64,000 nucleotides of DNA from Amphibalanus amphitrite (lineage: Eukaryota; Arthropoda; Thecostraca; Balanomorpha; Balanidae): positions 837,001 through 901,000 of the forward strand of contig NW_024881587.1 of NCBI RefSeq assembly GCF_019059575.1, in the 5' to 3' direction. Position 1 is the stretch's first letter. Each line of letters starts with the position of its first letter. Of this stretch, positions 1-64,000 are shown piece after piece. Below the pieces are notes generated by a model. It made no database searches. It saw only the letters and a program-made list of their open reading frames with translations, and was not told where the DNA came from. Made by a program: the position numbers and the translations under genes.

Positions 1-289
1 TCAAAGGCACGTTGCCCATCCTTGATCTATAAGTTGCGCAAATTTCAGCGCACTGGGCGCAACGGTCTGACCCATACCCCGCGCTAAGTAACACCATGCC
101 GGGACCTCGGTAGCAGACAGAATCTACGTCACCACATCACCACTGTACCACACCACATTTCGGCCTCGAAAGATAGGTACGAATTCATACGTCATTGTAA
201 CCTATTTCTGTCATGGTCAATTCGCGTAGAAATTGAACACTGGGTGATTACCGAGCTATTGTTCTATCAAAATTTTCCGATTCAAACTC

Positions 290-443
290 GCTCAGGGTTA
301 TCGTGCAGGTAAAGGGGGCCCGCTCAGCAGAACGCGCATGAAATATGGAAAGATTTTGAAAAATGGGTGGGGGGCCCGCACACCAGGGGGGCCCGCTTTG
401 GAGGCGATGACCCCCCCGAAACGAAATCCTGGCTGCGCCATTG
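290..443. mobile_element. hAT-like element terminus (partial)
   Basis: The stretch ends in a hAT-style terminus at 420-443: a run of C followed by GAAACGAAATCCTGGC and CGCCATTG. Its reverse complement starts CAATGGCGCAGCCAGG, a common form of hAT end. G-rich blocks with GGGGGGCCCGC occur twice just inside it (about 370-400). I could not find the opposite end or a matching 8-bp duplication, so the left limit is a guess. It seems to interrupt an AGGTCA-rich TTAA-family element that resumes at 444. Confidence 0.4.
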
Positions 444-918
444 CCCAAAATGAACTCCAAGAAACAACCGACGATGCCTGAAATGGATAGCAAATTCGAA
501 TTCAGGGCATCAAAATACCCCGAAAAGGCATACAAGTGCAAGAAGTCATTACAGGTCAACCGAGGTCACTGACCTGACCTTGACCTTTAGTAACCTTGAA
601 AAGGTCAACGGACATTGTGCCAATGTCAAATCAGCCAGTTATGATTCTAAAACAATCCATCAGTGTGTCAGATCAGTCGGCATTTATACCAATGTGAAGC
701 AATCTCCAATTTAGCGTAAATCTGGCCGGAGGTTGTTCCCTTTATGACGTCATAACTCCGTGACCTGACATGACCTTGACAAAAAAACCAAAAGTTGCGC
801 AAAGGATGCCCCATAGGGTACTGAAAATTTGAGCAGGCTATCTGAAACGGTTCGGCGTGTAGCTAAGAAAACCTCAGGGGGGGTTGCACCCCCCCCCCCC
901 TACATGGGCGAGGGTTAA
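444..918 (-). mobile_element. TTAA/G-C-hairpin element, terminal part (minus orientation)
   Basis: The right end reads GGGCGAGGGTTAA, with TTAA at 915-918. Just inside lies a G7 run (877-883), a 5-base loop and a C12 run (889-900). Bases 720-918 are clearly the reverse complement of 58514-58735, including the block around GGCCGGAGG, TTATGACGTCATAA-like sequence and the AAAACCTCAGGG lead-in to the hairpin. Bases 490-600 match 63030-63130 in direct orientation and hold AGGTCA/TGACCT repeats. The other terminus is not visible, because it is either interrupted by the hAT-like end at 443 or lost. Confidence 0.6.
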
Positions 919-1187
919 GTTTATTCTTCGCAGACTTTCCAATCGAGATCCTAAAAGCAAAATCGAGTGCCGTGAATGTTAAAGACTATCACCATTTGAT
1001 TCGTTCCTGAAACGACCGAAATGGTCACCGATATCAGCGATAATTACAATCATGGGTAATATAATGGAAACAAAAACACAATAGGCAAAGGCACTTCAGT
1101 GCCCAAACTAATTGGCTACAGTGAGGCAGGTTATTTCATTCAACAATTACCTAGTGTTTGATTCCATATTTGCTGAGATACTTTTAC
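919..1187. other. Non-coding, nothing recognised
   Basis: Mixed-composition sequence between the TTAA-family end and the candidate exon at 1188. If that exon is real, this is the start of its downstream intron. No further feature is seen. Confidence 0.4.
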
Positions 1188-1418
1188 AAAATTGAATCAC
1201 AGAGCCGTGGTCCGGTGGGTCTGGGTGGTATCCGGCCCGCCTTGGAGGTCCGTAATGCCAGCCTTCGCCGACATTCACGGAGTATTTGACCCACGCTTTC
1301 CAATAGCCCATGTGTTTAATGTAAATTGGAAAACCTACAGTATCGTTGCGCATTCCATTTGAAATGGCAGCAATTCCACGAAACAGTGTGTGGTAACTGG
1401 CCATACGTTCCGCACTGA
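1188..1418 (-). CDS. Candidate internal exon of an unrecognised minus-strand gene
   Basis: On the minus strand a pyrimidine-rich acceptor (GTGTTTACATCAG) precedes 1418, and a GTAAAA donor follows 1188. The 231-bp exon starts with two bases that complete a codon and ends one base into the next. That phase fits the exit phase of the exon at 1594-2166. The peptide is about 76 residues, rich in W, Y and H, with a stretch WHYGPPRRAGYHPDPPDHG. HPD-x-P-x-x-G loosely recalls the T-box motif HPDSP, but the surrounding residues do not confirm a T-box. I do not recognise the family. Support comes from the splice sites, the phase and an open frame outside any GC-rich island. It could still be a chance open frame in an intron. 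Confidence 0.35.
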
Positions 1419-1593
1419 CTGATGTAAACACGCCGGGTGAGTGGCACAGTGGATATGGCGACACAGGCAGTAGTCAACCCGCACCAGATACATTGAGACC
1501 CCCCCCCCCCTTCCACAAGAACGACAGCTGAAGAATTATTATAAACACAGCGAACTTTGACATCAGACAGAAAGCACTGCGATAGCGACTCAC

Positions 1594-2166
1594 CTCTGGG
1601 TGGAGGTGGAGGAACAGCGCCCGACGGCGGCCGGTGCGACGGTGGCGCCGTCGGCGGCCGGCTGGCAAACTGAGCACCAGAACTCAGTGGTATAGATGTC
1701 GCTGGCGGCGGCATGCTGGCCGTTGCCGGAGCCGCGGAGCTGCTTGGAGCGGTTGGAGTCGTTACTGTCGCAGTGGAAGCCGCAGCCAGCGGTGCGAACA
1801 CGGACTGCACGGAGGGCGGCGGCTGGACGGCCGGCCGGGCCGGCGGGCCGACCAGCGGCGCCAGCACCGCCGGGGTTGTTGTTGGTCCTCTGAGGTGCGG
1901 CTGCAGCGGGTCCGTCTCGGAGGCCGGCAGCTGCGGCGGCACCGCCGGACTAAACACAGACACTGGCGCCGGGGCGGCTCCGGACGCTGGCAGACTAGCT
2001 CCCGTGCCGAACCGTCCCCCCGGCCGGGGTACCGCCCGGAAGGCGTTCAGAAGCCCGCCGCCGCCGCGGGGCGGAGGTCCGGTGGGCGGCGCCGCGGCAG
2101 CAGACAGCGGCGGGGGCGGTGCAGTCGGTCCCGCCGTCTGTCCTTCACTGGCAGCTGCTTCAGCCG
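1594..2166 (-). CDS. Proline/alanine-rich internal exon of an unrecognised minus-strand gene
   Basis: A strong acceptor (TTCTCTTTGCACCCACAG) precedes 2166 and a consensus donor (GTGAGT) follows 1594 on the minus strand. The 573-bp exon is open throughout and encodes about 190 residues of low-complexity P/A/S/T-rich protein. It begins AEAAASEGQTAGP and ends in a run of six prolines. One less biased patch reads GLLNAFRAVPRPGGRFG. It enters with two bases of a split codon and leaves after one base, matching the exon at 4497-4673 upstream and the candidate at 1188-1418 downstream. Such tracts are typical of disordered scaffolds in trafficking or transcription proteins, but no family is assignable. 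The local GC richness also opens other frames, so the splice sites are the main evidence. Confidence 0.55.
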
Positions 2167-4496
2167 CTGTGGGTGCAAAGAGAATGGAAATGGGTGAAAG
2201 GACAGCCATGTAGCGTCACATGAGAGTGGTGTATACCTGAGAGGGGCAATGCAGAATGCTCATGGAGCATTTATAAAAATGACAGCAGAAAGGGGAGCAA
2301 AACAAACTTTTTAAAAATTAGCTATAGAGTTTAACTCGATTGCTGAAAAAAACTCATTCAGCATCATGTATAGAATGTAGGCATGATATAGATAATACAG
2401 GAGTGAAAATTCCATAGGAGTAGAGATGTGTTAGATGTACCAAGGATAGATTCATATAAATTTCAATAACAAAACAAAAATTTCATACAATTGTCATTGA
2501 TGTGTTTCTTTAACTTCGAATTTTCCTATTCCCTTTCAATGAACATGTCCTGGGAGGTATGGCATCGCCCATGACAGAACTGCAAGTAGCCTTTCAGTTT
2601 GCTGCGAACACAAATTGCTCAGGACCATTAAAAATAAGATGTTTATAATAAATGAGTAAATAATGGACAAATAACTGAAATGAATAACAGAAAACAGGAC
2701 AAGTCATATGTTATCTTTGTAAATCTTAGATATTTCTCCATTGGGGATCTCCATTCTCCAGTCCATCCTGAAATCCTGATATTCTGCATGCCACAGGCAG
2801 TTTCACCATTTGATTTTGCAATGCCAAATTAACGTCTAATTAGGCATTTAGATATACATTTTTAAACAAAACCAATATGGGCACAAAATGAGCTTAAAAG
2901 TTGGATTTATGTTGGAACACCTTAAAGCCCCAATGAACAAACAAGCAAAACCAATATGTTGACACTTGACAGCACCATTGTGAAATTTAACTAATACACC
3001 TTTTTGCGTTGTTCGATGGCCAATCGTCATAACCATTTCGGCATCAGTTTGGACAAGCGTCATTCAGAATAACCCATCGGCGATGTGCATCACTGTTAGA
3101 CGGTCGGCAAAACAGGCTGGACTCCATTTAACCATTCTGCATAACTCTTTGTCATTGAGCACAATGTTCGTCATAGGCAAAACACTTTGTCAGATTGTCA
3201 TAATGCTTCGACATTTCACAAAATGGTTAGTCGATGTGCAAAATTAATCGGTACTGTGCGTAAACAATGACTGTTTACTTAAAACTTTCGTCAATGATCA
3301 AAATGTCAATGATGTAGTGCTTATCTAGCCATATTCAATGTTTAACGTTAATCACGCATTCAGGGATGAGGCTTATGACAGTTCCAGCGCAATTTGCAAC
3401 CAATTAACCATTGAATTCCGAAAAAGGCAGTTATACCATAGCTACGAGGAGACTGCCGGCGCCATACCGAGTAGGCATGTAGATTCTTGAGCGTCGGACT
3501 CCTAAACGCTTCGATACAAACCACGAAGTCGGCCGTCATTATCGCGTCACTGCCCGTGCGATGTCATGGGACAACGCCTCGGGCGGCCGCGCCGGTCGGA
3601 CTCGCGAGGGAATGGCTGACAGATGGCAAGCAAGCCTGCCGGCCGGACACCTTGGTTTTTGGGGCGTGGCTCACTTAGCCAGCCTGTTGCCTGTTCCTTG
3701 GTGTTTGAGGCGGGATTAACTTATCCAGCCTGTTGCTCTGTTGCCTGTCCATTTTTCAATCAGCCGATAACATGTCAGCTACGTCCATCTACATTGTACC
3801 TATGGCGCTCATGAACGCTACCGATTTTTATGTAAATCAATGGTCTACGAGTTTTGCCACCTATGCCTCGCACTGCACTGTATAAACCCGGTCATATTTA
3901 TACTTCTCTGTAAAGGGGCGATCTGTTTTTAGTTTTGACGAAATGTTATGAGGAATGCCGAAATTAGCATGGGGATGTTTTGGTGAACGACGAAGGGATA
4001 TTAACGAAAGACGAAGCATTTATCCAAATCGTCAAAGGTTTTGCCGGAACTCAATCAGTTATGGCGAATAGCGAAGGTAATACCAACTGACGAACTGTGG
4101 AGTGGGATCAGCATTCCGTTTTGCCCATATGCTGAAGGTTTTGCCGGAATGCCTCTCACTGGCGCCACCTATGTGCTGATCGGACGAATGGGTTTTGCTG
4201 ATTGGCCATCGAACAACGCAAAAAGGTGTAAAATGATGATGACCATCCACAATCCACATATTTGCAAAATGAAATTTATGATTGACTAACAGAACTTAGT
4301 ACTTATGTTCAACAGATACCTACCCAAAATAGCAATATGAAAACATGAATGGCTGATAGCATTAGAGAATTTAACAGATAAAGTTGTGACAAAATATTGA
4401 CAATTTAAATAACTGATTTTTACGTTAGCACACAACCACAACCACAGTCAAGGCTAAAATCTTAACTGGTGGTGGATCAAAAAGACAGATACTTAC
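2167..4496 (-). other. Probable intron
   Basis: This lies between the two phase-compatible exons. It is mostly AT-rich and unique. Bases 2848-3360 hold several short diverged repeats of a CATT..GGCAAAA-like motif, with similar phrases near 4120-4200 (GGTTTTGCCGGAA). No coding evidence or mobile-element ends are seen. Confidence 0.45.
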
Positions 4497-4673
4497 AATG
4501 TTGATGCGAAACAGCTTGCTGAGGGGCTGGAACGGAAAGTGCTGGCATTTGGACACCATCAAAAGGAGATCCAGTATTGGCAGAAAATAAGAGTGGATTT
4601 ATCTTCTGGGGAACATATTCACTTCTTGCTGGATTAGCCATCGTAAGGGTATGAACCAAGGCAAGATATTTAA
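4497..4673 (-). CDS. Exon of an unrecognised minus-strand gene
   Basis: Minus-strand acceptor AATCTGTTTCAG lies just before 4673. The donor GTAAGTAT follows 4497 and is a near-perfect 5' splice site. The 177-bp exon is open in one frame and encodes about 58 residues, including MANPARSEYVPQKINPLLF and SPFDGVQMPALSVPAPQQ. The exit phase (one base of a split codon) matches the entry phase of the exon at 1594-2166, so the two can be joined directly. ATG at 4641 (MANPARS) could instead be the start codon, which would make this the first coding exon. The AT-balanced composition makes the open frame more telling than those in GC islands. The N/P/S/Q-rich sequence suggests a disordered N-terminal region. 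No domain is visible. Confidence 0.55.
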
Positions 4674-5380
4674 CTGAAACAGATTAAGTTCCAAATTTCA
4701 ATTTGCAGCCAATCTTCAACGATCAATGCACCAAGCTTGTATTCTACCACTCACAACTTGAAATAGTAAAACTGAAGAAAGTCTTGCCATCAGAATAATA
4801 TTCCCCTACGCGCAATCAACCAATGTTTTCAACGTAATTGGAATTGATATATCATGTCACCCACATATCACCTACACCACCAGCACCGCCCTGCAATGCC
4901 TGCAATCAAGTCACATATAGAGATCGCTCTTGTAAAGGCGTTTTACCTTTTCCCTCATACGGTAATCACACCCTTAACGACACATGATTAGAAAGTTAGG
5001 TCAAATTATTTCCATACATGGCGCATCTAAGACAAAATCACCTCTGATATAAAGACAAGCTGCTACAAAATATTGATACTGCATTAACATTTTGAATTGC
5101 GTGAAGATTGCTCTCACTTAGGTCTTGAGCTATTTGAATAAGGACACAATGGAATCGTTAAATATTTTCGCATAAACATACCTATCTAACAACGTCATTG
5201 CAATTCTTTGTACATTTTTGTTCTTCATTAAAAATGATGCCTTTAGGATTTGGCCTTGGGAGATTACATCATTGGGTAATTGGTATTATTGGGATTTGCA
5301 GTTTTGTGACAGGTCTTGGAAGGTTTTGAACCTCAGATCTTTCCGATCTATTCGCAGGACATAAAGATGCCTGATTTTCG
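4674..5380. other. Non-coding, nothing recognised
   Basis: AT-rich sequence upstream of the minus-strand exon. It would hold the next intron or promoter of that gene. No exon, repeat or element end can be supported. Confidence 0.4.
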
Positions 5381-6592
5381 TTAACCCGCGCCCTGGTGGG
5401 GTCTGTTTATAACGCGACCTGGTGGGGGGGGGGCTATTTTTTGCCCCCCCCCCCGTATCTCCGAAACTACTGGACGGATCCGCAAAATTCAAACGGCGTT
5501 CGAAAGGCCTGTCAAATTTGTTGACGGAAACCAAATTTCATTGACCTCAGAGTCACCGATGACGTCACAGGTCAGGTCAAAGATGAAATGCTTCACCGTT
5601 CACGGGTCTTCTAGGGAATGCGCTATAACACCGAGGAAAACGCATTTTGTCGAGAATCAGCAATAGGGCGTCAGTTGCCTAGTAGATATGTTGCTATTAG
5701 AGGTCACTGACAATACCAGGTCAGGTCACAGGTCAGGTCACCAAGGGTCACAGGTCAGGTCACATGAGCCCAACTTCACCAAGGTTAGGTATGTGATGCA
5801 TGTTTTATGGCCAATTTTTCATTTCCAACTCAATGGTGCTGGTTACAAGACTATCAGGTACGGCTTAGGTCACTTTCTGGTGAAGTTCAGGTCAAGGTCA
5901 GGTCAAGGTCAGGCCAAAAAAGGTCAAATTTTAAAGTTGATAGTTTTGCATAAAATGGGTATTGATTCGATGCAGCTCGTCACGGGGAGTCTAATGGTGG
6001 TCTTTGTTTTGCGCTACGGGGTCTACAATTGCTAAAAATTGAGTTTGAAAATTTGACGTCATCAATTTTGAACAGTTTTTTCGCTATAATTTCGCCAAAA
6101 AGGAGGTATCAATCTCAAATTTGGTATGTGGATGGAAGGCGGTAAGGACTATCACATATATTCCGGTTTTTGCGAAATTCAAAAACTTTTTGGATTTTTC
6201 GATTATTATATCAAAAAAAAATATTGTTTGATTTTTGGGGGTCAAAATCCAAAAATTTCAAAAATCCGAGATAGCAGTTTTGTAGCCCTGTTGATTTTAC
6301 AGCTTTTATGTCTTAATCATTTTTCTGTATTTGCAAAGCTTTAGGCCTGACAGCTCTTCCCGCAAAACCCTTTTTTTGGGTCGAAAACGGCAGAACATGA
6401 CGTCACTCTGACGTCATTTCCGGCCAACCTATCATAGCTTTTGGAAAAATTTTTTGTCACAATGTGTAAAATTGATGTCCGGGAGGGTACTGAAAGTTTG
6501 GTGACGATCGGCGCAGCGGTTCTGAAGATATATCGAAAAGTCTGGAGGGGGGGGGGCAAAAAATAGCCCCCCCCCACCAGGTCGCGGGTTAA
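5381..6592. mobile_element. TTAA-bounded element with G/C hairpins, complete copy
   Basis: TTAA stands at both limits (5381-5384 and 6589-6592), followed inward by CCCGCG..CCTGGTGGGG on both strands. On the left a 40-base unit is partly duplicated before a G10 run (5424-5433), loop CTATTTTTTG and C11 run (5444-5454). On the right the mirror hairpin has G10 at 6547-6556 and C9 at 6567-6575, with the same loop in reverse complement. The interior has AGGTCA arrays (5698-5765, 5885-5925) and TGACGTCA sites near 5570, 6056, 6398 and 6411. No transposase ORF is present. TTAA duplication is known for piggyBac and some Kolobok elements, so this is probably a non-autonomous derivative. The superfamily is an inference. 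Confidence 0.75.
5698..5765 (+). repeat. AGGTCA half-site array
   Basis: At least seven AGGTCA hexamers occur in direct orientation, several overlapping as AGGTCAGGTCA (5-base period). The hexamer is the nuclear-receptor half-site consensus. Here it is part of a repeated mobile element, so any regulatory role is speculative. Confidence 0.7.
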
Positions 6593-8590
6593 CACATCAA
6601 CCCTGTAGTAGACTGAACCTACCCAGGCTTGGGGTCTGGGTACGCCCGTGATTCCACCCTCGGTGGGTCGCCTGGAGCCGCCTCTGGTGACCCTGCCTGG
6701 GGCATGTGGACCGAGCCCAATACAGACAGTTCAGAGCGGACCGCCGTGTTTGGAACAAACCCCACTGTTTCTGGCTGGAGTAGACGGTCACCAGCAGAGG
6801 TCACCAGCATCCGACTTGAGTAGCTAGCTCCCACCGGTGCAGGCATGCTCCTGTGTCGTGCGGTGACCGTTAGCGAAGATGGATGGCCTGTCCATCGAGG
6901 TGGGCTGAGACATGGCGGTGCACCATGATGGCCGCCCAGGCCAATATCTACCTCAAATTCCAATCATCCTTCCGGTTTTATTAAGTGGTCTCGCCAGACT
7001 GAGAGACAACTTTGGAAAACCTTTCTGGTTTGACCAATGCTTTATTATATGAGCGATTCTTAAATTTAAGCAATATGAGTACCTATAGTATAGTAATATT
7101 TAGAGCATCTTCATAAGTCGACGGTGGTAGGTACCTAATGTTAGTCACCGTGCCCAATGTATTTGAAATAATTAGGTATGTTTAAGAATATGCATTATTC
7201 AATTAGGTATTTACTTGCCCAGTTCAAAGCGCGAATGCAGGTAAATACCGAGCGATCGGGTGATACCCATGTGCAGGTCAATCACTCTAAAGATAGCAGT
7301 GGGGTCGTTCATTCCGCACGCGAGCTCCGTCTCCCCGCATAAACCGGTGACGGGCGCGCTCCGCTGTCCCCACCAGCGCTGCGCTTCACATCTGCATATA
7401 ATTCATGTTATCCGGCTGATCGTACATCTCCCTCCCTCATGCATTATTTACGGTACCATGGTGTATCATGCATGGTGTATCATGCACCCCTAGCACGGCG
7501 CGATGCATCCTGCACGTCGTCTGTGCACAATGTGCATAGACGTGTCATCGGCGCCGACCAGCCTCAATGCAGGTCACATGTAATATATCGTGCATTTGTG
7601 CATGCATGATGCAGGCAGGACGCGGCTGAGCTCTGGCGACGGGGCGTAAGAGAAGGTCACGACTGCCCACTTACAGAGCGGACTACCTCTAAACAAGGCA
7701 AACTATTTTTGGTTTGCCGAATATTTTTGGGAAGTTTTAGGGGACATTTTTATAATCACGATAAGCTTGATGGTTTAAACTTAGAAATGTTCATTTATAT
7801 TGGACCAATGCAATGTGAACCTAAAATGGCATTGTTAGATTGCAACACTAGTTTTGAAAGGTTAATTTTTGTTCTGTTGATGTGCCTAAACGTTTCGTTT
7901 TTCAAATTAACAAGCGAAGCAGTGCATGTGAGACAATTTAGTTCATTGATCCACGATCAGCACATGTCCTACATTGATGCCATTGACAGACAGCCCGCGA
8001 CAAAACCTACACATTTCCTCGCGGATGATGTGACTCACCCTTCCCCGTCCTTCCCTCCCTCCCCCTCCCCAGTGCCGGACCCTCCCCCTCTGGCGCGCGG
8101 CGGTCCCATTCCATCACATCCCCCTCCGGTCATCGCTCGGCCCCTCGCTCGGCGGGGGGGGGGGGGGCAGAACCGTTCCACTTTCATTTCTCCCCTCGCC
8201 CCTGGGAGAGGAGAGGACACCGCGCGGGAGTCCCCTCCTCCCCCACCCCTCCCCGCGCGCCGTCAGCTGTTTCAGTTCCGGCGGGAGAGGGCGGGGAGGG
8301 GATCGGCGCCTCCCGCGGTCGTATTGATCCGCGCGGTGCCGGCCGGCGCCGCCGCTCGCTCGTGCTTCAGCCGTGACCTTTGTCGGTTCTGGCGGGGAAC
8401 CTCGCCCGATGGCTTCTCGCGGAGCGGCGGCGGTCTGCAAACTGCAATAGGAAGAAAGGAGTGGGAGGTGGGGAGGGATGGAGTTGGGAAATGACAAACG
8501 ACTTCCCATCCGTTTCGTCGTTTTTCCGGCTCCAGTGGCTCAACTCTTCCTCGATCTGGGGTGAGGTAAAATTCCATGAGGCTAGCTAAC
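6593..8590. other. Non-coding; GC-rich island at about 8040-8420
   Basis: 6600-6960 is moderately GC-rich unique sequence. 7380-7620 is rich in TGCAT-type words, with a small duplication (GGTGTATCATGCA) near 7459-7488. 8040-8420 is a CpG- and C-rich island with a G11 run near 8154. It leaves long open frames on both strands, but no splice sites or conserved peptide convinced me. The island could be a promoter. Confidence 0.4.
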
Positions 8591-9640
8591 TTAACCCTCG
8601 CCGGACCTATTGGTTTTCTACATACGCGCCGGCCGAGGGGGGGGGGGGGGCGGGTACGACCCCCCCCTCGCCGTTTCGCCCCTGGTGGAGCTAGCGCGTC
8701 GCGGAAAAAACGAGCGTGTGCGCCGTTACGAGACGCAGAGATTGGTACCCGATTTTAAGGTCCTAGGTCAACCGGTGACCTCTGAGGTCAGGTCAAGTGC
8801 CCCAGGGTACGGTTCGGTTTTTGGTGAATAACTTCGCAAAAAACGGCCGCAGAGCGCCGATTTTGGCAGCATCGTGTTCGCCTCGCTCAGGCGCGTCGAA
8901 TGATATACTTTTTGTCCGGGTCAGGTCAACTTGGGGTGTTGACCTCAGGTCAAGGTCAGGTCAGCACCCCCAGGTCACGAAGTTGGTCGAAAGAGGTCAT
9001 GTCGCATATCATTCGATTCGGCAGGCCTTCCTGAGTCCATTGGTGCCTTTCCCGACTCGCTAGCTCAATTTGATCAAGAGTTATTGACGAAAAACTAATT
9101 TGACCTTGATGACGTCATAAATGACGTCACGCAAGGTCAACATTGCAAAAGTGACGCATCTAACCTTGCAAGGAGTGCATCAAATCACGATTCCGTGTGC
9201 TTGAGATAGTTGGAGATCGTTCCCGGCGCCAGAATAGCAGTTTGAATTTTTCCCCATTGACTTATACCTAATGGTGAGGTCACGAAAATGACCTGACCTC
9301 ATATGACCTTTAGGAAAAATCCGAGATATACAAGTTGTGGGACTCATAATGGATACTAGATCCTGCAAGTTTCATTTCCCTGTGACATCTCCTCTGGCAG
9401 TGAGGGCGTTGCGAAGTTGCGATATCTGAAGACCGTGCAGAGGTTCACTTATGACGTCATAGGTCAGTGACCTGACCTGACCCAAAAATGCGGTTGGTGT
9501 CAAAAGATCCGGCTTGGATCAAAGGTCAGGTATGCCAAGTTTCAGCTCTCTATCGCCAGCGTGTTCGGAGCTATCGCGAAAAAACCCTATGGGGGGGGGG
9601 CGGCACCCGCCCCCCCCCCCTCGGCCGGCGAGGGGGGCGG
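8591..9640 (+). mobile_element. TTAA/G-C-hairpin element, first of an abutting pair
   Basis: The left end is TTAACCCTCGCCGG at 8591, closely matching the left end at 62567. A G14 run (8637-8650) and C8 run (8660-8667) flank a short loop, followed by CCGTTTCGCCCC and GCGGAAAAAACGAGCGTG, both shared with 62640-62690. The right hairpin is G10 (9591-9600) and C11 (9610-9620), then CGGCCGGCGAGGGG, the inverted form of the left end. The closing TTAA is missing, apparently lost at the join with the next element. The interior has AGGTCA arrays (8780-8990), paired TGACGTCA sites (9109-9130) and an ATGATAT...ATATCAT palindrome (8893-9022). No transposase ORF is seen. Confidence 0.65.
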
Positions 9641-10631
9641 GGGAGCTATTCCTGGCGGGCTCCGCCGGGACAAGAAACTGGCGGGGGGGCCGATTCGGCC
9701 CCCCTTCAGATCTCAAAAACTACACCTCGCAGCGACAAACGGTAAACGGCATCGGATACGCACGGTCAAGATCTACAATTTTTACTCAGGTCATTTTCAG
9801 GTCAGGTCAAAGATGACGTCACAGGGGGTCAAAAAAGTCAAAATGGCGGCGCTAGATATGGAGAGAGTTTTTTTCTCGAATAACTTTCGAACTAGTCAAG
9901 ATAGGGACAAACTAAGGGCATCATCGTGATCCTCTCGTCAATCCGCATCGAATGATATATATGTTGACCTCGAAAGGTCAAGGTCAAAGGTTGACCTCAG
10001 GTCACGTGACCTCGAGGTCATCATGTATATCATTCGATGCGTCTTGACGAGCTGAACACAATGAGACCATCCACGCGTCTGTATCTTGCTCCTGTACGGA
10101 GTTATTGGCCAAAAACCTTTGGTGACCTTTGATGACGTCACATGACCTCACAGCTGCCCAACAGCAAAACAGACCTCAAGGTAGTGAAGGTTGATCGTAT
10201 ATGAAGTCATGTATGGTATATGGGGCCATTCCGACCCGTTTTAGTGGTAAAAACAGGGAGTTGATTTTTCCCCCATTGACTTATAATGGGGAGGTCGCGA
10301 AACTGACCTGACCTTAGGTCACCGATATCAAAATTCCGAGATATACAAATTGCACATACTGGTACCCTAACTAAAGCCTGAAGAGAAGAAATTGATCGGT
10401 CAAAAACTCTAGCTCTGGCGTGATTGCAAACTTTTCTGAGGTAGGGTCACCAAAACGCCTCTGGTGACCTGACCTGAGGTCAGATCAACTCAAAATTTTC
10501 AGACATGTTGCGTAGAAGCCTTTTAGGAAAAGTCAGAAAATTTGAGCTTCCTAGCTCAACGCGTTTGGGAGAAATAACCAAAAAACCTCAGGGGGGGGCT
10601 CCTGAGGCCCCCCCGCCAGGAATAGGGTTAA
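9641..10631 (+). mobile_element. TTAA/G-C-hairpin element, second of an abutting pair
   Basis: The left end CTATTCCTGGCGGG (from about 9647) is the inverted complement of the right end CCGCCAGGAATAGGG, which is followed by TTAA at 10628-10631. Left hairpin: G7 (9683-9689) and C6 (9699-9704) around CCGATTCGG. Right hairpin: G8 (10591-10598) and C7 (10608-10614). Bases 9745-10375 are a close direct copy of 57685-58320. The interior includes AGGTCA repeats, TGACGTCA sites and a long palindrome at 9933-10051. The left TTAA has been lost where it meets the preceding element. Confidence 0.65.
9933..10051. repeat. Long imperfect palindrome around AGGTCA repeats
   Basis: Arms CTCGTCAA..GCATCGAATGATATAT and the inverted ATATCATTCGATGC..TTGACGAG enclose TTGACCTCGA, several AGGTCA words and CACGTGACCTCGAGGTCA. 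The same structure recurs at 57873-57988 and in shorter form at 8893-9022. Confidence 0.75.
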
Positions 10632-13600
10632 AAATCCACTTATTTAGAATCGTGTTTAAAAAACACTTGTTTGGAATCCTGGTAAACTTAATTTACAGGT
10701 CAGCAGATGCATTCGTCACAACAACATCGTACTGTTTTGATAATTAATTATACTCTTCAGTACACAGTCCAAGTTTGATTTCGTAATTGCGTAACACACC
10801 ATTAGAGCCATTATAGGTAAGCGCATCAGAACGTAGCAACAAATTGTGAATTTCACCGGGTATACCGAGGGAGGAGTTTTCTTTCGGAGAAACTGACAAA
10901 GACGGTCGTCGATTTTCATCGCGCATGGATTGGGCAAGATACGAGAATAGTCCTCCAGATATATAAGTAAAATATTTAGGTACTGACGACCCTTACCTCT
11001 ACCTACTAAAGAGATTCACGTAAAACTTCGCATCTCAGCAACTGCTTTTAAGTGGAAGGTCTGAGGTCACCCGGATAGAGGCATTCAATTTTGCGTTATC
11101 AAAGCTATCTTTCGTTCCTGGAATCGTTCTTTTTGCGAGGCGGTACCGAGGGCAGTACTTTGATCAAACGCGGAAGCATTCAATCAGCTGCAAAAGTTCT
11201 TATGGCGGTGAAATTCTTCAAAGATAAGCGAGTGATTGAACTTACATATTCGTAACTTCCTTCTTTCAAATTGAAATGGCTTCGTTCTCGACATGAGCTT
11301 CCGTAAAACCGTAAAATAAAATGTTTACGCTATGCAGGTAACTAGGTACTTTACAAGTTTACTGTCATGTCAAGATAAGATTCGATTTCAGTTGATTTGC
11401 GCTGGATTTGACTTAGCAGACGTCAGACGGTCAGTAAAACAAATATTCCCCTTCACAATATGCATATTTCAGAGCATATTTTGTCTGTCAACTGCACCGG
11501 AGCTGTATTCAAAGACGAGGATCGACGCCCCCGTCAATAAAATGTCCAGTTCCATTCCATTTTACGGCCGGGAACAGCTCCTCCCCGGCTGCCCTGTTTC
11601 CCTCTCCACTGCAGGCTGGCAGCTGAGCGGTAACTGTTCCCGGAGCCCCGCAGCCAGCCGTTCCACGGACCCAGCGCGCCGCCCTCCTCTCAGCACGGCG
11701 CTGAGCTGAGAGCTCCCGCTATCGGCCACTACATCCGCGCGTGCCAAACGTACGACCCCCGGCCGGGCCGCGGCAGCTGGTCCCCCTCCCCCCTCCCCCG
11801 CCCTGCGCTCCTCTGCACGCCAACAGGTGCGAGACGAATGAGGGTTCCGGTGTGTGAACATTGAGTGACAGATTAGGCTGTCACCGCAATGATACCGTGT
11901 ACTTACATACAGAGTGCTGAACGGTCTGGCAATGTTAGCAGACCACCAAACTAGCCACGAGGTGCTCAAGCCTGACCTTGGCATCTTGACACGACTGTCA
12001 TGATACAAACGGTTCGGATATTTCGGGCGGTTCGTGCAAAGAAACAGAGCCTTCGCTGCTGGCCGTGCATGTTTGCCTGCAGTAGATCTAGATCGGAGCA
12101 CGACCTCGCCGGTCAGCGGGGTCAGAGGTGGCGGCTGCGTCCTTGAGGTCACTGACCCGCATGGCCCCTGAAGCCTGGCCGACAAAGAAACGCGGAACAC
12201 AAAGAACAAAAGAGGCCCGACAGCTTTGTGGATCAGCTCTGCCTTGAACGGCGACAACGGGGCATTCCTTTTCAGGACAATGCAGCTATTTTGGTGCGAG
12301 CTCCGTTTGCATGAGACACTTACGTGTGTCAGATAAGATTATTTTCTTCCGTGTCTGTCATGTCATGGTTAATCACGAATGTAACATGCGAAAGATTCAC
12401 ATCTGGGCAATAATGACACAATAAAAATATTATTTTCTGAGACACAATATACATTGCAAATGACGTCATGAATGACGATATCTGAATAAAAGTTCCCGAC
12501 AAATGAGAAACGGACACGAATTGCCCCCGACCCCGTCCCTGTTAAGATATCTTTGGTGCAGACAGGTTATTCCTCAGTACAAGTAAAGGTGTGTAGAAAG
12601 GTTTCGAGTACGAGTGCTCCATGTGAATGGTATGAGCACAGGCTGAAGCTAGAATCGGATGAGCATTTGTGATTTTAAAATCATACACCGTGATAAAGCG
12701 TTTTAGTTGACATTACTGTCCGTTCTGGAGGAGTTTTGTCCCTCCGCTGAGACCAGCTATGTATGTGTTTGATTATGCAGTAGGTAATTATTACTGCAGG
12801 AAGCCAGCATCTGATTTGTGGCCGCTATAGCCGTTGAGTGGCAGTCGGCACCAGCCATTTCGCTGCAAAAGAGACTTCTTTATATTCCTGTGCGCCTACT
12901 CAGACATGAATATCCGTTTACAAACGGTTACAACACACCTGCTATCGTGCTGCACCATAGGACTGAGCAGTGAGTCAACATTCGATTATTCGAAAAGAGT
13001 TGGTGTTTCGTATGCATAGATGACATGATTTATGCTATTTATGGTAAATAGGATATATGTAGCATAACCTAATCATGGAGGCTCTCTTAGTGCGGATTCC
13101 AAGTTCATTGCCTTCCGCATGTCAATAATGCTAAGGAAAAGTGAGTACCTACCATAGTTTCTGTCTTATTTCTCCAGATTCCAGATAACTTACATGACTG
13201 ACAATACTGGCACGCCAATCCCATCCTATCACGACGAAATGCGTAGGACGTGCACTTGAGTTGTGTTATACGTGGGATTCATGCATTACGCAATAAGGCG
13301 AAACAAAGCAGAACAAATAAGAGATGGGGATAGGTCGGACTGTAAACACCGCCCAACATCATACGATGCCGCAGTGCCAGGTTACGTCTGTGTCGGCGCC
13401 AGGTGTGCTGTGGCGTCACTGCGGAGCCCCCCCCCCCCCGCACGTTGCAGCTGCACCTCGTACGGTGCGTGGACCCTCCCTGTGCGTGCACACATGTCCT
13501 GCCGCCGCCAGCATCGTCCAATTAACGGCCGTTTGCCGAGTCGTAACGGACGCGCACGGCGCAGGGCGGTCCTTCCAGCGACCCTAACCGCCGCCCGGCA

Positions 13601-14972
13601 GCGGTCACTGCTTCCCCGGGCAGTCCAGGTCAGCTCAGGACGCGGCGAAAGGTGCGCTGCAAAAGGAGACGTTGCATCACCCGCAACGAGTCGCTCGTTT
13701 GGAATAATTTGCTGAGCACTGGTTTGCTTTTGAAGGAAGAACTACTGGATGCTTGAATCTTGATGATCAATATGATGCAATGCAAGGGCAAATATCGGGC
13801 TTCATTATGTATAGGTAAGCAAACTGTAATTTCTTATACCCATTTTACTTGGGTACTTTCCTTGTTTCTATCGGACATGCAGTTGTTTGCCAAGTGATGG
13901 ATATGTGCACATGCATAAGCGATAAGCATCTCATACAAAGACGAAGGTCACAACTCACAACTCACAAGTCACGTAGTCGTCAACCCCGTTCGGTCGCACC
14001 CCTCCCTGTGGTCCCAGCCCACCCCACCATCTCCAGTAATTTCGGCCGTGCCGCCGGCAAATAGGTCAGCTCGCCGGCGCTACGGTCCATGCTGCTGAAT
14101 TACCGGCGTTCCCAGTACCGTGATGGACCCCTCCCTCCCCTCCCCGTTCCGCGGCTGACCGCGACCGCCTGGGGCCGGCGTGCCGCCTCTTCAAGGCCAC
14201 TGGCCGCGCGGGGAGGGGCAGGGGAGGGGAGGGGAGCTGGCCGCGCGCGTTTCTTTGTTCGGGCTGTTCGGCGGGCGGCGGACTGAGACGGCCGGCGCGG
14301 CGCGGCGCTACGGCGCTGGACTGTTGCCATGAGGTCGGCCGTCACGATCAACGTGATGTGGTCGTGACGAGCACCTAGCGTGGGCGTGACGTGGGCGTGA
14401 CGCACGAGATGTGGTGCGTGATGTGACCGTCCGTGACGTGCCTACTGCATCATCTCTGGCTGACAATGCCCGATGACTGACCTTTGTTCAGCTGAGCTGT
14501 TCCCGTATTTGGTCAGTGCAAATGAACTGGTCACGCTGATCTGGGCTCCTAGAGCCCCTGGCCCCTAACCCCGCAGTCGGCCGATGCACTAGGTCTGCCC
14601 CTCTCAGAGCAGAACGTTCCAGAGGGTGTCTGTGCCGGCCACCGCCGCAGACATCCACTCAGCCCTGACCCCGTGGGGCGGCCTTTCCCGGTCATCAGCC
14701 TGTCCAGGGGCCCCCCGGAACGCCACTGCATCGGCTTACAGATGCAACACCGTGCATGGCACCCTGACCAGCGCGTTGCATTGCAAATTCGCCGGGATGG
14801 AGTACAGCTGCGCGACGGCGCGACACCCCGCGGCGGCTCGGGCCGTGTTGGATGGTGTAGTTACACTCCCGAGGCCGTATGTTACTGTGAAGGATCGGTT
14901 ACATCGCCATGTGGAGGAGGTGGCAGAGTGCAGCCTTTGTTGTGTTAGTGACCGTTGCTGATTTAGCGGTAA
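10632..14972. other. Non-coding with several GC-rich islands
   Basis: 10632-11550 is AT-rich. 11560-11830 is a GC-rich island whose open frames (up to 231 codons, minus strand, 11562-12257) lack recognisable domains. 12300-13250 is AT-rich and blank. 13400-13650 and 14090-14330 are CpG-rich islands. 14330-14440 repeats GTGACG/GGGCGTGACG words several times. 14540-14960 has moderate GC. No exon could be supported. Confidence 0.4.
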
Positions 14973-15514
14973 CTGACGAAGAAAGCTTTATGTGCCGATT
15001 TCGCCGACCTTGAAAATCAGTTACAAAGAGTGCTTATCGATCACCCTAGGACCCCGCTCGTCATCTGCGGTGATATAAACTGTGACCTGCTGAAGAAAGA
15101 ACCCAACTTTCGTGCACGACAGCATCTCAGCAGCTTCCTATCGGACTACTCCCTAGACCAGCTAGTAACAACTCCGACTTTCACTTCCGGTTCGCTCCTA
15201 GACGTGTGTATGGTGAACAAAGTGGACCTCTTCTCTAACACCCGTGTTGAGTTTTGTCATTTTAGTCCGCATAAATTTATTAGCGTAGATGTCAATGTCC
15301 CCAAACTGCGTCCGAAGCCCTCAATCATCTCAGCTCGTTCGCTCAACCGTGTTGATGTCACTGCCCTTAATTCTGATCTGGAGCTTGTCGACTGGGAGCC
15401 TGTGTTTACCGCCGCGACTGTTAGTGATCAGTGGGATGCATTCGTGTCCAATTTTTTGCCTATAATCGACGACCACGCCCCACTCAAGCGCATTACCATT
15501 CGGAACCCCACAGG
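14973..15514 (+). pseudogene. LINE ORF2 endonuclease fragment
   Basis: In this frame the peptide begins LTKKALCADFADLENQLQ, then gives PLVICGDINCDLL, the conserved GD-x-N block of APE-type endonucleases, and later SLLDVCMVN. The final catalytic motif, normally S-D-H, reads S-P-H (in HFSPHKF). The N-terminal half of the domain, with its first acidic catalytic residues, is missing through 5' truncation. The frame is lost at a run of five C at 15515-15519. Downstream homology continues in another frame as the reverse-transcriptase ORF. The enzyme would nick target DNA to prime reverse transcription, but this copy is dead for that step. Confidence 0.8.
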
Positions 15515-17443
15515 CCCCCGGCCTCTGCTGCCACACGGAACCTTATGTCCCAGCGCCGCGCCTCGCTACGACTGTCCGGTCGTCAGTCGACAGCTTACAA
15601 GGAGCTGAATCGCTCTGTTCGGGCCGCGCTGCGTCGCGACCGGCGAGAGGAGCTTAAGAGAAATATCTGCGAGCGGGGTCCCAATAAGGTCTGGCAGTCT
15701 ATCAGGACAGTTGTAGCAGGGAAAAAGGACGGTCCTAGTGTGCAGCCTAATTTACCCGCCGATGAACTAAATTCATTTTTCGTCTCTGTCGGACCTCGCA
15801 TCGCTGCGGAGGTCCGGTCTCTTAACACCACTACCGATCTGAACGTTCGCCTCCCCCGGGTCGGTGCTTGTCGTTTCCAGCTCCGCGCGGTCACTCTCGG
15901 CGAACTCGGTCACACTATCTTCGGCATGCGCAACTCAGGCGCCAGTGGGACTGATGGCATTTGCATCCGAATGTTAAAGTCCGGCTTCTCAGCTATCGGT
16001 CGCGTCATACTTTACATTATCAATACGTGTATTACCAACTCCGATATCCCCGATTCCTGGAAACATTCCACAGTCCACCCAATCTTCAAATCTGGCAGCC
16101 CCTCAGATCCCACCAACTTTCGACCAATCTCATTAGTCCCCGTGATTATGAAGGTTGTGGAACGCCTTGTACATCAACAGCTTTACCACTACCTCTCAAA
16201 TAACTATCTCCTTGCCTCCTCGCAGCATGGTTTTCGCCCCCGACACTCCACAGAGACCGCTCTGCTGTCCGTCACAGACCAAATCCTCGCAGCCTCTGAT
16301 AGGGGAGAACTTTCACTGCTGTGTCTCCTTGATTTGAGCAAATGCTTTGATGTCATCGACCACGACCTTCTACTTCAAAAACTGGCTATGCACGGGATCG
16401 AGACCACTTGGTTTTCTGCTTTTCTCACGGGACACACCCAGAGCGTGTCCCTATCTAACGGCGCCGGAGGTAGAGTACTGTCGCGGCCGCTTCCAAATAA
16501 TATGGGCGTCTTCCAAGGATCTGCCCTGGGACCGTTACTCTTCACCATATTTTCGAACAACCTCTCGCTATACGCAGGTGACGCCACCGTTTTCCAATAT
16601 GCGGACGACACCCAGGTTCTAGTGAGCGGCCGTGCCGACGACCTCAGATCGCTTATCTCTCGCATGGAAGCTTCACTCGCATCAATCAGTGACTGGTTCT
16701 GTCTTCACGCCCTCAAGCTAAACGCAAACAAAACTCAACTAATGGTTTTTGGCAGCAGACAAAATTTACGGAAAGTACCCGACTTCAGCGTCTCTCTTCG
16801 TGACTCTGTGTTGCAGCCATGCGAGCAGGTGGGGAATCTGGGTGTTGTCTTTGACAGCGCCCTGTCCTGGGAAGCACATGTGTCCGAGCTTAGTCGTCGG
16901 TGTACTGGCTTGTTGGTCGGACTGTCTCACGCACGAAATTGTCTCCCTGACGGTGTCATTAAAGTCCTCGTTACATCTCTTGTCATATCACGGATCAACT
17001 ACTGCCTCACTGTGTACGGTAACGGGACTCAGAAAAATTTTGACCGACTCCAGAAAATTTTGAACTTTGCCGCTAGAGTGATCTTCGGACGGCGTAAGTT
17101 TGACCACGTCTCGGACCTGCGTGACAGACTTGGCTGGCTATCACCAAAATCCATGTCAGATTACCTGACACTCACAATCGCGCAAAAGGTCATTAAGCAT
17201 GAAGAGCCCGAGAACCTCGCTGCACTGTTCGTCCCCAACCAAAATTTTCGAGACAGGCACACACGGCAGGATCATCTCCTTCATCTTCCCCGACCGAGGC
17301 TTGAAACTGGAAAACGGCGTTTTGAGTACCGTGCCGCGGCGCTATTGAATAGCCTCCCACCCCAGGTAGTGCAGCTGCCACCTGCCAGCTTCGCCCGGTC
17401 TGCCAGGGCCGCGCTGATTAACAAATCCCCGCTACGCTGCTGA
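15515..17443 (+). pseudogene. LINE reverse transcriptase (ORF2 C-terminal part)
   Basis: The open frame, in phase from about 15431 but homologous from about 15515, runs to a TGA at 17441-17443. Reverse-transcriptase blocks appear in order: NFRPISLVPVIMKVVERL, QHGFRPRHSTETALL, the first catalytic aspartate in LLDLSKCFDVIDH, GVFQGSALGPLLF, and the active-site YADD at 16598-16609. These are followed by the LKLNANKTQLMVFG block and a C-terminal region typical of CR1/L2 elements. The catalytic aspartates are intact, so the domain is young or lightly decayed. It is separated from the endonuclease by a single frame change at the C5 run (15515-15519). Length and motif order fit the Jockey-superfamily CR1/L2 group better than RTE or R2. 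Confidence 0.85.
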
Positions 17444-17684
17444 CGAGTCTGTTTAGTAGTAGGCAGGGCATGCCGCCAATTGGTGGACGATCTGTTTGTG
17501 CTTATGTATATATATATATTGTTTGTCTTGTGTACATATGTATATGATTATTGCCGCGATCCCCATCGATAGATGACTGTCGTCTAGTGCTGAGTGTTCT
17601 TCCCCCTGCCCGCATGATTGTTACCCATTATACTCGGATCTAAGCCGTAATCGCCACGCCATATGTGGAAGGCTTTTGGTGTCA

Positions 17685-17710
17685 ATACATACATACATAC
17701 ATACATACAA
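17685..17710 (+). repeat. (ATAC)n microsatellite tail of the LINE
   Basis: About six ATAC units directly follow the LINE 3' UTR. A short (TA)n stretch also lies at about 17507-17519 within the UTR. Confidence 0.85.
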
Positions 17711-18254
17711 AGGGGTGTATGATCGCAAGGTCACGGTAAAATATGTGCAACTAAGCGGGAAATGACGTCGAAGGTGCAGGAAAAGTGTTTTATCTTATGG
17801 CATTACTCAGCATGCATACCTGAGTGGAATGTCTTGAGCGCCCTTTTATCCAGGAGAAATCATTTCCGTCATGAGAATTTCCTCTTCCTTTTCCACTTGC
17901 TCTGATTCATATGACAAACATGATGAAATGCCCGGGTGTAAGTACCTACCTGCCGGCTGCCATCGTCACACCACTGCCGTTCTGCGAAGTCATGACGCCG
18001 TAGGAAGACACATGGCAGCCACGTGTCACCGCCCTCACTGCTATACGGGAGCGGGGAGCGGGTCCGCCTCGGTCACGTGACCCACCACTGGCATTTGGCC
18101 AGAAACTGAGGAGGCGTCCCTCGCCGTCCGGCTTCAGCGCTCTACGCGTCACAACACGCTTCCGCGCGGCGGTGGCAGGATGAAAGAGTGGGCCGGGGGG
18201 AGGGCAGCGTGGGGCTTCTGCCAGGTCCGCCTCCCCACCCTGCACCCATCCCCG
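17711..18254. other. Non-coding; GC-rich from about 17990
   Basis: Unique sequence between the LINE and the hAT element. It has no supported gene. Confidence 0.4.
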
Positions 18255-18262
18255 CCCAGCAG

Positions 18263-19740
18263 CATAGACCCGGGAACAGGGGGGGGGGGGGCAGCGGGGG
18301 CGCTTGCCCCCCCAACTTGAGAGCCGAGGGGGCGGCGCCCCCTCAACATTGAGGCGGCGAGAAAGGATCTTTCCTCACTTTTCCATACTTCTTTCCTTCT
18401 TGTTTCCTTTATGCATCTAAACATCAACACACGGCATTTTCCTTGCCATCTGAGTTGTTTCTATTGATACAGTATCGATTTGACAACATCTGCTATTGTC
18501 ATCCCGCTTTGGTTTGGGCCTGACCTTGGCCATAAGTTTGGCAGACCATATTTTATGCTGGACCATTTTGAGTCAACTTTGAGAAATATGCACGTAACGT
18601 ACAACGGTGGTAAAATCGTTGCTATAGGCATAACACAGTGTACACGCTCCGGGTGTGAGGGAGGGGTGTGGGGCAATGAGTGCACTTAGGTGGTGCCCTC
18701 GGAAGGCCGGTATGGGATAAAAGCTCAGCGACACTAAGTACTGGTGTGGTGCCTTCGGTTATCGGTAGCACCCTCAGAATCACCGGCGTAAGGCCCTCAG
18801 AGCCGCCGGTAAGGGGCCTTTAGAGGCACTGGGCCGTCATGCAGGTGCCAGTGTGGGCGCTCAGAGGTGCTATTGGGATTCTCTCAGAGGCGCCGGTGAG
18901 GGTCCTTACAGGCGTTGCTGTGGGCCCTCATAGACGCTGGTGTGGAGCCGTTACAGACGGGAGTGGGGCCTTTAGAGCCGCTGACGCGAACCCTCTACAA
19001 GCCGGCAGGGGGTTCTCAGTGACCGGCAAGGGGCCCTTAAGCCGGCAGAAGAAGTTTTGTGGGGTCCTTACTTAAAGACCGGCATGGTACTGTCAGACGC
19101 CGGTGGGGCCCTCAAAAGTCATCAATGGGTGGCCTTTAGATGCGCAGGTGTTGGCCGTTGGGTCCTCAGAGCCACCGATATAGGACTTTAATAGGCACTG
19201 GTGTAGGCACTCAGAGTTGGGCGCGTGAAACCCTTAGAGACACCGGCACCGCTGTGGGCCCTCACAGGCGCCGATGAGTTGCCGTTATTCCCCAAAGTTA
19301 CCGTTATTCGGCCCTCAGAAAAATAAGTGTGGGACCATCACATGTGGGAAATGCCCCTAGAACTGGCCCCTCATAGGCCGATAAGAACTCTCAGAGGCCA
19401 GTAACGGCCTTTGGAGACCACCGAGGGACCCTTAAAGCCGTAAGAGGTCCTCAGAAGCCGGAGTGGGCCCTTATAGAGATCTTAGTGTGGCTATTTAGGG
19501 CCCATGAGGTGTTCTAACGAGCCCCATGGGGCCCTTCTGAGTCGAAATATGGTCATCGTTAACCTTCAGCGGTCAAATGGCGCCGGTCAAGAGCCCCTCG
19601 GACCCGAGGGTCCCTTTGAACCCAATGGGGGGAGGTACGTGTCCCCTAAGAGCCCCAGCTACGCCACTGTTTCATATGCATCATGTCAGGTATTTTAGGC
19701 TCGCCCCCCCCCCAACTTGAAAATCGTTCCCGGGCCCCTG
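18263..19740. mobile_element. hAT-like non-autonomous element with internal minisatellite
   Basis: It is flanked by a perfect 8-bp duplication, CCCAGCAG, at 18255-18262 and 19741-19748. The ends are inverted: left CATAGACCCGGGAAC; right, read inward, CAGGGGCCCGGGAAC, followed by ATTTTCAAGTTGGGGG. Both ends carry G/C runs (G12 near 18280, C10 near 19704-19713). 18300-18340 has a secondary CCCCCCCAACTTGAGAG copy. An 8-bp duplication and CA..TG ends are the hAT hallmark. No transposase frame is present. Most of the interior is a degenerate tandem array. Confidence 0.75.
18690..19640 (+). repeat. Degenerate GGCCCTCAGAG..GCCGGT minisatellite
   Basis: Roughly 30-base units are built on GGGCCCTCAGAGGCGCCGGT and drift strongly in sequence and length (clear units at about 18790-19000 and 19240-19500). 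The array lies wholly inside the hAT element at 18263-19740. Confidence 0.7.
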
Positions 19741-20990
19741 CCCAGCAGTGGCGTCTGTCCGTTCCCAAGAACCGGGGCTATCGGCATCCGGGCTTATCAC
19801 ACGCCCGATTTGATGCGGCTCGTTACTCCAGTCCGTTATCTGCAGCAAACACGCCCTACGGCGTACTTTGAAGTAGGCCGGCCGTTCCCTGCTCCGTGCC
19901 GCGTCACAAATCCCCGCTGTCCTGCAGTGCGAAATGTCAATGGCTGTCAGGGGAGGCTCGTGACCGGAGTATTGCGCAGCGCGGTCCCTGCAGTTGACGA
20001 CACGCCGGTCACACGGCTGTGCGATGAGCCCACACAGGGCATCCCATGCTCTTCACACGAGCACGTGTTGTGCTATCTGGCAGACCGTATCGGTCATGGG
20101 GCCTCCTCTCACGTGACTGTGACCCGCCGAGCCGCGGGTACACAGGCCGTGTGTGCTCGTCCGATAGCATATCAAATCCCAGCTCTCCATTGATGCCCCC
20201 CCCCCCGTGAGCAGTGCAGGGGGCACTAACGGACGGCAGGGTCAACAGTGAAGGAAGGCTCCCGAAAGATTGGCCAAGAGTTGTTGACAGAAAAGCAATC
20301 GCTGATTCAGAGTGTCACGGCATTGTCAGGCCTCAAATACGAGGCAGACATAGTCTACATGATAGTTACACCCGGAAGTGAGTATTGTGATGTGTGCTAT
20401 TTAATTTGCTGTCCCGTGAAATATTTTCAATGAAAATAAACGTTAACATCGTACCGTTTAAGCATGATAAAATGAAAGTAGTTACGAGTTAGGCAATAAT
20501 TAAGTCAAAATACATGCGCACATGCGTCGTACATACACCCAATGAACTAAGAGGCATTCATTGCTCAGGTCTCAGGATACAATGCGACCAAAATATGTAG
20601 GAATTCTGAAACGGGACAGAAAAAGTATAGAACCTGCTCAGCTGATCATCTGGTCAGCTACCTAACTCTCATTCAGTTCCTTAACTAACCCTCCTCTTAT
20701 CAGCCAGTCTCTCGTCTAGCACATGCCAAAGTGACTCGAACTGACAGGACGGCGGGTCGTCAGCCATGGAGCTATCCGCGATAAGCCCACCAGGTCGGTC
20801 CAAGTTTGGGTGCTGATAGTGCCGCACCATCCGACCAGGGGCCGACTGGTATTCACCCTCGATGGCTGGCCTGCTCGGAGACTATCTCGCCGGTTCGAGG
20901 AACGCCAGGGGGCTGTTGCACAGTGCACAGTGCACATTGCACGGCGACCGCCCCGGGTATCCGCACGGCGGGCCAATGGACGGAGCCACC

Positions 20991-21070
20991 CACCGTGCTC
21001 CGGCCCGAGGGACTGTGTCCGACCGCACCTCACCGTGCTCCGGCCCGAGGGACTGTGTCTGGCCGCACCT
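20991..21070 (+). repeat. Tandem duplication, 2 x 40 bp
   Basis: Copies 20991-21030 and 21031-21070 start CACCGTGCTCCGGCCCGAGG and differ at only about two positions. Confidence 0.85.
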
Positions 21071-21867
21071 CACGGGGTGACGGCGGCAGAGGGGCGAGTC
21101 CGACCCAGCTGCACCGTATAACGGGGCGGCAATGGGGCTGCGTCCAACCCCTCTACACCAGGCAGCGGCAGCAACCAGACGGCGGTCTCTGCACACTCCG
21201 GGCCGACACCAAGCTGAACAGCTGGTAACGGGATGACGCCGTTGGCCCATATCTGCGTTCGAGGCAGGGTCATTTCTAAGGCCCCATAGAATGCTGAGCA
21301 GTGGCTAATTATTTATGTTGTATGCATCATAATGAGGAAGAGGTATGAAACGTTAAAAAGACGTCTTCAACGATTTATCTTCAGCGATATTACTCGTAAG
21401 GTCTCAACGTTGCACTAGTTCTCTATATACCTACCGTGGTTCCACTATTAAACATGGTGCAAGACACGATGCAAAGCACAAAAAAAACACAAGACATTAA
21501 TAATGGAAACCTAGCTGTCTGAATTTGTAATATTCATTCAACTATCACCTACAGTATTCGATCTGAGAACGAAATACTGGCAGCCCAGTAAACGAAGATT
21601 TACACATATACCTAAGCGAGTAGAACATGTAAGCACTGATCTGATAAGAAAGGTAAATACTAAATAGGTATATATTTTTAACGCGTTATGTTGAAATTTT
21701 CATGTTAAGACGTAGGTACGCTGAGCACTTGATTTTGGTAAGCAACTTCGCCACTTTTTGTTTATTAAAAGGCTTAAATTGCTTTGAAACCAATTGTATT
21801 GTGAGCTTCAGAGAGGCCGCGGTGTTTGAGCATTGCTGGTTGTGTGCATAGGTATAATAGGTAATTG

Positions 21868-21929
21868 CACGGAATATATAGTCTACGAGACTATATATTC
21901 CGAGACTGTCGTAGACTATGTATTCCGTG
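21868..21929. repeat. Palindrome with a third complementary segment in the loop
   Basis: Arms 21868-21888 and 21909-21929 (CACGGAATATATAGTCTACG and its inverted form) match except at about one position. The 20-base loop contains GACTATATATTCCG, which can also pair with the first arm, so two alternative stems are possible. Confidence 0.8.
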
Positions 21930-24684
21930 ATAATCGTGTGCAAAGGCAGTCATTGTGTGGCTGTGCGATGATTTTTGTGCATAGCTGCCCGCGAAATCAG
22001 GTGTTTCCCGTTTATTTTTTGCTACCTTATATTTACAGACCAGCTTCTTCTCGTCGTTTAAAAAGGTAGACAAAGCTGAAGTGCACGAAAAGAAGCCTGT
22101 TGTGGCGAGCCGAACTATGTCCAGAACTGGTTCCGACGTTCCTGTTGGCTGTAAAATATCCGGGCGGCGCAGCCCGCCGTCCTGCCGTTATGTCTTTGTT
22201 CAGCACGGCGCTGTGATACTTACCCAGTGACCGGTTCTCCAGCCGGGCCTGTGCCGCCTGTGCCTTTTCTGTCGCCCGCCGAGCCGGACCCGGACTTTGG
22301 GTCCGAGCTGCAGCGGGCGGCGGGCCCGATTTAGCAGCGCTCCGTGCTAAGCCGGGCCGTTTTCCGTGTCTGTCACTGATCGGCGAGGCCGGCGTCCAGA
22401 CGGCCGCCGGATGTCGTGTGTCCCCGGCGACACGGACGACTCTGGACAGACGGCGGTCCGGCGGACAGATGCCGGTCCGGCGGACACAGGACAGAGGCCA
22501 GAATTACGGACAGTAGAGGCGGGTCCAGCGCTGAGCCCAGCCAAAAATCACTGAAATGCTCCCCGACAACGTCCATCCAAAAATCACTGAAACACTCCCT
22601 GACAACGTTTTCGGAATGGACACCGAATCAAATACGAAGCAGATTTTATGCTAGTCAGCATTACGTCATCCCTGTTTGGTGGCTTTCTCCTGATGCCGTG
22701 GTCAAGGAGTCGTTTTTTAGAAATGCCGATAAATATCTAGTAGTGCATTGCGCCGCTGCGAGGCTGCAGTATTATCGTTGGTCGTCGGTGCTTGCTCCGA
22801 GACATAACTGAGAATAGAACCGGTTCCAGCCGATCAGACCGTCACGAGTGTCCCGCGTCGTTGTCCTGCTGTTTATGCATGTGTAGGTATGTGAGGTTCG
22901 TATACGCGCTGGCGTCTACATTAGGAGCTAGCGCTCTGTCAGTGCTCGAGTTCAGTGGCCTGAAATGTAAACCTGCCCAGTTCCCTGTTCGGTGACCTTA
23001 GGCATAACATACACTGGGGTCCGCCGGCCGCTCTAAACATTTATGCAGGATTGTCTACTATATACACTCAACATGCACCAGAGAGGATTCCCTTTGTTTG
23101 TGTTATTGCACATGACTCTCTTACGTTTAGTTCCTTGCTCAGCTTTTCGTGGCGTCCAGGGTCACGCGTTGTAGGTATTCTAGATTTGTATCCTCGCAAG
23201 TCGCAAGAAACACTTTTCACAAAAACATGATCGATTCTACCGAACTGTCTGCTCTGGAAGTTGTACAGTTGAAAATATATAAATTGTAGTCATCTGCAGA
23301 CTCCATATCCCCAGAGCTGTGTTGATGCTTATTAGTTACTAACAGAAACGTATCTGCATTTGCCGACATTTGCTGCATCCGTATGCAAGGGATCCTCACG
23401 AGCTCAGGCACCCAGTCGGCAGTGACAATATCGTGTGTAAGCATTCCCCAGCCATCCATGTCATTATGCACTGGTTATGCATTTTGCGCAAGGCCTGGTA
23501 TTTATTGTTTTACTGGGAACAACAAAAACATTGGAAAGCCCTAATGCGAAGTTGCGCATTACATGTTTCGAATATCTCAATCACTTCACCATTGATTATT
23601 CGGTCTCATTGGTTCGGAGCGCCGGCCGCAGGGCGGGACTCTGCCCACGCTCAGAGTCGCGCCTCCCTCCCGTCACGCACGCGCAGATCGTGACCGTGAC
23701 CGTGAGTGGGGTGTCTGCCGAGCGACAGGCAAGGTCACGGGACCCGGGGCGGCGCTAGCACGCGCCCCCTCCCCCCGCCCCACCCCCTCAGCCGCCGAGA
23801 GGTCAGGCGCTGCACCCCTTCCCTCCGCGCCCTCCCCTCCCCTCCCTTCCCCAGCGTCTGACAACCGGTTCGCTTGGCTGGCGTCGTGGCCACTTGAGAA
23901 CCGGTCCCTGGGGAAGCCGGTGGCGCCGCTCCGGTCGCCGCCCCCCCCCCCCCCTCCCACTCCGCTGAGGGGGTGACGTCAGAGCCCCTGCGGGCTACAA
24001 GGCCAGACGGGACCGGCGCGGCCGGCCGCGCGGAGGCGGCTGGTGGCGAAATCGGCCGGGCAGTTGACCGGCCGCGGCCGGCGCCGCTTCTACGTCGTAG
24101 CGCCATATCCGCGAGCGCGCCGGCGGCGGAGGGGCTGCACTCTGCACTCTGCAGTTGGGCCGTGCAGCGCGGCACTCCTGGGCGCCGGGCGCAGATTAGT
24201 GCCGCACTGAGCGCCGTGACCTGCAGCGTGCAGGTCACGGCGCTGACGGGAGGGGCTCTGGAATGGGTGACCGGATACCAACCCGTCTCGGACCGGGTGC
24301 TGACCCGTCTGACCTGTCTGACCGGAGCCCGACCCCCCTCCCACATGTTGACCCGCGAGGTCAAGCACGTATGCCCGGACCGGCCGTTGGACCGGACCGA
24401 CGGGACCGACCGGACCGACGACGCTGCCTTGGGAATAACAAAAACCGGCTGCCAAATTTCCTCACAGCACGCCGTTCTGCCCGCGGCGAATAAAACAGCT
24501 CACAAGTTTTTGCTGCGACTCACCAAGGACACTGGGTGAAAGAATGTTGATATCATAGATACATCATGATTCATGGGCTTTTATATCTTCCTATCACCTC
24601 TGCTTTATGATTTTTATCTGGCGCATTTTGTTTTTGTGATACGATGCATTGCATTTGTAGGGTTACGATTCAAGGGATTCGCTA

Positions 24685-25056
24685 TAGAGGTGGCAAAAGA
24701 TGAAAATTTTGGGAACCAGACTCGAACCAGACCCGGCTGGACATTTCTGGAACCAGTCGGACCCGGTCTTAGTTGGAATCGGAACCAGTTGGACCCGTTC
24801 CCCAAAAGTCAATTAATACAAACTACTTGTAGGTATCATTAGTTGCATCATGTAAAACAGCCTATTTCACTGTGTGCAAAGAAACATTCACTTCATTCGC
24901 TTAATATTTAGCAATAGTGTGTGGTGCGTAAGATGTATAGTTTATGGTAGGACCCGGTTGGACCCGTCAGAAAATTTCCAGGATCCGGTCTGGACCCATA
25001 TGGGTCCAGACTGGTTCTTTGGACCGGGTCCTCGGGTCCACATTTTGCCACCTCTA
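24685..25056. mobile_element. hAT MITE with GGACCCGG-rich interior
   Basis: A perfect 8-bp duplication, ATTCGCTA, lies at 24677-24684 and 25057-25064. The terminal inverted repeats are TAGAGGTGGCAAAA at the left and its complement TTTTGCCACCTCTA at the right (one base of spacing change). The TAGAGGTGG end is a known hAT type. At 372 bp it is too short to code. Both subterminal regions repeat GGACCCGG/GGAACCAG words, probably accumulated protein-binding sites. Confidence 0.9.
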
Positions 25057-25064
25057 ATTCGCTA

Positions 25065-26600
25065 CGATGAGGTAGCTTTTACGGATGGTAGATTTTTGCT
25101 CTAATGGCCAATAGTGTCCATCATATTCAACGGGTACTGGCCATCTGGGACATTTTCTGTCAATTTGTTTTGGAAAATGTAACGGCATATGCTCTGTCAC
25201 ATGACCCTGGCCTTCTGCCCCACCCAAACCGAACAAAAAGTGGACAGATAATGAGGACATGGGACCAGGATATATTCGTGGGACCGTCTACCGTTAGTCA
25301 GCCATCCGAGGGAGCGACAAATTAAATCGGGGTTGTGGAACATCTGGAAATAGGACATCCAAAAAGGGCAAGGGACCTAAAATGTATCACATACAGGTGA
25401 ATAGCGTATACTCGTAGATATGAACGAAACAAAATGATATTTTAATATTTCCTTTCTTTTTAGATGAATTTTGTTTAAGACTTACCTATTTTAAAGTTAA
25501 ACTGAATTTATACTAATTTAAGACATACTATATACTTTTATTGGGATGATCATTTTACGTGTCCTTTTCATCTGGTTTACCACATTTAAGGCTACGTACC
25601 TATGTTTATAAACATATGTTAATAAACATCCCGTTTGGCAAGAGCAAGCCTGATTTTTCGGTATGTTTAAGCGGCCACTTAATTTAAAAAAAAAAACTAG
25701 TGACAACTGACAAGAGTTTTTTCAGATACGGCCAATGGACTCGTACTGCAATTTTTCATGACACATTCGAATGTTTTTTGCCAGAAGACGTCAACATGAA
25801 TCACAAGCCGTCCCGCTAACACCCGTTCTTTATGACATTCATTACCGCACAAAACGAACGTGAAATAATTAGGTGCTGCGTTGAATTGAGACAGTCACAA
25901 ATTGGTATTTTTCCGTGAACGTCTTGCGACTGCTGCAAGACAGTATGAGCACGGCTCCTGCGGAAGGCATTGCAAAGTCGAACATCTAAGATTGATAGGT
26001 ATATTTTAGTGCTTAAGTGTAACATTATTTATGAGCAAAATTGTGAAAGAACTCAGGTTTTTTCAATAGAAAAACACAATACTAACGAGTGTTTAACTAT
26101 TGACCAGAAACCTTCTGTTAGTTCTTATTTTCATTGCAGTGACAAAGATAATTAATTTCTTTTAATGTCTGCTGTTTTTGCAGCGCAACCTGTGCAACAT
26201 GCAGGAACGTGTCGGGTAAGGCATTGTGCCCAAGCTAAGTTTCTCGGGGAAGTTAGGTCAATGGCCAGTCAAGTCTGCATATAGTCAAATACCTTCTAAA
26301 TAATGATAAGCAAAACATATTTCGCTGTTGAGTTAACCGATTATAGGTGGTCAGTTCACATTTATGCCAGCAATACTCACGCTACAAGGATGCAACGCAA
26401 TTTCGACTCCGGATAGATAAGCCTGCCCAATGAAATTCGTCCCTCGGCAATCCAGATTTAGGACACATCCTATGATTCATGTTCATTCATGCCTCACCCC
26501 TCGTTCCGTTTGTTTGCCCACATCCTATCGTATCAGTATGAACTGCGCCCGTCATTTTTGCCTCCTGCTGCGCACATTGGAGACAAAACTATCACAGATT
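25065..26600. other. Non-coding, AT-rich
   Basis: No gene is supported. 26055-26115 shares a diverged repeat with 50820-50885 (CAATAGAAAAACACAAT.. and TTTAACTATTGAC). A 30-base segment at 26185-26214 sits between a good acceptor (CTGTTTTTGCAG) and a GTAAGG donor, but has no independent support as an exon. Confidence 0.4.
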
Positions 26601-26639
26601 TCAACGACCCTGCTTACACCAGACTTGTTTACACTACCA

Positions 26640-27143
26640 GACAACTCCCGCGGACGACATCAGTCCTGTCATCGGAGACCCCGAGCACCCCCTCTCGCCC
26701 CCTTCCCCGGGGGCTGGTGAGACCACGTGTGCGTTGCCGGAGGAACGGCGGCGGGCGGCGCCACCGACCGGCCGGCCGGGCCGCCGACTGGCGCGGTGGC
26801 GGCGCCCAGCCGAGGCCGCCGAGCTCAGCACGTGATCGACAGCGGCCGCAGCGACACGGTACGCGGCTGCACGGCGCGCAACGCGCTACCTCCACCCATC
26901 ACCCGGCCGGCCTGCCCGAGACACCGGCGGACGGCCGCGCAGACCGGTGGTGTCCTGCAGCGCCGCAGACTTTGGTGACGTTCGGCGGTGGTAAGTGACA
27001 TTTAGTGACGCCTGGAAGTGGTGTGACTCATGTGATTGGTGAAAGCCGGCGCGGTGCCGCTCCTGACACTTGTGACGGTAATTTGGTGGTTTCTGTGAAG
27101 CCGTTGGGTTTGGTGACTGGGTGGTGCCGCTGGTGACGGCGCG
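26640..27143 (+). promoter_or_regulatory. GC-rich island / likely promoter and 5' UTR of the following exon
   Basis: Bases 26640-26960 are CpG-rich. 26975-27140 repeats GGTGACG/AGTGACG words (for example near 26976, 27005, 27119, 27131). An in-frame TGA at 27114-27116 closes the frame of the downstream start codon, consistent with 5' UTR. No clear TATA box was seen. Confidence 0.4.
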
Positions 27144-27304
27144 ATGGTGCGTCGCGGTGACGCGGCGCGCGGGTACAGCGCCGCCTCGCCGAGCCTGTGG
27201 CAGCAGCAGCAGCAGGAGGTGGCTGCCGCTGCGCACCTGGCGCAGCCCACCTACCTGCCCATGGAGTACTCCATGGTGCGACCGGCGCTCTACGCCTCTC
27301 ACAG
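27144..27304 (+). CDS. Candidate first coding exon (Q- and A-rich N-terminus), gene unrecognised
   Basis: ATG at 27144 has a strong context (G at -3, G at +4) and an in-frame stop 30 bases upstream. The frame stays open for 53 full codons to a consensus donor, AG|GTGAGC, at 27304/27305. The peptide starts MVRRGDAARGYSAASP, has a run of five glutamines (LWQQQQQEV), an AAAA stretch, then LAQPTYLPMEYSMVRPALY. Q/A-rich starts with Y/P/M patches are common in arthropod developmental transcription factors, but I cannot name the family. The remaining exons would lie to the right, past a probable first intron at 27305 onward. None was identified in the window, so the gene may have a very long intron. 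The alternative is a chance open frame at the edge of a GC island. Confidence 0.5.
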
Positions 27305-30300
27305 GTGAGCAGGCAGCAGCACGGCCCGCGACACGGGGACATGACCCGCGACACGGGATACACGGCCCGCGACACGGGGAGCAGGCGGGTTAGAAGCGTC
27401 CTGGCCCATTGCTGCCGAGTCTGTCACCTGTCGGAACCTGTTTGGGACCGTCCAGGACCGTCCGGAACCGCCCGGAAGGACCTGAGATGGCCGGGCTCGG
27501 TCCCGTGTCCCGGGCGACTCGGTCGGGCGTCTCGGGCAACTCGGCCGCACCCGGACCTGGGATCAGGTTCGCGGCTCACCCAAACGGAAACCCTATCGCG
27601 GTAACGGGACCCGAACCCGATTCCGGGCGAGTGTTGTGGTGATTCTTCCGCCCCGCCCCCTCCCCCCCCCCCCCCGAGGGGCGCCATGCCCGTCAGGCCA
27701 GACGACGGGGTGGGGACTGGGGGCCGGGGTTTCTGGTAGCGGATGGAATTTCACACGCTCCGGCGTCTGGGAAAAATATTCTTCCATCAGGTTTCCCAGA
27801 CATACCATCCTATCCCATCTTCATACCTACTAGTAAAAATATGTGACGCTTCCCTTTATGACATTTATTTAAAAATGGACATTGGCAAGGAAGTGGCTTT
27901 CTGGCTAAAGAGAGGCTGGATCAATATTAGGTATACAAGGCTCAAGGTAATACAAATAATCGAACAGGTTAAATGCCATTTCGGTGGTTTTGCTTCTCTG
28001 TATTGGAGAAGGCGCACGATATGCACAAAATTGCACAGGCATCACCGATTGTGCTTGTATGCCATTTGGTGCCATTTTGTGCCATTTTGCTATATAAATT
28101 CAGAACGGTGTTAACACTTCGCATTCAGTCGTATCGATAATCGTGCTTCAAAGTTCATTCCTTTTACCTACGCAAGAAACGTCTCTGCAATGCGGCGTAT
28201 ACTTTACTTCTGGGTATAATCCAATATATTCCCCGAAGCAGCAGATTTATATTTTTTACATTAACGGCAGTACCTATATTACTTAACATGAACAAGTTAT
28301 AGTTATCGTATTACTTTTCCTTTAAATGATGACGTAGTCAAAAGCGTAAGAATGAAATACTTTTTAAGTTAAGCCGATTGCAACTGATTGAAATGTATTC
28401 CAACGTTTCCAAAACAGTAGCACTTTCTTCAGCTCATGTAAAGCATGAAGGCTATCAAACGCTCGGCGAAAGTCATCTTTTTAACCCATCTTATAGCGTG
28501 CTTATGTGCATACATATAGGGAAGCCGCTAAAAGACAATATGTAGGTATGCACATTGTATATTTTTAAATTATCCGCATATGTAGCGTGATATCATCAGA
28601 AGCCTTCAGTATGGAATAGTTTTTGGCGGTTCTGTCGTTTCTGACTGAAGAGATCAATAATAGTTATATTGTTGATTTACATATTTTGATGAGCCTGTTT
28701 GCCTATGCGGTCTCATCAGAAGTCACAGGCGTGGCTGGTACGGTACAGGTGATCTAATTAACTACAGCATGGTTAACCAGTTTTGTGGCTGGCTTCGTCC
28801 AGTTGCCACCGGACTGGTTACTGGTGATGATTACATCTGACCGACGCGGTCCCGAGTGATAAGTTCTAAACAATAAGCAGTGATCGTCGAACCAATTTCA
28901 CACTGTTTTCATCTGCTATAGCATTGGCAAACGTCGTGCATGCACGCTCAGCCAGGTCTGTCGGTCTGTGACCCATGAATATTGCTGCTGCTGCTGCCGC
29001 TGCCGTCCATGGAGCAGTGCGGCTGAGGTTCAGGCGGTGGCCAGCCAGCCGGCCGGACTCCGAGATCGCCGTGTCTCGGGGTGCAGGCGAGGGCGGCTGT
29101 GAGGCGGGACAGCGGCCCATGGTATCAGACAACAGTCCGTCCAGACCATCACAGTGCCGGCGCGCCAGATAGTCACGGCTCCTGCAGCCAGCCTTGGCGC
29201 CATTTCCATGTGCCAAGGTCAAAAGTACGCGCCATCCAGCCCGCTGTTGTTGTGTGACCGCCTGCTCTGAGGCCGTTATCAGTCACCTTATGCTGTGTCC
29301 TCACACAACAGGATCTCCTCTGAATAACTTGGCGCTGATGCACACACTGACCCGAACGGTCTGTTCCTTAGTCGGCTGCCTTATCGCTCCAGTTGTCGGA
29401 ACGCCATTTGTCCCATTGTATTTATTCATGTATAGCTTTCGTGCAGGAAGGTCACGGAAGCCATTTATAAACATGACTCATTTGTGGTCGGACAGTTTCG
29501 CATTCGCTCCCGAGTGAATAGCACACGGACGAAGGCCACAACCGCTCGACCTTCAAAGTTCCAGTGACGATGACTGGACAATTTTACCGTCTCAACCCGC
29601 GGACACAAGCTTTCAGATTCATTATGAGAGCGCCTATTCTCGACTCATTAGCGGTAAAAAGTCGCACATCTTGCTCATTGCCGTGCGCAGTGCCCATTAT
29701 TTCCCGGCCAGCAGTTTGTTTTGATCAGCAGCACTTCCGTCGTTCGTCCGCTGATCTCCCACTCCTGTGCCGCCGTCTCCAGAAGTGGCCGTATCTCCGA
29801 CACTGACACATCGGTCCCAGGATTACACTGGTATACAGCCGCGCCAGCCACGGGCAATTGCTAGCAACAGACTCGCGTCTCGGCGGGCGGAGGAAGCGCC
29901 CAATCGAACACGGCACGGCCTTGGCGCTGATCAAATCAATGTCGGCGCGGTGATGCAACGGATTCAATTACAGCCAGCAGAAGTGACATTTCCGTCCGGG
30001 ACTTCTGGGTACGGCCGAGCTCGGTCAGACTTGCAGGGCACGTCGCTCGGATGGCGCGGTGTTATTAACTTGTCAACGGATTGCGCAATAACAGTAGCCG
30101 TGTCTGAAAGTTGTGCAAGATAACAAAGCTGTGTTGTCGTGCAAAATGAAAATAATCGGCGCTGACGTTGATTCCGAGAATGGCAATATAATGTTTGCTG
30201 GCATGTTGAGTCTACACAGAACTTTGGACCATTCAAAGATAAGAGCGGCACACGAATGGCGTCTGTGGCACCCATTTACCCTTTCCTGCACTGCGCTCAC

Positions 30301-30634
30301 TCAAGGGAGCACCACATTCATTTCGTCGGATATTGTCCTGCCTAAAATTATGACTCTTCTACGACAGTCACAACATTGGAGCTAGTCCAAATGAGTTGCA
30401 GATGATGTGATTAAGGCTGGATGTTATGCCGAGAGGCTAGAAATACTAGGACCTAAATTGCATGTCACTGGCATCCTTTAGAGCCAACCCAACTCTGGGC
30501 CTTGTGAAGGTACGATTTATTTTCGCCGCTGTCAGCCTGTGACGCATCTCTGTCAGCTTTGAGGTCGGGGCTGTTTTATTTGCGTCTCCGACAACCCCCA
30601 TAAATTTGCGAGGGTCCTGTTAGATGACGTCAGA
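27305..30634. other. Probable intronic/non-coding sequence
   Basis: 27305-27720 is GC-rich, with repeated CGCGACACGGG words at 27328-27380 and a C13 run near 27663. 27740-28860 is AT-rich and blank. 28960-29180 has a small GCT-rich patch. 29190-30630 is mixed. No exon or element end is supported. Confidence 0.4.
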
Positions 30635-30642
30635 CTGATAAT

Positions 30643-31074
30643 CAGTGTTCGCCACGGGCCGAAAAATCCTAGTCCAGCCCAGCCCAGGCCCATGGGTTAA
30701 CAGCCCGGCCCAGCCGGAGCCCATTCATGGTAAAAGCGTCAAAGCCCAGCCCGGCCCAGCCCGTCAAAAATGAATGGGTTAAAAATTATTGACACCACAC
30801 AGCTACCCAAAGGTAGCAAAGGAACAATATTGTGCGAGCCGCATGCACAATGCACATTGCATGCGTGCTTTATGGACTTGTTTTTGAGTCTTGCACGGTA
30901 GTAAGTTATGTAGTTATAGTTTTTGTCTCAGTTGCGAACCCCTGACTCCACTTAACAGTTCCTTGCCCAGCCCATCCACAGCCCATCAATCCTTCATATT
31001 TGAGGGCCCAGCCCAGCCCGTAGCCCAGCCCAGCCCATGGCCCATTGGGCTGGCCCAGCCCATGGCGAACACTG
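30643..31074. mobile_element. hAT MITE with GCCCAGCCC-rich subterminal repeats
   Basis: A perfect 8-bp duplication, CTGATAAT, lies at 30635-30642 and 31075-31082. The terminal inverted repeats are CAGTGTTCGCCACGGGC at the left and CAGTGTTCGCCATGGGC read inward from the right. At 432 bp it has no coding capacity. Beside each end GCCCAGCCC/GGGCTGG words are repeated many times, mirror-imaged across the element, around an AT-rich centre (about 30770-30960). Confidence 0.92.
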
Positions 31075-31082
31075 CTGATAAT

Positions 31083-31559
31083 GCGGGGTCGATGCTGGTC
31101 CTCGTGAGATTTATGTGGCTCGCGCGAGCTGGGACGACTCGGTGCGCGGCGCGGCTCGGCGCTACAGCGGTCGATGTAATGGCGAAATTGCTCGTGACAC
31201 GGTGTAATTGAGACAATTAGGTATGAAGCGGACCGACGTGATATGTTTTGAAGTTGGTGCCTGGTGAAAGCTGTCATAAACTATTCTAGCACAGTCGTCT
31301 TGCCAATAGACCGAACATATCTAGCACATTAGTTGTTAAATACCTAGATAATGGGTAAACTAAACGACACAGGCATGAGGCGAATGAAGTACAAACAGGT
31401 ATTCAGCAATAACTACATAACGAAAGTCTGCCTGCTCGAAATGATTTGCCAATTACTGCTGGAGCATTTCTCACAGGGAAAAATGGTAGCATGTTCGTTG
31501 AAGAGACATACTGGACATACTGGACTTTTTAACACTATGGAGAGGTCAGGCTAACGCTC
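31083..31559. other. Non-coding, nothing recognised
   Basis: Mixed, mostly AT-rich unique sequence between two mobile elements. Confidence 0.4.
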
Positions 31560-32763
31560 TTAACCCGGCCGGGCCCGGGGGGTAATCCCAACCACCGCAG
31601 CCCGGGGGGGGGCGTTTTTCGCCCCCCCCCCCTGTCTAACTCCGTAAATAAGGGAGCTACGGAAACAAAAGCGATACCAAACGAAAGGTCCTTACGAGAC
31701 GATTCTAAAGCACCTAAAATTTTTGACCTCAGGTCAATTTTCAAGGTCAGAGGTCAAGGTCAAAGGCAAAAACCGGCACATGTGTAGTGATCTCAAAGTA
31801 AGCCTTCTAGAGGACGGCAGGCTGTGTCAAACCGGCAAAATTGGGTGTCAAACGAAAGAAGAGAATCTGAGGATTCCGAAAATGTGCTTAAAATTAAAGG
31901 TCAAGGTCAAGGTCACGCTCAAAATTGACCTCAAACTTGGCACTTTTTCGCACATCTTGCGTGCTAGCTTCCAAGATGTTTTGAAATGTTTTGAGGCTTA
32001 TCAGTTCCCTATTTGTGGTTCATCCTACGATACAAGGCTGCTCAAAGGTCAAGGTCACAGAAGAGTATCCCTGCTAGAGGCTATTTCACTGATTCAAGTT
32101 AGTAATAATAGATAAGACAATTTTGCCGTCCAGAAGCTCTAAATGAAGGCTTAGAGGAAAATAGATGCCAGATTCGTGATCAGCGGGTAAACATCCATCA
32201 TAAATGACCTCTCATGTGTCAAGGTCAACCAGAGGTCATTCGAGGTCACATGAGGTCAACATAAAACTTGACCTTTTCCGAACAAAATATACATCATTCG
32301 ACGCGGCTTGACAAGGCGAATGCGATGGTACCATTGCCGTAGCTCTAGGACCGTTTTTGTCGAAGTTATTTGCGAAAAACTAAAACCACATTTCGGGGTC
32401 GTTGACCTGACCTCTGACCTCAGGTCACCAAAACTATTTTTCTATTTTTCTCTAGGTTAAACGCTACACAACCGTGCTCGTAATTTGTCTTTATCTCTAA
32501 AACTCTATTTTTAGCAGCTATTTGAAGTTTGCGTCTGTGACGCCGAAATTTGCCGTGCAGGGGTCTAGAAAAATTGACCTTGTGACGTCATCAATGGGGC
32601 TAGGTCCAAATTTGTTACTTCAGAAGATGTCAAATTGATGGGAGAAAAGGTACTGAAAGTTTCGCTTTCCTATCCCTAAGCGTTCGGGAGCTATCGCAAA
32701 TATTCGCCAGGGGGGGGGGGCGAAAAACGCCCCCCCCCCCCGGGCCCGCGAGGCGTGAGTTGG
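31560..32763. mobile_element. TTAA/G-C-hairpin element
   Basis: The left end is TTAACCCGGCCGGGCCCGGG at 31560. Left hairpin: G9 (31604-31612), loop CGTTTTTCG, C11 (31622-31632). Right hairpin: G11 (32710-32720), loop CGAAAAACG, C12 (32730-32741), then GGGCCCGCGAGGCGTGAGTTGG, a degraded inverted end in which TTAA has become TTGG. The loops are exact reverse complements. Inside are AGGTCA arrays (31725-31765, 31900-31935, 32215-32262), a TGACGTCA at 32583 and a copy of the AGTTATT..AAAAAC motif at 32363-32380. No transposase frame is seen. Confidence 0.7.
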
Positions 32764-33404
32764 TATATTTTGAATTTTGATGCTAGAATATATTGAAGCA
32801 TAAAAAGGACACCCGGCTGACCCACCGGCTGGCAGTGGCGGATCCTGGGGGGGGTCCACGGGGTCATGACCCCCCCCAAAAGGTCTGAGAGGGTCATTTG
32901 ACCCCCCCCAAAAGCCGAAGACTTAAATGCGGTATAGACGCCGTCTTGCATGCTCAAAATCACCTGCCAAACACTTCTGAGTCAAACACCTTTGTTTTTC
33001 TGGATCGTGTTGCGTGAAAAGGCGTATTGAAGGCCAGAATCTTACTCGTTTTTGTCTCAACCGTGCGAGCACCAGGGGATGATCCAGGAAAACTCCAAGG
33101 GGATGGTCATGAATTTAATTCGTGGTGCCCCTACCTATACGCAAAATTAAAAACTCAACGGATTTCGGCCACTTAATTTTGGTGATGTCCTATTTCCTTT
33201 TTTTTGTTTGTTTTATTTTTAGTGCCCCTGGGCCCTGGCAGGTCAAAATCACGTCGGAGGCGAAAGAAATTCACGGGAATCCCAAAAATCACGTCAGGGC
33301 ATTCAGGGCCAGCTCTGACCAGCCTGACAGCTAGGGCCCTTCTTACTTCCTGGGGCCTCCTGTGAATAACCGCTAGTGTCTGTGTCTGACCGCTAGGGCC
33401 CCTC

Positions 33405-33830
33405 TGACTCCTCAGTAGGTAGGAGGCCCTCTGTAGAAAGGAGGCCCTCAGTAGAGAGGAGACCCCCCTGTAGAGAGGAGGCCCCTTTAGAGAGGAGGCC
33501 CTCTGTAGAAAGGAGACCATCTGTAGAGAGGAGGCCCTGTGTAGGGAGGAGGCCCTCTGTGGAAAGGAGACCGCCTGAATGCAGAAGGCCCTCTGAAGAG
33601 AGGAGACCCGCTGTAGAGAGGAGGCCCTCTGAAGAAAGGAGGCCCTCTGTAGAGAAGGGGCCCTCTGAAGAGAGGAGGCCCTTTGCAGAGATGAGGTCCT
33701 CTGGCTCTTTGAAGAGAGAGGCCCTCTGTACCTAAAGGAGGCATTCTGTAGTTAAGAGGCCCTGTGAAAAGAGGAGGCCCGCAGTAGAGATCGGTGGTCC
33801 TCTGTAGAGAGGAGGCCCCATCTGTGTTTT
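33405..33830 (-). repeat. 24-bp minisatellite (GGAGGCCCTCTGTAGAGA type)
   Basis: About 17 drifting units. Because the unit is a multiple of three, the minus strand stays open and would read as an octapeptide repeat of the RGPPLYRG type (ORF 33487-33885). This is a by-product of unit length with no start context or splice support, so I do not call a gene. Confidence 0.7.
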
Positions 33831-34320
33831 GACAAATGTTTTTGCAAATTTTTCGCGGCGCTTCGCGCCGCCGATTCATGTACATACGTACAGGTCAATA
33901 CGAAATCGTGACTGTAATTACATAAACCAACCGTGTCAAATTGAATCAGAATTCATATGTGTACTGTGAAGGAACTCCGGCTTGTACTGTTATGCTAAAA
34001 GAGTGGTAAAATTTGTGTTTTGGAGCTGTGTTTTGACACATTCTTTTGCAAATTTTCTCGGCGCTTCGCGCCGCCGATTCATACACCAACCAATAAGAGA
34101 GATCGTGACATAACACTGACCGTGTCAAATTGAATCGGAATTCATATGTGTACTGTGAAGTAACTCCGGCTTGTACTAGCATGCTAAAAGGGTTGTAATA
34201 TTTGTGTTTTAGAGCTGTGTTTTGACAACTTTTTTGTATTTTTTTTGCGGCGCTTCGCGCCGCCGATTCATACACAGGTCAATAAGAGAGATCGTGACTG
34301 TATGCTACTAATGCATTAGG
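33828..34320. repeat. Tandem array, about 190-200-bp units with a GC hairpin
   Basis: There are 2.6 copies, each starting near TGTGTTTTGACA, then GGCGCTTCGCGCCGCCGATT (at about 33857, 34060 and 34249), then AATTGAATC.GAATTCATATG and CTCCGGCTTGTACT. GGCGC-TTC-GCGCC forms a tight hairpin in each unit. Spacings are 203 and 189 bases. Confidence 0.8.
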
Positions 34321-34628
34321 CTAAAAGTGAGGTAACTATATCTACTTCTGGGTTTTTAAGTCGGTCGATCCGACCCCCCCCCCCCCCAGTAAAAAATATG
34401 TGGCGACGCTCCTGTATAGGTGGGTTTCACTAACTAAAACTACTGAGCCGAGTGACTTACGATAAAACTTCATCTTAGAAACGACGAAGATCAAATGTCA
34501 TTTGATCTCGACATACTCGCTCCCTACCCCCCCCCCCCGGTCGTCAGAATTCATTCATCAGACCTGGCATGTCGGCCGACTGGTGACCCCCCCCAAAACG
34601 AACCCCTAGATCCGCCCTTGCCGGCTGG

Positions 34629-36298
34629 CGGCTGCGCGAGATTCCATGATGCGTGACTATTTACACACTATTTATAGCCTCTCAAATGTTCTGCGACCTT
34701 AATAATGCACCGCCATTTATTGGCATTTTGCAGCTTGCTGTTGATAACCATATTCAGCCTGTAAATCTCTTCATAGCACCGCTTATCCGGCAGTTTTCTC
34801 CTTGAATCAGCAGCTGGCTCCCCTATTGGCCTATAACGCTCGGATCTCCATTGTTTGATGGGAAGGGGAAGGCAGACGACGGACAATTTTGACCGCTATA
34901 GGAGCTGGTCGCTTATCTGCGATGCCCTTTGCTAGCGACGGGGAGGACGACTCACACGGGTGCGAGTGATCCGGATGGCCTGGGACGCTGTCCTAGAACA
35001 GGCGTATCCGTGCTGCTCAGTGCTTGCGGCCGCTGAGCGGCGTCGGCCGAGACAATTCACAATAGCGCATCTGTCTGCCAGCTGTTATCAAACCTGGGAT
35101 GTAAGTAACGAGCAAAAGTCAAAGATGAGCTGTTACCGTATTCCTACTCAACGTAAAAAGTCACCCCGCCTGCGTTATTACTTTCTGCAGGGACATCTAC
35201 TTTTGCAAAATACATGTCTACTTTTCTGCACTGGATTAACGTCCCTAGTTCTTATCTGTAAAGCGAAGTCTTATCATATCAGTAAGAATTGACACCATTT
35301 CATTCAGCATCGCATAGGCATTCATGGCCGAGTTTTTATGCAATCAGATACCAGCGTTAGTTCTTATCACGGGTGTTGTGTTTTTATCAGCGGCGACGAC
35401 CTACCGTAACGGTGGCACTCGTTACGGTATCGGGTGTGCGGCCTGCGCAGACCGAGGGACGGGCTCAGTCGTGTGTCCCGCTCGTCTCGTCATCCGCCGC
35501 GCATATTTCCGTGAATAGCCGAGCCAGTCTGAGCTTCCGTCGCCCGCGCCGGCTCTGCTGAGTCACTATTTTTCAACCGCGCCGGCCGCAGTAAACAATC
35601 CCCGGAACGCATTTACTGTCTGCAGTTCTGGGAATTGCCACTCAGACAGATCAGCACTGCTGGCATTGAAACTAGAAAAGAAAAACAACCCTCGTTTCAC
35701 CATCGATCAAAATCTCCAGATCGGTCTTAGCGAGGCACTGGCCGGAGGCGCAGTTCCCTCCGAGGCCGGGGTCGGTCGGCGCTGTGACCTGTTGTGTTTG
35801 GCCCGACCCCGCGGCCGGCTGTCCGCAGGCGGCGACCCGCCGCGGGGCCGGGTCCCGTGGTCGGCCGCGCCGGTCGTATTTCGCGCTGATGGCCGGTGCG
35901 CGTCTCCTCCGGCAGAAATAGCCTCGTCGGACGACAAACACGCGCGCCTTCCGGGTGCCGCGGGGGCCGACCGCGCTCCCCCGGGGGACGGGGGGGGGGG
36001 GGCGGCTGGCGACCGGTGATAAGTCCGCCACGACGCCTCTGCCCAGCGGCCGTGGCCCCCATTTCAATTTGGCGCAGTGGGCCGGCCTCGAATCGGGCAC
36101 CTGCCAGCCCCTCCGCGACCACCCCATCCGTCCCCTCCCCGGCCCGGCGCGGCGGTCGGTGCCCTCTGGGTGACGTCACAGCGCAGAGGGGCGCCGCCTG
36201 CCCGTCAGCGGGGGCGGCGGGCGGTGTTTGCGCCCGCGGCCCCGCGGTAGCACAGACGGAGACAGGCGGCGCCCGGGGGCGGTCGTCCCAGCGAGTAG
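34629..36298. other. Non-coding; GC-rich from about 35560
   Basis: 34640-35100 is unique. A GTAAGT donor-like site at 35101 follows an open stretch but has no other support. 35560-36290 is a strongly CpG-rich island with long open frames on both strands and no recognisable domain. The TTAGG foldback inserted at its edge. Confidence 0.4.
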
Positions 36299-36306
36299 AA
36301 GGAATC

Positions 36307-37020
36307 GGGGGACCATCAAAGCGTCCAAAACCGCAGCATCCAAGGTACGCAACATCCAAAACCGCAGCGTCCAAAGTACGCAACGTCCAAAATACGTCCA
36401 AAATCGGGTATATAGGGAGCATTCACAACGTCCAAAACCGAAACATCCAAAACCGCAACATCCAAAACGTATCATCCAAAAACGCAACATCCAAGGACGC
36501 ATCATCCAAAGTACGCAACATCCAAAGTACGCAACATCCAAAGTACGCAACATCCAAAACCGTTAGGTTAGGATAGGTTAGGCTAGGTTAGGTTAGGTTA
36601 GGTTTTCTTATCCCCGGTAGGCATAAATCAGTAGGTTAGGTTAGGTTAGGTTAGGTTAGGTTAGGTTAGGTTGGGTTTCCTTATCCCCGGTAGGCAAAAA
36701 TCAGTAGGTTAGGTTAGGTTAGGTTAGGTTGGGTTAGGGATAGGCAAAAATCAGTAGGTTAGGTTAGGTTAGGTTAGGTTAGGTTAGGTTAGGTTGGTTT
36801 TGGATGTTGCGTGCCTTGGATGTCGTGGTCTTGGACGTTGTGGTTTTGGAGATTACGTACTTTGGATGTTGCGTTTTTGGATGTTTCGGTTTTGGACTTT
36901 GTGAATGCCCCCTATAAACCCGATTTTGGACGTATTTTGGACGTTGCGTACTTTGGACGCTGCGGTTTTGGATGTTGCGTACTTTGGATGCTGCGGTTCT
37001 GGACGCTTTGATACGGACCC
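36307..37020. mobile_element. Foldback element with (TTAGG)n core, copy 1
   Basis: A perfect 8-bp target duplication, AAGGAATC, lies at 36299-36306 and 37021-37028. The 714-bp element begins GGGGGACCATCAAAGCG and ends, read inward, GGGTCCGTATCAAAGCG. The arms (about 36307-36562 and 36785-37020) are inverted copies of each other, built from 15-16-base units (CATCCAAAGTACGCAA, CATCCAAAACCGCAG). The centre is arthropod-telomere-like TTAGG repeats in blocks separated by a spacer containing TATCCCCGGTAGGC. There is no coding capacity. The 8-bp duplication and long modular inverted arms fit foldback/hAT-like DNA elements. The TTAGG core is the odd part. Confidence 0.88.
36563..36797 (+). repeat. 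Interstitial (TTAGG)n blocks
   Basis: Several blocks of exact TTAGG pentamers are interrupted by three spacers (near 36603, 36669 and 36740). The spacers carry TCCTTATCCCCGGTAGGC and AAATCAGTA or shortened forms. Confidence 0.95.
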
Positions 37021-37028
37021 AAGGAATC

Positions 37029-40000
37029 TTGGTCCCAGCCCCGGTACAGGGAGTTTGAGTTCCGAGAGCGCAGAGCCGCTCGCCATTCCGTGCCGTGGCC
37101 CGTTTTGCGGTCGGGTGCGGTTGTCTGGGTCAAGTAGTGGCTATTTTCAGTAGGCGCGCCCATCTGTCTCTCTTATGACCGTGTCGGCGATAACGCTCTC
37201 TCGCTCTCTCCCTCGTCCCCTCTGCCGCGGCGAATCGATGCCGTGATGGGCCGGCGGTCCCCGCGGGCGGCGGCGCCATGACCGGTCTGAACGGAATGCC
37301 GGAGCGGCTCTGGGCCGCGCGCATATTTCTCCGAACGGCCGACCTTGAGAGGAGGGCGGGCCGGAGAGGGGACGGGCCCGGATTACTCCCCAGGGAACGG
37401 GGTAGCGAGGATCACAGGGGAGCGGTCCGTAACCCGACACCGAACCCAGCTGGTGCAGGAATGTCGCCGAAAACAGGCCGTCCGTCATACGAGAAGGATG
37501 GGGCACAGCGGCCTCTTTGGCAATACTTGACGCTGAAATTCCGAGTAATTCAGCAAATTATTACATTTGCTGATTTATTCTATAAATTTTATAATTGTGC
37601 GATGCTTCTTTTGCCTTACGTTGTGTTCTGAGTAAAAGAACTCGATCATATTATATTTAATATTTATTTCAAATTGTCAAAGATTGATCGACGGTCATTC
37701 ATCGGACACTGGGAAGTAGGTAATTGCGCAAAGCTGCTCTGTCAACTAATATTTTACAATACTGTACTGTTTCGTGTTTAACGATTGCCTATTTACAACT
37801 GCACTGCATATTTTAGCTTCTCTCATCCGGTGAATAAATTCGTCTGTATTGTCATGTATTGTTTCCTTGATCTAAACATAAATGGTGCACATTGAACCAG
37901 TGTCGTTTTTTATTCCGTTGTCATTCATTGACCTTGTAAAATATTCCACGTAGGATATGTCATTCTGCCGCGTTTTGCTGGAACATTTTTATTATGTCGA
38001 CATCGTTCATGATATTGCCTTGCTAAACATTCAGTGTATCCCTATAGGCTGTTTCCAACGACGGTTTGCGCAGTTGAAGCGTCGCCGCAGGCTTCGAGAA
38101 TCCATTTGAGCGGCAGCTCTGTGAGTGTTCAGGGCGGACCGTTTTGGCGAAAGTGGGTCCGCGCGGCGCCCCGGTGCCGGCTGAGTCAGCGTCGGCCATC
38201 TGTGGGCCACCTGTGGCCGCGCGCCGTCCCCGCTCCTCACTCCACCGCGCCTCCACCGAGCGGCGGCGCAGCGGCGGGTTCACGGCCGAGCCGCCAGCCG
38301 GAACCGGCCGCCGGCCGCACCTCCTCACTGCCGCCGGGGCCAAGGCCAGGCCAGGCCGCCCCGAACCACGCCGGGCCTGCAGCCGAGCACCGCCCGGCCC
38401 GGCCACTACACAAATAAACCCGCCCGGCCGCGGCCATGTTTTTGCTGTGGCGACTGGGCAGAGGCCACGAGGCTGAGGGAAGAGCGAGGAGCTGGAACGT
38501 GACTGCTCGGCGCGTGTAGCGCTTCTTATCCGTCCGCCTCCGCTGCGTGTGTTGTGCTTTTCCTAGTTCCGAGAACGTAACAGCGCGCTCATTTGTTCCC
38601 TCGTTACTACGGATGTTTCTAAATATATCTAACTCCTTGTTCAGCAGAAAAGGTGGAACAAAGCAAGCGAGCGTCAGCGCCCACTGTTCGTTTGCGTCAG
38701 TAACTTGCGTAGTGTTCCTGAATCCTGCATAATCCATATGCTTGCACTCGCATTTCATATGCCGACATGAACGGAAACATAAGGCGAATATTGAGTTTGG
38801 AGAAGGTAATGTGCTATGTTATAATTGCTATACCAATTGCTCGATCGCCCAAACTGGCGGTGGTCCGATATGTGGTGGGAGCTAGTCATGGGTCATGTCA
38901 TGGGTCCTCTTTAACTCCTGCCTCCGCCCAGAGGGAGAGTCGTTTCACCCAAGGGAGGTCAGCCTCTATCCCCGAGATGCAGCAGCTCCTACCAGAGGAC
39001 AGCGGTACATACGTTACGACGCCCCAGATAAGGCATGCGTCTCCGCCCCGTTTGACGCATCGCTGCCGCCATTGGCGTCTCCCAGCAGAGCCGTTTTCTA
39101 TAGGATGCAGGCGTTGGTTGCCGCTTCCCTGCACGTCTCCGAGCTGCCGCGGCACAGGACGGTGTTCGCATGGCGCCGCCAGCTCTCACCAGACATAGGT
39201 ACAGAGCTGCTGGTAGCTCCCGATACTTATATATGTACCCGCTGCTAGCTCATCAATACTTGCTGTTAGCTCCCCACCACACCCACTGACACTATTAGTT
39301 TCCCTGGCGGAAGGCGGGACACCCAATCCTTCTGTAAGGAGAGAGTGTAAATGAGGTAGGGAGGGACTATCGCTCTCCCTTGCTGTGAAGGGATAAGGGA
39401 GCGTTTCAATTGTGAAGGGAGGAAGGGGCACCCTGTTTCTCTGGAGATGGTGTGAGCAGGGCCCGTGGGAGCCGGGAGGAACACTAGCGGGCAGTGGGAG
39501 TGGGTAGACCGGAGGGAGGGAGAGAGTGGGAGGGAGAGAGGGAGGAGGCCGTCGGCCGCCGTGGGAGGAGCCTGCGGGCGCGCTCCGGGCTCCGCCGAGA
39601 CGTCGTATTGATTGGACGCCGGCAGCAGCGGCGGCGGCAGCCCGTGCGCCGCCGAGGCCGAACGGCACGGCTGCCGGCGCCAGATGAAAAACTGGCGGAA
39701 ACGTGCCACTCGATATGGGCAGCTCAGCAATTATAGCAACGCGATTAGAGTACGCTACCTGTATTGTATTTCTTAGAGGTAACTATTTGAGCCGAGCTGC
39801 TAGTCCAAAGGTCATTGTGCGCAGTAAAAAAGCTCTAAAAAAACTGCACCCGGGCACATAATGCCCGAGTTTGTTTGCGCCACATGCGGTGTTACTCCGT
39901 GCTGGGCTAGGACTGGGATTGATCGAGAGGACGCCTATATATAGGCACTTGTGTGGCCGGAACCGATACCTGCAGCTGATGTTTATAACGTCGGCTGACC

Positions 40001-41938
40001 TTTACATTTTGCAGCCAATAATGTTTACATATCCAATAAGACGCATTTTATACCTCAGCTGCCAATTTTGATCATAAAATAACAGTTCTACAGCACCACA
40101 CTTTGCATAGAAGACTGTCGTCCGCTGCCTACCATCTAATACAATTGCTTTTTATGAACTCTGCCACAGGAACTTTGTATCATCTGATCAGTGACCATGC
40201 ACTCCGCTGGGCTGGGGGCGGCGGCCGACTGCGCCGGGACAATGTCCCTTTCCAGCTGAGCTCGTTTGACGCTGCAGCCACGCCCAGTGGTCAGTCGAAG
40301 CCCGGCTCTGTCGGCGCCCATTCCGGGCCGGTCCGACCAGCCATTTTGAGCGACTGGTCGCCGCCGCGCGCTGGTCGCGCAGCAGCAGCCATCTTCGCCC
40401 GTCGGCCGGTCGCACTGTCGGCGGTCGGAGCTATAGAGTGGTTCACTGTCCAACTGGAGACCCGACACTGTCCACGCACTGTCTACGCACTGTGCAACAG
40501 AGCCGACACTGTCCACGTACTGTCCAGATATATAGTTAGACCCGACGCTGTCCACTGTCGGTAGAGTCTCTGGCTGGGTTTGCTGGGCCCAGATAGATAC
40601 GCTGGCCAAAGTATATACAACTGGTTAGCTGCTGGTTTAAACGGTAGACCCAGCTGGTTCTAAAGCTGAAAGTTGGCCGTTGGTCCGTCTGCCACGCGGT
40701 CATATTGCAGGACGAGAGGAGGGCCGCCATCTTTTTGTGGACGATCGACGACCGACGATCGATGGGAGTCCAGCTGGCAGCTGAACATGATGACTGATAT
40801 CTGATGTCACAAAACTGCAGCGGGACGACGAGACGGGGTATCTGCGCTATATGTAAACGCAGTTCTTTTGATGTCACCGGACCTCTTTGTCCCCCGCACC
40901 TGCATCATTCCGATCCAGATTAGAACACATACCTACATGCGCAAAATTTGAATGATTTTACGACATAACGATGTGTAAGCTTCAAAACAACAGCCTCGAG
41001 CCGCGAGTGTTTGTGTCTCACGTCGAGTGCGAAGCCACCATAACGGCACTTCAGTAGGTAATAGGCATCCCTATCAGCGTTCTCTGCGCAGAGCGATGTC
41101 AGCATGGGTGGGTATAGGACGGTGTGCCTCTTCAGAGCGATTTCGAAACCGTCTGCCCTGTCAGCCCCGCTATCGGTGAATGCCACCCCTCGCACCGGGG
41201 GAGGGGCATCTTCTTGGATTACTAGGACGATTACGGGATATAGATAGTACCTACAGGAGATAGAGGCATCATTGGGGGTCTTGAGTAATGATCTAGGAAT
41301 GATGAAATCCAAGTTCATCTGTTCCTGCGATTTGCAAGCATCGCAGTATAGGCTCTAGTCGGACAAATAAGTCAAGCTGCAGCGATTGTAATGATGTAAC
41401 ATTTTTTGAGCATGATGATTACCAATAAAAAATGTTAGAATTTATCTTTTCTTTATCAGAGAAAATAATCGAAATGTCCAAAAGAAGTTTTTGAGCCTGA
41501 TTCTTCTTCGGTGGAATCAAGATCAAATTTCGATTAGTTTTTCCGATATTATGACCAGACCATACGGTCAATGCTCATCTTTAAAGATGCAACGATCTCT
41601 ATGAGGATACATGGATGCATGGGAGAACTTGTTACGGAAGTGGATAGAAAGTTCTTTTCACTGAAATGCACTGGAAATAGGCATACCTATGTGTTTGTCT
41701 TTCCCGCTAAACGTTAAAAATACAAATTTTCACCATAAAGGTATGCAGTAAAGTTTGCGATAGATGCGATTATCTCACTGCGTAGAGTAAACGTCGGCTT
41801 TAAACGCGCGTAACGCTTTAAACGTCGAGATTATCAGCTATATTTGCAAGCTAAATACTATCAAGAAAATAGGTAATTGTTCTCATGTCTATGGCCTGGC
41901 AATTATATTCAATATCGTCTATCGGGTGAGTTCAATAT
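37029..41938. other. Non-coding with GC-rich islands
   Basis: 37030-37520 has moderate GC. 37530-38030 is AT-rich and blank. 38040-38480 is a CpG-rich island. 39320-39560 is purine-rich (GGGAGGGAGAGAG). 39560-39680 is GC-rich. 39937-39952 holds a TATATATA-containing palindrome. 40440-40562 repeats CACTGTCCAC/CACTGTCTAC words. 40740-40770 has CGACGATCGA palindromes. 41340-41938 is AT-rich. Open frames here show no recognisable domains. Confidence 0.4.
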
Positions 41939-42041
41939 TGAATGATATGCAAATGAAATTCAAGTACACATTTTCCAAGTTCTACTTTATATTCTGAATC
42001 ATCCGCAGTTTCCCGTTCTCGTCACACTCATTTAATTAACA
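41939..42041 (-). repeat. 3' LTR (103 bp)
   Basis: Identical to 44719-44821. The identity also covers 42042-42047, inside the element. No polypurine tract precedes it. Confidence 0.85.
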
Positions 42042-42769
42042 CTTGTGGGTCAAGAGTCTCGTCCCAGTAAAACTTGCTGTTGCCTTTAGTTTTGAGCAGT
42101 TCTCTGAAGGGTGACATGACCTCAGACTGGGCAAACGCGTAGGAGACTTGGTTAACCAGCCCGAACCAGCTTCTGACTCCTGTGAGGTTGGATGGCGTCG
42201 GAAAGTTACGGATGGCGTCGAGAAGCCGTCCCGCTGGTTTGTACCCGTCAGCAGTGACTGTGAAACCAGCGAAGTCAACGGTGTCCGCCCCGAAAGAGAA
42301 TTTAGAAGGGTTGAACACGACGCCGTGTTCCCCACAGAGCGTGATGTAGTGCACGGTGTGCCAAAAGGCCTCCTCCAGTGATCCGTCCCAGAGCAAAGAG
42401 TCGTCGACACACCTTCTAAGACGCTCCGTCCCTGCAGTGATGTCATCCATGCGGCGTGTATAGCCGTCACCGGAGGCGTGAAATCCCTGAGGTGCGCGCT
42501 TGTAGCGATACCTTCCCCACTCAGTTATGAAGGTTGTCGCTTCTCTCGCGTTCTCGGCCAGTGATAGGCTATGGTAGCCATTCCATGCGTCCAGGGTAGT
42601 CTTCTTTGTCCCGGGTGGCACGCTAGCGACGAGATTGAAGGGACTGGGCGTATGGTGAGTCTCTCGGAGGGTGGCCTCGTTCACCCGCTGGAGGTCTACT
42701 GTCCGACGAGGAGAGCCATCCTTTTTCGCTGCGACCACCATCCTCGAACACCACTCAGCGTGTCGGGGT
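42042..42769 (-). pseudogene. LTR-element reverse transcriptase, truncated
   Basis: This continues Pol after a frame change at about 42755-42770. RT blocks in order are MVVAAKKDGSPRRTVDL, LDAWNGYHSL, RAPQGFHASGDGY, the active site CVDD (residues 127-130 of the 253-codon frame) and VDFAGFTV. Gypsy-type RTs usually read Y/F-V/I-DD, so C in the first position is a variant, with both aspartates kept. The frame ends at 42028, having run a few codons into the LTR. The RNase H tether and domain and the integrase are absent, so the copy cannot be autonomous. Confidence 0.85.
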
Positions 42770-44758
42770 TCCCTGTGGCACCGGCTCAATTATGCCAAGA
42801 CGTACGTCTTGGTCCAGACCGGCCTTTACCTGTCTTTTCCAGTGGTGGGGGACTGGAATGGGCGTATGAACAGCCGTCGGTGTTGCATCGGCCTTGAACT
42901 GGATATCTAGTGGTGTGCCCGTCATCTCCTGGAGTGGCTGGTGCTCGCAGGTATTGAATGCGCTGCTGGCAAAATGGTCTCTGATCCAGTGCTCTAACTT
43001 CTCCCTGTTTTCCTCGACGGCTGGAAGCGGCATCTTCTCCGGGATCGCGGGCACTGGTGACCTCTTCAGACACCCACAGGGCGCTGTGTGGGTCTGTGCT
43101 TTGTTGACCTCATCTGGGTCTGTGCGCTGGGACGTAACCTTAGATCCGTCCGGTCCGTTTTCGGGCAAAGGGAAGTGTTCCGGCACGACTCCCAGGTCTC
43201 TGAGGGCCCTTTCAGATAAATAGAGGCCGTGCGTGTTGCGCGAGATGTACACTACTTGTCTAGTGACTCGTCCTTTGGCCTCAATCCTCAGCAGAAGTGA
43301 GCCTATCACCTCCAATCGTGTGCCCGTTACGCCAATGATGCGGTGTGAGGTCTTCAGGAGAAGGTGTTCCGGACAGCGCAGGAGTTTCAAAATCTCCATC
43401 CCCCCAGAGCAGGTCATGGCTCCAGTGTCAGCGCACGCTGTGGCGCGCACGCCGTGGTCGACTTTACTGCGCTCGATCCCTGTGAGACGCTTCCCGAATC
43501 TGGAATGGGCTTCCTGCATGATGGTGAGCGTGACTGGAAGTTCTGGATGGCGTTTTGGCTGGCAAGTCGTGAACTGACCATCTTTCCACTCCATGTGAGA
43601 CACTGATTGTGCACTGCTTTGGGAGACTGTAGATCTGGCAGTAGTGCTAGACGGCAGGGCGCTGGCTGACTGAGCCGGTCCGGAGACGTTAGCGTGCGCT
43701 GATATCTCATCCATACCGTCTCCGAACGCGTCCAGGGACGACTCAGCGCTTGCACTCACTGGCTGGGCAGCCCGACATGCACGAGCGAAGTGATTTCGCT
43801 TCTGACAATTTGTGCAAGTCTTACCACGTGCTGGGCAGGATGAGTGCTGGTACTTGTTGCCGGACGTCCTGTGCCGCCCTCCGCACCAGCGACACGGACT
43901 GAGCTCCTCCTGGCTGTCAGCATTGGGCGGCTTGTCAGGTTTGTGTCGCTGCTGTTGATATGCAGAGCGATGAGCCGCCGCAATATCTGGTGCTGCCTGT
44001 CTGCTGGTCGGCAACACGCCCGTCTGAAGCTGCTTCTCGCTATCGTCGGCAGCCTGCATCGTGAGAAGGGCCTGGAATTTCTGTGCGAATGTCGGATACC
44101 GATCGGCTGCCGACAGAATTTGGCTTTGATGCTCTGGGTTGTAAAGACCGACAACCATCTGCGTCTGTAGCACGTCCTCCTCGTAACTGATCGGGCCGGG
44201 CTCGGTGCTTTCTGCGTGAGGTCTATGCGCAGTTACTGAGAAGTCGCAGAGAGCGGCTTTGGAACGTAGCCGCGCTACGAAATGCGTGATATCCTCACCT
44301 TGGGCCTGTCGAAGTGCGTGGAACTGGCTCCGATGAACCGCAGTATGCAGGCCACGAACTGCCACCGCCTTTATCTGAGAGAGAAGATCGGCCTCATTCG
44401 ACTGACTTAGAGTGGTTCCTCGCAAGTGGAACAACTGTCTTTCCAACTCCGGGCTGCATGCCGATAGGAGCTCGTGTCTGATGGCTTCCTCTCTAACAAG
44501 TCCAGCGACTGTCTTGTATCTTTCCCATTGAAAGAGAAACAATCTCCAGTCTTCGTCACTGGCATCCAAGGCTACCGTCGGGCGGCATGCCCGTGGTGTT
44601 GCTGTCGAGTTTTCTCTCGTCAGGAGAGCACGAAACTGCAGTTCGGTGAGAGTAATTAGAACAGGATTCTGTGTGTTTTGTGGTGGGTTCATTTCATTTT
44701 CTTCCACCGACCGCGCCATGAATGATATGCAAATGAAATTCAAGTACACATTTTCCAA
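42770..44758 (-). CDS. Gag-protease-RT N-terminus polyprotein of the LTR element
   Basis: The open frame is 667 codons, ending at 42755. Its first ATG lies inside the LTR, so the true start is more likely the later ATG giving MNPPQNTQ (about residue 23). Gag includes ALDASDEDWRLFLFQWERYK (around 63-82). Two zinc-binding clusters follow: an irregular one at about 289-308 and a canonical CX2CX4HX4C knuckle at 315-328. The aspartic protease signature ADTGA sits at 443-447. The RT N-terminal lead (FKADATP..VPHHWK) is near the end. Gag would form the particle and bind RNA, and the protease would cleave the polyprotein. The frame breaks near 42755-42770, and RT homology continues in another frame. 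Confidence 0.85.
44701..44718 (-). promoter_or_regulatory. Putative primer-binding site
   Basis: The first bases after the LTR on the minus strand are TGGCGCGGTCGGTGG. They start with TGG, complementary to the CCA end of a tRNA, and begin exactly at the LTR boundary. The specific tRNA is not assigned. Confidence 0.6.
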
Positions 44759-44821
44759 GTTCTACTTTATATTCTGAATCATCCGCAGTTTCCCGTTCTC
44801 GTCACACTCATTTAATTAACA
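44719..44821 (-). repeat. 5' LTR (103 bp, TG..CA)
   Basis: On the minus strand it begins TGTTAATTAAATGAG and ends CATATCATTCA. The match to the other LTR continues 6 bases beyond the TG end (to 44827), giving 109 identical bases in all. Confidence 0.85.
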
Positions 44822-44827
44822 CTTGTG

Positions 44828-46685
44828 CACACGCGATTTTGTTATGCATGTTCTCCCGACATGCTGATTGTTAATAACAACCACGAGAGAGTTGGTGAGG
44901 ATCCTTCAAATATTAAGTTACCATGAGTTCTCGTCTCCTTCGTGGCAATGCTGTCACATCGCTCAACCGGCATTCGGTTCCAACAACATGTCATGGACGC
45001 TTCTGATTCCGCTCAGAGTCTGCTCTAGTAGTCCAAGTGCATTGATTATGCGCCTCCAGCCATTGCTATCCACGAGGTCAAAACAGATTATCAACACAAT
45101 TACTATATAGGCTGAGTGCTCAGTGTCCGCCGAACATCGCTGTCTTCCACAGCATAATCGCGACCTTTGTCAGTTAAGTTGCCTGGCAACTTTTCTTTGT
45201 TGGTCGTGCTCTGTGTTCACCGTACGTGATTACGGACAAATTATTTAAAGAAATAATTTAAAGTTCTTCCAAGGGCGTGCGAAATTGGACAATCGACCGC
45301 AGCCTTGAGGCCCAAGTGGCCACTCTGTTGGGGTGAGGGCGGTACTGGGGCTTCTGTGGCGGATCATGACCGGCCTCTCTGACCTTGCCGTGGTCGGGTC
45401 ACACTCCCGTTACCCGCCGCCCCGCCCTCACCCGCCGGGGGCCGCCGGCCGGCCGACGACCAACTCGCTAACAGCACACGTGTCCGCTGGCAGCGGTCCA
45501 ATTTCTCCGAGGGCGCCGCGGGCGGGAGGCGTGGCCACCGCGGACGCCCCGCCCCGCCCCGTCCCGCGGGCAGAACCAAGCCGCTCAGAACGGTTTCACT
45601 TGGGATCTGGGGCCGATTCGAGATGGCGCACTAGGAAGCTAGTAGGACTAGGCGACCAAGTGACACTTGAATGTAGTGACACTAAGCGGTATTTTACACC
45701 AATCGGCTAGTGGCTCAGCGCGAACCGAAATCGCATAGTGACGCTTGAAATCAAGTGTCACTAGGGCCTTAGTGCGCCAACGCGAATCGGTCCCTGACGA
45801 GCCATCCGCGCGGGCCCCGCTCAGACCAGGCCGCTCTGAAACGTGCTATCTGCCGCAAAAGCCGCGTTTCGGGGCTCCGACTGCCATGAGTTGGCTCCTG
45901 CGGCGCTCGGTACGATTGTCATATGTCGCGTAAGACTTCTCGGAATGTCGGATCGTTCATGTGACATATGATGGCCCTCCATGCTGCGTGGTCGTCACTT
46001 CAAAGTGCATATGGGTGGTGGAGGCCGCCCTTGACATTTAATAGAAGCGATATTATTGGATGACTCTCGCATATAAGACGTCCCGACACGTTGCCAGACT
46101 GGCACGGAGAGCTAAGAGCAGCTGCAGCAAGTCGAGTTAGACAGCCAATCTATAGTAAGCATCAATGTGAAAATGAATGAATGTGTTGATGGGGACCTAG
46201 GTATCTTGGGAAGAAAGAACATTTGCGCCATGCGTTTTTTTATTTTAAATCGCTGATCGTTTGAGCTCTATGTAATAAAATTTGTTCTAAATATGTTAAT
46301 TAATTGCTTTTTTGTATTAAAATTAAAGATAAGAGTAAATTAATAAGTTGCGAAATAAAAGCAATTGACTTTTGCTTTAAGGATTCAGCATTTTTTATTT
46401 TTTGAAAATTTTGGATTGGTCGTCACTTTGTTAGGCATTGCCGTTTTTCATATAGATCGCGTCAATAATGCTCGATTTGTTGTTTACCTTACCAAAAGTA
46501 CATATGTCAATGTAGGTTGCTAGGAAATTGAAACGTGTCTAGTGCCCACTGATAACGACTACAGTTGATTTTTTTGTTATATCAAAGTCCTTTACGACGT
46601 TCGATATTTATAGAAGGCTCACAAGTTCGCGTGAGGACATGAGGATGGACACCTCTTGAACCTCTTTAACCATCTGTTTTGTCGT
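44828..46685. other. Non-coding; GC-rich at 45400-45600
   Basis: No gene is supported. An inverted-repeat structure at 45609-45794 is listed separately. 46200-46560 is AT-rich. Confidence 0.4.
45609..45794. repeat. Inverted-repeat element, 27-base arms
   Basis: The left arm GGGCCGATTCGAGATGGCGC and right arm (inverted) GGGACCGATTCGCGTTGGCG continue into CACTARG. Inside, CTAGTG/CACTAG and AAGTGTCACT words recur in both orientations (45625-45770). It looks like a MITE, but no target duplication was found. Confidence 0.6.
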
Positions 46686-46693
46686 CGCTTGTA

Positions 46694-47046
46694 CAGTGGC
46701 GCGGGCACCGGGGGGGGGGGGGCTAGCGGGGGCTGAGTCCCTCCAGCTTTTCGGCTGGGGGGGGGGGAGGCTCGTAATGTATTTGAGCCCCCCCCAGCTG
46801 GGGGGGGCTCGATCCCCCCCCAGCTGGAGGAATCGAAATCGGAATCAGCTGAGACGGAATACCTCACTTTTTTTGCCTATATTTTCGTTTTTTTTTTTCG
46901 TTGAAAAGGCCAAGGTCTGAAAAATAAGTGGCCTAAAACCGCGGTGAGAAAACTAGATTTGGGGGTACCCTAGGTTGATCTCTATTATGGCTCAGCCCCT
47001 GCCACCCCCCCCCCCCCCAAGTCTGGAAGAAATTCCCGCGCCACTG
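46694..47046. mobile_element. hAT MITE
   Basis: The terminal inverted repeat is CAGTGGCGCGGG at the left and CCCGCGCCACTG at the right, perfect over 12 bases. The 8-bp duplication CGCTTGTA (46686-46693) against CGTTTGTA (47047-47054) has one mismatch. At 353 bp it is non-coding. Several G and C runs form internal hairpins (46710-46816), with CCCCCCCAGCTGGGGGGGG-type palindromes. Confidence 0.85.
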
Positions 47047-47054
47047 CGTTTGTA

Positions 47055-49500
47055 TCGCAACACACGATACTTATGGATATTCTGGGTTGAATTCTTTCAC
47101 TGCACCTGACAGTGCAGGAATAGCCATAAATACACCTGCACCGAACGATGCGAGCTGGAAAACCTACGAGTCCGCAAGATCGGAGCTGGTTTTCAGCATG
47201 TCCAATGTCCATCGCACTAGCTGCCACGCCACAGAGGCCGCCGCATATTTATGGTCGGTTGCGTGCGCTCTGTTGTGCATGGGACTGGGCCAGTTTCGCC
47301 GTAATGCCGTGAGTGGTGCATTCCTGCAGCTCGGGGCAGCGACGGAGGCGCGGCGCCGGCCCGGCTATCGGGGCCATCAGTGGGCAGCTGCGGCGCCGCT
47401 GCTGTTGCCCCTCCCCCCCCCCTCCCCCTGCTCAGACGGCCGGCATCGTTAGCTATCGATTAGCCGGCTGCATGTCTGTCTGTCAGAACCTGCACCCCGG
47501 GGCCGGGCACCGAGCCATGTGCGGCGGCACTCGAACCAGGAACCGGTCTTGGCGCGCCACAAAAACCGCCTGGGCTGCGGCGCGGGGCTTTCCACCCGGG
47601 CGGCGAACAGGTGGGACCAGTTCTCGCCGGCCGCCCGCGGGCTCGGCCGCCGGCGGGGACAGCCTGGGCTGACGGCACACCGTCTTATCGACACGAGACT
47701 CATTATCAGGCCCGATCCAGGTGGTGAGACGAGACATGATGGCATTAATGTCGAAAGTAAACCTTTCCCGACATTATAGTCTGTTTTGTTGTCCAATTTG
47801 AAGGTAGGGGCTTGATCATAGGTCTAAAACCGCCAGCTGGCATGATTGAGGAAGGATGTTTAATTTAGTTCATTTAATAGTTGATAGTTTTCAACGACCA
47901 ACAAGGTTAACTTAAACTGTCTACGCGGGAATTTTGTTAGCCCGTGCCCCGTTGCGGGGGCGGCAAATTTGGCGCCTCTCGTATTTCTGCAATATCTTAT
48001 TGAATTAGAAAAGCTGTGCTTTCCTATTTTTGCTGCATGAAACTTTGAGTAGGTACCCTTTTATGCATCAATTGCACTTTTCTCTGAAAATTGTAACACA
48101 ATCCGTTTATAAGTTGTTTTTACCTTATGCCGTTTTATTGACGTCAATTCACGCAATTTTTGGTCTAAAAACTCCAAAACATTGGAGCTTCTAAAATCTT
48201 AAGTCTTAATGGAAACAAAGCACTCCTAGCAAATAGTTTGTAAATGATATTGTACATAAGTTCATTGAATGGCTATCTCGACCTCCTGAAAATTTTGGTT
48301 TTGACCCAGCTTCTTTCAAAAACCTGGCCTTGACTGAAGCAATTAAGCATAACGTGCACTTATTTTTGCCCCCAAACATCGAAAGCATGTAAGAAACGTG
48401 AATCCTGAGCATATTCAGTCCAACTTTTTTATTGATTGTTTCGGATCTTTTGGACAAGCTGACGTTTCGATAACGTCAGGCAAACACATTTTTCAAAAAT
48501 GAAAATACATATATGCAGTACGCTTAACGTAACTGCAGCAAGCGATTTTTCTATGTTTAACACTTGCCTTACTTTTGCGATTTACGTACCATCCCGTTGG
48601 TGATACTTAATGATTAGCAAAAAGGCCTAGGGAAATTATTAATTAGCGTTTCATGACGCCATGTGGCACGACTGCCAATTAATGTTGTATCGTTCGTCTC
48701 CAGAATTTTATTACATTTTTAGGTTTATGTCATCGCAAAAAAAACTATGTCTTTTAATTGTATACTTCTAAAAATAATGATTTACCTTTTTCGGTTGTAT
48801 ATCATCGTTCTGAATTAGGATAAGCAGTGGTAGGTAATATCCGCGAGTAGGTAGAACAAAGACGTTTAAAAGATTTTTCTACCTACGAGCGGTTTAATAA
48901 TTTTTATCCCGTACCGCCGATATGTTTCGGACGCTTAAAGGTAAAAAATACATTTTATATACATAATATAACATAATTCAGACTAGACGAAATGTCTACT
49001 AGACGTTTACAGTTTGTGAATCGTCTGTTTAACAAATCAGTTAAACGACATCTGATAATTTTCTTTCTTTGCACGTGAAGCAATAGTAAACACTGTCTAT
49101 AACGGTGCGGGATAATGCACTTGTAGGTACTTACCTCACTGCATTTTATCTTTTGCATACTCGCGATTTCGTCTACCATGAATCGTTTTTCTTTCCCAAA
49201 TTCCACGTGGCACGTCACGTTCACTTTATCTTGCCATATACCTATACCTACATAGATTTGTGAATTAAAATCATTTAAACTGCTCACCAGACACGAACAC
49301 GTCTTGTTGGTCATTGTTGCTCTGCTTAGTCTGTGCGCCTCAGAATCACAAACAATGATTGTCTTGTATAGTTATACAATTTACCATAAGCAATTTACTT
49401 TTGATTTAAACTAGTCGTTGCAAATGAAGAAAGTATAAAGAAGAAAAAGCGATGCAAAGTAAAGACCGCAGAACAAAAACAGCGGATAAGCTTCATTTTC
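47055..49500. other. Non-coding; GC-rich at 47290-47680, then AT-rich
   Basis: 47290-47680 is a GC-rich island with overlapping open frames and no domain. 47800-49500 is AT-rich and blank apart from a short palindrome, CTGACGTT..AACGTCAG, at about 48459-48479. Confidence 0.4.
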
Positions 49501-49509
49501 CAGTAATTT

Positions 49510-50070
49510 ATCAAATTAGACGGAAACCGAAGCGACGCCGCTCGTTCGACTCAGGTTCTGATGCAACCGGCTGCTGATTGGAATAGGTGGCTGCTGGGTA
49601 GTGGGTAATCTCCCGACCGGCGACTGCGGAGCTGGAAAAACTGCCGGCAGCGGCTCGGTCGTCCCGTCCCGCCGGACACCGCCTTCGACCGTCGGAGCGG
49701 CGACGGCGGCCGGCACGTGGCGCAGTTGGTCGGCTGGTCGGCGGGGCCCCGACCGCGCCGGGGCCCCGCGGCGTCCCGGGCCCCGGCAGCGCGCGGGGCC
49801 CGGCCGGCGCCGCCGCGCTGCAGCCGATCAATAGGCCGGCGCGGCGTGACGTCACTGTGCCCGCGGCGGCCGACCGCGTCTCCCGACATTCCGTGCCGCG
49901 TCCCGCCCGGCGGCGGCTGAACTTGGTACCAAAAACACGGCGCCGCCAGCGCGGTCACGCCACGCGGCGCCATGGCGGCCGCTGACGTGGCGCCGCGCGG
50001 CCGGCCCAAGAAGGCGCCCGCGCTAACGGACGCCCTCCTCGGCGCCGCGCTGCCCTGAGGACCGGCCACC
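49510..50070. other. GC-rich, CpG-rich island
   Basis: Very GC-rich sequence with long open frames in several phases, which are not reliable as genes. It contains the small ORF at 49972-50058. A promoter or first-exon role is plausible. Confidence 0.4.
49972..50058 (+). CDS. Small ORF with AT-hook-like motif
   Basis: A 28-codon ORF starts with an ideal initiation context (GCGCCATGG) and stops at TGA 50056-50058. The peptide begins MAAADVAPRGRPKKAPAL. PRGRPKK contains the R-G-R-P core of AT-hook DNA-binding motifs. It is short and lies in a GC-rich island, where such basic/alanine-rich frames arise by chance. It could be a real microprotein, the start of a first exon with an unseen splice site, or noise. 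Confidence 0.3.
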   Translation: MAAADVAPRGRPKKAPALTDALLGAALP

Positions 50071-50209
50071 TTTGGAATATCTGTGCCCAGGATCTGTCCG
50101 TCTTTGGTTGGTTCTATCCTTTGTGTATCTAGTCACGTTGCAATTTCTTTAGCCTTTCTTGTTTTCATTTGGTCAAGGATTCTGACATAAATTATGCATG
50201 TATCCGAGT

Positions 50210-50470
50210 AATGGATCTATGGCTATGATCTCAGTGGATCCCTAAAAGATCCCTGAAACATAACTTTGTGAGAAGTGCTCCTCGAGGATTTCGGTGTCGA
50301 CAAAAAAAATGAAGTTTCGATGAGCTCACTGGATCTCTAAACAACAAATACCTAGGTTTATGATCCCAGTGGATCTTTCTACGAATAAGAAAGCTGGATA
50401 CACGATCCAATGGGATCTAAGATCAAGATCCCTGGATCATATCCCAGATCCATCTTTCGGATCCATGCAC
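50210..50470. repeat. GGATC/GATCC-iterated segment
   Basis: More than ten GATC-centred words (GGATCT, GGATCC, AGATCC) occur within about 260 bases of otherwise AT-rich DNA, in both orientations. No terminal repeat or duplication was found. The density recalls the iterated motifs inside the hAT MITEs at 24685 and 30643. Confidence 0.55.
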
Positions 50471-50479
50471 ACGTCTGAT

Positions 50480-51148
50480 CAAGAGCATATTCAAAATTCA
50501 AATATTGCCGGAGTTTCATCTTCAATCATATGGTTAAACTTTAATGAATCTAAGAATATTTCATTTGAAGGAAATTGCATTCTGTAGGTGTATCACTTAT
50601 TTTGAAGCTTTCTTAAATGTTTTTTTTTTGTTCAATAGGTTTGCCTGATGACAAAAAAAAAAAACGGAAGTTAATCGCGGAATATTCAACACCCTATTGC
50701 TCTTTTTGCGTCGCTAGATTTATTGTGGAGCATTTAGTTTTTATTAAAATCGAATTGTTCCTTGAGCTTAAAAACTCGAATACTCAGGCAGCTTTTGCCA
50801 AATTGTCAGGGAACTCAGATTTGTTTTTCAATAGAAAAACACAATTCTAAAGAATAGTGTTTTAACTATTGACAACAAACCTTCGGTTATGATCCGAAAG
50901 CTCGTCAAAAATTTTAGACCGCGTAAGGCAACAAGTGAAATTCTAAAGTCATCGGATGAGGCGATGCTTTCTTTCTATTTGAAAAAAAAATATCATAGCG
51001 CGGTCAACGAGAAGTATTATATTCTCCGGAAAAAAATCAGGTATAGAGCATGTCATCGTTAAATACAGACTATAGTACCTAGACGTAACTTGCTGAAGAG
51101 TTATGCCCTAGGAGACCTTATAAAAAAGATCGATAAAATAGAAGTTAT
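50480..51148. other. AT-rich, non-coding
   Basis: Includes the 50820-50885 repeat shared with 26055-26115, with common phrases CAATAGAAAAACACAAT and TTAACTATTGAC. Nothing else is recognised. Confidence 0.4.
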
Positions 51149-51360
51149 TATAGTCTGGCTGTGGCAAACCTAAGAAAGAATGGATTTAAAGTACTGCGGT
51201 CATTGATGCATGTGCATTTATAGGTTGTGAGAGCATATTTTATTTTCTCTCACAACTTTTCACGCAACTTTCTCCAAGTGATACATTTCAAGTGCTTAAA
51301 ATACATACAAAGTGATTCAGGTGCTTTAATTCCGTTCTTTCTTAGGTTTACCAGACTATA
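51149..51360. mobile_element. Tc1/mariner-like MITE
   Basis: TA-bounded. The left end is TATAGTCTGG..CAAACCTAAGAAAGAA and the right end, inverted, is TATAGTCTGGTAAACCTAAG. The arms match except for a short insertion (CTGTG) in the left arm. About 210 bp, non-coding. TA at both junctions fits Tc1/mariner insertion. Confidence 0.75.
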
Positions 51361-51420
51361 GTTAAGTATACGCAAATGTTTGATAAGCATTATGAGACCT
51401 TAACTAAAAGTTATAAAAAT

Positions 51421-52068
51421 GTTCGTTTTTTTAAGTTCGACTCTCACTGTAATCGTCTCTTTGAACACAGCACGAGAATTGCTAGCTGAATTACTGATAA
51501 AACTGGCTGGGGCACACTGATTTCACAGGCGATTAATTGTACTCAATTTTTTTTCTTCCTGCCTCTTATTTTCCAGACTCTTAGCTCGCATTTGCTTTTA
51601 CATACAACCCCACAGGAAAAGACGTCTTGACAGAAATTATAGCTGAACAGAGGCCTCTTGCACCAAACTACCTAGCTAGGTAAAATCGAAAAACCGGTTT
51701 CAGAATAAGCTAATCTAAAGGTGGTAAATTTGTTTGCAATAGCCCAATACATAATCCTACATGTGCTTGCTTAATTTTGCACGCAAATTGTTACATTTGA
51801 GACTTGGACTAGGTATACGATGCAAAATAATCCAAGCATTGGTGCAAGAGGATTTTGGTGCAAGAGGCCTCTGATCAATAGATCGCACGGCGTTTAACAG
51901 AACAGTATATTAGGTATATCGGTGTTAAAAACTTATTTGGAAAATATTATTCATGTCTCCAGTACAATGTGCGCTAACCAGTTTTCTAAGTAATTCAGCT
52001 AGCAATTCTCGTGCTATGTTCAAAAAGATGTTTACAGTGAGGGTCGAACTTAGAAAAAAAAAACGAAC
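51421..52068. mobile_element. Long-TIR element, interrupted by a second MITE
   Basis: Arms at 51421-51530 and 51950-52068 are inverted copies over more than 100 bases, starting GTTCGTTTTTTT and continuing through GCACGAGAATTGCTAGCTGA, which is identical in both. The interior contains a separate inverted-repeat element at 51648-51873. No target duplication was established. Confidence 0.75.
51648..51873. mobile_element. Nested MITE with AGGCCTCTTGCACCAA ends
   Basis: It begins CAGAGGCCTCTTGCACCAAA and ends TTTTGGTGCAAGAGGCCTCT(G), giving perfect terminal complementarity over about 19 bases, with an extra TGCAAGAGG copy just inside the right end. At 226 bp it is non-coding. It sits inside the loop of the element at 51421-52068, so it inserted later. 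The superfamily is not determined. Confidence 0.75.
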
Positions 52069-53840
52069 TATAGCTACTATAGACCTGAAATATAGTTTCT
52101 TTATAATAGACGAAAAATAAACGCTTTAATATGTTTATTAGTACACGGTTGATGTATTTTGTCATGCGTTGTGAACGCTGCATCCTTAAAAGAATTAGGA
52201 GTAGCTCTGTTTTAGACAAATATTTTTTTTTGCGACACTTTAATAATGCATACTGCATAGCATACAAACATTAAACACCAACAGACAAAAAAGGAAACTC
52301 AATAACACCACAACATTTTTAAGGCTGTGGCGGTACGAAATAAAGCGTCTAAATTAAACCACTCGTTGGTAAAAGATAATCTCAAAAATGTCGAATTGCT
52401 ACGCAGGACAATATAAGTAGCAATGTCACAGCTACTTGCTCGCTACAATGCCATCACAGCTACAGCTACAATGCCATCGAATTGCTCAATGCTAAATACT
52501 CAATGTTTTAATATGCATGTGTTTAACGCTCTTGCCCAGGCCTACACATTGACACAGATAACTCATCCTTCATCTAGAATAAGAATAGCTGCTAACAAAA
52601 ATTAAGTTATTCAAACAATTCAAAACTAAGTGTGCAAACGTGCAACCCAATCGTCACAAACCAATCGCGCTTGTTCTTGATAGTCAGTTCGTGAATCAGT
52701 GATTTAGTAGTGGTAGTGACTGAGTCGGGAGTCCATTTAACATTACCCAATGTGACAAGGACTGCTCGCTAATAAATAGCATTAGCTTAAGGTATTTTAG
52801 AATGCTGTTATCTCTTTTGAGTGATTATTTATCATAACTTCCATGAATGGTGAATAAAACCCAAATATCTACCTCAAAATCATTTGGCTTTAATAACAAG
52901 CGAAAATGCTCGTTATGGGAACACTAGGTATGTCTTAGGAACCGTAAGTTTTTTTTTTAACAATAGTAAATTTTGTTTCATTTCTTGATAATATAATCAT
53001 AAATAAGCATCATCATGTATTTAGCACCCACGTTCCGTGCCCAACCGCAATTTAGCCTCACTCATCGTTTCAGAAGCCAAGGACGTTAGTTGCCAGTTGA
53101 ATCATTGATTTATACAAAAAGCTTGGTTATAGTTGTCTTTGGATTTTTCATCATATTTACGGAACTCATTCACGAAAATCCAGCATTTGGCATTTCCCAA
53201 GCTTGATGGAGCCCGCCTGAACAGCGCCACGTCCCTGCGCGCCGCGCGGCCCGGCCGCCCGCGTGTTCAATACAGTGCAGTGCCTTCTGCGCCAGAGCTG
53301 AGGAACCGACCCACACTGGGTTTTGTAATGGCTGCCAGGGATATGCGGGGTCGTCGCGTGAGCCCGCAGCCGTTTCATCTGGGTTTACTTCGCAGCGGGC
53401 GGACGTGCTGGACTGAGTGGAGGGACGTTCGCTGGATTATTGTGGTGTTTTTCTGTGCAGTGAGTAAGAAGGTGAATTAGTTCGATAGATAGTGTCATTG
53501 CCTGTATGAAACATAGTCAAATTCTGTTCTGGTGGTCGGTAAGCGTCAATGGCGTCGGCCTTTTCTGATTAGTTGTGTGGTACCGTTGGAGTGGACGAAA
53601 CAAACAGCCGTAAGTTCAAGTTGATAAGGATTTCAAATTTCTACATCTCGCCATGCTTTTCTGAAATCGGTGAGCCTGGTTGATCCATGATGTTTTTTTT
53701 AAATTAATATCTGATCCTTTGGTCGTATTTCTTACGGAAATTATTCTCTCGCTTTGTGATGCCAAGTATTTGATACACTTATCCAGGTCATGCTTGCTTC
53801 ACAATTTTCGTAAATACTTTTTCTTTGGAGGCTTTGACGT
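52069..53840. other. Non-coding, AT-rich with a small GC-rich patch at 53210-53420
   Basis: No gene or element is supported. 52420-52500 has a local repeat of ATGCCATC..CAGCTAC words. Confidence 0.4.
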
Positions 53841-53848
53841 GTTTTTTT

Positions 53849-54629
53849 GGGGGACCATCAAAGCGTCCAAAACCGCAGCATCCAAAGTACGCAACATCCA
53901 AAACCGCAGCGTCCAAAGTACGCAACGTCCAAAATACGTCCAAAATCGGGTATATAGGGAGCATTCACAACGTCCAAAACCAAAACATCCAAAACCGCAA
54001 CATCCAAAACGTATCATCCAAGGACGCATCATCCAAAGTACGCAACATCCAAAATACGCAACATCCAAAGTACGCAACATCCAAAGTACGCAACATCCAA
54101 AACCGTTTGGTTAGGTTAGGTTAGGCTAGGTTAGGTTAGGTTAGGTTTGGTTAGGTTTCCTTATCCCCGGTAGGCATAAATCAGTAGGTTAGGTTAGGTT
54201 AGGTTAGGTTAGGTTAGGTTAGGTTAGGTTTCCTTATCCCCGGTAGGCAAAAATCAGTAGGTTAGGTTAGGTTAGGTTAGGTTAGGTTAGGTTAGGGATT
54301 GGCAAAAATCAGTAGGTTAGGTTAGGTTAGGTTAGGTTATGTTAGGTTAGGTTAGGTTGGTTTTGGATGCTGCGTGCCTTGGATGTCGTGGTCTTGGACG
54401 TTGTGGTTTTGGAGGTTACGTACTTTGGATGTTACGTCTTTGGATGTTGCGTTTTTTGGATGATACGTTTTTGGACGTTGCGGTTTTGGATGTTTCGGTT
54501 TTGGACTTTGTGAATGCCCCCTATGAACCCGATTTTGGACGTATTTTGGACGTTGCGTACTTTGGACGCTGCGGTTTTGGATGTTGCGTACTTTGGGTGC
54601 TGCGGTTTTGGACGCTTTGATACGGACCC
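53849..54629. mobile_element. Foldback element with (TTAGG)n core, copy 2
   Basis: A perfect 8-bp target duplication, GTTTTTTT, lies at 53841-53848 and 54630-54637. Termini and arms match copy 1 (36307-37020): GGGGGACCATCAAAGCG at the left, GGGTCCGTATCAAAGCG read inward from the right. The 15-16-base unit arms and the same orientation of the TTAGG core are also shared. Its 781-bp length differs from copy 1 mainly in TTAGG block lengths and in the number of arm units. Confidence 0.88.
54111..54358 (+). repeat. Interstitial (TTAGG)n blocks
   Basis: Exact TTAGG pentamer blocks are separated by the same spacers as in copy 1 (TATCCCCGGTAGGC near 54164 and 54236; a short GGGATTGGCAAAAATCAGTA near 54294). 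Confidence 0.95.
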
Positions 54630-54637
54630 GTTTTTTT

Positions 54638-55382
54638 CTTCTGAGACTCAGGCGATTCTTAGTTCACCAGCGAGACGTTCGGGAAATTTGTATTGCCTTA
54701 CGGTTTGTGGCGAGCAACCAAATATGCAAGTGAGACGAACTGTAAGTGTAAAATTTTCATGGGAGTCTTTTTATATAGGCCTGGTAGTGCCCGAGCCCTA
54801 CCAATAATTTTGGTATTATTACATATAGCCTACAATTATAACATAGCCTATGACAACGACGCTGTGTTGGTGTGGTAAGAATAGATTCGGTATCGCAATC
54901 CCGTAAATATTCATCGGAGCCCTTCCAATAAATTTCAGTGAAAACCAAAAAGCTTATAAACTTACCTGCTGTTCACAGTTCACACAATTTCTTAAGCAAC
55001 AGTCTGTTGAGAGTTGACTTGATTCACGTTACTACTGGGAAGTGGCTGCAGATCTGATCTCAAAGCAAACTGCAAACCGCTAATGTGTGCTGAAACGCCG
55101 CTTGATAGCGATACCTATTTGATATACCTATACCAAACACGCAGCACTAGGACAAGGACAAGGAAGACGATTTTTATGCATCCCACTGTCTGTAGGTGAT
55201 AGGTAGCTCCAGTTCATCAAGTGGTTCATTTTTATTAGCTTGTCTGCACTATACCAGACAATACTCGTAAATACCTACATTATAAAATGAGAATCGTACT
55301 GGAAGATGATTTTTTTTTCAAACCTCAGGCTATTTTTTGGCCTAGGGCTAATACCAAGACGCACTTATAGAGATCTTATACA
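54638..55382. other. Non-coding, AT-rich
   Basis: Nothing recognised. Confidence 0.4.
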
Positions 55383-56184
55383 TACAGGGTGATTTTTTTT
55401 AACTGTTAAAAAGTAAACGTCAATGGTGGTGCCTAAATCGAAAAATCGTGTGCAAAAAAGTAATGCACGTGATAGATAAATCTGGGACATTTTGCATGGT
55501 GTCATGATTTGTCCCTTTTAACCGAAGGCCTCGGACCCAATGGAGCCTGAAAATGTCCCACCAATCGGGCACGCATGGTCCACCGCCGTTCAGTAAGGAA
55601 CGACACAAAATGATGATTTTGAAGCATTGAGGCAGTTCGAAGCATACGATCATCAAGTAGATATCTCAGAAAGACGTTAAATAATGCACGAACAAGCTTA
55701 TAGTCATAAATAACCTTCAAACGGTCCATCTGGCGTATGTGCAGCCTCTGAAGAATCATTCTTCAGGGAGAAACAAAAACAGCGAATCAGACACCACCAG
55801 GGCCGCCAGTACCAAAATCCTCGACCTGCACTTTCAAGACTTCTAGTTTTTGGATCCAGGTATGGCAGATATAACAAGAAAACAGTGGAAATCTCTAGCA
55901 GAACTAAAATGGGTGATAGGAGCCTTTTCAGTCCGCCTAAAGGGTCTAGGAGTCCACGTTGCTGTTCAACACGTGCTCAGGCGGGCTGATTCGTGTCGGT
56001 GAGAGAGGGGGTAGCTTCAAGCACAAGTAAAATACACGATGGACGTTCCTTCACATCGTGTCTGCATGAAATCAAAATGTCCCAGAATGCTCGTCATGCT
56101 GGTATATAATTTTGCAATATATATTTGCATTTTAACGCCACTAAACCTCATTACTTTTTAACAAGTAAAAAAATCACCCTGTAT
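55383..56184. mobile_element. Tc1/mariner-like non-autonomous element
   Basis: The ends are TACAGGGTGATTTTTTTT..GTTAAAAAGTAA at the left and the inverted TACAGGGTGATTTTTTTACT at the right. TA at each junction fits a TA duplication. CAGGGTG-type ends are common in Tc1/mariner elements. The 802-bp interior has no transposase signature. Minus-strand open frames (55420-55759) are short and unrecognised. Confidence 0.75.
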
Positions 56185-56965
56185 ATATAAGAACCCTATG
56201 GAATGGAAGGACTGATAAATGGTCGGAACAAGGCCTCGAATACACACCTTCGACTTGAAGCCTATCTATTGCGTTTGAACCTTTTTGCTAGCCGATTCCC
56301 ACCCTTGCGCTTTTAACGTAATTTTGAAGTTTTGTAGTGTCAGGTCGGTTTTCCGAAAGGTGAAATTTTCTGTGAGACACTTAATATTGCGTCAGAAAAA
56401 GCTGTTGAAAGCACTCACAAGTCACACTGTGCGGCATGTTTTGTGAAAGCTCGCTTTTTCGACTCGTGTAATTGAATATATCGTTTTTTTTTCTTCAAAG
56501 GAGGTTAGCTACAAGTTCATTATCGAAGCTTCACATGAGTTTTGGCTTCAGCGTGTAGTCAATAATTTCTTGCCGGCCCAGCGTCCTACAATTAGATTTT
56601 GGTTGGGTGTGCCGAGCAAAAAAAAAAAAAGAAGATAAGAAAAAAGGAAGTAAATGCCTGTAATATTTCAAAAGCGGGTGTAACGTCATATTTAACGCCA
56701 ATTTATACTACAGGATTTTGTATCAAGATCTTGCCAGGATCTGAAGCTTTTGCACTAACTTTCAACTCATCTGTAACCTGGGCCTGGCTATCAGAATGGA
56801 CGAAGCATTTTTTGAAAGATGAATTGATATCACTTCTTATTTATTCCTTTTTAATGAGAAGATTTTCCCCATCAGGTGTGATTTTTTTTCAAATTCTGAA
56901 AGATATTGCACTGCTAAACGCTCAAATATTCTGTTGTAAATTGTGCTCGGTAAGTGCATGAATAT
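56185..56965. other. Non-coding, AT-rich
   Basis: An open frame of 120 codons at 56599-56961 lacks recognisable features. Nothing else is seen. Confidence 0.4.
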
Positions 56966-56973
56966 TGAATGTG

Positions 56974-57125
56974 CAGTAGCGGCGGAACACCTTCAATCAG
57001 GGGGGGGGGGGCACTGCCGACTTTTGGTCCTATTCTTTCCATGCAACGCCCATAGGGGTAATGTAAAAATGTCAAAATGAAAGGGGGCACGGTGCCCCGG
57101 TGCCCTCCCCGTTCCGCCGCCTATG
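56974..57125. mobile_element. Very short hAT MITE
   Basis: Duplication TGAATGTG (56966-56973) against TGAATATG (57126-57133), 7 of 8. The ends are CAGTAGCGGCGGAAC at the left and CATAGGCGGCGGAAC read inward from the right. At 152 bp it includes a G12 run (57000-57011) and GGTGCCCCGGTGCCC. Confidence 0.8.
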
Positions 57126-57133
57126 TGAATATG

Positions 57134-57679
57134 GTGTCTTATATTGTGAATATTGTGACCTAAACCAGTTTTAACAGCAAGAGATCGCAGACTACGGTCG
57201 TTTTGCTGCAAGTCATCCCCGAATTTTGCCAGCCAAGCGAAAAAAAAAACGCTAATGCGAAAAAGTATTAGCCAGCCTAGCAATTATCTTTTCAAACCAT
57301 CGGTCATTTTGCTTGTGGTTAAATTTTGTTTTGGAAGACTTAGAGAAATAGATACGGGCAGCCGGCATTTTTTTTTCTGTTGGTAAAACTGGCCTCTTAT
57401 CTCGATGTTAAATTTTCATCTGCCCGCTGAATACGGCGTAAGGGTATTAATTAATATTGGCATATTTTTATTTTTATTTTGTCCGAACCTTATGAATTGA
57501 AGGATTTACTTACAAGGACAGAGTCCCCGCTAAGCGAAGCTTGTTGCGTTGACTGCCCTCTACCCTCTGATCCCGCAATTCTGGTTCTATGACAGAATTT
57601 GGAGTCCAAAGTTAAACGTGCGCACATCTGAGTTGGGGAAACTACGAGGCGAAGATCCAAAAATGGATCGGTCAATAAA
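57134..57679. other. Non-coding, AT-rich
   Basis: Nothing recognised. Confidence 0.35.
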
Positions 57680-58445
57680 TGGACAAATAACGGCATCGGA
57701 TATGCACGGACAAGGTCTACAATTTTCAACAAGGTCATTTTCAGGTCAGGTCAATGATGACGTCACAGGGGGGTCAAAAAAGTCAAAATGGCGGCGCTAG
57801 ATATGGAGTTTTTCTCGAATAAGTTTCGAATTAGTCAAGATAGGAACAAATTAAGGGCATCATCGTGATCCTCTCGTCAATCCGCATCGAATGATGTATG
57901 TTGACCTCGAAAGGTCAAGGTCAAAGGTTGACCTCAGGTCACGTGACCTCGAGGTCATCATGTATATCATTCGATGCGTCTTGACGAGCTGAACACCATG
58001 AGGCCATCCGCGCGGCTGTATCTTGTTCCTGTACGGAGTTATTGGCGAAAAACCTTTGGTGACCTTTGATGACGTCACATGACCTTACAGCTGCCCAACA
58101 GCAAAACAGACCTCAAAGTAGTGAAGTTTGATCGTATATGAAGTCATGTATGTTATATGGGACCATTCCGACCCGTTTTAGTGGTAAAAACCGTTTTAGT
58201 GGTTGATTTTCCCCCATTGACTTATAACGGGGAGGTCGAGAAATTGACCTGACCTTAGGTCACCGATATCAAAATTGCGAGATATACAAATTGTAGCTAC
58301 TGATGACCTTATAACATCCTGCGACTTTCAAAGGCCTCCACATCTACACTAGCTCTGGCACGGTGACAGTTGTAAAAAAGTGACTTGAGGTTGGGTCATT
58401 CAAAGTGGCCTGGTGACCTGACCTTAAAAGTTAGGAGGTTCAAAC
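57680..58445 (+). mobile_element. TTAA-family body, copy of 9745-10500
   Basis: This is a close direct copy of the interior of the element at 9641-10631. It includes ACGGCATCGGATA, GGTCAAAAAAGTCAAAATGG, the 116-base palindrome (57873-57988), GTACGGAGTTATTGG and the TGACGTCACATGACC block. Terminal hairpins and TTAA ends of this subfamily are not seen here, so it is a truncated copy. It lies directly left of the complete element at 58514. Confidence 0.75.
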
Positions 58446-58513
58446 TTGCACACCATGTGTAGAATTGATGAGAGAATTGTTGTACCGAATATCCGCCCCC
58501 GTAGGTGCGCGTG

Positions 58514-59471
58514 TTAACCCCCTCGCCCATGTAGGGGGGGGGGTTGGTGCAACCCCCCCCCCCTGAGGTTTTTCGGAACTAGTGCAAAAACGGCGGCGCG
58601 CAGCGCCGCCAAATTTTGGGTACCTTATGGGGCAAACCTTGCGCATCTTTTGATAAAAAAATTTGACCGGGTCATGTCAGGTCACGGAGTTATGACGTCA
58701 CAAAGGGAACAGCCTCCGGCCGGATTTTCACAAACTGAGTGCCAACGCCCGAGGTTTCCTGCCGGTGGTACGGACATCGGTTGATGGATCGTGATGGAAC
58801 TTCCCATGCATGTTGGGGCAAGTATTGACTATCATATGTTATAAGAAACTTGACCGGGTCAGGTCAGGTCACGGAGCTATGACGTCACAAGAGGAACAGC
58901 GTCCGGTACTATTTTTGAAAAGCGCCCGAACCACTATTTTGCTAATTCTTGTCACCTCAATGGGAATATGCAGCAATATTAGCTTCTATAGGGAGCAAAT
59001 GGACCTCCCAAATCCAAAAATACAATCAGATTTCAAAAATTTAAATTTTGATTTTTCGAATTTCTGCCGCCGACTGTGACCTTGCCGACTTCCGGCGCTC
59101 CCAACGCGCCATTTTTAGAGCTAGGGAAACGAAATACATACCAAACGATAGAGAATTGATCAAGGAACACGATAGTGAAGGTTTCAAGTCGATATCTCCC
59201 ACCGTTTTGCCGCAATCGCCGCGGAAAGTTGAAAAAGTCTATTTTTCCGAAAATTTGACCTTTGACCGGTCAAAAGTAGGTCAAATGTTGACCTAGGACC
59301 AAAAAATATACCACCAATCGCGAGATCTCGGCGAGAGCAATCCGTTGGTCTTTTCCGCTAAGCTCTACGACGCTCCGTTTTCAAACGCCAAGGGGGGGGG
59401 GGGGGTCGCACCAACCCCCCCCCCCCTGCATGGGCGAAGGTGGCAGATCGCCGTTTACGGGCGAGGGTTAA
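58514..59471 (+). mobile_element. TTAA/G-C-hairpin element, complete copy
   Basis: TTAA lies at 58514-58517 and 59468-59471. The left end is TTAACCCCCTCGCCCATG and the right end is GGGCGAGGGTTAA. Left hairpin: G10 (58534-58543), loop TTGGTGCAA, C11 (58553-58563). Right hairpin: G14 (59392-59405), loop TCGCACCAA, C12 (59415-59426), followed by TGCATGGGCGAAGG. It contains two copies of the block GTCAGGTCACGGAG.TATGACGTCACAA (58674-58699 and 58857-58890). No transposase frame is seen. It is the reference copy for the inverted fragment at 720-918. Confidence 0.75.
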
Positions 59472-59876
59472 AAGATTTAATTCCATTACAATAAATAAAG
59501 ATATTTAAATTGAAAATAATTATTTAACCACAATTGGAAAAACCATGTACAAAATAATAGAAATAATGACATTTTAAAACGATGGTGCTGCTTACATTTT
59601 TTGGCGCGTCTGTTTCAGTCCGCCATATTGGCAATCACTGTTTGACCTTGTACTGTAACTCTGCGATTTAGAGCCGCCAGTGCATCTTTCACCGATTGAG
59701 TGTAGGCCTTGTGTGGTTAAAAAACACTAATTTTTTCATTTGAATGCTAGGATGCGTGGAAAAGATGAAGTTTTCTGATTTGATGACCATATATGGTCAT
59801 CGCCCCGCCCACTCCAGCCGTTGATTGGCTGATCCAATTTTAGTTTGGCGCCTGGTAGTATCCCCAACTGACATAG
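59472..59876. other. Non-coding, AT-rich
   Basis: Nothing recognised apart from ATATGGTCAT words near 59790. Confidence 0.35.
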
Positions 59877-60022
59877 CCGCGCACGGCCGGTCCCCTCACT
59901 GAGTTCGCCTGGCTACGGCCTGCTACCAGCCGCAACCATACCTGTCAGGCCGCGCACGGCCGGCCCCCTCACTGAGTTCGCCTGGCTACGGCCTGCTACC
60001 AGCCGCAACCATACCTGTCAGG
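59877..60022 (+). repeat. Tandem duplication, 2 x 73 bp
   Basis: 59877-59949 and 59950-60022 are near-identical (one clear T/C difference), starting CCGCGCACGGCCGG and ending CATACCTGTCAGG. Confidence 0.92.
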
Positions 60023-60040
60023 AGGCCCATTAACGTCAAG

Positions 60041-60139
60041 CGCCCGTCGCGCTTCGAACCTGGGCTGTTATAACCGGGAACGTGTCATGCTCTCACTACG
60101 CGGAATCCAACGCTCTACCGACGGAGCTACGGAACCGGC
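60041..60139 (-). repeat. tRNA-like sequence, probable SINE head
   Basis: On the minus strand GCCGGTTCCGTAGCTCCGTC starts a tRNA-like 5' part with an A-box (TAGCTCCGTCGGTAGAGC). A B-box-like GGTTCGAAGC lies at about 60051-60060. The spacing between boxes is too long, the T stem does not pair and no 3' acceptor stem closes, so it is not a functional tRNA. A tRNA-derived SINE or decayed tRNA pseudogene fits. The adjoining 73-bp tandem repeat may be its body. Confidence 0.55.
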
Positions 60140-60171
60140 ATGGTGCTAATGATATTTTTCTTCTCTTTCAG

Positions 60172-60235
60172 GTAAACTCATGCGTTAGCGGGCCACCAAA
60201 ATGAGTGGACCACCCTATTATCCTCATGTGTACCG
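60172..60235 (+). CDS. First coding exon of an unrecognised plus-strand gene
   Basis: The exon lies between an excellent acceptor (ATTTTTCTTCTCTTTCAG, ending 60171) and a consensus donor (CG|GTAAGT at 60235/60236). ATG at 60201, preceded by CCACCAAA, opens a frame of 11 codons plus two bases: MSGPPYYPHVY. An in-frame TAG at 60186-60188 excludes an earlier start in this exon, so 60172-60200 is 5' UTR. The G/P/Y-rich N-terminus is too short to identify. The following intron holds TTAA-family elements, and further exons are expected beyond the window or unseen. The paired strong splice sites make chance unlikely but not excluded. Confidence 0.55.
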
Positions 60236-60449
60236 GTAAGTCTGGATGCAATTTTGCGACGGGTGATTCATTTGTCTCATTCGCGTCAACCTGCACTTCG
60301 AAGGGGGGGGGGGCACGTCCCATTATCACGAAAACTGAGAAAGCTAGAAAGACGCGGAAAAGCCTAATATATAGCTCGCTATAAGACCTTTAAGAACCAT
60401 TCAGGTCATTTGAGCTGTATCTCCACGCCGCATGTGGAAAACTATGATA
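60236..60449 (+). other. Start of the putative intron
   Basis: Begins with the GTAAGT donor. A G10 run near 60304-60313 interrupts otherwise unremarkable sequence. Confidence 0.35.
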
Positions 60450-60800
60450 TTAACCCTATTACTGGTGGGCTTTCTGGACTACGTTAACTGAGGGGGCCGA
60501 TTCGCCCCCCCCCCCTGATATCTCGAAAACTAAATGTCTGATCTTAATGGGACAAACGCAATTCGATCGCTCTCATCGTGAACTTTCAGATTCGCTATAA
60601 AAAGAAAAAAAAAGTTCAAAATTGGGGGTCCTGGAAGCAAATTTTTTCGAAAAAATCGCGTTTTACACCTTATCACTAAAAATGCTATAACTTCTTTATT
60701 TTTGGACCAATTTTGATGAAACTTCAGGGGACCCCTCTTCATGAACTGGTCTATCATATATATTCCTGCATTTTTGATATTTCAAAAATCATAGGCGGAT
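60450..60800 (+). mobile_element. TTAA/G-C-hairpin element, left end only
   Basis: TTAACCCTATTACTGG at 60450 matches the inverted right end at 10613-10631. The hairpin G5 (60492-60496), CCGATTCG and C11 (60505-60515) resembles 9683-9704, followed by ATCTCGAAAAC in place of ATCTCAAAAAC. The right limit is not found. CATAGGCGGATTCAA at about 60791 may be an unrelated hAT-like end. Confidence 0.5.
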
Positions 60801-61909
60801 TCAATTCAGGTAACCTAACTTGGGATGATGTTTTGAGTTTTTGTCATGTCATGTCATGTGTCTTATGACATGATATGTCACCTAGCTATATCATGTAAAA
60901 TATGCAACGTGAGCACAAAATACACGTTTTCGTTAAGCATAGGCGGACTCAGGCATGCTAAGACGGGGGGCAGTACATTGAGATTACGCCCCCCCCCTTT
61001 CTCAGGTACGGGGACCCGCAGTTGCTACTGTACAGCGACCCTGAGTAAATTGTCCCAGCACCCTCACAGGGAACAACGATAAGCTGTCAGAGGGCAAGCA
61101 CAGAAAACCTCAGCTGCTCTTGTACAGTGTGTCTAAAAAGAATGTACCGTCGCCACTACGTGGCGCTGGTGTCGCGAGCCGGTAGTTGGCTGAATCCGCA
61201 CCAGACCACACATTCCCAAGCGCTAGTGACAGCTGCGCAGCGGCCGGTAGTAGCGTAAGCCCGAACCTTCGTGACACGACCCCGGAGGGGGGAGGGAGGG
61301 GAGCGGGCGGGGCAGCGCGTGTAGGGAGGGGTGCTCCAGCAAGCTGGCAGTTGTCGCGGCCAAAGGTCAAGGGGTCACACACCAAGCGAACGGACGCTGA
61401 TGTGGGTTCGTCGGGATCATGAACTTGTGTGTGGTAGGTGCGTCTTGCGATGCACGGGTGATACGCCAGGTCTAAGCCAAAGGATTCAGGGGAGAGCTGA
61501 AGAAAAACACCTGGTCAACTACGGCGAATAATAGTGCTGAAAAATGGAAAGTATGGGTCAATGCAAGCCTTCATGACTATAAACAACTTTCTGAGGACGC
61601 AAAGGCCAGCATTGAATAACGATATCCGGATCGAAATTAGCAATGATTTATAATTAAATGCCGAACTTATAGCGCTGCAAAACCCTCCTAGTAAATTGTC
61701 AAGTCGGATTATACCCACTTGAATTAAACTATCCTAAATAAAATTGTTAATTAACTTTCTAACACTGACGTTCTTTATCATACGATAAGTATGGGGTTAA
61801 CCAAGATTCAGCATCTTCCGCGTTCAAACAATCACCTGTAAGGCTAGAACATGAATGGCCAGCTAAAAACATGGTCGGGATTTGATTAACCGGATTATAA
61901 GTCGATTTT
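60801..61909. other. Non-coding, mixed
   Basis: 60846-60890 repeats GTCATGTCATGT words. 60940-61000 has CATAGGCGGACTCAGG (hAT-like) and short G and C runs, with no partner end. 61125-61150 starts GTACAGTGTGTCTAAAAAG, like a mariner terminus, also without a partner. 61270-61330 is G-rich. No gene is supported. Confidence 0.35.
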
Positions 61910-62566
61910 TTTTTTTAGTCGGGATTTGATAAGTCGGATTTTTTTACGCCAACCGCATTTTTAAGTCAAGTCAGGTCACTGATCTATGACGTCATAAATG
62001 AGCAGTCCTAAAATGACCTGTGTGAAACTGTCCTAAACTGTCCTCAACATTTTAGGACTGTGTGCACAGTCCTAAAATGTTCCAACTTCGCAACACCCTC
62101 AGTGCAGAGCTTTCATAGGGAGATGAAACTTACAGGATCTTATAGTATGATCGAGAGGTCTCACAACTTGTATAAATGTATATCTCGGATTTTCTGAAGG
62201 GTCGCCTGAGATCAGGTCAGTCTCTTACCATTAAAAGTCAGGGGAATATGGAAATTGCTAGTTTGGTCCGGAAATGATATACAACTATCTCAAATTCTCA
62301 AGCACACGGAATCGTGATTTCATGCGCTCCTTGCAAGGTCTGATGCTTCAATTTTGCTTTGTTGATCTTGCGTGACGTCATTTATCACGTAACTAAGGCT
62401 ATCAGTTTTTCGTCAATAACTCCCGATCAACTAAAGCTACCGAGTCGATAAAGCCACCAATGGACATGAAAAGACCTGCCGAATCGATTGATATGCAATA
62501 TGACCTCCTTTGACCAGCTTCGTGACCTGACGGGCTGTGACCTGACCTTGACCCGAGGTTAACACC
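61910..62566 (-). mobile_element. TTAA-family body, inverted copy of 8960-9480
   Basis: Bases 62150-62540 are the reverse complement of about 8960-9400. Shared blocks include TTCTCAAGCACACGGAATCG, TGACGTCATTTAT, TTTTTCGTCAATAACTCCCGATCAA and ATATGACCTC. The fragment meets the direct-orientation element at 62567 through GGTTAACACCTTAA, two TTAA words 8 bases apart. Confidence 0.65.
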
Positions 62567-63445
62567 TTAACTCTCGCCGGTATTGGTGTTTTTCCAGCCG
62601 CAAACGTATAAGGGGGGGGGGGTCCGTTGGACCCCCCCCCTTGCCGTTTCGCCCCTGATCGAGCTAGAGCTTCGCGGAAAAAACGAGCGTGTTGGCCGTG
62701 ACGAAAGGAAGTCGATGATACCCCATTTTAATTTCCTAGGTCATCGGTTGACTTTCCAGGTCAGGTCAATGACCCAAAAGTCGGGAAAATCGGGACCTGT
62801 TAGAAAGTCGTAAAGCGTGGCTGATATGGGGTTTTCGGGATGCTGATCACGAATATCATGTTAGTTTTGATCACAGATGATATCTTCATGCATTTAGGCC
62901 AGGTCGGGTCAGGTCAGGTCAGGTCAACCAGTAAGGGTATTTGTAGTAGGTGGCAAGTGGCAACCGCCTCTGACAGCTTCGCAACATGTTACGAGGGCAC
63001 CAAAACTACTTCGTAAATGTTCATATGGCTGCTAAATTCGAATTCAGCTCCTAAAACTGGCCTAGAAACATGTAAAACTCGAAAAAGTGAACCGAGGTCA
63101 TCAAAGGTCAATGACCTGACCTGACTTTCCGATGACCTTGACACCCACCCTAATGCATGGAAGCAACATCATATCCCATGTTTGAACGATTAAAACCACG
63201 AAAAGACTGCAAACGCGCCGCTAATGCGAGCCGACATACGCCGAATCGCGATTCCGGCCAAACATGGTCTCGAAAAGTAGGTCGCAGGTCAAAGATCATT
63301 AAGGTCAGGGTCATGACAATTTCAGGGTGGGTGTAAAATTGATTAACGTTTCGTCGCGATCGGCCGCTTTTTACGCGAGTTATTCGCGAAAAACAGAGGG
63401 AGGGGGTCCGTTCGACCCCCCCTCCTCTATACGGGTGAGGGTTAA
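62567..63445 (+). mobile_element. TTAA/G-C-hairpin element
   Basis: The left end TTAACTCTCGCCGGTATTGG parallels 8591. Left hairpin: G11 (62612-62622), TCCGTTGGA, C9 (62632-62640). The right end GGGTGAGGGTTAA has TTAA at 63442-63445, with hairpin GAGGGAGGGGG TCCGTTCGA CCCCCCCTCCTC (63396-63427). The interior has five AGGTC-type pentamers in tandem (62901-62925), AGGTCA/TGACCT arrays and the block matching 490-600. No transposase frame is seen. Confidence 0.65.
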
Positions 63446-63783
63446 GTTGATCTCACCCGAAGAAAAAGTATACCATTCGACACGCCTGAGCTAGACAAAC
63501 ACGATGCTGCTAAAATCGCGGATCTGCGATCATTTTTAGCGAAGTTATTTACCAAAAACCGAACCTGTGCCTTGGGCCACTTGACCTGACCTCCGAAGTC
63601 ATCGGCTGACCCTGGTCCTTAAATCGGAGACCAATCGCTGCATTTCGTAACGACGCACACAATCGTTTTTTCGTGAGGCTCTAGCTCAATTAGGGGCGAA
63701 TCGGCGAAGGGGGTTGTTTCCTCACTTCCGACCCCCAACGTCCCCTCGGTATTCAGAAAACCTGAAGGTCCGGTAAGGGTTAA
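63446..63783 (+). mobile_element. TTAA-family fragment with its own right end
   Basis: Carries the ACCATTCGACACGCCTGAG and GCGAAGTTATTTACCAAAAAC modules seen in inverted form at 8816-8910. A weak hairpin (GGGGG..CCCCC, 63709-63735) lies near CCGGTAAGGG and TTAA at 63780-63783. It may be the true right part of the element at 62567, or a second copy. Confidence 0.5.
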
Positions 63784-64000
63784 AACGTTTCTCCTGAACG
63801 AGGAAGAAATGTAAAAGTCAAAGCTCTATAGACGTCCTGTGAAAGTGGCCATAATAATAAATTCGTTAGAAATAAGATGCTTTTTAAACGACTTCCTAAT
63901 ATAAAATCGGGTGCTGGGACCAATCTTATAAACGCTTTAGAATGGACAGGGCGTCACTGGCTAAAGTTTGGGTGCAGAAAACGGCTATTACCTAAATGCA

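Follow-up and report, generated by a model that had tools for sequence, protein, structure and literature searches.

The element and its surroundings

The window, i.e., the whole analysed stretch of 64,000 nucleotides of Amphibalanus amphitrite DNA, contains two copies of a foldback element, each with a core of TTAGG repeats enclosed by inverted arms. Their features, in window coordinates, are:

36299-36306, no strand: left target-site duplication of copy 1, AAGGAATC
36307-37020: foldback element copy 1 (contig C90), 5' end GGGGGACCATCAAAGCG at 36307, 3' end CGCTTTGATACGGACCC ending at 37020
36307-36562, + strand: 5' arm of copy 1, terminal GGGGGACCATCAAAGCG followed by tandem 15-16-bp units of the TCCAAAACCGCAACA / TCCAAAGTACGCAACA type
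36563-36793, + strand: core of copy 1, TTAGG blocks alternating with the spacer CTTATCCCCGGTAGGCAWAAATCAG
36794-37020, + strand: 3' arm of copy 1, the 5' arm inverted, with the terminus CGCTTTGATACGGACCC
37021-37028, no strand: right target-site duplication of copy 1, AAGGAATC
53841-53848, no strand: left target-site duplication of copy 2, GTTTTTTT
53849-54629, + strand: copy 2 of the element, 781 bp, core at about 54106-54356
54630-54637, no strand: right target-site duplication of copy 2, GTTTTTTT

The initial annotation had described a foldback at 36307-37020 with inverted arms of 15-16-base units and exact TTAGG blocks in its core. The arms and boundaries are exact to the base, and the blocks were confirmed, recurring together with the spacer at a 73-bp period. 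The perfect 8-bp duplication it also reported is present at both window copies but does not hold for the family, in which the length is 8-10 bp. The outer arms of copy 1 pair over 152 nt with 96% complementarity. Outside this inverted part the terminal motifs are asymmetric, GGGGGACC at one end versus GGGTCCGT at the other, each preceding the common ATCAAAGCG. The sequence TTAGGTTAGG has 40 matches in the window, compared with 0.14 expected by chance, and all 40 fall within copy 1 or copy 2. Gaps aside, copies 1 and 2 agree at 97.2% of positions; their flanks are dissimilar. An Rfam search of the window gave zero matches.

Other repeats were also observed in the window. Remains of a non-LTR retrotransposon, with endonuclease and reverse transcriptase matches, lie at 14973-17440, and retroelement-like frames (a reverse transcriptase match and a weak zinc-knuckle match) at 41939-44827 are flanked by identical 109-bp direct repeats. 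The interval 33410-34298 holds an 18-bp minisatellite of 22 copies and, after it, a tandem duplication of 189 bp that contains a GCGGCGCTTCGCGCCGC palindrome. A pair of dispersed repeats (9745-10380 and 57689-58321) consists of blocks 87-100% identical, including a 298-nt block at 96%; one block contains AGGTCA motifs.

Genome-wide copies and target-site duplications

The assembly examined comprises 807.55 Mb in 2,644 contigs. The exact 5' end occurs in it 151 times and the exact 3' end 148 times, and the reversed-pattern controls gave 0. For 100 of the 151 exact 5' ends the downstream sequence was examined, and a 3' end with up to 4 mismatches was paired with the 5' end when located no more than 2.6 kb away. 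Such a partner was found for 80 of the 100; of the remaining 20, 13 were covered for only 1.5-1.7 kb downstream. Some of the 100 ends, those of long elements included, have no TTAGG in their first 900 bases.

The copy count and the search for duplications that the initial annotation had suggested gave a clear result: 64 of the 80 paired copies are flanked by perfect target-site duplications, and 2 more by duplications with one mismatch. The chance of such a duplication is about 8e-5 per candidate 3' end. The perfect ones measure 8 bp (30 copies), 9 bp (31) or 10 bp (3). It had been proposed that segmental duplication would be the better explanation should other copies lack duplications or have extended flanks in common. 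The 66 duplications with at most one mismatch represent 65 distinct sequences, GTTAGGTT alone being found twice. These target-site duplications, together with the dissimilar flanks, rule out segmental duplication.

A good duplication is missing in 14 of the 80 paired copies, 5 of which sit in one rearranged cluster (C172:879500-885500, L054), where five exact 5' ends lie within about 2.8 kb, the flanks are repeated and none is properly duplicated. At C169:545780-551050 (L052, L091) a foldback copy is split inside its TTAGG core by a foreign insertion of several kb, and the 9-bp duplication GGCCCACCC encloses the entire copy. Nesting within the family was also observed: 9 of the 66 duplicated copies are inserted within another family copy, on contigs C26, C91, C133, C179 (three), C221 and C397 (two). 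The two copies with the duplication GTTAGGTT, which resembles a TTAGG core, are among them. If the family is taken as the 151 exact-ended copies only, about 0.01 nested copies are expected, and self-nesting is up to roughly a thousand-fold above the share of these copies. On viral contigs there is a lone exact 17-mer match (L001); the DNA around it has no arms and resembles phage coding sequence on visual inspection, and the match was attributed to chance.

Uniformity of the short copies

The simple copies are 59 of the 66 duplicated ones, with 7 copies longer than 1 kb excluded; 5 of these 7 hold a further exact 5' end. Simple copies are 591-962 bp long (median 771). All 59 contain TTAGG, with 13-56 units (median 27), and CCTAA is present at most once. 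The 5' junction of the core, CAAAACCG|TTAGG, is found in 48 of 59 simple copies and the 3' junction, TTAGG|TTGGTTTTGG, in 52 of 59, and the exact arm/core junction occurs 112 times in the genome. The near-constant orientation of TTAGG and the near-constant junctions point to a single capture followed by amplification; most likely, the core entered the element once, and the resulting chimera was multiplied by transposition. Compared with their consensus, the 5' arms of the 59 simple copies show a mean divergence of 0.75%, and 19 of these arms match it without a difference. This low divergence suggests that the family was recently active. The reading in the initial annotation, that TTAGG lies inside a transposable unit, is supported by the 64 of 80 perfect duplications.

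Long relatives and a candidate transposase

Starting from two TTAGG-free loci that have the 5' end of the short element, an internal sequence was identified that is present at 8 places, for the most part in inverted pairs. Two long elements could be delimited:

C667, 259615-274291: long element, 14.7 kb, duplication CTCGCGCT on either side
C20, 144687-179527: long element, 34.8 kb, duplication CCCCTGGG, right end with one mismatch

As in the short element, each has one GGGGGACC-type end and one GGGTCCGT-type end. The C20 element holds other insertions, so that its 34.8 kb is not all original length. The 5' arm of copy 1 and the first 256 bp of the C20 long terminal repeat are 95.7% identical. 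The outer 160 bp of the short 5' arms (n=59) show a mean identity of 98.8% to the long A-type ends and 97.4% to the B-type ends. The short 3' arms are 95.2% identical to A-type and B-type ends alike, so a simple internal deletion is not proven as the origin of the short form.

A search for a partner transposase, also proposed in the initial annotation, yielded a likely candidate in the C20 element and none listed for C667. Inside the C20 element, at C20:166776-167069, lies a match to the MULE transposase domain PF10551 (E 7.1e-12), in a 314-aa open frame, identified by profile position and score. A second PF10551 match, C85:447644-447940, lies some 13.7 kb inward of another long-type end. Genome-wide there are at least 111 MULE matches (150 of 204 candidates scored), with about 0.005 expected per 34.8 kb. 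None of the 111 listed falls in the C667 element, and a 1.5-kb segment of its central part contains only short open frames, the longest of 93 aa. Since C20 carries other insertions, its MULE could itself be a nested foreign one. None of 149 listed matches to the hAT dimerisation domain (150 of 554 candidates scored) falls inside the C20 element, and none of the 10 genome matches to the KDZ transposase (PF18758) is located within the long elements. Open reading frames at L032:3679-5242 were considered as a partner gene and rejected; they sit in a 3.8-kb insertion missing from the C108 and C85 copies, and a comparison with Pfam gave no transposase match. The locus C85:351767-461631 is complex: in addition to a 47-bp A-type end fragment joined to a B-type end, it contains an A-side copy that is truncated and, far away, an inverted B end, and the outer flanks are mismatched.

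Comparison with known foldback elements

The closest parallels are described in the accessible parts of the papers cited here. Tm1, a Mutator/Foldback element of root-knot nematodes, also has asymmetric terminal motifs at its two ends, terminal repeats of short tandem units (13-15 bp, compared with 15-16 bp here), duplications in the same length range (8-10 bp in 45 of 53) and members that are MITE-like, carry cargo or encode a transposase (PMC3169594). It differs in the sequences of its units and termini and in that 9 bp is its most common duplication length; among the cargo described for it are a histone hairpin motif and a gene, but no telomere repeats (PMC3169594). The barnacle family resembles Tm1 in its 8-10-bp duplications, long inverted arms of short tandem units and asymmetric termini, and in having a member with a MULE domain (PF10551 in C20, by profile position and score). 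Tetris of Drosophila virilis, assigned to Mutator by its authors, is likewise a foldback with tandem repeats in long TIRs, 8-10-bp duplications and a variable middle (PMC4079207). Unlike the present family, its repeats are of about 220 bp and seeded a satellite, no transposase-encoding copy was found, and telomere repeats are not described in the accessible text (PMC4079207, where sea-urchin foldback work is also cited). Muta1, an active MULE of Aedes aegypti, produces the same mix of 8- or 9-bp duplications; it encodes a transposase and, in the part of the source available, is not described as a cargo foldback (PMC5225508).

The transport of foreign sequence between transposon ends, amplified by transposition, is known from Pack-MULEs and animal Pack-TIRs, in which the cargo is gene sequence and not, as here, a telomere repeat with a spacer (PMC8277862; PMC6431247). 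One feature of Pack-MULEs and Pack-TIRs was found here, namely the presence of the captured sequence also outside the transposon (the motif at 6 of 6 sampled outside sites; 549 genome-wide matches of the element-type module, some of them in arrays away from listed element ends). Another was not, as the core is a telomere repeat plus spacer and apparently no fragment of a host gene. Captured cargo has been described before in animal foldbacks, namely in Tm1 (PMC3169594) and in Ssk-FB4 of Drosophila, where the TIR element FB4 took up a gene (PMC8277862). The accessible text of the same literature reports no Pack-MULE in a survey of 100 animal reference genomes (PMC8277862; PMC6431247).

The sea urchin TU elements are modular foldbacks with arms of ~15-bp units and 8-bp duplications, and their middle segments are present at other genomic sites as well. 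We know of no TU element with a telomere-repeat middle.

TTAGG outside the element and the origin of the core

The initial annotation had proposed that transposition could scatter telomere-like DNA through the genome. The element does carry and plant TTAGG, but most interstitial TTAGG is located outside it. The pattern TTAGGx6 has 9,894 matches genome-wide (5 for the reversed control) and a mean of 4.9 per simple copy; multiplied by 151 copies, this means that the element explains roughly 7-8% of the matches. When TTAGG sites were mapped against the element, 15 clusters were counted by eye among the matches listed on C1-C3. One of them lies in a foldback, an exact-ended copy, 10 adjoin a related module outside the element (6 its first motif form, 4 its second), and 4 are unassigned. 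As related modules are present outside it, the element appears to account for a minority of interstitial TTAGG and not to be its main source, and it most likely borrowed a module widespread in its own right. Module arrays were located by match positions on stretches with no listed exact element end, e.g., C11:1101760-1102210.

Two outward-facing pairs of module sites were also observed. At C2:1436770-1437974 the modules are 1.1 kb apart, with a TTAGG run on each side (CCTAA...TTAGG), like a capped linear piece; at C26:180691-183672 they are 3 kb apart. Runs of at least 40 TTAGG units gave 1,680 matches of the 200-base pattern. Among the matches listed, such long runs are confined to C55 and C140, within about 5-11 kb of the contig ends, and their G strand faces outward, an arrangement that fits TTAGG telomeres in the host.

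Candidates for the origin of the module are a retroelement tail, another transposon or telomerase RNA. The first assumes that the 3' tail of a retroelement, with a SINE/LINE-like body, the motif GTAGGCAAAxATCA and (TTAGG)n, was captured in an early foldback copy, which is compatible with a Mutator foldback and concerns only the source of the core. Six non-element sites were sampled from the 14 such clusters listed, and in all six the motif precedes the TTAGG run by no more than a few bases. Its exact forms occur 134 and 77 times in the genome, and sites L102, L103 and L106 have a common upstream body and differing downstream flanks. However, L101, L104 and L105 have both flanks in common, which a tail does not predict, and the comparison rests on reads of 151-201 bp per site; this origin is possible but somewhat doubtful. 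The other proposal assumes a reverse-transcribed piece of telomerase RNA with attached TTAGG, an invertebrate counterpart of the vertebrate TERC-ITS, in which telomere repeats adjoin a telomerase RNA copy (PMC8537989), captured and spread by the Mutator foldback. The module motif lies upstream of the repeats, on the same side as in 36 of 41 vertebrate TERC-ITS in the accessible part of that report (PMC8537989). Four folds of the module strand gave z-scores of 0.1 to 2.2, no stabler than shuffled sequences, and lend no support to telomerase RNA; this origin is improbable.

Mechanism and alternative explanations

The family is mobile, its insertions are flanked by duplications, its short and long forms have ends in common, its core junctions are near-constant, and a related module is present elsewhere in the genome. 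The explanation that we favour, with a probability of about 0.85, is a non-autonomous Mutator-like foldback transposon, mobilised by a MULE through longer relatives, with a captured TTAGG module. The assignment to Mutator/Foldback follows from the agreement of structure, duplication length and transposase domain. In the proposed mechanism, rare and much longer relatives with the same ends would supply the Mutator (MULE) transposase, which would recognise the terminal repeats, move the element and leave an 8-10-bp duplication. Of each long terminal repeat, the short form would retain the first ~250 bp; its middle would be a module of (TTAGG)n and spacer captured essentially once, and the arm/TTAGG chimera would then multiply by transposition. 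The MULE gene of the long element is probably the active source, acting in trans, and the short form probably goes back to a long element that underwent deletion and capture. The movement is presumed to follow cut-and-paste chemistry, and the capture of the core was probably a one-time event.

An assignment to another superfamily was considered. The hAT and P superfamilies have a strict 8-bp target-site duplication. Both window copies and 30 of the 64 perfect duplications are exactly 8 bp, so the element could be a hAT or P foldback if the 9-10-bp duplications reflect ambiguous boundaries. Measured against a strict 8 bp, this assignment fails on the duplication lengths, 34 of the 64 being longer (9 bp in 31 copies, 10 bp in 3). 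The long element carries a MULE domain, and none of the 149 listed hAT matches (150 of 554 candidates scored) lies in it. The assignment is very unlikely. The arrays could also be primary scars of break repair or fusion, around which foldback arms grew or beside which they inserted. Interstitial TTAGG is common and mostly outside the element. However, identical junctions bound the array in the 48 and 52 of 59 copies given above, and the duplications flank the entire unit, arms included. For the element the scar explanation is contradicted and hardly credible; for the module outside the element it may still apply.

Significance

Telomere repeats in chromosome interiors are commonly taken for traces of a past chromosome fusion or of break repair. 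A literature search, mostly of titles and abstract openings and with few subscription papers, found no DNA transposon with a telomere-repeat core. With this family there is a further animal example of a Mutator foldback that carries foreign cargo, Tm1 being an earlier one (PMC3169594). Its long relatives, of 14.7 and 34.8 kb (C20 being swollen by insertions), exceed 7 kb, the maximum that a review of giant transposons gives for the Pack-MULEs reported first (PMC6431247). Should the telomerase RNA origin be true, the core would be a by-product of telomerase made mobile, and, as its G strand always has the same direction, breakage within it would provide the left-hand fragment with a seed for a telomere. 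In this genome a DNA transposon family carries and plants TTAGG in a fixed strand direction, and related modules accompany further sites. Interstitial TTAGG here is therefore no evidence of chromosome fusion unless it has been checked for transposon ends.
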